A DNA stretch of 28,793 nucleotides from a virus, in the IMG/VR virus record IMGVR_UViG_3300042516_002367, positions 1 to 28,793 of that record; one strand, written 5' to 3'. The stretch's first letter is position 1. The number at the start of each line of letters is the position of its first letter. The translations under genes were made by a program, and so were the position numbers. A model generated the notes under the pieces. The model saw only the letters and a list, made by a program, of their open reading frames with translations, had not been told where the DNA came from and searched no databases. Positions 1 to 28,793 of the stretch are shown here, piece by piece.

Positions 1-810
1 GTCGCGGGATTGCTCGGCAGAGAGGGAGCGGCCAAGGGCCAGGTCGTTTTGGGCCTGTGCTCGGAGTTGCCCTGACAGGCCACCGCCAACGGCCTCTTGC
101 ATGAGGGCATTTTCGGCGGCACTGGCTCGAATGTCTCGGGACCGCACATCTTGCACGCGGCGGACTCGGGCGGACGATGCAGGCCCAACCGCCGCAACGC
201 GAGTTCCCGCGACTCGTTCGACGGGGCCGGTGGTTGCGCCTTGCACATTGGCAACGGGTCCAGCTTGAGCGGCAGAGATTTGCTGCGCCCTGATTTCGGC
301 AGGAGAATAACCGGACGGCCCTTGCACATTCCCGACAGAACCGACGCGAGCTGAATCCATGCGAGCCAGATCGCCGATGCGTGATCCTTGGACCTGATCG
401 GCTTGCTGCGACATGGCACTGGCTCCAAGAGCGGAGATTTGCCGGTCGAGAGCGGTCGGGCCTTGGGCGAATCGCTGCGCTGAGGCGGCTAACTCGTCGG
501 CGCGGGTGGCCGTGGTGCCTATCCTGTCACCGGCGGCGGTGAGTTTTCCAGTTTCTCCTGCTGCGGCGTAGAGAGCTGCGTCTGCTGTTTCTGTGTAGTC
601 GTTGCGGAGGTTGTCGGCGATTTTGGAAAGCGTGCCGAGTTGGAGGCGTTCCATTTCAGGATACGCTTCGATTTGAGCTTTGAGCTGGTCTCGAAATTGT
701 TTGGATGCCGCTTTGCTGGATTGAGCCATGAGCGCCCCGTAGTCAATCGGCTGCGCTTGGGGTGGAGCGTCTTGCTGTTTGGGCTTGCCGCCCCCTCCTC
801 CACCGCCCAT
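1..810 (-). CDS. Putative internal/tail virion protein, N-terminal part (cut by window edge)
   Basis: An open frame of 270 codons starts at 810 and runs off the left edge without a stop, so the gene is partial at its C-terminus. It begins with Met followed by a six-Gly run and KPKQQ, then a Gln/Ala-rich region predicted to be helical. From about residue 150 it has repeated V-x-x-V-type motifs (VGSVGNVQG, AGPVANVQG, GPVERVAG, RVRRVQDVRS). The start lies in a TAATG junction with the preceding gene. Position at the end of the tail block and the Ala/Gln-rich helical make-up suggest a DNA-injection or internal virion protein. That role is inferred; I recognise no domain. Confidence 0.7.
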   Translation of the reverse strand, partial: MGGGGGGGKPKQQDAPPQAQPIDYGALMAQSSKAASKQFRDQLKAQIEAYPEMERLQLGTLSKIADNLRNDYTETADAALYAAAGETGKLTAAGDRIGTTATRADELAASAQRFAQGPTALDRQISALGASAMSQQADQVQGSRIGDLARMDSARVGSVGNVQGPSGYSPAEIRAQQISAAQAGPVANVQGATTGPVERVAGTRVAAVGPASSARVRRVQDVRSRDIRASAAENALMQEAVGGGLSGQLRAQAQNDLALGRSLSAEQSRD

Positions 811-1196
811 TAGGACACCCTCCCTTCAACGAGCCCAACGCGGCGGGCGAGTTTGGACCATGGGTAGGCGTGGGGCTCGAAGGAGTTGCGGCGGTGCCAG
901 ATCGCCCACTCTTGCGGGCGGGTGGCGACGCGGAGAAATTCGCGGACGGGGTTCGCGTGGCCGACCGAGGCGGCCAGCTCGACGAACCAGGCGTTTGGGG
1001 GGAGGTCGTAGGTCATAGAGTTAGTGTCGGGGGAGTAGTGGACTTCGTGGGCGAGGAGGAAGACTTGCGGTGTATTGAAAACGAGGCCGTGGGCCATGTG
1101 CCAGGCGAGAAGGGATTCAAATGGTTCGGTAGTGTGATCGTCATGCCAGTTGCGGGCGCGTTCCCACGGTCGCGCACTAGGGTGTATTGGGGGCAT
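810..1196 (-). CDS. Hypothetical phage protein, 128 aa
   Basis: The chosen start (MPPIHPSARPWERARNWHDD) overlaps the preceding stop by one base in a TAATG arrangement. An in-frame Met 21 nt upstream would lie inside the previous gene and is not needed. The protein is rich in Trp and His (WERARNWHDD, LLAWHMAHG, QEWAIWHRR), with no signal peptide or membrane segment. It sits between the fibre chaperone and the putative internal virion protein and so probably belongs to tail morphogenesis. I do not recognise a family. Confidence 0.72.
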   Translation of the reverse strand: MPPIHPSARPWERARNWHDDHTTEPFESLLAWHMAHGLVFNTPQVFLLAHEVHYSPDTNSMTYDLPPNAWFVELAASVGHANPVREFLRVATRPQEWAIWHRRNSFEPHAYPWSKLARRVGLVEGRVS

Positions 1197-1603
1197 TATT
1201 TGAGTATAAAAGGCCAAATTGATTTGATTTCTTCCGCAGTAGTGCCTGGGATTTCAATATCTGTGACATCACGCAATACCTGCTTCTGTGCGGCGATCTG
1301 CGCTTGCTTCTGTGTATCGCCAGTCTCGACCGCTTTCATAAAATCAATGTCAAGAGCTTCAAGGGTCGGCTTGCGGGCTTCGCGCCATTTATTTTTCCAG
1401 ATTACCTTGGCTTTATCGGGATTCAGTTTAGCGCCAGTTTCGGAATCAAATTCGTAGGCATTGAAAAAATCGTTATCAATGTCAACTGATTCGACAATTT
1501 TGTATTCTACTCCTGTTGGAACATCTTTGATTGCGTCATTAACATCGCCGCATGGGATGACGATAGCTACTTGTCCGTTTGGTTGTGGATAGGTGATAAG
1601 CAT
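1196..1603 (-). CDS. Putative tail-fibre assembly chaperone, 135 aa
   Basis: The protein has a small N-terminal beta-like domain (MLITYPQPNGQVAIVIPCGD) and a C-terminal helical segment with the pattern W-x5-R...FMKAVETGD...LRDVTD near residues 70-120. Phage tail-fibre assembly chaperones and DUF4376-like proteins often end this way, with a helix pair, the ETGD turn and the LRD motif. It lies 4 nt after the long repeat-built fibre gene, the usual place for such a chaperone. GGAG sits about 11 nt upstream of the start, inside the end of the fibre gene. The gene is clearly AT-richer than most of the window, like the fibre tip before it, so the two probably move as a unit. Confidence 0.6.
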   Translation of the reverse strand: MLITYPQPNGQVAIVIPCGDVNDAIKDVPTGVEYKIVESVDIDNDFFNAYEFDSETGAKLNPDKAKVIWKNKWREARKPTLEALDIDFMKAVETGDTQKQAQIAAQKQVLRDVTDIEIPGTTAEEIKSIWPFILK

Positions 1604-1607
1604 AAAA

Positions 1608-3236
1608 TTAGTCTCCAAATACTTGAACACAAACATAACTATCGTTTGTCATACTTGTGGTGTTACCTGTTTCTATATTTAGATAAGAAGTTGCAAATGA
1701 ACTTGCAGCTGAACTAAAGCTTGCTATATTATTGCTAGATACTGTCGCTGAATAATTTGCATTACTCATAGGAGTTGTAAAATTTATACTATATCTTCCA
1801 GTAGCACTTCTTGTGATGCTGGATATATTGTAGCTTGAACGGATTGTGCCGGAGCTTGTAGTTCCATCAAAATTCACCCATGCTTTGCAAATCCGCTTCT
1901 GCTCGTTAGTTCCAAGTTTTTCTTCCGTTACTGCACCATTAGCGATCTTGGCGGTAGTGACAGATAAATCAGTCGGGGGGCGGGCGTCGGAGAGGCGGGA
2001 GTCTGCGGTAGTTACGGCTGTGCCCGTGATGGCGCTAGGAGAGATGCCGCTGGCGGGGGCGTTGCCGCTGGCCGTGCCAGTTAAATTTGCCGTAATAGTT
2101 CCAGCTGAGAAGTTGCCGCTCGCGTCTCGGGCAACAATGGCGTTGACCGTATTGGCGTTTGTGGCCGTGGTGCGGGCATTGGGTAGCGTGCCTGTAGTGA
2201 TTGCCGAGGCGTCGTGAGTGTGCGCGGTCGGAGTGCGGGCGTCGGAGAGGCGGGAGTCTGCGGTAGTTACGGCTGTGCCCGTGATGGCGCTAGGAGAGAT
2301 GCCGCTGGCGGGGGCATTGCCACTGGCCGTGCCAGTTAAATTCCCTGTCACATTTCCTGTCACATTCCCCGTGACATTTCCTGTGAGATTGGCGGTGATA
2401 GTCCCAGCTGCAAAATTTCCAAAGCCATCACGCTGAACGACGGCGTTTGCCGTATTCCCCGAAGTGCCAAAGCTGTCCCATGAGGGGGCGGCTGATCCGT
2501 TGGATCGGAGCACTTGGCCGGGGGTGCCTGCAGAAAGCATGGCGGTGGCGCCTGCGCCGGATTGGTAGGGGATGGAGCCTGTGACGCCGCCGGTGAGGTT
2601 GTTCGCGTTGGTGGTGGTAGCCGCAAGGGTTTGCCAAGTCGGCGGAACGGAAGTGCCGTTTGCGGTGAGCACCTGGCCTGCTGCGCCGAGCGGCAATTCG
2701 ACAATCTGGCCAGTGCCGTTGGAGTGAAAAACTTTCCAGTCCCCGGCGGTGTGGTCACTGGTCGAGGTGATGGCATGGGAGCGGTTGTGGAGCTGGGCGT
2801 GAGTGTGATCCCCGGTGGCTACTGTGCCGGAGGCGGTGCCGGTATTGAGTGTGGCAGAATCGCCGAGGCCGAGCCCCGCGCGGGCCGCTGCTGCCGTCGT
2901 GCCGCCTGTGCCGCCATTGGCCACTGCCACCGTGCCGGAAACATTGGTAGCCGTTCCGCTCAAATTTGCGGAAATGGTATTGGCTACAAAATTACCGCTG
3001 CTATCACGCGCGACGATAGCATTATTTTGCCATAGCGGCGTGGCAGTGGTCGCGGAGTTGGCTACCTTGCCGGGGGTGGCAATAGTAGCGAGCTTCGTGT
3101 CAGCGATGGCAGCCGTGGGCGAGAGGTCTCCATTTGAAATGTTGCTCACGGTGGCGGAATCGACCAACTGGTGAAGCGCTGCGGGCGTCACGAGATCGCC
3201 GTTGATGAATGTTCTTCCTTTGGTGACGGTAGCCAT
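1608..3236 (-). CDS. Tail fibre protein with Gly/Ser/Thr/Ala repeats, 542 aa
   Basis: The N-terminus (MATVTKGRTFINGDLVTPAALHQLVD) looks like a virion attachment segment. The shaft is low-complexity, with repeats of the kind VARDxSGNFxAxTITANLTG, four GNVT/GNLT units and two copies of TASGNAPASGISPSAITG. Such repeats usually form trimeric beta-structured shafts. The last ~115 residues (from KAWVNFDGTTSSGTI to the terminal VQVFGD) form a compact domain common at phage fibre tips and probably contact the host. The tip is AT-rich while the shaft is GC-rich. The start is 3 nt after the preceding stop. Confidence 0.88.
   Translation of the reverse strand: MATVTKGRTFINGDLVTPAALHQLVDSATVSNISNGDLSPTAAIADTKLATIATPGKVANSATTATPLWQNNAIVARDSSGNFVANTISANLSGTATNVSGTVAVANGGTGGTTAAAARAGLGLGDSATLNTGTASGTVATGDHTHAQLHNRSHAITSTSDHTAGDWKVFHSNGTGQIVELPLGAAGQVLTANGTSVPPTWQTLAATTTNANNLTGGVTGSIPYQSGAGATAMLSAGTPGQVLRSNGSAAPSWDSFGTSGNTANAVVQRDGFGNFAAGTITANLTGNVTGNVTGNVTGNLTGTASGNAPASGISPSAITGTAVTTADSRLSDARTPTAHTHDASAITTGTLPNARTTATNANTVNAIVARDASGNFSAGTITANLTGTASGNAPASGISPSAITGTAVTTADSRLSDARPPTDLSVTTAKIANGAVTEEKLGTNEQKRICKAWVNFDGTTSSGTIRSSYNISSITRSATGRYSINFTTPMSNANYSATVSSNNIASFSSAASSFATSYLNIETGNTTSMTNDSYVCVQVFGD
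1981..2087. repeat. 107-bp direct repeat, copy A, inside fibre gene
   Basis: This segment is the same as 2236-2342 except for two G/A differences near its right end. It encodes the fibre unit around NAPASGISPSAITG and ADSRLSDAR. Such near-identity, including synonymous positions, indicates recent duplication or gene conversion in the shaft. Confidence 0.93.
2236..2342. repeat. 107-bp direct repeat, copy B, inside fibre gene
   Basis: Partner of the copy at 1981-2087, offset by 255 bp (a multiple of three). Unequal recombination between the copies would therefore remove or add 85 codons in frame and change shaft length. Confidence 0.93.
2341..2388. repeat. Four tandem 12-bp units encoding GNVT/GNLT
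   Basis: Four imperfect 12-mers (consensus TTYCCYGTSASA on the + strand) encode GNVTGNVTGNVTGNLT in the fibre shaft. The unit is a multiple of three, so slippage changes length without breaking the frame. Confidence 0.9.
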
Positions 3237-3239
3237 AGA

Positions 3240-5141
3240 TTAGTTGAGGGTGCGGGTAAGGGTTGGGGCAGAGGCCGAGCGGGTCGCTTCAGCGGTGATT
3301 TGCCGCAGGGTCGGGCGGCCGGTTAAGGTGCGAAACTCCAGGTCCAGCGCCACGGCTTTGCAGCGCAGCGGGGCTTTCAGGGTGTAGTCTTCATCCTCTT
3401 CGGTGGTGTTCGAGAGTTCGGCGATTTGAAATTCCGCATCGTAGTCAGTAGTGAAAGCGCGGAGATCGCAGGAGGAGTCCGGCGGCAGCACCACAGAGGC
3501 TTTGGATCGGGTAAGCCTTTTGGAATTTAACGAGCCGAAGGAATAACTCCGCGAGGTCAGCAGTCCGGGGACAGGAGTGTATTGCCCCTCCGCATTTGCA
3601 TAAGGCACCTCGTCGCCGTAATCGAGTTCATCGAGGAGGAAGAGGGTGCCACTGCGAGCCGCCGTGTGCAGGCGGCGCTGGCTGTTGTAATCGGCGACGA
3701 TCAGCTCATCCAGCGCCACCGAGTAGAGGTCTTTGCTCTCCCACTGCTGGTTGAGGGCGTTCCAAATAAATATGGCGTTGTTGTTGATTGCCGAGTCGCC
3801 GATGGGAACGGCCAGGTAGTAGCGGTTCGCCCACCATTTTGCCGTCGCCTTGTGCGCTTGCGCCTTATTGATTTCCTCAAGCTGGTCGGCGATCGGATCT
3901 GAGAGCGGTTGCGTGTTGGCGCGGAGTTTAAGGTCGAGTTGGATGTCCAGCCGGTAAACGCCCGAGTCGCTGAGGAAAAACACAAATTGTCCAGCGGTGA
4001 CGATAGTCTTTCGGGCCACGCAGCCGATTTCGTCTGTCAAGAGGGTGACCCGCGACACAGCCGCATCTACGGTGAACTCGTTGCCCGTGGCATTGCTTGC
4101 ATCCGCAAGGTTCGCAAGCCAGATCGAGTTCCGCATGAAAATCAAAGCCTGCCCCTCGACCCATGGGTGAATCGCCACCAGGTAGTCGTTGCTGCCCTGG
4201 TTGGCGCGGAAGCTCTGGAAAAATGGGTCGTAGAGGTCGGGGTCCAGGACATCCGAGATCGCGGTGGCGTCGCGGCCATCGGGAATCCAGAGGCGGTTAT
4301 TGATGTAAGCCGCCCACCCCACAGAGCGCATCCGCTTGAAACTGGCCCCCTCATCTGGAATCCCTGCCTCCGCTTTTTGAAAATGGGTCGTCGAGCCATC
4401 CCACCACAGAGGCGGCTTCACCCGGCGGATCGCGGCATAAGGAATCGCCGGAGTGCCCGCCGGAACGATTATCGAAAAAGTGTCATCTGTTACAGGGTTC
4501 ACGATATCGAACTCATGGCCTGCAAAGGCCGCGCTGTCTCCGTCTTCAATGCGCACCCGCATACCGGCAGAGTAACCATGGCCTTCTATGTGAACGGTGG
4601 CCGTGGCCCCAGAGACCTCGATACCGCTGGCAGCAGTGTATTTCCACCCCCACCCCGGCAACGAGGCGTCGGCTTCACGCAGCAGGTAAAATCTATTGTA
4701 AGCCTGAATGCAGGTCGCCTGATCCGTCTGCTCCAGGATTTCCTCGGAGGCTGAACCGGGCGCAGTGAAACTCACCTCCTCGATCGAAGAGACATCCTGC
4801 CGGTAAAGAAACGCCGAGGTCGGCCCACAGAGCACAATGTATTCGTTCGAGTCGAAATAATTAGGCGAAGAGAAAACCCCCGAAGCCAAGATGCCGCCCG
4901 AATACGAGGCGCGAATGATCGCATTGGCATCGAGAACGAAAGGGAGAGTGAGCGGTTGCGCTCCCGAGGAAATTTCATCTCCGAGCCTCTTAGCCCCTTT
5001 GCGCGTCTGCGCTACGCCTCGGTCGAGTCGCATGTTTTCGCAATACTGGACCATGCCCGCTTGCAACTGGAGCGGGTTCAAGCGGGAGGCCATGCCGATA
5101 AACCCGGCATCGCCTTCGACTATGGTCTGATCGTCTGGCAT
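3240..5141 (-). CDS. Large beta-rich virion protein, possible tail nozzle/stabilisation protein, 633 aa
   Basis: The N-terminus has the pattern GFIGMASRLNPLQLQAGM...CENMRLDRGVAQTRKGAKRL, which resembles tail nozzle or stabilisation proteins of short-tailed phages, where an N-x-R-x-x-x-G...R-x-G segment precedes a beta-propeller. Later parts are beta-rich and soluble, with an Ig-like stretch near GHEFDIVNPVTDDTFSI. There is no signal peptide. The start codon directly follows the previous TAG. A structural tail role is likely from size and context; the propeller assignment is inference and would need a structure prediction. Confidence 0.68.
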   Translation of the reverse strand: MPDDQTIVEGDAGFIGMASRLNPLQLQAGMVQYCENMRLDRGVAQTRKGAKRLGDEISSGAQPLTLPFVLDANAIIRASYSGGILASGVFSSPNYFDSNEYIVLCGPTSAFLYRQDVSSIEEVSFTAPGSASEEILEQTDQATCIQAYNRFYLLREADASLPGWGWKYTAASGIEVSGATATVHIEGHGYSAGMRVRIEDGDSAAFAGHEFDIVNPVTDDTFSIIVPAGTPAIPYAAIRRVKPPLWWDGSTTHFQKAEAGIPDEGASFKRMRSVGWAAYINNRLWIPDGRDATAISDVLDPDLYDPFFQSFRANQGSNDYLVAIHPWVEGQALIFMRNSIWLANLADASNATGNEFTVDAAVSRVTLLTDEIGCVARKTIVTAGQFVFFLSDSGVYRLDIQLDLKLRANTQPLSDPIADQLEEINKAQAHKATAKWWANRYYLAVPIGDSAINNNAIFIWNALNQQWESKDLYSVALDELIVADYNSQRRLHTAARSGTLFLLDELDYGDEVPYANAEGQYTPVPGLLTSRSYSFGSLNSKRLTRSKASVVLPPDSSCDLRAFTTDYDAEFQIAELSNTTEEDEDYTLKAPLRCKAVALDLEFRTLTGRPTLRQITAEATRSASAPTLTRTLN

Positions 5142-5561
5142 CTACCTTTTATTGTGCGGGGGCTTGTCAAGGAGGGCGTTGACTTGAGCACTGGTGACGC
5201 CGCCACGGAGGCGCGGCGGCAGGTAGGCGATGATGCGGTGCGCGGGCTTGTCGGGGTGCCGGGCGGCGACGCGCAGGATGGCGGTGGTGAGTTCGTCGGC
5301 GGGGCGGGAGGATTTGGGCTCGGGGGAGGATTTGGTTCCGGCGGGGCGTTGTCGGTAGCCGGTTTGATAGAGCAGTTGGCGGCTGCCGGGTTGCCAGTGC
5401 GGGAAGTTCTGCTTCTCGACTTGGCCGTCTCGGATGGCGGCGGCAAGGATTTTGGGGACTTCGGAGATTTCGCAGTCGAGGTCGGAGGCGATTTCGTCGG
5501 CGGTGCTCCAGCCGGGCGGGAGGGAGTTGGACTTTTTAGCGAGGTGTTTCCAAGTGCTCAT
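5142..5561 (-). CDS. Hypothetical protein with possible winged-helix segments, 139 aa
   Basis: Residues ~15-55 (LPPGWSTADEIASDLDCEISEVPKILAAAIRDGQVEK) read like a winged helix-turn-helix, followed by a Pro-rich linker (~75-88). A second helical segment (TTAILRVAARHPDKPAHRIIAYLPPRLRGGVTSAQVNALL) could be another such fold. It overlaps the phosphoesterase gene by ATGA and abuts the nozzle-like gene, so it is co-expressed with late genes. It could bind DNA or be a small virion protein; the sequence alone does not decide. Confidence 0.7.
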   Translation of the reverse strand: MSTWKHLAKKSNSLPPGWSTADEIASDLDCEISEVPKILAAAIRDGQVEKQNFPHWQPGSRQLLYQTGYRQRPAGTKSSPEPKSSRPADELTTAILRVAARHPDKPAHRIIAYLPPRLRGGVTSAQVNALLDKPPHNKR

Positions 5562-6565
5562 AGGTAAATGGGGGAGGTCATGGTGCGGCCGCGTTTCTTA
5601 TCGAGCAGAAAATAGGTCTGCGTCGGTGGCTCGTAGCTGGCTTTGATCGAGAGGGCGTAGGCGTTGTAGCCGATGAGGCTGCCGTTGCAGAGCCAGTGCC
5701 GGTTTTGCTGGTATTGGTGCCAGTGCCCGAAGAGATCAAGGTCGGCTCGGTTGGGCGACTTATTCCATGAGGCGATGGCCTTTTCTGTCGGGATGGTAAG
5801 GCCCCCGATGCCGCCTTGAAATTTGAGGCCATCGCCATGATGGAAGCGGAGGCGGCGGTCGAAGACCGTCATGAAATTGAAGTAGCTGTCGGCGATTTGA
5901 AATTCGATTTGCTGGTCCTCGGCGAACCGGCCTTCGAGGATGCGATACAGCAGCCACTCGTAGCTGTGCGCGGCTCCGGTGGCGTGGCGGGGCTTGACGG
6001 TGGTGCGTCCGTGGTTGCCGTAGCTGGTCGGAATGAGGATGCGCTTGAAGTGGGGCTTGAGCGTGGCGAGGCCGTCAGCGAGGCGGTCTTGCAGCCAGAG
6101 GATGACTTGCGTTGGAGTCTTGCTGTTCGACTCGGCGAGTTCCTCGTGAATCATTCCGGTCATCAAATCGCCGCCGAGCCAGAGGATGAGGTCGTCGATC
6201 TTGGCTCCGTGGCGCTCGATCTCGGTGAGGCGGGCGATGGTGGAAAAGAATTTCTCGATGCGGGTCTTGGCGATGGTGAGCCGGTATTCGTTGAGGCCGT
6301 TGACGCTGGCGGATTCGACCGTTTCCTCGACATGCCAATCGCTGGCCAGCGCGATGGCGACGGCCTCGGCTTTGTCGTTCATCGAGACGGTGAGGGGCTG
6401 CGGGCGGATGCGTGTCTTGCCGAGCGATAGCGCGATGCCGAGTTGCTTTTCTAGGCTTTCGACGCTGGCTTGGTATTGAGCGAGCTTGGCTTTGAGCGCA
6501 TCGACTTCGGTCTTGTGCGCTTTGTCCGCTTGTTCGCGGGCGATGGAACTCCATGATGTTTTCAT
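5558..6565 (-). CDS. Calcineurin-like metallophosphoesterase, 335 aa
   Basis: The metallophosphoesterase signature is present in order: SDWHVE (Asp76, His78), GGD (Asp133), GNHGR (Asn184, His185), FHHGD (His243) and GHWHQ (His281, His283). These are the residues that coordinate two metal ions in this superfamily, which includes SbcD/Mre11 nucleases and phosphodiesterases. Residues ~8-45 form a likely coiled coil ahead of the catalytic domain. The start is in an ATGA overlap; longer in-frame starts would run through the previous gene. It sits between lysis and tail genes rather than with the recombination genes. The substrate (DNA, nucleotide or protein phosphate) cannot be read from the sequence. 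Confidence 0.86.
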   Translation of the reverse strand: MKTSWSSIAREQADKAHKTEVDALKAKLAQYQASVESLEKQLGIALSLGKTRIRPQPLTVSMNDKAEAVAIALASDWHVEETVESASVNGLNEYRLTIAKTRIEKFFSTIARLTEIERHGAKIDDLILWLGGDLMTGMIHEELAESNSKTPTQVILWLQDRLADGLATLKPHFKRILIPTSYGNHGRTTVKPRHATGAAHSYEWLLYRILEGRFAEDQQIEFQIADSYFNFMTVFDRRLRFHHGDGLKFQGGIGGLTIPTEKAIASWNKSPNRADLDLFGHWHQYQQNRHWLCNGSLIGYNAYALSIKASYEPPTQTYFLLDKKRGRTMTSPIYL

Positions 6566-6813
6566 TCTTCGTCCTCCTCGTCTTCGTCTTCGGTTTCGTA
6601 AGGCCACAAAATTTCGTCGGCCTCTCGGCACAGGGCGCGGGCGGCGTAATCGTTGCCGAATTTCAAATCCATGTAGAAAGTCTCGCCCTCCGCTTCCCAA
6701 CTCACGATGCAGAGGCCGACATCGAAATGCTCGGCGAGGAGCTGCCGGACTTGGAGCAGCACGGCTTCGCGGTCTTTCGGTGGGGAGGTTTTGGGTTTGC
6801 GCAGGCGGCTCAT
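6562..6813 (-). CDS. Small acidic-tailed hypothetical protein, 83 aa
   Basis: The protein starts basic (MSRLRKPKTSPPKDRE) and ends in a strongly acidic tail (ETEDEDEEDEE). Between them is an alpha/beta-like middle (VGLCIVSWEAEGETFYMDLKFGNDYAARALCREADEIL). It is coupled by ATGA overlaps to both the lysin-like gene before it and the phosphoesterase gene after it. No family is recognised. The tail could act as a protein-protein or DNA-mimic element, but that is speculation. Confidence 0.72.
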   Translation of the reverse strand: MSRLRKPKTSPPKDREAVLLQVRQLLAEHFDVGLCIVSWEAEGETFYMDLKFGNDYAARALCREADEILWPYETEDEDEEDEE

Positions 6814-7358
6814 GCGTTGCCCTCCTCGACGAGTAAATAAGGGATGGTCTTCTGCCCGGCGCGGTCCATTTCGGAATAGACGAGGGCGACGAACGCGGGC
6901 CATTGGCTGGGGTGGATCGTCTGACAGCCGAGCGAACTCGTAGTGTTGTAGCCTCCTTTGTGCAGGTTGATGGCGGTTCCCATGCTGTCGCCTTCGCCGT
7001 CGCGGGTCACGGGGAGTTCTTCGGCGGAGTTAGCTGGGCGCAAGGCGGGATAGCCGCCGCCGGGCTTGCTGAGGCCGTGTTTGCCTTTGCGGTAGCGATG
7101 CACGCCAGGCTTTAGAACAGCGATGCCTTTGCGCTTCACGCTGGGATCGGTATTCGCATTGAAGGTGGCGTAGGCGTTTGGGCTGATGAGAAAAATCGCG
7201 TCATCATAGATGCCTCGGTCGTTCTCGCCCGGCACGCCCATGGAGTCGCGGTAGTAGCCGCGTATGCCCACCAGCGCGACCTCATCGGCGACGCGAGCTT
7301 TTGTCAGCAGGGCTTGCGTCTTCGACTTGGCTTGTTGAGGTCGGCTCGGGGGGAGCAT
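6810..7358 (-). CDS. L,D-transpeptidase (YkuD)-like peptidoglycan enzyme, likely lysin, 182 aa
   Basis: The C-terminal half contains INLHKGG followed by SSLGCQT (His133, Cys145), matching the H-x(n)-S-x-G-C-x-T core of YkuD-fold L,D-transpeptidases, where Cys is the nucleophile. The neighbouring genes encode two small membrane proteins and a tiny lipoprotein, so this is the best endolysin candidate. No export signal is seen, as expected if a holin releases it. Family members make or cut peptide cross-links; which reaction occurs here is unknown. The start is not coupled and lies just after a TTTTAAG-type repeat (on + strand), with no Shine-Dalgarno. Confidence 0.72.
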   Translation of the reverse strand: MLPPSRPQQAKSKTQALLTKARVADEVALVGIRGYYRDSMGVPGENDRGIYDDAIFLISPNAYATFNANTDPSVKRKGIAVLKPGVHRYRKGKHGLSKPGGGYPALRPANSAEELPVTRDGEGDSMGTAINLHKGGYNTTSSLGCQTIHPSQWPAFVALVYSEMDRAGQKTIPYLLVEEGNA

Positions 7359-7363
7359 CAGGA

Positions 7364-7394
7364 GTTTTAGGTTTTAAGTTTTAAGTTTTAAGTT
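7364..7394. repeat. TTTTAAG tandem repeat upstream of the lysin gene
   Basis: The + strand reads TTTTAG followed by GTTTTAAG units (three or so tandem copies of GTTTTAA). On the transcribed strand this is an A/C/T-only leader (CTTAAAA units) ending 5 nt before the start codon at 7358. Related copies lie at 7769-7798 and 10921-10950. Confidence 0.88.
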
Positions 7395-7427
7395 CTCCCT
7401 CTGTGCTCTCTGTGTCCTCTGTGGTTA
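7395..7427. repeat. CCACRGAGGACAC-type intergenic repeat, copy 1
   Basis: On the minus strand this reads CCACAGAGGACACAGAG followed by a GCACAGAGG unit, with a ~9-nt internal period. A matching element in the opposite orientation is at 18194-18220. Its first bases overlap the stop of the lipoprotein gene. Elements of this style are dispersed in intergenic DNA of several bacterial groups (from memory); here two occur in one phage region. Confidence 0.82.
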
Positions 7428-7589
7428 TTTATCCTTGAGGGCGGGCAGCTCGGGGAGGGTGTAGCTGAAGCGCCCGTAGTCGGTTTCGAGGGAGATGCCG
7501 AGTGTGCTGCAGCCGGTCAAAAATGAGATGCAGAGAAAGATGTAGCCGAGCAGCAGGCCGGTGGCGGCGATCTGGGCGGGCGAGGTCAT
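7425..7589 (-). CDS. Small lipoprotein, possible outer-membrane spanin-like protein, 54 aa
   Basis: The short peptide has a hydrophobic N-terminal segment (residues 7-26) ending in the lipobox LTGC with Cys27, so signal peptidase II processing is expected. About 27 residues remain (STLGISLETDYGRFSYTLPELPALKDK). It overlaps the preceding holin-like gene by ATGA. Size, lipobox and position in the lysis cassette fit an Rz1-type outer-membrane spanin, but no separate inner-membrane spanin is evident, so this role is tentative. A longer frame reading starting upstream would lie inside the holin-like gene and is rejected. Confidence 0.65.
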   Translation of the reverse strand: MTSPAQIAATGLLLGYIFLCISFLTGCSTLGISLETDYGRFSYTLPELPALKDK

Positions 7590-7753
7590 TTCTTCTCGTC
7601 GCGGAATACTTCGATCAAAGCGATGATCGCTGCCACGGCGCTGCCGATGCTTTCCCAATGCTGCGGCGACAAGCTCAATCCGGCGAGGCCGCCGAGGACA
7701 GCGAGGCCGCGAAAGGTGGACGGCTGTTTGAGGTGCGAGAGGAATTTGTTCAT
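7586..7753 (-). CDS. Small holin-like membrane protein, 55 aa
   Basis: The frame from ATG at 7753 to TGA at 7586 encodes MNKFLSHLKQPSTFRGLAVL and continues to the end VFRDEKK. Two hydrophobic stretches lie near residues 16-29 and 36-50, joined by a short SPQHWES turn, with a charged C-terminus. Small proteins with the QPST-x-RG opening and a terminal (I/E)VFRDEK tail are common next to phage lysins. The next gene starts within its stop (ATGA). Its leader is a run of ten C residues directly before the ATG, with no Shine-Dalgarno. Confidence 0.68.
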   Translation of the reverse strand: MNKFLSHLKQPSTFRGLAVLGGLAGLSLSPQHWESIGSAVAAIIALIEVFRDEKK

Positions 7754-7768
7754 GGGGGGGGGGAAGGG

Positions 7769-7798
7769 AGTTTTAAGTTTTAAGAATTAAGTTTTAAG
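7769..7798. repeat. TTTTAAG repeat, copy upstream of the holin-like gene
   Basis: A 30-nt element beginning AGTTTTAAGTTTTAAG on the + strand. It matches 10921-10950 at 29 of 30 positions. It starts inside the stop codon region of the preceding gene and ends 15 nt before the C-run and start codon at 7753. Confidence 0.92.
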
Positions 7799-7979
7799 GG
7801 TCGTGCGGCGGGCGCTTCTTGTTGAGGATGGCGTAGAGCGAGGCCACGCCGACCGCGATGCCGACTAGGAGCGAGGCAATGCGCAGCCAGGCTTCGATCT
7901 CGGGAAGCATCGACACCCCGAGCCCCGTCGCCGTAGCGACGAGGCCGGTGAAGGAGGCGGCGGCTTGGTGCGTGTCCAT
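7794..7979 (-). CDS. Small membrane protein, holin candidate, 61 aa
   Basis: MDTHQAAASFTGLVATATGL starts in a TAATG junction with the fibre-like gene. Two hydrophobic segments (about residues 8-24 and 32-51) are separated by PEIEAW, and the C-terminus is positively charged (NKKRPPHDP). This is a class II holin-like layout. With the 55-aa protein downstream it may form a holin/antiholin pair, which is inferred from topology and position only. Its stop overlaps the TTTTAAG repeat that follows. Confidence 0.68.
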   Translation of the reverse strand: MDTHQAAASFTGLVATATGLGVSMLPEIEAWLRIASLLVGIAVGVASLYAILNKKRPPHDP

Positions 7980-9418
7980 TAGCTGAGGGCGGCTGCGAGC
8001 TGCGCTCCGGTGGTGGCCACGGTGCTGCATTGCGCGAGGCGGTCGGTCTGGAGTAGGTCGGTCTTGGCTTTCACCGCGTCGAGCTTCGAGGCTTCGGAGG
8101 CGGCGAGTCTGCTGCTCACGGCTTGGTCCACTCGGGCCAACTCGACCGAAAGCTCGGAACGCACGGCTGCTGCCACCGTGCTGGCGGACGGCGCAGTGAC
8201 TCCGGCGATGGCGGCTTCGAGGAGGCTTTGGTCTGCGGGATCGCTAGGCAGCGCATCGGTCTTCGATTTGATCGCCGAAAGCTGGGTCGAGTTGCTATCG
8301 AGTTCTTGGCGAATCTCGATGGCGGTCGGGCCGCTGGCACTGGTGAGCGTGCGGGTGGCGTGCGACCAGATGTCGCTTGGCGTGACTGATGCTGGGGCGT
8401 TGGTGAGCGTGTCAACCACGCCGCCGGTGATGGTGCGGCTGGCGGCTCCCCACACGGCATTTGCCACGCTGGCTGCGGTTGGGGCGCTGGTCGGCGCGTT
8501 GTAGTCTGCCGATGCGAGCCTGCTCGAAACGGAGGCATCCAAGTTGATGAGCTTGCCGCCGGTGCGCTCAAGGTCGGCTCGGATCGCGGCGACGAGGGCG
8601 ATCTGGTCAACATTGCTGTTTCCGATTGCGGCGACGATGGCGTTCAGAACGGCTTGGCCGTCGCTTTCGTTGAGGATGGAGGACTCGACGGCGGCGGCAA
8701 TGGCCGAGCGTTCGGCGCTGGTGAGGCTGTAGCCTGTTTTGTCTGCGGCGGACCAAACTGCCGAGGCGATGTCTGCGGCTGTTGGTGGAGTGCTTGGCGC
8801 GGTGTAGACCGAACCGGCCAGCCTGCTCGACACGGTGGCGTCGAGGTTTGCCAGCTTGGTGGAGTTGGCATCTAGTTCAGCGCGGATGTCTGCCACGCTC
8901 GGGATCGAGAGGGCGGAGATAGCGGCCTCGACGAGGCTTTGGTCGGCGGGGTCGCTGGGGAGATTGTCTGTGGAGGACTTGATGGCGGCGATGTCGGCGG
9001 TTGGTATGTCGCTGACGGCTGCAGGGCTTGCTGGCAAGTTGTCGGTTTTGGCCTTGATTGCCGAGATGTCTGAGTTCGCTGGGGCGGTGTAGCCCGATGA
9101 AGCGAGGCGTGTGCTGGTGGCGGCGTCGAGGTTTTCGACTCCGGCGCGTCCTAGAACCCAGAGGCTCGGGATGTGCTGGGCGTCCACGGTGGAGTCGCTG
9201 GTTTTGAAGATGGCGGCGTATTCGCCCTCCGAGGAATTGTCGGTCGAGAGCGTGTAGCTATACAACCCACCGCCGAGCGCCGTGGCGCTGCCTGCGGTCA
9301 CGATCTGCGTGCCAGACGGATTGTAGATGTCGACGGTGACGGTGAGGCCGGTTTTGCCTTGTTTCAAGGCGGTAAAAAACGCCAAGAACTTTACGGAGGT
9401 GGATACTTGTTCGAGCAT
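7979..9418 (-). CDS. Repeat-containing tail fibre/appendage protein, 479 aa
   Basis: The N-terminal ~100 residues (MLEQVSTSVKFLAFFTALKQ, then a beta-sandwich-like part ending ...SLWVLGRAGVENLD) look like an attachment domain. The rest repeats units such as (V/A)SSRLA...YxAP, IKxKTDxLPxxPADQS and DANSTKLANLDA, predicted to be coiled or beta-helical shaft. A start at 9418 avoids running through the previous gene. The leader between the previous stop and this ATG is ACCCAACACCACCC, without G and without a Shine-Dalgarno. It is coupled to the small membrane protein gene after it by TAATG. Confidence 0.82.
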   Translation of the reverse strand: MLEQVSTSVKFLAFFTALKQGKTGLTVTVDIYNPSGTQIVTAGSATALGGGLYSYTLSTDNSSEGEYAAIFKTSDSTVDAQHIPSLWVLGRAGVENLDAATSTRLASSGYTAPANSDISAIKAKTDNLPASPAAVSDIPTADIAAIKSSTDNLPSDPADQSLVEAAISALSIPSVADIRAELDANSTKLANLDATVSSRLAGSVYTAPSTPPTAADIASAVWSAADKTGYSLTSAERSAIAAAVESSILNESDGQAVLNAIVAAIGNSNVDQIALVAAIRADLERTGGKLINLDASVSSRLASADYNAPTSAPTAASVANAVWGAASRTITGGVVDTLTNAPASVTPSDIWSHATRTLTSASGPTAIEIRQELDSNSTQLSAIKSKTDALPSDPADQSLLEAAIAGVTAPSASTVAAAVRSELSVELARVDQAVSSRLAASEASKLDAVKAKTDLLQTDRLAQCSTVATTGAQLAAALS

Positions 9419-9432
9419 GGGTGGTGTTGGGT

Positions 9433-9747
9433 TTAGATTTCTTCGGGTTGCGGGAGTAGTGGCAGGACGGCAGCCATGGGGAGGACTTCGACGAGCGGGA
9501 AAAGCTCGGCGGGCAGATGCGCGAACCCGCCGGAGTAAAGCCCGCCGGGGCCGACTTCGGTCAGCAAATCCGCGCAGAGCATTTTGCGGCCATCGACGAG
9601 ATCGACGGGCGAGGCGACATGGCGCGGGTTGCCATGCTCGGCTTGGACGGCGGCGAGTTGCGCGGCAAGTTCGGAGCTGAAAACAAGCGCGAGGTCTTTT
9701 GCGGTCTCGTAGCTCACGGGCTGTTGTATGAGGGCGGCGAGTGTCAT
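9433..9747 (-). CDS. Hypothetical tail-module protein, 104 aa
   Basis: MTLAALIQQPVSYETAKDLA begins in an ATGA overlap with the preceding appendage gene. The protein is Leu/Ala-rich, with helical N-terminal residues 1-40, a GPGGLYSGGF loop and a hydrophobic Pro-rich end (LVEVLPMAAVLPLLPQPEEI) too broken by Pro to be a clear membrane segment. No family is recognised. Its place between two fibre-type genes suggests an accessory tail protein. Confidence 0.7.
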   Translation of the reverse strand: MTLAALIQQPVSYETAKDLALVFSSELAAQLAAVQAEHGNPRHVASPVDLVDGRKMLCADLLTEVGPGGLYSGGFAHLPAELFPLVEVLPMAAVLPLLPQPEEI

Positions 9748-10550
9748 GGTATTGCGGCGGCAAGGGCGGTCATGAGGGAGCTGACTCGGGTGTCGAGCTT
9801 GGCGAGGTCGATATTTTCGCCAATAGAGTAATAAGATAGTCGTGGATTTCCGTATGCGGCAGAAGGGCCTCCACGAAATAAAAATTGAACTATATTTGCT
9901 TGTGTTGTAGAGGACTGCGAGTAAGTGCCAGTAGAGGAATTGGTTCTTACATTTATTTGACTGGAGTTCGCCCGATTGATGCCAAGAAAGCCGGAATTGT
10001 TTGCGTTGGTGATTGTTAAAGCAACCGAAGAATTGACGCTGCATTGCATATTGGTCAGCGAACCGGATGCTAATCGAATAAAAGAATGCCCGCCAGCAGC
10101 AGTAGAAGACCCGTAGTAGTAGCGGTTTGAGGAAATTATTTCATTTATGTAAAGTCCAGCGTGTGCTGAATTTTGAGGGTCGGCATTGCAGTTTCTGTTG
10201 GAGTCCAAATATTTACTTGTTCCATTGCCTTTTAGCCCTGTTTCTCGGTTGTAATCACCCGATACAAAATTGAAATTGGTCGGAGCGGTGCCAACAAGCG
10301 GAACGAGCGCACCGCTCAAAGTTCGCGCTCCTGCGAGAATGCAGGAGGCTTTTATCGCGCCCCAGATGCCATCGGTTTTGCAACCGAGGATGAATGCTTC
10401 GACAGCCGAGATGACTCCGGATTCGAGTTGTTGACCGTCGGCGGACTCTACGGCGAGCAGGTAAGCGTTCGCGTCGTTGTCGTCAGATACCCGGCGCATC
10501 GTGGTTGGCACGCGTAGCGGGGAGAGTTGGCCGTAGAGTGGCGATATCAT
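9744..10550 (-). CDS. Tail appendage protein with lectin-like C-terminal part, 268 aa
   Basis: The start MISPLYGQLSPLRVPTTMRR is fixed by an ATGA overlap. Residues ~55-75 (VEAFILGCKTDGIWGAIKA) precede a Gly/Asn/Ser-rich beta region (LVGTAPTNFNFVSGDYNRET, then KGNGTSKYLDSNRN). I recall this order from phage structural proteins with a concanavalin/LamG-like jelly roll. The C-terminal half is AT-rich compared with its 5' part, like the tip of the long fibre. A host-surface or glycan-binding role is plausible but inferred. Confidence 0.72.
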   Translation of the reverse strand: MISPLYGQLSPLRVPTTMRRVSDDNDANAYLLAVESADGQQLESGVISAVEAFILGCKTDGIWGAIKASCILAGARTLSGALVPLVGTAPTNFNFVSGDYNRETGLKGNGTSKYLDSNRNCNADPQNSAHAGLYINEIISSNRYYYGSSTAAGGHSFIRLASGSLTNMQCSVNSSVALTITNANNSGFLGINRANSSQINVRTNSSTGTYSQSSTTQANIVQFLFRGGPSAAYGNPRLSYYSIGENIDLAKLDTRVSSLMTALAAAIP

Positions 10551-10915
10551 GCGAAGGTCAGGTTTTGCTTGTTTGACCACGCGCCGACTGCGGATTGCTC
10601 CGAGACGACATCGCCTGCGGCATTGGTGGTGATTTTGTAGATGGTCCAGGATGGGGCGTCATCGGCTGGGCCGGAGGCGGGGTAGTCGGCCCAGGCGAGG
10701 CGGCCCATGTAGAGGGTGGTGCCGTCGGTGGCGCTGAGTTGCAGGTAGTCGCTCGGGTCGCGGGGGCGGGCGAGGCGGAAGACTTCTCCGGTGTGGTCTT
10801 TGGAATACAAGCGCCGGTCGGTGAGGTTGATGGCGAGGCTCCCTTCGGCCACTTGCGCGGCGGTGGGGACTCGGCCTGGAACCGTGCTGCGGAGGAGCTT
10901 GAGGACCGTGGCCAT
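10547..10915 (-). CDS. Small tail/appendage hub protein, 122 aa
   Basis: The N-terminal motif (LLRSTVPGRVPTAAQVAEGSLAINLTDRRLYSKD) is a variant of the G-x-x-P...L-x-x-G-E-L-A-x-N...D-x-x-L-Y segment found at the N-terminus of many phage appendage proteins. The larger gene just upstream has another version. The remaining ~70 residues are beta-like (YKITTNAAGDVVSEQSAVGAW). The ATG follows a TTTTAAG-type repeat and a G-free leader. The gene is coupled by ATGA to the lectin-like appendage gene. Confidence 0.72.
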   Translation of the reverse strand: MATVLKLLRSTVPGRVPTAAQVAEGSLAINLTDRRLYSKDHTGEVFRLARPRDPSDYLQLSATDGTTLYMGRLAWADYPASGPADDAPSWTIYKITTNAAGDVVSEQSAVGAWSNKQNLTFA

Positions 10916-10920
10916 GGAGA

Positions 10921-10950
10921 AGTTTTAAGTTTTAAGGATTAAGTTTTAAG
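10921..10950. repeat. TTTTAAG repeat upstream of the hub gene
   Basis: The near-twin of 7769-7798 (29 of 30 positions). It ends five bases before the start codon at 10915, so the hub transcript leader is almost entirely CTTAAAA units. Confidence 0.92.
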
Positions 10951-10957
10951 TTGGAGG

Positions 10958-11002
10958 CCCCGTGGCGGCGGCGCGGGCTGGAACCGCACCGCCGCTGTGG
11001 GG
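10958..11002 (-). terminator. GC-rich intercistronic hairpin (possible terminator or RNA-stability element)
   Basis: Arms at 10965-10976 and 10984-10995 pair over 12 bp with one G-U wobble on the transcribed strand, leaving a 7-nt loop. CCCC (10958-10961) and GGGG (10999-11002) can extend the stem past a 3x3 internal loop. It lies just after the stop of the gene ending at 11014. No U-run follows, so classical intrinsic termination is uncertain; transcript protection or processing would also fit. Confidence 0.5.
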
Positions 11003-11013
11003 GGAGGGAGCTA

Positions 11014-11859
11014 TTAGAAGCTGCCGCCGTCGAGCTCGATGCCTTCGATGGTGCCGCCAGTGATGGCGACATTGTTGGCATTCTGCGTGGACATGGTGCC
11101 GAGTCCGGCTGCGGTGGTCTCCAAGCTGGAGACGCGGCCAGTCAAGGCTGTCGCGGCGGATTCGATGGCAGCGATGTCGGACTCCACCTCGTCGAGGCGG
11201 GCGTCGGCGGAGGCACCTTCGAGCGCGACCACTCGGCTATCGAGGGCGCTGATGGCCGAAGCACGGGTGCTGGCCTCGCTGTCGATATTCGACTGGAGCG
11301 TGGTGTCAGCCGCTTGGCGGGCCGATGTCTCGCTGGAGAGATTGCCTGCAACGGTGTTGATGTTGCCCTGGAGGGTGGTGTCGGCGGCGGCACGGTCAAG
11401 AAGCTCTTGAGCGAGACCGGCGGCGATGACGCCTTCGGCTGCGGTGGCACGGGAAATCTCAGCATTCAGTGCCGAGGTGGCGCTGTTGGCGAGGGAGGTG
11501 ATCGCACCGTTGAGGTTGCTGTCGGCGGCCTCGAAGGCGGCGACCACTTCCGTCAACGAATCGAGCGAGCCGGGAGTGACATTGCTGAGAACATTGTCAA
11601 TGCGGGTGCCGAGGGCGGCTTCCGCTGCGGTCGCACGGGAGGTTTCCGAGCTGATGCTGGAGTTCAGCGTGCTGACTTCGGAGGCGAGGTCGGAGTTCGT
11701 GGCGAAGTGGCCTTCACCGGCGAGGGCGACGATACCGGAGTCGAGTCCGATGTAGAGTTTGTCGTCAACCTTGTTGTAGGCGAGTTCGCCGATGGCGAGG
11801 CTGGACGGGGCTCCGGCGTTACCGGAGAGGCGGCGTTTGATGCGAAGGGTATTTGGCAT
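11014..11859 (-). CDS. Coiled-coil tail fibre-like protein, 281 aa
   Basis: The N-terminus (LRIKRRLSGNAGAPSSLAIGELAYNKVDDKLYIGL) is the phage appendage hub motif. It is followed by a long Ala/Ser/Thr heptad-like region with repeated ETSRATAAEA, ADTTLQGNIN and ALDSRVVALE units, the pattern of trimeric coiled-coil fibres. It ends NNVAITGGTIEGIELDGGSF, as in fibre/appendage C-termini. The leader before 11859 (CCAAACACCCCCAAAACACC) lacks G and any Shine-Dalgarno. A GC-rich hairpin follows the gene. Confidence 0.8.
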   Translation of the reverse strand: MPNTLRIKRRLSGNAGAPSSLAIGELAYNKVDDKLYIGLDSGIVALAGEGHFATNSDLASEVSTLNSSISSETSRATAAEAALGTRIDNVLSNVTPGSLDSLTEVVAAFEAADSNLNGAITSLANSATSALNAEISRATAAEGVIAAGLAQELLDRAAADTTLQGNINTVAGNLSSETSARQAADTTLQSNIDSEASTRASAISALDSRVVALEGASADARLDEVESDIAAIESAATALTGRVSSLETTAAGLGTMSTQNANNVAITGGTIEGIELDGGSF

Positions 11860-11897
11860 GGTGTTTTGGGGGTGTTTGGTTGTTCTGCGGGGTTCTC

Positions 11898-12164
11898 CTA
11901 AAACTCACCGCCGTCCGCGTCGGAGGCGATGGGGAGGTAGGAAAGGGTGTCGGGGTCCCAACGATGGGGGATGTTGGAATCTTGCGGAAAGTAGATGCGG
12001 GCTACGGTGCCGGGGTTTGGGAAATCTTCGAGGGTCGGGAAGGCTTGCACATCGTCAAAGTCGTCTGGAATCATCGCGCCGGAGATTTGGCCCGATGAGT
12101 CGAGCTGGGGCAGAGCGATATTCTGCGCTGCGCCGGAAAATGGGTTGAAGAAAACCTGCGACAT
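11898..12164 (-). CDS. Hypothetical structural protein, 88 aa
   Basis: MSQVFFNPFSGAAQNIALPQ starts immediately after the preceding TAA with no spacer. The N-terminal stretch NPFSG...LPQLDSSGQISGAMIPDDFDDV resembles short linker segments that recur in phage fibre proteins. The protein is acidic and Pro-rich, without membrane segments. It lies between the connector region and the fibre genes; its function is not recognised. Confidence 0.68.
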   Translation of the reverse strand: MSQVFFNPFSGAAQNIALPQLDSSGQISGAMIPDDFDDVQAFPTLEDFPNPGTVARIYFPQDSNIPHRWDPDTLSYLPIASDADGGEF

Positions 12165-12461
12165 TTACGCGTAGGGCGGGAATTTGATCTCGACGCTGCG
12201 GATCTCCGCGTTGTCGGCGGTGGGAGGATTTGCTCCGAAATAGGTATTCACGATTCGGGCTACCGAGGTGCCGTTGAAAGTGAAATCGACATAGCTTGTG
12301 TTGTTCGTCGCGGGGGAGGCGAAACGAACATTTTCGTATTTAGTGTAAGCGGGAGTCGGAAAACCTGTGCTCACCCGCAGAGCCCCATCTGGTGTGGCTT
12401 GGACGGGTTGGACAATGCCAGCGGTGTTGCGGGCGGCGATCTGGACGGTGGGGTTGCTCAT
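12165..12461 (-). CDS. Hypothetical virion protein, 98 aa
   Basis: The small protein is probably beta-sandwich-like (TVQIAARNTAGIVQPVQATPDGALRVSTG, then FTFNGTSVARIVNTYFG). It follows a 39-nt gap with no Shine-Dalgarno. Its strand-rich make-up and place between the connector-like and fibre genes suggest a head-decoration or tail-joining component. I recognise no family and leave the role open. Confidence 0.7.
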   Translation of the reverse strand: MSNPTVQIAARNTAGIVQPVQATPDGALRVSTGFPTPAYTKYENVRFASPATNNTSYVDFTFNGTSVARIVNTYFGANPPTADNAEIRSVEIKFPPYA

Positions 12462-12500
12462 GTCAGTAATTTAATTATCGGGAGGGGTGTCAATAGGGGG

Positions 12501-13460
12501 TTATTGGAAGCTGGCGGAGTAGCGTCGCACCTCGCCTTTGCGCAGCCAGGCGTCGTCCATGCGTTGTTGTAAAATTCCTTCGGCGCGGGCGAACTGGTAG
12601 TTGGCTTTGTCCATCTGGCCGTCCTCGGAAAGCGTTTCGGCGAGGGCGTAGAACTTGAGGTAGTCCGCCAAGAACGCAGGGATGCGGTGGCGGAGCCAAT
12701 GCTCCTCATTTGTCGGGAGATTGCCGGTCGTGTCGGCGATGGCCTCGTAGCAATCTCCGGTGGTGTTGTAGTAAACGAGATCGCCCGCTGCGTAAGCGGT
12801 GGAGGCGTTGAAAGCGGTCGAAGTGAACTTCGGCTGAGGCAGTGAGAACTCGACCCAGACCGGCTCGCCCGCCGTGTAGCTGGTATCGGTGATGAGGATG
12901 CGGTCGTCGGTGACGACATGGCAAAAGGTCTTGGTGAGTGGCTGCGAACCGCATTCGTGAGGATTGCGGTCGTAGATTTTCAGCACCGTTCCGATAGGCT
13001 TCAGACCTTGCGCAACAAGCGGAATGTAGGGGAACTCATCCTCGGCGGCTTCATTCGCGCTGGTCTCAATGTAGGTCGCGGTCGTGCGGTCGTCCCACGC
13101 GACATTCGCGGCGGTGTCGATATTCAGAAGATCGCCCGCTGCGGTCGTGGTGACGCGCTTGATTCGCCACACAGGGTCCGAAAATTGCGAGCCCTGCACA
13201 GCGCGGCCAATATAGGAGGTGGTTCCCACATAGTCGGACTCGTAGGTGTAGACGCCGGTCTGGAATCCATCGCCCGCAGGCGTGCGGGCCTCGGTCAAAT
13301 AAACCCCGGGCCAATCAAAAAATGTCCAAGCCGTCGCCGCAGCGGTCGTCAAATACTCCGCCAGCGCCGAAGCCTGCGAGGCCATGAGCGGCTGCGCAGG
13401 GTCGATGCCCATGCGGGAAATCACGCCATCGCGGACGGTGCGGTAAGGGGTGGCCTTCAT
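12501..13460 (-). CDS. Head-tail connector-like protein, 319 aa
   Basis: It starts in an ATGA overlap at the end of the portal gene, the usual place for an adaptor. The N-terminal helical part (TVRDGVISRMGIDPAQPLMA, then ALAEYLTTAAATAWTFFDWP) resembles connector or tail-tubular-A-like proteins. A Y-A-A-G-D-x-V-x-Y...C-Y-E-A...T-G-N-x-P...W segment at about residues 223-258 looks like a carbohydrate-binding insertion (CBM5/12 style). The C-terminus is helical (YLKFYALAETLSEDGQMDKA). Connector function is inferred mainly from position. Confidence 0.66.
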   Translation of the reverse strand: MKATPYRTVRDGVISRMGIDPAQPLMASQASALAEYLTTAAATAWTFFDWPGVYLTEARTPAGDGFQTGVYTYESDYVGTTSYIGRAVQGSQFSDPVWRIKRVTTTAAGDLLNIDTAANVAWDDRTTATYIETSANEAAEDEFPYIPLVAQGLKPIGTVLKIYDRNPHECGSQPLTKTFCHVVTDDRILITDTSYTAGEPVWVEFSLPQPKFTSTAFNASTAYAAGDLVYYNTTGDCYEAIADTTGNLPTNEEHWLRHRIPAFLADYLKFYALAETLSEDGQMDKANYQFARAEGILQQRMDDAWLRKGEVRRYSASFQ

Positions 13461-15538
13461 TGCGGGCCTCCTTGCATTTCTTCGGCGACTTTTTGGAGGC
13501 CGGGCTGGGCGCCGACGCGGCCGATTTGGGCGTTTTGTTGTTGTTGGACTTGGAAGCTGAATGACTCCATGCGGGCGTTGAGCATGGCGGCGAAGATTTG
13601 GTCTTGTTGCAGGCGCTGCTGGATCGCCGGGTTGCTCTGGATGATGTTTTGCAGGGTTTGCAGGCGGAGCTGGAAGTTTTGGCCTTCGCCTTTGAGCGGC
13701 GGCTCGGTGCCGGCGGCGATTTTCGTGAATTGGACCTGCTCGTCGTCGATTTCTTGCTGGCTGGCGGCCTCGGCGTCGCGGATGAGGAGCTCGGACAGAT
13801 TGGGGTCGATGGAGCCGAAGAGGAATTTGACGAGACCGGCGCGGTCGATGACGCCTTGCGTGTCGAGGGGGATGAGCTGGGTGAGCCCTTGCAGCTTGAT
13901 CTTGAGGGCCTCGGAATCGAGCGTGCGTGCGTCGAAGTCGAGGCGGAGGTCGTATTTGCCTTGGATATCCTGGCGGCTGGCGCGGAAGGGGGTAGGCAGG
14001 CCGCCGGCGACTCGCACAAATTGGATGTCGTCGAGGTATTGCTGACAGAGTTGGAAGGTCTGGCCGAGGATGAGGGCCATGTCGGCGAGCCAGGTATCGA
14101 CCAGATCCTGCTGGGCGAGGAGAGCCCGCTGCGGGGCCATGTCGGCGCGGGGAATGCCGAAATACTCGTCCACATCGCGACGGGTGGCGGCTTCGATTTC
14201 GATGGTGCCCATGTCATTCACCGGCGGGGCCATCCATTGGAATTCGCCGGGGCGCCGCTCTGGGAGCTGCTTGGCGGGGCCGAGGACGATTTCCATTTTG
14301 CCTCGGTTGGCGGGGACTTTGAGCGGGGGGAGAATGGTGAGCGAGGCGCGGTCGCTGCGGTAGTCGCGCTGCACCTTGATTTCGCTCTGCTGGGTGGCGA
14401 CGAGCTCGGGCACGCCTCGGGCCTCGATGAGCGGGCGGCTGGTGCGCTCGAGGGGTAGCTCGATGAAGGGATACTGGCCGTGCTCGTAGCCCATGGCCTC
14501 GGACTTGGCGACACGGTCCACCACGCTGGGCTGGATGTGGGTGCACCAGACCTCCATGGCGCCGATCTTTTCGTTCCACTTTTTCTGATAGACGCGCCAG
14601 ACCTCGATCATATCGCGGTCGTCGGAGAGCAGGAATGTATCGGTGATGCGATACATGTTGCGGCCGGTGCGGCGGGAGATGCCTTTGTGCTTCACGGCCT
14701 CCTCGATCCAGCGTGGGTCGTAGTCTTCGGTGACTTCGCGCTCGCGGAGCTCGTCTTCGCGCAATAGCTCGCGGCAGGCGATGAATGGTGCCCGCTGGAG
14801 GTCGTAGGTGGATGGAGGGAAAATGATGTCTTCCCAGGGCTCGTAGGCTTGCCAGTCGGGGAGGTTCTCGAAGATGTAGGGCGAGTCGTATTCAAACGCG
14901 CCGGTCTCGCGGAGCTTGCGGACATTGGCTGCGGTGCCTTGTCCGGGGAGCAGGAGATCCATCTCGCGGGCCACGGCCTCTTCCTGCGTGGGGTCGAGGA
15001 TGGCCTCGATGATGAGGGCAAGCTGGGGGTCGCCGGTCTCCATGTATTGCATCTGGAGAGACTCAAGCGTGAAGGTGAGTTTTTCGTTGCGAGTGGTGCG
15101 GCGCCAAAAGACGCCCATGACGGCGAGGCCGTAGGTCTCGCGGATGTTTGCGGCGAGTTCGACCTCGCGCTTCGTCATGGCGGCGCAGTGGGAGTTGAGA
15201 AGCCACTGGATGACGGTCTCGACTTTGCGACCGGCCATGATGTCGGTCGTCTCGGTGGGCATCACAGCGAGACGGGCGCGGGTGAAGGAGTTTTTGAGAA
15301 GACGGACGCGCTCGTTGATGAGCATATCGGAAAGCCGTATGCGCGAATCACTCGCCCCATCCCATGGGAATGCGTTTTTGCCGAGGTTCGACGAGTATTT
15401 GCGGCCGGTGTCGTCTTGTCCTGGCCAGAGGCAGAAGCGCTGGTTGTAGTTGAGATTCTTCCTCGACCAGTAGTTCGCGGCGTCGGTCTCCGCTTCTTCG
15501 ACGAGGCCGATGATTTCTGAGATGTCCGAGGATTTCAT
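13457..15538 (-). CDS. Portal protein, 693 aa
   Basis: A large protein with portal-like features: an N-terminal segment rich in Trp/Asn/Arg (ANYWSRKNLNYNQRF), then FPWDGASDSRIRLSDMLINER, which is typical of large portal proteins. A central part has LQRAPFIACRELLREDELRE, DTFLLSDDRDMIEVWRVYQK and YRSDRASLTI. The C-terminal Gln-rich helices (QQRLQQDQIFAAML, SFQVQQQQNAQ) fit the crown or barrel region. The size matches portals of short-tailed phages. The start at MKSSDISEIIG is fixed by ATGA overlap with the small gene before it. It follows rather than precedes the capsid gene. Confidence 0.85.
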   Translation of the reverse strand: MKSSDISEIIGLVEEAETDAANYWSRKNLNYNQRFCLWPGQDDTGRKYSSNLGKNAFPWDGASDSRIRLSDMLINERVRLLKNSFTRARLAVMPTETTDIMAGRKVETVIQWLLNSHCAAMTKREVELAANIRETYGLAVMGVFWRRTTRNEKLTFTLESLQMQYMETGDPQLALIIEAILDPTQEEAVAREMDLLLPGQGTAANVRKLRETGAFEYDSPYIFENLPDWQAYEPWEDIIFPPSTYDLQRAPFIACRELLREDELREREVTEDYDPRWIEEAVKHKGISRRTGRNMYRITDTFLLSDDRDMIEVWRVYQKKWNEKIGAMEVWCTHIQPSVVDRVAKSEAMGYEHGQYPFIELPLERTSRPLIEARGVPELVATQQSEIKVQRDYRSDRASLTILPPLKVPANRGKMEIVLGPAKQLPERRPGEFQWMAPPVNDMGTIEIEAATRRDVDEYFGIPRADMAPQRALLAQQDLVDTWLADMALILGQTFQLCQQYLDDIQFVRVAGGLPTPFRASRQDIQGKYDLRLDFDARTLDSEALKIKLQGLTQLIPLDTQGVIDRAGLVKFLFGSIDPNLSELLIRDAEAASQQEIDDEQVQFTKIAAGTEPPLKGEGQNFQLRLQTLQNIIQSNPAIQQRLQQDQIFAAMLNARMESFSFQVQQQQNAQIGRVGAQPGLQKVAEEMQGGPQ

Positions 15539-15867
15539 TGGACGACGATGGTCGGCTTGGCGGTGGTGGTGACGACGGTGTGGGGGTTGGCTTTTTTGAA
15601 TTCCTCGCGGAATCCTTTGTCCTTCCAGCAACCGGGGTAGAGGTTGTTCCAGTAGATGTAGGAATCGAAATCGACGCTCATGGTGTGCTGGCCGATGCCG
15701 TCCACCGTGCTGCGGGCTGCGGCGATGCGGTCGCTCGCGGCTTTGATCCGCTGCTGGCGCATCTCGGCGGTGACCATGGAGGCGTGCCAGCCGGTGCGGA
15801 GTTCCTCGGTGACCAGCGGGGCGAGGTCACCAAGATCGGCTTCGAGTTCTACTGCGAGGTCGGACAT
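15535..15867 (-). CDS. Hypothetical protein between capsid and portal genes, 110 aa
   Basis: MSDLAVELEADLGDLAPLVT opens a mostly helical acidic N-terminal half, followed by a basic helical middle (AEMRQQRIKAASDRIAAARS) and an aromatic segment (YIYWNNLYPGCWKDKGFREEFKKANP). It is coupled to the portal gene by ATGA and separated from the capsid gene by a large hairpin. Its leader ACAATTTTCTAA has no Shine-Dalgarno. It could be a minor head or packaging-associated protein; no domain is recognised. Confidence 0.72.
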   Translation of the reverse strand: MSDLAVELEADLGDLAPLVTEELRTGWHASMVTAEMRQQRIKAASDRIAAARSTVDGIGQHTMSVDFDSYIYWNNLYPGCWKDKGFREEFKKANPHTVVTTTAKPTIVVQ

Positions 15868-15879
15868 TTAGAAAATTGT

Positions 15880-15949
15880 CCCGCATTGGGAGGGGCGCTC
15901 AGGGTTTATCTGGAGGGTGGTGAGCGCCCCTCCGTAGGGCCTATGCGGG
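15880..15949 (-). terminator. Two-tier hairpin after the capsid gene (possible terminator/attenuator)
   Basis: A perfect 13-bp inverted repeat (GGAGGGGCGCTCA at 15889-15901 and TGAGCGCCCCTCC at 15921-15933, 19-nt loop) is enclosed by a second 7-bp pair (CCCGCAT 15880-15886 and ATGCGGG 15943-15949). On the transcribed strand the outer stem is followed by ACAATTTTC, a weak U-rich tail. Its place directly after the capsid gene suggests that it lowers readthrough so capsid is made in excess of portal. Confidence 0.65.
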
Positions 15950-15959
15950 GGAGGCTGGA

Positions 15960-16976
15960 TTAGGCTGTCGGTGCGAACTTGCCGAGAGCCAGAGGGCTCT
16001 TGACGCAGAGGGCGCAGATGGCGTCCACGATGCCGCGTGGGCCACCGCCACGGTCTTCCAGCTCTTGGAAGCGGGGCTTGCGGTTGTAGCGGAGCTCGAC
16101 CATGTCCATGTCGAGGACATAGCCACGGCCGTTTTGCACAGCGGCTGCGTTGGTGGTCGCGTCAGCGGCCAGGAAGAGGCTTGGAATGAGTTCCAAAGTG
16201 CCAAAATCTCCTTCAAAAATATCGACCGTCGAGACGATCTTATTTTCGTCCTTCTGGTTCAACACGCGAATGGCGCTGGCGACATTCGTCGAGGCGAACT
16301 GGGTGCGGGTGAAGGAGGTGAACTGGCGCTTGAGCGTCGGGCCGCAGACGAGGCTGTAGGTCGAAACCTTGCCGGTCTGGGAGTAGATGCTCTGGAGCAT
16401 GTCCTGGATGTTGTTTTCGGTGAGCGATGCGGTCGCAGTCGCGTTGACCGAGCCCGTGGGCGTGCGGTAGTTGGCGTTGACGGGGAGGTCACCTTGCTCG
16501 CCGTTCTGGATCCACTTGCCGAGGCCACGGGTGAGGTAGGCGTTGGAGCCGGATTGCTCGCGGCCTTCTTGGTCCGAGCAGAAGGTGGCTTCCATGTCGC
16601 GCTTGAGCATCTCGAGGGATTTGCTGACGGCGCGGGCCATTTCTTTCTTTTTGCCGATACCTGCTACTTCAGAAACGGTATTCGCGAGATCGTCCACTGA
16701 CGGGACGCGCCGAAACTTCTGAATACGAGCGCTTAACAGCACGCGATTCGCGGCTTGGTCTTCGTAGTCGGAAGCGGTGACATCCGAGTTCGAGAGAACG
16801 CCGGTCAGCGAGGGAGTGCCGAAGGCGTCAGCTTGCCATTGGGTGAGGGGGTTGATGGGTTCTGCGCCCTTTTTCGCCATGGAGACGACGGGGCATGATT
16901 TTGCGTCCACGACCGCGATGAGGTCGGAGAGGTCCTGGCGGATGCCAGTTTGGGAGGTGATGAGTGTTGCGGGCAT
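15960..16976 (-). CDS. Major capsid protein, SU10/DUF5309-like, 338 aa
   Basis: Capsid proteins of the DUF5309 (SU10-type HK97-fold) family show the same order of features. An N-terminal region (DLSDLIAVVDAKSCPVVSMA) is followed by QWQADAF and the Asp/Tyr-rich ASDYEDQAANRVLLSARIQKF. A long helix comes next (KKKEMARAVSKSLEMLKRDM with EATFCSD), then GPTLKRQFTSF near residue 210, and a C-terminal DMDMVELRYNRKPRFQEL. Length and the position after a scaffold-like gene agree. The leader has a C-run and no Shine-Dalgarno, although this should be the most highly expressed gene. Confidence 0.86.
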   Translation of the reverse strand: MPATLITSQTGIRQDLSDLIAVVDAKSCPVVSMAKKGAEPINPLTQWQADAFGTPSLTGVLSNSDVTASDYEDQAANRVLLSARIQKFRRVPSVDDLANTVSEVAGIGKKKEMARAVSKSLEMLKRDMEATFCSDQEGREQSGSNAYLTRGLGKWIQNGEQGDLPVNANYRTPTGSVNATATASLTENNIQDMLQSIYSQTGKVSTYSLVCGPTLKRQFTSFTRTQFASTNVASAIRVLNQKDENKIVSTVDIFEGDFGTLELIPSLFLAADATTNAAAVQNGRGYVLDMDMVELRYNRKPRFQELEDRGGGPRGIVDAICALCVKSPLALGKFAPTA

Positions 16977-17010
16977 ATGTTAAGGGGGGGGTTGGTTTGG
17001 ATTTGGGGGG

Positions 17011-18033
17011 TTAGAGCGCTCCTTCAAGGAACGCCGCGATGTCGTCGGTCTTGAGCGAGGATCCTCGAGAGAACAGGTTTTTTGCTCCTTCGCGGGTCGC
17101 TATGGTTTGGGCGGGCACTCGGGCACCTTTGGCAGGGCTGGGCGGGGCGCTGGCTTTCACGGGGGATTTCGACTCGGGCTTGGACGCTGCGGCTTTTTTC
17201 TGGGCGGCCTCGGCACGGGCGAAGCGGAGCTTCTGGCCCTCGATGGCGTCGCCTACGATCATCTCGAGTTGAGGGAGACCTTTGAGGTAGGGATGGGCTT
17301 TGAGCGTGGCTACGAGGCTTTCGTGCTCGGGGGTGCCTGCTTTGAAGAGGGCCGGGTAGACGGCCTTGGCTTCTTGCATGACGGCACTGCGCTGCGAGAT
17401 CCATTCCTTGCGCTTGGGGGCGTGCTCGGTGAGGAGCTCGTCGGCGGTGGCGAGGTATTCGCGGACCTGGGAGGGCTCGTAGTAGACATCCTCGCCGGCG
17501 GCATTCTGGACACTGCCGCCTTCCAAATTCTTGATGGCCCAAGCGCGGATTTTCTTCGCGGTGGCAACTCTCTCTTCGAGTTGCTCGGGCGTTTCCACAT
17601 CGGCGAGCGGGTCGCTCGCGGTGGGTGTAACTTGGATGGGAACGGTGGCGTCGAGTTTGGCTCGCAGCTCGCTGACCTCGCTCTCGAGCGTCTCGGCGCG
17701 TTCTTCAGCCTCGCGGCGCTTGGCCGTGATTTTGTCGATGCGCTTGAGTAGCTTCTCGGGGACGGGGTTCTTTTCCTCTTCGGGCTCGGCGTCGTCTTTG
17801 TCCTCTTCGGACTCGGCGTCGCTGTCGTCTTCAGACTTTTCGTCGGTATCCTGTGAAAGATCAGTTTCCGCTGAGGCGTCCTCCGTCTCGGTGGCCTCTG
17901 GCTGCGCTTCTGGCGCGGCTTCGGTCTCCTCGGCGGCGGGTTGTTCCTGCGGGGTTACCTCTTCGAGATCGAAGCCGATTTCGGCTGCAATGTCGGAGAG
18001 CGTCATTGGGGTGTCTGTGGTGTCTGTCGTCAT
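17011..18033 (-). CDS. Scaffolding protein, 340 aa
   Basis: The protein is very acidic and low-complexity at residues ~20-95 (long Glu/Asp/Ala/Thr runs). A coiled coil follows (~100-140, RIDKITAKRREAEERAETLE, then SEVSELRAKLDA). The rest is helical, with a Lys/Ala/Pro-rich linker and the end SLKTDDIAAFLEGAL. This acidic plus coiled-coil layout, and its place just before the capsid gene, are typical of internal scaffolds removed during maturation. A GTG 45 nt upstream is in frame, but the ATG at 18033 is favoured. The upstream gap probably holds the controlling signals for the structural genes. Confidence 0.82.
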   Translation of the reverse strand: MTTDTTDTPMTLSDIAAEIGFDLEEVTPQEQPAAEETEAAPEAQPEATETEDASAETDLSQDTDEKSEDDSDAESEEDKDDAEPEEEKNPVPEKLLKRIDKITAKRREAEERAETLESEVSELRAKLDATVPIQVTPTASDPLADVETPEQLEERVATAKKIRAWAIKNLEGGSVQNAAGEDVYYEPSQVREYLATADELLTEHAPKRKEWISQRSAVMQEAKAVYPALFKAGTPEHESLVATLKAHPYLKGLPQLEMIVGDAIEGQKLRFARAEAAQKKAAASKPESKSPVKASAPPSPAKGARVPAQTIATREGAKNLFSRGSSLKTDDIAAFLEGAL

Positions 18034-18132
18034 GGTAATCCAACCAAGTGGGTCAGTGCCTTCTGGGGCGAGCGGCACAGGGGCTCGTTAAAATCAGAAT
18101 GACGACAGAATTCTGGAAATCTATAGAGCCGC

Positions 18133-18179
18133 ACCCAGAGCGGCAGAAACAGGCATCGACCGACCTATAACGGCAGAAA
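18133..18179. repeat. Two operator-like 17-bp direct repeats, 30 nt apart
   Basis: ACCCAGAGCGGCAGAAA (18133-18149) and ACCTATAACGGCAGAAA (18163-18179) agree at 14 of 17 positions. Spacing is close to three helical turns, which would place two bound proteins on the same face upstream of the scaffold gene. The small HTH protein encoded at 18841-19032 is one possible binder. Confidence 0.6.
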
Positions 18180-18193
18180 AAAGAGGGATTTTA

Positions 18194-18220
18194 CCACGGA
18201 GGACACGGAGGACGCGGAGG
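18194..18220. repeat. CCACRGAGGACAC-type intergenic repeat, copy 2
   Basis: CCACGGAGGACACGGAG followed by GACGCGGAGG on the + strand, with a 9-nt period. It is the same element as at 7395-7427 but in the opposite orientation, differing mainly by A/G changes. Confidence 0.85.
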
Positions 18221-18380
18221 GGAGAAAAAGACAGGGACGGGTGTGCGCTCCCTTTTCAGACGCCGGGTTGCCAGTCTTGCGGTCGCCCATACGGACGCCT
18301 CCCGAGACCGATGTGGCGGGTCGAAGCAATGCTCCACTGCCGCTCATCCGTGTTATGCGTCTGCCTGTCTTAAAGTTTTT

Positions 18381-18662
18381 CTACATCTTCTTACTCGCTT
18401 CGTCGATGCGCTGGAGGAGGTCGGACTCGAAGCCGCGCAGGGCGTCGAGGGCTCCGGCGCAGTGGGCGAGCTGGCCGTGCTCGGTGGCGGTCTTGATGCT
18501 GCCGACCAATTCGGTGGCGTCATCGATATGGTCGCGGAGGACTTGCAACACAGCCTGCACGACGAGTGGCTTGCTGCCGGGCATGCAGAGCGCGGTCGTC
18601 ATGTCGTCGTCGTCGAGCCGGTCGGGGAGGATGTAGCGGGTGGTTTTTTTTAGGGTGATCAT
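18381..18662 (-). CDS. Hypothetical protein, 93 aa
   Basis: MITLKKTTRYILPDRLDDDD starts in an ATGA overlap. An N-terminal beta-like segment is followed by helices (PLVVQAVLQVLRDHIDDATE, then ALDALRGFESDLLQRIDEAS). It is the last gene of the terminase block before the 347-nt gap. It has no recognised domain; an all-helical C-terminal dimerisation part is plausible. Confidence 0.72.
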   Translation of the reverse strand: MITLKKTTRYILPDRLDDDDMTTALCMPGSKPLVVQAVLQVLRDHIDDATELVGSIKTATEHGQLAHCAGALDALRGFESDLLQRIDEASKKM

Positions 18663-18844
18663 TTTTGGGCGTTTGTTCGGTGCCAGTTGCCGCAATGGGG
18701 GCACTGGTAGACGGTGTGGATTTCGGATTTTTCGTGGAAGAGGCGGATGGCGACTCGCTCGGCATCCTGGGCGGTGAGATAGCGGACCTTGCCTGATGGG
18801 CATCGGGCGGGGAGACGCTTCGGCATGGGGGCGAGGGAGGTCAT
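18659..18844 (-). CDS. Small zinc-binding protein, 61 aa
   Basis: The protein contains RCPSGKVRY (Cys15), then a helix with AQDAERVAIRL, then CPHCGNWHRTN (Cys48, Cys51, His55). This makes a probable CCCH zinc site in a fold common in short phage and actinobacterial proteins that begin CPSGK and end CP-x-CG-x-WH. It is coupled at both ends by ATGA to the HTH gene before and a hypothetical gene after. It may bind nucleic acid or partner proteins; its exact function is unknown. Confidence 0.75.
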   Translation of the reverse strand: MTSLAPMPKRLPARCPSGKVRYLTAQDAERVAIRLFHEKSEIHTVYQCPHCGNWHRTNAQK

Positions 18845-19032
18845 GCGAGTTGGAATTTTTTGATGATGGCTGCGAGAGAGAAGGTGTGGCGTTTCTGCCG
18901 GGGCGCGGGGATCGGGTGCAGGAGGCCAACCTCGAGGTAGGTCTTGTAGGTGCGCTCCGAGATGCCGAGGAGGTCCATGACATCGCGCTTGCGGAGCGTG
19001 CGGCGTTTAATAGGCACCTCCTCCGGTAACAT
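18841..19032 (-). CDS. Small MerR/Xis-like helix-turn-helix protein, 63 aa
   Basis: LRKRDVMDLLGISERTYKTYLEVGLLHPI (residues ~13-41) is a clear MerR/excisionase-type HTH with the typical wing Y-L-E-x-G-L-L and basic RQKRHTF. The start at 19032 is set by a perfect AAGGAGGT seven bases upstream and lies 26 nt inside the terminase gene. Longer in-frame starts would run antiparallel to nothing but through the terminase frame and lack a Shine-Dalgarno. It precedes two small genes and the control gap before the structural genes, so a late-gene regulator is a reasonable guess. Confidence 0.82.
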   Translation of the reverse strand: MLPEEVPIKRRTLRKRDVMDLLGISERTYKTYLEVGLLHPIPAPRQKRHTFSLAAIIKKFQLA

Positions 19033-20617
19033 GGAGCCGACCTCCTTCCACATTGCCGACTCCAGAGGTGAGTAAGTATCTAAGACAATCAATGGGGTCT
19101 TTGCTTGCACCTTTTTGAGAGTCTTGTCCGGTCCATTCTTTGAGGGCCCAGATGGTGTTGGTGCAGCACTCGGAGATATAGAGCCGAGGCGCGTTGGTGT
19201 GGTCGATGGGTGCTTCTTCGTCATAGTAGAGTGCGTTGTTGATGAGGCCGACGCCTTCCTCGATGTTCTCGCCAGGGCAGGATCGGAAGGACATGCCGAC
19301 ATCCTCGAGTTCCTCGAGGAGCGTGGTGGATTGCTCGCGGGTGCCGGCGACGGTGGTGTTCGCATACCTTGAGTCTATCCATCTCTCAAAAATCTTGACT
19401 TTGTCGTGGGCTTCCATGCGCTCGATTTCGGCCTTGTAGGCGAGCAGGCCGAAGCCGAAGGATTTCTGGCCCTCACCGGCTTCGCCGTCGGCTTTCTTGC
19501 CGCTGCTGATCGCCCACGGTCCGGCGTAGCCGACGCCTTCGATGTAGGTGTCGGTCTGCGGCCATTCGCGGTAGACCCACGCCCGCTCGGCGGCGTCGAT
19601 GCGGACCCACACCATAAACCAGTTTTTCCCGCCCGCGGGGTCGCAGAAGAGGTAGTTCGTGCCTTCCTGGGGAATCTGGTCGGCCTTGACGACATGCACC
19701 GACTCGCGGAAGCGGGGAAAGCGCGTGGCGGCGGCCTTGACGGGCACCCCGTAGGCGCGACAGAGGATTTTTTCGCGGGGTTGCTTGGCGAGCTCGGTCT
19801 TCATGCGGCCGTAGCCTGCCCACGGGTTGTTTTTTGTCTGGAAATAGATGATGCCGGCGTGCCGGGTGACGCATTCCTGCACGACGGGGACTTTTTCAAA
19901 TCCCTTGCCGCTTTTTCTCGGCAAAAGCTCGGCATCGCACTCCTCGAGCGTCTTCGCGCCTTGCAGGTAGTTTTTTACCGTGGGCGAGTAGCCTTCGATG
20001 GGAGTGAATGTGACGAGGAGGATGCCATTTCGGTCGAGAAGGCGGAATCGGATGGTTTCGAGCCAATCAAGGGGGACTAATTCGTCGCACCAGGCGAGAT
20101 CGATCTCGCCGCCCTCGATTGTCGTGATGTCCTGGGCGTAATTTCGGAACCACACCTGCGATTTGTTCGGCAACACGGCGGTATTTTCGGAAAAACCGTT
20201 CTTCTGCGTGTAGGAAATGTTGGTGATCTTGCTGCGCTTGGCCGTTCGCAGCTCGGCGGGCATGAAATTCCACACGATGGGCTGCTGCATGGAGATGGAG
20301 TTGTCGTTTGTGGTCTGGAAGCACCACACGCGGCTCGCGGGTTTCTCGAGCAGGGTGCGGACGACCATTTTCCCAGCCCAGGTGGACTTGCCGGAGCGAT
20401 TCCCGCCGAGAACCAAGAGGTCGCGGTAGCGTTTGGCGATTTTTTCGGCCTTCTGCCAGTGCTCGGGCTCGTAGCCGTAGCGAATTGGATCCTCTTTTTC
20501 CAAGACAATGCGGCGCTCGCGCTCGGCAAGCAGGGCCTTCGCCGCCTCGAAGTCGGCAACAAAGTGCTCCGGCGGGATAAATGGCAGTAGCGGGTGGGGC
20601 GTTTGGGTGAATGTCAT
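19007..20617 (-). CDS. terL: Large terminase subunit (packaging ATPase/nuclease), 536 aa
   Basis: Walker A is GGNRSGKS (residues 71-78) and Walker B is IDLAWCDE (172-179), as in phage packaging motors. The C-terminal RNase H-like nuclease has candidate acidic residues at FCDPAGG (Asp326), WIDSRY (Asp415) and DPIDCLRYLL (Asp507/Asp510). An adenine-binding region lies ahead of Walker A (YGYEPEHWQKAEKIAKRYRD). MTFTQTPHPL is chosen because it forms an ATGA overlap with the zinc-ribbon gene. Length is normal for the family. It translocates DNA into the procapsid through the portal and cuts concatemers, working with a small subunit. Confidence 0.94.
   Translation of the reverse strand: MTFTQTPHPLLPFIPPEHFVADFEAAKALLAERERRIVLEKEDPIRYGYEPEHWQKAEKIAKRYRDLLVLGGNRSGKSTWAGKMVVRTLLEKPASRVWCFQTTNDNSISMQQPIVWNFMPAELRTAKRSKITNISYTQKNGFSENTAVLPNKSQVWFRNYAQDITTIEGGEIDLAWCDELVPLDWLETIRFRLLDRNGILLVTFTPIEGYSPTVKNYLQGAKTLEECDAELLPRKSGKGFEKVPVVQECVTRHAGIIYFQTKNNPWAGYGRMKTELAKQPREKILCRAYGVPVKAAATRFPRFRESVHVVKADQIPQEGTNYLFCDPAGGKNWFMVWVRIDAAERAWVYREWPQTDTYIEGVGYAGPWAISSGKKADGEAGEGQKSFGFGLLAYKAEIERMEAHDKVKIFERWIDSRYANTTVAGTREQSTTLLEELEDVGMSFRSCPGENIEEGVGLINNALYYDEEAPIDHTNAPRLYISECCTNTIWALKEWTGQDSQKGASKDPIDCLRYLLTSGVGNVEGGRLHVTGGGAY
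19040..19047 (-). promoter_or_regulatory. Consensus Shine-Dalgarno for the HTH gene
   Basis: AAGGAGGT on the transcribed strand, 7 nt before the ATG at 19032 and inside the end of the large terminase gene. It decides the start and is the strongest ribosome binding site noticed in the window. Confidence 0.92.
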
Positions 20618-20865
20618 AGGGCGGCGAGCTTGTCTTCGATGCGGGTGAGCCAATCGGAGGGCTTAGGCTTGGCCTTGCGGGTGCGTTTGGGGCGTTTGGT
20701 GGGTTTGGGGGCGGGTTTCTTCGCCCAGGGGAACGGGCCGAGGTGCAAGACCTCGGCGGTATTAGAGCGATGGCCGTTCTCGCACCGGCGGCGCCGAAAA
20801 AACTCCTCGCCGACCAACCGGCAGGAGACCACGCGGGTAGGGGATTGGCAGGTGGGGCAGGTCAT
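20614..20865 (-). CDS. Zinc-ribbon protein, 83 aa
   Basis: MTCPTCQSPTRVVSCRLVGE followed by RRRRCENGHRSNTAEV gives Cys3, Cys6, Cys28 and His32. It resembles the NrdR/Ogr-type ribbon in which CPxC...R...RRRRxC..GHR..T.E binds zinc. A Lys/Pro-rich basic linker follows (KKPAPKPTKRPKRTRKAKPK) and then a short helix (DWLTRIEDKLAAL). A DNA-binding regulator or terminase accessory protein is likely. It is coupled by ATGA on both sides. Confidence 0.78.
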   Translation of the reverse strand: MTCPTCQSPTRVVSCRLVGEEFFRRRRCENGHRSNTAEVLHLGPFPWAKKPAPKPTKRPKRTRKAKPKPSDWLTRIEDKLAAL

Positions 20866-21170
20866 TTAGCGGCTTCCTTGAGTTGCTCCCATGCGTTTCG
20901 GTAAAAGCGAACATCTGCCATGAGCACTTGGTTGCTTTCTGACATCTGCTGTGCCAGCTCCCTCGCCTCGTCGCGCTCTTGCGCATGTTTGACCGCAAGT
21001 TGCTTGTAAGCCTGTCGTCCGGCCCTCGCCTCGTCGCGCTCATTCTCTGCCCTTGCGGCCATCTCTACGGCGGCATTCCACTTGTTTTTCAATCCCTCGA
21101 TTTCGTGCCTCGCCTTGTCGCGCTCGCGCCGTAACTGCGCGATCATGGAGAGAAATTCGTTCGGCGTCAT
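20862..21170 (-). CDS. Coiled-coil protein, 102 aa
   Basis: Almost the whole protein is a charged heptad helix (SMIAQLRRERDKARHEIEGL to FYRNAWEQLKEAAK), with repeated ERDEAR segments. It starts in an ATGA overlap and ends in another, with the zinc-ribbon gene. It may be a scaffold or adaptor near the terminase; no enzymatic motif is present. Confidence 0.78.
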   Translation of the reverse strand: MTPNEFLSMIAQLRRERDKARHEIEGLKNKWNAAVEMAARAENERDEARAGRQAYKQLAVKHAQERDEARELAQQMSESNQVLMADVRFYRNAWEQLKEAAK

Positions 21171-21589
21171 CCCTCATACCCCCCGTGCAGCAGCGGGTTC
21201 GTTTTCGGCTTCGTCGCCACCAATGCCCCGCCGGCGTCCACTCCCACCAACACCGGCTCGTTCGCTCGGTAGAAGGTATTGCTGCGGACCTGCACATTCA
21301 CGACCTCCTCCTCGAGGACGACCCGCAAAATCCGAGGATTCTGCGGCTGTCTCCCTGGCGCGGTCTTTCCCATCCTCGGCCACTCGGGCGGGGTAGGGGG
21401 TTGCTCTTGCTTCGTTTCTTGCTTGTTAGGTTGGGCTTTTTTCATAAAATTTTTCGGGGGCTGGACGAGTGGGGGTAATTTTGCGGAGCCAGCGGACCGA
21501 CCCCCCTCCCCCCCCCTGTCGAGGCCATAACTTCCAATAACCACTCTAATGGATAGTGGGCGGTTGTTGATGTTCAATGGCTTACTCAT
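21167..21589 (-). CDS. Hypothetical protein with poly-G tract, 140 aa (start uncertain)
   Basis: The end is secure because of the ATGA overlap with the coiled-coil gene. The C-terminal part (RILRVVLEEEVVNVQVRSNTFYRANEPVLVGV) reads as a real beta domain. Starting at 21589 gives an 8-nt overlap with the small-terminase stop (ATGAGTAA). An ATG at 21598 and another at 21445 (MKKAQPNKQE) are alternatives. The N-terminal 50 residues are Gly/Pro-rich and include a G9-A-G6 run at 21501-21516, which could be a frameshift-prone site. Function is unknown. Confidence 0.58.
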   Translation of the reverse strand: MSKPLNINNRPLSIRVVIGSYGLDRGGEGGRSAGSAKLPPLVQPPKNFMKKAQPNKQETKQEQPPTPPEWPRMGKTAPGRQPQNPRILRVVLEEEVVNVQVRSNTFYRANEPVLVGVDAGGALVATKPKTNPLLHGGYEG

Positions 21590-22370
21590 TCGATCCATTA
21601 TCCTCCTCGTTTTTAGCCTTGTTATTGAGACTGAGCGGGGTGTTTGCCAAGGGCTTCTCCACCTCGCTACTGGTTCCCGAGGGGGTCTCGATCTCGAACT
21701 CGCCATCGATGTCATCGACTTTCTTCGGGATGCTGTTGATGAGTTCCTCGAACGACAACGCATTGATCTTCTGGTTGATGTTGATGGTGAGCTGGGCGCC
21801 GCCTTCGCTGTCGCGGATCTTGTCTTGAGCGGTTCCGGCTACGAAGTTGAGCTCGGCGGCTTTCATCTTGCTGACTTGGGTGGGGTCGTTGAGCTTGTCG
21901 CGGAGGGCATCGACGGCCAGGCGTCGGACATCCTTCCAGCTTGAGGCGGCGACTTGAGCTTCCTTGTCTTTGGTGTCTGGGTGGTTAGCGATGATGCGAG
22001 AGATCACCGCGGGCTTGACGCCCAGCTTGGTGTTGATGGCGGAGACCGTCATGCCCATGAGGTAGAAGTCGGCGACGATGTCGCACATCTGGCGGAACTG
22101 GGTAGACATCGCATCCCAGTTGACCGTTTCTTCGCACGCAGCGGCCTGTTCTAGGGCTTTTTCCAGCTTATTGGGCCTTGACCCCATCTCGGACTTGATC
22201 GGGGCTTCTGCGCGTTTCTGGAGCTTCCATTCCTTGGCCTCCTCGTAATCCATCGGACAACCGGCATCGAACCACTGCGTGGCGGTCTGGACGCTGACAT
22301 GGAATTCAGCGGCCAGCTTTGTGGCGATGGAGTGTTTGGTTTCTGGCTTGGCAGATCGTTTGGGTTTCAT
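21582..22370 (-). CDS. Putative small terminase subunit (DNA recognition), 262 aa
   Basis: Residues ~12-38 (KHSIATKLAAEFHVSVQTATQWFDAGCPM) form an HTH of the Nu1/small-terminase type. A second HTH-like unit lies at ~100-130 (DFYLMGMTVSAINTKLGVKPAVISRIIANH). Next comes a helical region (SSWKDVRRLAVDALRDKLND, then KMKAAELNFVAGTAQDKIRD), and the C-terminal tail is acidic and low-complexity. Small terminases have this DNA-binding, oligomerisation and tail order. The start MKPKRSAKPETK is fixed by ATGA overlap. The repeat array at 22629-22803 lies ~260 bp upstream. A transcription-factor role cannot be excluded. Confidence 0.62.
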   Translation of the reverse strand: MKPKRSAKPETKHSIATKLAAEFHVSVQTATQWFDAGCPMDYEEAKEWKLQKRAEAPIKSEMGSRPNKLEKALEQAAACEETVNWDAMSTQFRQMCDIVADFYLMGMTVSAINTKLGVKPAVISRIIANHPDTKDKEAQVAASSWKDVRRLAVDALRDKLNDPTQVSKMKAAELNFVAGTAQDKIRDSEGGAQLTININQKINALSFEELINSIPKKVDDIDGEFEIETPSGTSSEVEKPLANTPLSLNNKAKNEEDNGSNE

Positions 22371-22621
22371 AAGCGGGCCTTCCAGTTGCTGGCCTCGACG
22401 ACGAGTCGCCGGGCTTCCTCGAGGGAGTGGAAGTAGACCTCCTGCTCGGTGATATCGCGGGTGTATTCGGGCGGCTCGATGTGGTTCAGCGCCCAGCGGA
22501 GATATTCGGCGAGGTCGGAGGCCATGCGGCAGGTGTGTGAGATGCCTGGGTGGTCTTGCCATTCGCGGCCGCAGGCTTGGCAAGCGATGAGCGGGTCGGT
22601 TTCTTTTCTTGGGGTGTTCAT
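22367..22621 (-). CDS. Small zinc-finger-like protein, 84 aa
   Basis: MNTPRKETDPLIACQACGRE is preferred as start because GGAG lies 7 nt upstream; an ATG 15 nt earlier would place that Shine-Dalgarno inside the gene. Cys14-x2-Cys17 with His29 and Cys31 form a possible zinc site. The rest is helical (MASDLAEYLRWALNHI, then FHSLEEARRLVVEASNWKARL). It overlaps the putative small terminase gene by ATGA. Function is unrecognised. Confidence 0.72.
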   Translation of the reverse strand: MNTPRKETDPLIACQACGREWQDHPGISHTCRMASDLAEYLRWALNHIEPPEYTRDITEQEVYFHSLEEARRLVVEASNWKARL

Positions 22622-22628
22622 GTGGTTG

Positions 22629-22803
22629 CTCCGCATAATCTATTTTGCGGATTTTGATGGTTGGAAATGACCCCTCCGAAAAATTACTCCTCCGCAAAAC
22701 AATCCCCCCTTCTTAGGGGGATTTTGCGGAGGTAATTTTGCGGAGGTCATCCATGCTCCGCAGAATTGGAGTATTGCGGAGGTTTTGCGGAGGTTTTGCG
22801 GAG
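22629..22803. repeat. TTTTGCGGAGG repeat array with large palindrome (candidate origin, pac or regulatory site)
   Basis: About ten copies of an 11-nt motif (+ strand TTTTGCGGAGG or part of it) lie in 175 bp. Direct copies are at 22643, 22722, 22736, 22773, 22783 and 22794. Inverted copies are at 22629, 22673 (degenerate), 22689 and 22756. The inverted copy at 22689-22699 and the direct copy at 22722-22732 flank AATCCCCC/GGGGGATT (22701-22708 and 22716-22723), giving one long, slightly bulged palindrome. The array sits between the helicase gene and the putative small terminase block. Confidence 0.88.
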
Positions 22804-22816
22804 TCAGGAAAAACAT
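22640..22816 (-). CDS. Doubtful 58-aa frame running through the repeat array
   Basis: An open frame starts two bases after the helicase stop (TGACTATG) and stays open across the whole array, ending 18 nt before the next start. The product begins MFFLTPQNLRKTSAILQFCG and is built from the repeats read in shifting frames. Continuous coupling with neighbours argues for coding. The palindrome and the 11-nt period, which is not a multiple of three, argue for a DNA site. Both could be true; I recognise no protein family. Confidence 0.28.
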   Translation of the reverse strand: MFFLTPQNLRKTSAILQFCGAWMTSAKLPPQNPPKKGGLFCGGVIFRRGHFQPSKSAK

Positions 22817-22818
22817 AG

Positions 22819-24327
22819 TCAGGCGGCGGCTTTCTGTGGTTGAGTGTTCTTGTCTAGGACCCGCTTGATGGTGTCGTGAGAGACCTTGTATTTGCTCATG
22901 GCGGCAGAATAAAAACCTCGGGTGTTGTCTGGCCAATTGGCGTGCATGGTCACGATCTCGAGTTCTTGCACAGCGTTGAGGGCGGACGGCCTGCCGGACT
23001 TGCCCTGCGACTTGCCCTCTTCTTGGGTCTCCTCGGGGAGTTCTGCCGGTTCCCAGTGCAATCCCTTGTCGGCATGCTTGATCACGATGTCTGTGGTCGG
23101 GTGGCCGTGGTTATCGACTACGGCGGCACGATTGCCCCGCTTCGCTAGGAGAACCTTGAAGATTCCTTCGTGTTTAGTGGTTTGCAACACGCAGATCGCC
23201 CGAGCCCAGTTCGTTAGCTCACTCGATCCCAGCCCGATGTAAGCATAATCATTCGCATTCCAATGCGCCCGGCTCTTCGAGTCGCTCTGCGGCTTCCCCG
23301 TGTGGTGACTCCACACCCACGCAAACCCATGCTCGAAGGCCAGCGGGTTGCACAGCTCCCGCAAAAAGTGACTCGCCACCGCCTGCTGGGAAATATCGTC
23401 GCCGATGAAAGACAGCAACGGATCCCCGTAGACCAGATCAAACGGCCCGTGCTTCGCAATCAGCTCCCGGATCACCTCGATGAACGCCTCACCCGTCTGA
23501 GCCGTCACCCGCGCCACGATCACATTCTCCCGCAGGATATCCACCGCCTCGCGCTGCGTCATCTTCGACTGCGCCACCACATACGACATCACGCCCTGGA
23601 CAACCTCAGCCATGTCCCCCATATCGTTCTCCGCCTGCACGATCAGGCACTTGAGCCGCCGCTTCGGCTTCATCCCAAAAAACGGCATCCCCAGCGCCCA
23701 AGTCATCGCCTGCTGGAGAGTGTAGGAGGATTTGCCAATCCCGCTCTGCCCCAGCAGCAGCAGCTGCCCGCCACGGCACAGCCAGCGGTTCCCCACCAGC
23801 GTGCTCGAATCATCCTCCGCCTTGTAACTCCACAGCTCCTCAAAAGTATGCATCTCCACGCCCACCATCGACGCCCGAGGCTTCGCCAGCGTCTTGAGCT
23901 CCTCCAGCGCCTCCGCCACAGGCATATCCCCCGAGGCCAACCTCTGACCGATCTTAGTCGCCTTGCGCTGCGCCGCCGCCGAGGCGATGTCAGCCAGGTA
24001 TTCCGACACGATGGCGCCACCCGCCGGGTTGTAAGCCAGCGAGCTGTCCGCCATGACCAAGCCATCCCGCCAGCACACCATCCCCGACTCCTGCGCCGTC
24101 CGCTCCGCCACCTTCAGCAAAAACGGATCCCGCTCGATCGCCTCGAGGATCGTCGTGCCCGTCGTGGCCTTCTTGGCATAGTGCAGCCGGTGCGCAGCCG
24201 CGTAATAGACACCATTGAGCACCGAGACAAAACTATCGGGATCTACAATCGCCGACCTCGGCACGCCGGCGAATCCAGCGACACTAATATAGCCGACGAC
24301 GGCGCTCTCTTTCTCAGGGTATTGCAT
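22819..24327 (-). CDS. DnaB/RepA-like replicative helicase with C-terminal HTH, 502 aa
   Basis: Residues ~30-145 resemble a DnaB N-terminal domain (VYYAAAHRLHYAKKATTGTTILEAIERD, then AIVSEYLADIASAAAQRKATKIGQRLASG). A RecA-fold ATPase follows, with Walker A GQSGIGKS (193-200), Walker B LVYGDP (298-303) and the HHTGKP motif (341-346) seen in RepA/AAA_25-type helicases. The C-terminal ~60 residues (MHANWPDNTRGFYSAAMSKYKVSHDTIKRVLD) read as an HTH, unusual for DnaB and suited to recognising DNA such as the adjacent repeats. The start at 24327 follows a 16-nt AT-rich spacer. G/C bias reverses within this gene near residue 375. Confidence 0.84.
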   Translation of the reverse strand: MQYPEKESAVVGYISVAGFAGVPRSAIVDPDSFVSVLNGVYYAAAHRLHYAKKATTGTTILEAIERDPFLLKVAERTAQESGMVCWRDGLVMADSSLAYNPAGGAIVSEYLADIASAAAQRKATKIGQRLASGDMPVAEALEELKTLAKPRASMVGVEMHTFEELWSYKAEDDSSTLVGNRWLCRGGQLLLLGQSGIGKSSYTLQQAMTWALGMPFFGMKPKRRLKCLIVQAENDMGDMAEVVQGVMSYVVAQSKMTQREAVDILRENVIVARVTAQTGEAFIEVIRELIAKHGPFDLVYGDPLLSFIGDDISQQAVASHFLRELCNPLAFEHGFAWVWSHHTGKPQSDSKSRAHWNANDYAYIGLGSSELTNWARAICVLQTTKHEGIFKVLLAKRGNRAAVVDNHGHPTTDIVIKHADKGLHWEPAELPEETQEEGKSQGKSGRPSALNAVQELEIVTMHANWPDNTRGFYSAAMSKYKVSHDTIKRVLDKNTQPQKAAA

Positions 24328-24343
24328 TAAATAAGTTCTTCTA

Positions 24344-24745
24344 TTAAAACGCGAAAAGCTCGCTCTCCCCAGACAAAGTTTCCCTATATTCAGGTATCGC
24401 CATCAGAGCGGAATGCATCGCTTCCGGCTTAACCCCATCCCGACAAACGATGTGCCATGCCTCAATGTATAATTGAAGTAGCATTTGGCTTTTATTTAGC
24501 TTTTTGCTACTAATTGACCCCATGCTTCTCCATCCGCTACACGCTCCAACCGTGTTAACTAATTTAAAAAAATTGCAATAGCCTTTGTCTGGCCATGGGA
24601 TAACCATCACTTGACCTGGAATTCCATAACATCCATCACGCAATGAGTTCCATGCAATCATTGCAGATTTTATTGGGACATCTCCAAAATATGGGATTCT
24701 TCGAGAATCTAATTCTTTAAGAATGTCAGAATTTGTTTTTTCCAT
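24344..24745 (-). CDS. AT-rich orphan protein, 133 aa
   Basis: MEKTNSDILKELDSRRIPYF begins two bases after the resolvase stop, with GAAGGA as Shine-Dalgarno. The gene is far richer in A+T than its neighbours; for example, 24661-24720 has 19 G+C of 60 by hand count. The protein has GIPGQVMVIPWPDKGYCNFF, then SKKLNKSQMLLQLYIEAWHI. There is no membrane segment or recognised motif. It looks like a recent insert (a moron) between resolvase and helicase; function unknown. Confidence 0.75.
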   Translation of the reverse strand: MEKTNSDILKELDSRRIPYFGDVPIKSAMIAWNSLRDGCYGIPGQVMVIPWPDKGYCNFFKLVNTVGACSGWRSMGSISSKKLNKSQMLLQLYIEAWHIVCRDGVKPEAMHSALMAIPEYRETLSGESELFAF

Positions 24746-24747
24746 TT

Positions 24748-25185
24748 TTATTCCTTCACATCCCCCGCATACACCGCCACAGCCAGCGCCGCCCACAGGT
24801 GGGAGCGCATGCCGTAGGTCGGGCCGGGATTTTTCTTCGTGCCCTGCGGCCCGAGGCGGTCGATCAGCGCCTGCCGCACATTCGCATCCTTCGCCCGCGG
24901 CGAGTGGCACAGGTGCAGCTTCGCATCGCGCCGGTAGACCAAGCGCGGCTCCACCCGAGCCACTTCCACGAACCGCCCGATCCAAACACAAGTCTCGAAA
25001 ACCTCCTTGCCCACCGCCATGCCGTAGCTGGCGATCATCTCGCACGCCACCGCGTCATATTCGCGGCCGATGAGGATTTGGCGAATCTCCGCATTCGGCA
25101 GGTGGTCGGCCTCGAGGATCCGGCGCCCGTCCCACAGGACAAACGCCGTCTCCGTCGTGCCAGGATCGAGGGCCAGGATCGTCAT
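24748..25185 (-). CDS. RuvC/RNase H-fold Holliday junction resolvase-like nuclease, 145 aa
   Basis: The start MTILALDPGTTETAFVLWDG holds the first catalytic Asp (Asp7) in the DPGT motif of RuvC-type resolvases. CEMIASYGM places Glu49, followed by the helix AVGKEVFETCVWIGRF. KDANVRQALIDRL (Asp100) and the terminal SHLWAALAVAVY (His129) match the later catalytic positions of the family. It would cut branched DNA before packaging or during recombination. The start forms an ATGA overlap with the gene before it; upstream Met residues would lie in that gene. Confidence 0.86.
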   Translation of the reverse strand: MTILALDPGTTETAFVLWDGRRILEADHLPNAEIRQILIGREYDAVACEMIASYGMAVGKEVFETCVWIGRFVEVARVEPRLVYRRDAKLHLCHSPRAKDANVRQALIDRLGPQGTKKNPGPTYGMRSHLWAALAVAVYAGDVKE

Positions 25186-25409
25186 ACGAGGTCCGGCAGG
25201 TTGCGGCGCAGCGAGGCCCCAACCACCCAAGCCCGCACGGCCTCGATGGTCTTCTCATCCATGCCGGCAAAAGCTCCCGCCCCATGCTTGACGAGCGAGC
25301 GGCACTCTTGGTCCAGATCGTTCAGCACCAGCAAGGCATCCAGCCCCGACTGAGCGTAACGCATCTCCGCCTCGTCCTGCGGCAGGTCAAATTCCAGTAT
25401 CCCCCTCAT
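25182..25409 (-). CDS. Small acidic phage protein, 75 aa
   Basis: MRGILEFDLPQDEAEMRYAQ followed by ALLVLNDLDQECRSLVKHG resembles a short family found in phage recombination clusters, opening with LEFxLPED and containing LxDLDQxxR. It lies between the SSB-like and resolvase genes, 2 nt from one and overlapping the other. It has no catalytic motif; a role with the SSB or resolvase is inferred from position. Confidence 0.75.
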   Translation of the reverse strand: MRGILEFDLPQDEAEMRYAQSGLDALLVLNDLDQECRSLVKHGAGAFAGMDEKTIEAVRAWVVGASLRRNLPDLV

Positions 25410-25411
25410 GG

Positions 25412-25906
25412 TTAAAACGGAATGTCGTCCGAGGTTTTGGGCGTAGGTTTCGTTGGCGCCTTCACATCATCGCCCCGGTCGATCTTCGCCACCCGCTCGG
25501 CCAGCGCCTCGATCACCGTGGCATCCACCTCGTTCTTCGGAGCCATCTCCGCAGGGTTCAGCCACTTCACCTTGTGCCGAGTCTCCCCGTTGTATTCTTC
25601 CGAATCCACCGTGATCCGAGCCATCTGCCCCGCAAAGCTCGCCGCCCCACTCGCCAAGGACTTGATGTCCCAGTTCTTGCCGAAGCAATCGTCCAGCGTC
25701 TGGATCGTCCTCCGCGCCGCGGCCTCCGTCAGGTAGCCCCTCCACACGATCTCGCGCCCCTCCTGCGAGCCCGCATCGGTCACAAGCAATGGAATGCGAA
25801 TGAATTCGCTCCCGCTCCCCGACACCCCGATCCAGCCATTCCCCGGCGCCTTCACCTTGCAAAGGTATCGGCCCGACTCGTTCACATATCTATTTTCGTT
25901 ATCCAT
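25412..25906 (-). CDS. SSB-like single-stranded DNA-binding protein, 164 aa
   Basis: The N-terminal half is beta-rich (GRYLCKVKAPGNGWIGVSGS, then FIRIPLLVTDAG and EIVWRGYLTEAAARRTIQTL). The middle reads FGKNWDIKSLASGAASFAGQMARITVDSEEYNGETRHKVKWLNP, like DUF669-type phage proteins. It ends SDDIPF, the acidic hydrophobic tip used by bacterial and phage SSBs to recruit partners. It lies in the same run as a Sak4-like ATPase, a RecB-family nuclease and a resolvase. The start follows the nuclease stop after 3 nt. Confidence 0.78.
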   Translation of the reverse strand: MDNENRYVNESGRYLCKVKAPGNGWIGVSGSGSEFIRIPLLVTDAGSQEGREIVWRGYLTEAAARRTIQTLDDCFGKNWDIKSLASGAASFAGQMARITVDSEEYNGETRHKVKWLNPAEMAPKNEVDATVIEALAERVAKIDRGDDVKAPTKPTPKTSDDIPF

Positions 25907-25909
25907 ATA

Positions 25910-26944
25910 TTAGTTTAGTTGTTTGGTTTGTTTTGTTTTCACTTGTCTGAGTTGCTTTGTCGTCGAACCCGTGCGCACATGCGCGTTCAGCGGTTCTTTG
26001 CCCAGTTGAGCCGCCCACTCGCGGTAGGCTTTGCCGGACATCTTTCCCCCGAGTGCCAGGATGATGGATTCCACCGGCGCATTCGTCTCCCTCGCCACCC
26101 ACAGAATCCCCTCGACATCAAAGTATTCGCGCCCCTTCACCTCGGTCAGCTTCCAGCCATCCACCTCACGGCCGTCCTCAAGCATCGATTTGAGTGCATC
26201 GAGAGCAGGTTCCGCGATGGCTTTTTCGACTGCCTTCCATTGGCTTACAAAAAGCCCCAAAGTTTCCGGCGACTCCAGCACCCGCTCCAGCATCGCCGAC
26301 AGGGTAGGGGACTCCGCCGCGATCACCGCCAGCCCCTGCTCCACCGGCTTCACCACGGCAGGGCAGAAATCGTAATTGGCACACCAGCCGCAGTATTCCG
26401 ACGCCCGAGGCTCCGATGCCGGATCATTCACCTCGGCAATAATGCGTTCCACAATCCCCTTCGCCTGCTCCAGCGTGAAGCGGTAGCTCTTCACCACCTG
26501 GTGGTCGCAATACAGAACATGGGCCGTATATTCCTCCTCGAAACTCATGTGCATCATGGCGTAACAATAGGCCGCGACCTGCTCGGCATACCCGCGTAAC
26601 TGCCCTGTCTTGAGGTCTGCCACCCAGCCCAGCTTGGTGCACAGCGCATCCGCCGTGCCGATGTGGGCGATTCCCGGCGTATGCATCGCCAGATACTCCT
26701 CCCGCGCCTCGATGGTCCCCGTCCGCTTGTAGTCCTCCATGAGGGCGACCGCCCACTCCACGGCTGGGCGGTCCTCCGCCGGCAGCGCGTCGATCTTGGT
26801 GCGGTCGCCCTGCAACCCCAATCTAAACGCCTCGTCCATCACCGTTCCCCGCTGCGCCGCGGGCCCCGCATCCCCCGGCTTCGGTGTGTATTTCGGGCAA
26901 GCCGCCAGCTTCGGCAGCATGCTGTGTCGTATGTTATATGTCAT
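25910..26944 (-). CDS. PD-(D/E)XK nuclease, Cas4/RecB-like with probable Fe-S cluster, 344 aa
   Basis: GTAD (Asp99), DLKTG (Asp110, Lys112) and EQVAAYCYA (Gln122, Tyr126) form the RecB-family nuclease core. One Cys near the N-terminus (AACPKY, Cys16) and a C-terminal CGWC-x5-C group (Cys185, Cys188, Cys194) are placed as in Cas4/AddB proteins that hold a 4Fe-4S cluster. The rest is helical. It probably resects DNA ends to supply single strands to the Sak4/SSB system. It overlaps the small gene before it by 11 nt. DUF2800-type phage nucleases are the nearest match I can name. Confidence 0.85.
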   Translation of the reverse strand: MTYNIRHSMLPKLAACPKYTPKPGDAGPAAQRGTVMDEAFRLGLQGDRTKIDALPAEDRPAVEWAVALMEDYKRTGTIEAREEYLAMHTPGIAHIGTADALCTKLGWVADLKTGQLRGYAEQVAAYCYAMMHMSFEEEYTAHVLYCDHQVVKSYRFTLEQAKGIVERIIAEVNDPASEPRASEYCGWCANYDFCPAVVKPVEQGLAVIAAESPTLSAMLERVLESPETLGLFVSQWKAVEKAIAEPALDALKSMLEDGREVDGWKLTEVKGREYFDVEGILWVARETNAPVESIILALGGKMSGKAYREWAAQLGKEPLNAHVRTGSTTKQLRQVKTKQTKQLN

Positions 26945-27197
26945 GGTGTGTTTTATTGATAAATTTTGCGTAGTTTTTTCCTGTCAGTTTTCCTCGAGAG
27001 GCCAGCCACCGGTCACACGCCGCATTCACTTCCTCGCAGCTCGTCACCGAGAGGTAGGGAGGCAGCGCCCGGATATCGCTCGGCGAGTAGGTCTCAATCC
27101 GCAGCCTTCTTTTGAGCCACCCCTCGGGGGAGGTTTTGGTGTGAAACAAATCACCCACCTCCCCCAAAGCCTCCCGGCATGCCCTCTCCAGAGTCAT
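26934..27197 (-). CDS. Hypothetical recombination-block protein, 87 aa
   Basis: MTLERACREALGEVGDLFHT starts two bases after the ATPase stop. The protein is small, helical and basic (GWLKRRLRIETYS, then ALPPYLSVTSCEEVNAACDRWLASRGKL). Its end overlaps the nuclease gene start by 11 nt (ATGACATATAA). There is no recognised domain. Tight placement between the ATPase and nuclease suggests an accessory role in recombination. Confidence 0.72.
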   Translation of the reverse strand: MTLERACREALGEVGDLFHTKTSPEGWLKRRLRIETYSPSDIRALPPYLSVTSCEEVNAACDRWLASRGKLTGKNYAKFINKTHHDI

Positions 27198-27199
27198 CG

Positions 27200-28129
27200 T
27201 TACGCGGCCTTCGTTACGGCTTTTACGAAATCCTCCGGCCTCGCCGAGACCTGGTCCCGCAGCGCCGGCGGCATATCCCGCCAAGTCTGCCCCTCCGAGA
27301 TTTTGCCCTTCGCCAAGAGCCAGGCATTCACAGCCTGCTCATGAGGTTCCAGGTAAGTCTCCAAAGGTTCCGCTGCCGCATAAGCCGCAGCCGCAGCCGC
27401 CACCGGAGCCTTCACCGCACCGAAGAGCGAGGAAATACTCGCGTATTCCAGAGGCAACTCATCCGCCAGCTCCGAGCGAGTCTTCGCATCGTAAGCCGCC
27501 GTGTGCGTCGTAAAGAGCACCCGCTCCTTGCCCCCGCGCCCCTTCGCCTTGCCCGACTCGCTCTCGACAATGCGAGTCTTGAAGTTGAGGAAAAACAGGT
27601 GATCCACCCATTCCTTCACCAGCGGCCCCGTCTGCTTGATGAGCTTGAGCTCATAGCGGTCGTAGGCTTGCACTTGATCCGGCGGCTCCACCCGCTTCAC
27701 CTGAGCGTGACCGATCAGCACCACATGGATCCCCGCATCGATCAGCCGATCCAGATCGTTAAGAAAACGAGCCATCCGCTCCGAGGCCATCGTAAAGCCC
27801 TTGCCATACGGAATCTCCTCGAGCGACTTGATCTTCTTCTCCGCCTTCAAGTCCTCGATACACAGGCGCTCCGCCCAATCAATCGAGTCCAGCACCACCG
27901 ACTTGTAGCCATAGCTCCCCGAGGCCAGCTCACGCACCACCTCCAGCAGCTCCGCCCAAGTCCCGATCTCCTGCCGAGGCACATCGAGGTGCGCCGTCCC
28001 CTTCTCGACATCGAGAAAGACCGGCTGCGGCATTTTGGCGGCCAGCGTGGTTTTTCCAACGCTCTCCACCCCATAAAAGCAGACCCGCTGGGCCCGCTGT
28101 AGTTTTCCTGTTACTATGTTCAGTTTCAT
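27200..28129 (-). CDS. Sak4-like RecA-fold ATPase (single-strand annealing/recombination), 309 aa
   Basis: The Walker A is YGVESVGKTTLA (residues 19-30), with Walker B VVLD near residue 81 and a sensor strand VVLIGHAQVKRV. This is the AAA_24/Sak4 layout of phage recombinases. Residues ~245-262 are an Ala-rich linker (AVKAPVAAAAAAYAAAEPL), and the C-terminal ~50 residues are a helical tail. ATG at 28129 is chosen because GAGG lies upstream and earlier Met codons fall in the previous gene. With the nuclease, SSB and RuvC-like protein it forms a full strand-annealing module. Confidence 0.84.
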   Translation of the reverse strand: MKLNIVTGKLQRAQRVCFYGVESVGKTTLAAKMPQPVFLDVEKGTAHLDVPRQEIGTWAELLEVVRELASGSYGYKSVVLDSIDWAERLCIEDLKAEKKIKSLEEIPYGKGFTMASERMARFLNDLDRLIDAGIHVVLIGHAQVKRVEPPDQVQAYDRYELKLIKQTGPLVKEWVDHLFFLNFKTRIVESESGKAKGRGGKERVLFTTHTAAYDAKTRSELADELPLEYASISSLFGAVKAPVAAAAAAYAAAEPLETYLEPHEQAVNAWLLAKGKISEGQTWRDMPPALRDQVSARPEDFVKAVTKAA

Positions 28130-28133
28130 AATT

Positions 28134-28301
28134 TTAATCCTCAAAATCCTCCAAGTTGTTCGCATCCCACTCACGCCACCGATCTTCCTTCTCCCGCAGC
28201 TTGCGGAGCCGAATCAGAATGTCCCGTTGCCCGAGGCAATAGCTGGCCCAGCAACTGCCCAGCGTCAGCACCGCAATGGAAATGGCCAGCGTGGCGCTCA
28301 C
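28134..28301 (-). CDS. Small membrane protein with GTG start, 55 aa
   Basis: A GTG at 28301 overlaps the preceding TGA by GTGA and opens a 55-codon frame to TAA at 28134. The product starts MSATLAISIAVLTLGSCWAS, one membrane segment (about residues 4-24), followed by a charged helix (LIRLRKLREKEDRWREWDAN) and an acidic end (NLEDFED). The gene ends 4 nt before the Sak4-like gene. Coding is supported by junctions on both sides and by the helix pattern. Function is unknown; the layout fits a small single-pass membrane anchor. Confidence 0.7.
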   Translation of the reverse strand: MSATLAISIAVLTLGSCWASYCLGQRDILIRLRKLREKEDRWREWDANNLEDFED

Positions 28302-28498
28302 TTCGCGGCCTCCTCCGGTGGGTCAGGGAGCGGCCTCCAATGCAAAACCGGCTCCTCTTCGTGGATGCGTTCCCCTGCGACATTGCGCCAGACATCGCCA
28401 TCAATGAATCCAGTCCAAACCTCGCCACCCAGCGTGTGAATGATGACCGCCTCGCCATCGTCGGGCAGAGCGGCTTCAACATTTATCCACGCGCTCAT
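28298..28498 (-). CDS. DUF551-like small protein, 66 aa
   Basis: MSAWINVEAALPDDGEAVII followed by WTGFIDGDVWR and EPVLHWRPLPDPPEEA matches the DUF551 pattern (W-I-S/N-V-x-x-x-L-P-x-D-G-x-x-V, ending with H-W-x-P-L-P-x-P-P) common in phages and prophages. Function of the family is unknown. The start is fixed by ATGA overlap, and the end overlaps the GTG of the next gene. Confidence 0.82.
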   Translation of the reverse strand: MSAWINVEAALPDDGEAVIIHTLGGEVWTGFIDGDVWRNVAGERIHEEEPVLHWRPLPDPPEEAAK

Positions 28499-28752
28499 TT
28501 CTCCTCCTCCACCAGTTTCACTTTGAGCGACGCACTGCCGACCGGCCTCACCTCGGCCACCAGTTCGAGAATCTGATAAGTCCCACATGCAGATTCATCC
28601 CGATCTTTTAGCGGTGTTTCTGACTCTTCCCACCAATCCGCAAAATCCTTGCGTATAAAAGCCTCCGCAGCCGCACGGGTCTCGTAGGGGCCAAACATGT
28701 CAAGCATGCCGATTTTTCGGGCCTCAGTGTCGGTGACATAAAAAGCGCTCAT
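28495..28752 (-). CDS. Hypothetical protein, 85 aa
   Basis: MSAFYVTDTEARKIGMLDMF starts at 28752, with GGGGAGAAGG as Shine-Dalgarno and an ATGA overlap with an upstream gene end. An ATG 18 nt earlier would swallow the Shine-Dalgarno. The middle (FGPYETRAAAEAFIRKDFADWWEE) resembles short proteins of the type FGPY-x-T-x-x-x-A-x-x-F. The C-terminus is beta-like (TYQILELVAEVRPVGSASLKVKLVEEEK). No defined function is known to me. Confidence 0.74.
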   Translation of the reverse strand: MSAFYVTDTEARKIGMLDMFGPYETRAAAEAFIRKDFADWWEESETPLKDRDESACGTYQILELVAEVRPVGSASLKVKLVEEEK

Positions 28753-28793
28753 CGTGCCTTCTCCCCCCATGTGGTGACCCAGTAGGTTGCGAC
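28749..28793 (-). CDS. C-terminal end of an upstream gene (cut by window edge)
   Basis: The first 15 codons of the transcribed strand are open and read VATYWVTTWGEKAR then TGA, ending in an ATGA overlap with the next gene, the junction used throughout the window. Only 14 residues are visible, so identity is unknown. Chance alone could give this, hence modest confidence. Confidence 0.45.
   Translation of the reverse strand, partial: VATYWVTTWGEKAR

Follow-up and report, generated by a model that had tools for sequence, protein, structure and literature searches.

The helicase-array locus

The window, which is the whole stretch of 28,793 nucleotides that was analysed (IMG/VR record IMGVR_UViG_3300042516_002367), carries the gene of a DnaB-like helicase and, 14 bp beyond its stop codon, an array of short sites arranged about a hairpin. 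The array is wholly intergenic, lying between the helicase stop (22819) and the start of an 84-aa gene (22621). The gene order past the array is 84-aa gene, TerS-like gene and terminase large subunit. The features are listed here, with A and B denoting two motif classes described below.

22819-24327, minus strand: DnaB-like replicative helicase, 502 aa (Pfam AAA_25, PHROG, Foldseek)
22843-22995, minus strand: C-terminal HTH, about residues 445-495, probable exchanged specificity domain (model; swaps between near-identical genomes)
22843-22878, minus strand: predicted recognition helix, residues 484-495, with A/B-discriminating residues 484, 488, 492 and 495 (alignment, model)
22628-22804, no strand: ten-site array, proposed origin (motif search, layout scan, surrogates)
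22794-22804, plus strand: site 1 (motif search, as for all sites)
22783-22793, plus strand: site 2
22772-22782, plus strand: site 3
22755-22765, minus strand: site 4
22736-22746, plus strand: site 5
22722-22732, plus strand: site 6
22704-22721, minus strand: central C5/G5 hairpin; 22692-22730 when sites 6 and 7 are included (folding, stem search)
22689-22699, minus strand: site 7
22673-22683, minus strand: site 8
22643-22653, plus strand: site 9
22628-22638, minus strand: site 10, overlapping the GGAG ahead of the 84-aa gene
22367-22621, minus strand: 84-aa gene, outside the proposed mechanism (family searches)
21582-22370, minus strand: TerS-like protein, 262 aa, excluded as the motif-setting factor (identity across A/B switches)

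With up to two mismatches allowed, TTTTGCGGAGG has ten matches in 22628-22804 (four exact, three with one mismatch and three with two), six on the plus and four on the minus strand. The original prediction, of about ten copies of an 11-nt motif in both orientations within 175 bp, is thereby borne out, its coordinates being correct to within 1 bp. At the same threshold the whole window yields 31 matches, compared with a shuffled mean of 13.6 and a largest shuffle of 25. All four exact copies in the 28.8-kb record lie in the array, and the reversed control pattern has none. The densest 180-bp span contains ten sites in the window and at most three in 200 first-order Markov surrogates; together with the shuffle counts, this rules out chance as the origin of the array. 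A bulged hairpin with AATCCCCC/GGGGGATT within it, at 22692-22730 on the helicase (minus) strand, folds with DNA parameters at -14.6 kcal/mol (z = -4.9, with 0 of 200 shuffles equally good), which agrees with the palindrome predicted to enclose these two words. A known RNA family was rejected as the identity of the array, as it matched no Rfam family at the gathering threshold.

The product of the 84-aa gene, taken as the in-frame protein, had no family match in profile searches, and the HTH matches of the TerS-like protein are weak, all falling below cut-off. An SU10-type major capsid protein is encoded at 15960-16976 (Pfam E = 6e-44). For positions 20000-28793, we found no near DNA relative among 50,697 phage records; at the protein level, the relatives in these records comprise one weak helicase match (23% over 41%) and a distant TerL match to phage C75C1, in which the helicase region carries a different annotation.

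A DnaB-like motor with a C-terminal HTH

The helicase consists of an N-terminal helical portion, a RecA-like AAA_25 motor (Pfam E = 9e-16; PHROG DnaB-like helicase, E = 0.0013) and the C-terminal HTH. In Foldseek, the full model (mean pLDDT 59) ranks DnaB structures first (4esv, E = 4e-6), with 35 matches below 0.001; its low TM-scores result from poor domain arrangement. The helicase profile found nothing at E 0.01 among PDB sequences, and Pfam did not detect the DnaB N-domain in the window helicase. This domain (PF00772) matches 6 of 15 relatives at E values of up to 5, and exceeds the Pfam cut-off in one relative only (L049, 24.9 vs 23 bits). Neither Pfam nor PHROGs gave a primase domain in the window helicase; a distant relative, L106, matches a DNA primase family.

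The HTH tail is modelled as a three-helix HTH (mean pLDDT 80, core 92-96) whose third helix spans residues 484-495. In fold it resembles HTH and homeodomain proteins, among them the Tc3 transposase and Hin, with VIA Z values of 6.2 to Tc3 (1u78) and 5.2 to Hin (1ijw, aligned from a GRP-type arm on), all below 8 and hence below the level of kinship. The HTH model had no Foldseek match with E below 0.001, and the best match of the HTH profile among PDB sequences had E = 0.043. The Hin arm offers a parallel for a DNA-contacting arm ahead of helix 1; by this analogy, the GRP-type arm that precedes helix 1 in the phage helicase perhaps reads a shared A-tract half of the sites.

In a complete relative (G007), an 8-kb early region extends from an integrase gene (PHROG E = 3e-22) to the helicase. 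It has ORFs like the Sak4, exonuclease and SSB of the window, a RuvC-like ORF (recognized by eye) and small RHH and HTH proteins, and in the subset of its ORFs that was searched there is no obvious separate initiator, loader or primase. A sequence resembling a tRNA 3' end precedes the integrase in G007 (about 37600-38950) and in another genome, G002 (about 27160-28470), at the GC-skew inflection. The att-like tRNA end (seen by eye) beside the integrase suggests that these phages are temperate.

A conserved layout with rewritten motifs

Two scans of viral contigs provided the relatives (loci L005-L103). An array with a C/G hairpin lies 3' of the helicase gene in 77 sequences, the window and 76 loci, a set defined by the presence of the HTH tail and readable downstream DNA; L016, L038, L098, L099 and L100, whose contigs stop before or just past the helicase end, are left out of the counts. 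The hairpins of L041, L043, L044 and L103 were taken from the position-scan table and not from the stem search. Three regular motif classes are found: A (TCCGCA) in 19 sequences, including the window, B (RCCGCA) in 26 and C (GTCCAR) in 8. Four further, less regular types are D (CCGAAA) in 3, G (CCCACAAA) in 15, H (GGAAAA) in 4 and I (GCCAAAA) in 2, with L086 counted as class G since its array and tail are both of type G. The 17 readable relatives without the HTH tail have neither the hairpin nor a comparable array (L073 is cut off). Eight of these HTH-less loci (L061, L062 and L066-L071) carry 4-5 copies of AGGATGA or GAGGATG near the helicase end.

The order and spacing of the sites, +++-++ hairpin --+-, are kept among relatives although the motif differs. 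In class A, the sites lie at -88+, -76+, -66+, -48-, -30+, -16+, +18-, +34-, +64+ and +80- from the hairpin centre. Class B and C sites fall within about 4 bp of these positions, with 8 to 10 of the ten filled and, now and then in classes A to C, an additional site (the layout scan tabulates distinct layouts). The sharing of one layout by arrays with different motifs implies that in these three classes the layout is older than the motif. The layouts of class D and of L056 (class H) are near this scaffold, and classes G, I and two H loci occupy only 3-6 of the ten positions. The hairpin has compensatory variants among relatives, for example CCACCC/GGGTGG. A search for the motif at the same locus in related phages, as originally proposed, thus found the array and its site order, with the motif rewritten by class. 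Loci sharing the neighbouring genes always had the array, again with the motif rewritten, so that the situation named as evidence against the original prediction, relatives with the same neighbours and no repeats, did not arise.

Within class A and B arrays the sites are nearly uniform. All 187 of 187 sites in the 19 class A loci have T immediately before the CCG core, and 226 of 230 sites in the 26 class B loci have a purine there, a contrast that speaks to uniformity within arrays and not to the existence of the A/B difference, because the class labels themselves derive from motif counts. The number of repeats by itself fails to exceed the best of 100 shuffles for several class B arrays and for most of those in classes D, G, H and I, which are supported instead by their position, their hairpin and linkage. 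In five of seven records the array ranks first among repeat windows; a denser repeat occurs elsewhere in G005 and a tie in G010 (ATTGCCG eight times at about 25400 and CGCCCTC six times at about 19150, respectively, at densities equal to or above that of the array). Additional motif copies are present in L041, L043 and L044 about 200 bp ahead of the main scaffold, downstream of the helicase. A single TTTTGCGGAGC lies at 21479-21489 in the window, some 1.2 kb beyond the array on its downstream side; A and B relatives both have the word at a comparable distance, and it is hence independent of motif class.

Motif and HTH switch together

At every A, B and C locus examined, the array motif and the helicase HTH switch jointly. 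The recognition helix reads [HG]DTIK in 19 of 19 class A sequences, RDTIE or DDTIQ in 26 of 26 class B sequences, and [RK]S[KT]IY in all eight of class C. Ten alignment columns fully separate A from B. Two of them are in helix 1 (456 and 460), the next four are 484, 488, 492 and 495, and the last four belong to the loose end. The spacing of the middle four in the modelled third helix (i, i+4, i+8, i+11) would place them on one face.

The switches have occurred between otherwise very similar genomes. The eight best cross-class pairs listed have TerS-like proteins that are 98.8-99.6% identical and helicase bodies that are 88.4-98.3% identical, but HTH tails with only 44.3-47.5% identity; in the natural A/B pairs every array site is switched. 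The transition is sharp when L024 (class A) is compared with L031 (class B): the two are 95-98% identical right up to the HTH, fall to about 50% across the final 180 nt of the helicase gene and 55-74% in the array, and then return to 90-100% for about 900 nt through the TerS-like gene. In L035, a helicase body of A/B type is combined with the tail and array of class C. On a tree of the helicase body (51 rows, 38 of them different), the distribution of classes A, B and C requires 9 changes, compared with a shuffled mean of 20.6, and the supported branches force at least three changes for B. Two independent A/B pairs lie on well-supported branches and both agree, a number too small for any significance from the pair test.

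We compared two A genomes (G002 and G003) with all B sequences in the set. Within 10 kb, the only class-specific stretch common to both consists of the last 180 nt of the helicase gene and the start of the array; the remainder of the array is not flagged because its smoothed identity stays at or above 0.75. Isolated class-specific bins that the two do not share lie at +1.9 kb in one A genome and at +3.0 and +3.1 kb in the other.

As the HTH and the array are adjacent, their joint inheritance is expected from linkage; the argument for recognition comes only from the fact that all sites have changed in concert. The HTH and all the sites switch while the TerS-like protein stays near-identical, and the helicase, not TerS, is thus the likely binder of the array. 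The array, its fixed layout, the concerted motif change, the accompanying HTH change and the exclusion of TerS are features of the sequences themselves.

The array as a candidate replication origin

We propose, with a probability of roughly 70%, that the array is the site scaffold of the adjoining helicase, most likely the replication origin of the phage, and that the HTH and array are exchanged as a cassette. An origin is the best reading because a helicase with its own reader adjoins iterons and a conserved hairpin, and because SaPI Rep and Cch2, discussed below, provide a precedent. As at iteron origins, a cluster of short repeats lies beside an initiator or helicase gene. GC skew changes from plus to minus across the array in five of six genomes at 4-kb flanks (the exception being G008; at 2-kb flanks G003 fails instead), and the array is not at a GC-skew minimum, the polarity of the sign change being opposite to that of a textbook origin. 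A second skew inflection occurs at the integrase/att region; as both coincide with module borders, the skew may mark only the early and late modules. The array lies outside the six lowest-GC 200-bp windows in each of seven records, and the hairpin could stand in place of an AT-rich melting region.

From these patterns, we infer binding, arm contact, melting, self-loading and origin activity as follows. Copies of the helicase, a DnaB-like replicative enzyme to which a C-terminal HTH has been added, would bind the ten sites through the HTH; at every site the recognition helix would read the variable half and the GRP-type arm perhaps the conserved A-tract half. The bound helicases would assemble as two oppositely facing groups flanking the hairpin and help to extrude or melt it, and the helicase would then load itself for replication without a separate initiator. 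The coding end of the HTH and the adjoining array would be swapped between phages as a single specificity cassette.

Other explanations account for parts of these data. The array might be a regulatory or terminator element at the early/late border, with the hairpin ending the early transcript and the HTH-bound helicase repressing or regulating late genes. Its position at that border, where GC skew also changes, the overlap of its last site with the GGAG of the next gene, and the scoring of the hairpin and its T-rich tail as a terminator on the helicase strand all fit this explanation. We nevertheless consider it unlikely, since terminator-like matches occur near shuffle frequency (3 found vs a mean of 1.4), no sigma-70-like promoter was found in 22300-23100, an operator needs fewer than ten rigidly spaced sites flanking a hairpin, and in distant relatives, by eye, the array stays while the downstream gene differs. 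A replication fork barrier or terminus, at which the helicase-bound array would stop forks, agrees with the terminus-type skew polarity in five of six genomes (a cumulative GC-skew maximum) and with the opposite inflection at the att/integrase region. It appears very unlikely, however, as both inflections lie at module borders, G008 has no skew change at 4 kb, the sites point both ways and the protein that stops the forks would itself be the replicative helicase.

Two further alternatives assign the motif to another protein. A factor encoded elsewhere could read it while the HTH hitch-hikes, and there is room for such a factor, as 24-25% of bases are unmatched between A and B genomes (three comparisons) and both G002 and G003 have class-specific stretches far from the array. 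These distant stretches, however, lie at different places in the two genomes, barring possibly one 100-bp bin, and the HTH changes at every switch on the side of the helix predicted to face DNA, which makes this explanation highly improbable. The original prediction had left open whether the array serves as iterons, as a pac/cos packaging site or as an operator cluster, with the helicase HTH and the TerS-like protein as candidate binders, and the genes for this protein and the terminase large subunit do lie just downstream. The co-change of motif and HTH in classes A, B and C favours iterons read by the helicase. Site specificity does not follow TerS, which is near-identical across A/B switches, and in distant relatives (by eye) the array travels with the helicase and not with TerS. 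We therefore reject TerS as the binder, although it had been named as a candidate, and give a packaging site next to no credence.

Distant relatives of the helicase

A distant relative of the helicase was found in 23 of 387 prokaryote genomes, and in 20 of 288 in an overlapping draw. By a strict repeat test, 7 of 24 distant loci (including three from named MAGs or genomes) have an array of their own, different in sequence, right after the gene, and the other 17 fail; 13 of 1250 control windows had at least four repeat copies. Several further loci, outside the seven counted, show by eye a C/G hairpin with flanking repeats, and the C-terminal domains of the distant helicases look mutually unrelated, also by eye. 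This suggests that a helicase with its own downstream array may be a general design. On the chromosome of Puniceicoccaceae bacterium Marseille-Q1082 (L107, about 9050-9260), a distant helicase is followed by TAGGGATA-type repeats.

Relation to known systems

The phage P4 alpha protein reportedly combines origin recognition and helicase, and primase as well, in one protein; the likeness proposed here is the union of the first two activities in a single phage protein, no primase domain having been found in that of the window. In SV40 large T antigen, the origin-binding domain is N-terminal and the helicase fold is different. Like the window helicase, large T joins a helicase to a DNA reader, in its case a domain that reads short repeats (PMC3401641), but SV40 infects animals.

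The closest functional parallel is provided by SaPI Rep and SCCmec Cch2, whose C-terminal domain reads iterons directly downstream of their own helicase gene (PMC7581432). In that paper, these proteins are compared with MCM, and Cch2, which has three iterons, is placed in the D5 family. The window helicase likewise has a C-terminal HTH, as modelled, and iterons directly downstream, but its motor has the RecA fold and is DnaB-like, not an AAA+ of D5/MCM type. Because the helicase fold differs, we regard it as functionally like these proteins but not as a member of their group. Unlike the three iterons described there for Cch2, the ten sites of the window are in both orientations and keep a set arrangement about a C/G hairpin, and the motif and HTH switch in concert among near-identical genomes. 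The lambda O protein and lactococcal replisome organisers are phage-encoded proteins that recognize origin repeat arrays; in these systems the repeats are located within the gene of the initiator, and initiator and helicase are distinct proteins (PMC8965321), which is not so here. Our literature search, mostly outside subscription papers, found no DnaB-like helicase with a co-switching HTH and array.

Pressure on origins exists elsewhere, and by analogy may bear on these phages. Origin copies supplied in trans can block phage, as described for lambda (PMC4488673) and for lactococcal PER (PMC8965321), and the PLE RepA/ICP1 Odn system shows exchange or restructuring of replication modules and of origin iterons, a change for which an origin-directed nuclease selects (PMC8263062). 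The proteins of the latter system are different, and it only hints at what selection might lie behind the switching in the present phages.

We tentatively suggest, at somewhat less than even odds, that there is a widespread class of self-addressing DnaB-like helicases, found in many phages and integrated elements, in which an exchangeable C-terminal DNA-binding domain and its own downstream iteron array about a C/G hairpin form a portable cassette. Through rewriting or exchange of the cassette, close relatives would be mutually incompatible at the origin, perhaps escaping origin decoys, origin-targeting nucleases or satellites, and the rigid ten-site layout would determine the loading of two helicase rings. 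If our proposal for the array is true, these phages constitute a naturally occurring set of helicases paired with DNA sites of matching specificity, with almost everything else constant, and would give a direct route to studying how an HTH recognition code evolves and how ten sites are rewritten jointly. They would also provide an origin, possibly a simple one, at which a DnaB-like helicase needs no loader, together with orthogonal origin/helicase pairs, and would make it testable whether origin diversification is an escape from decoys or origin-directed nucleases.
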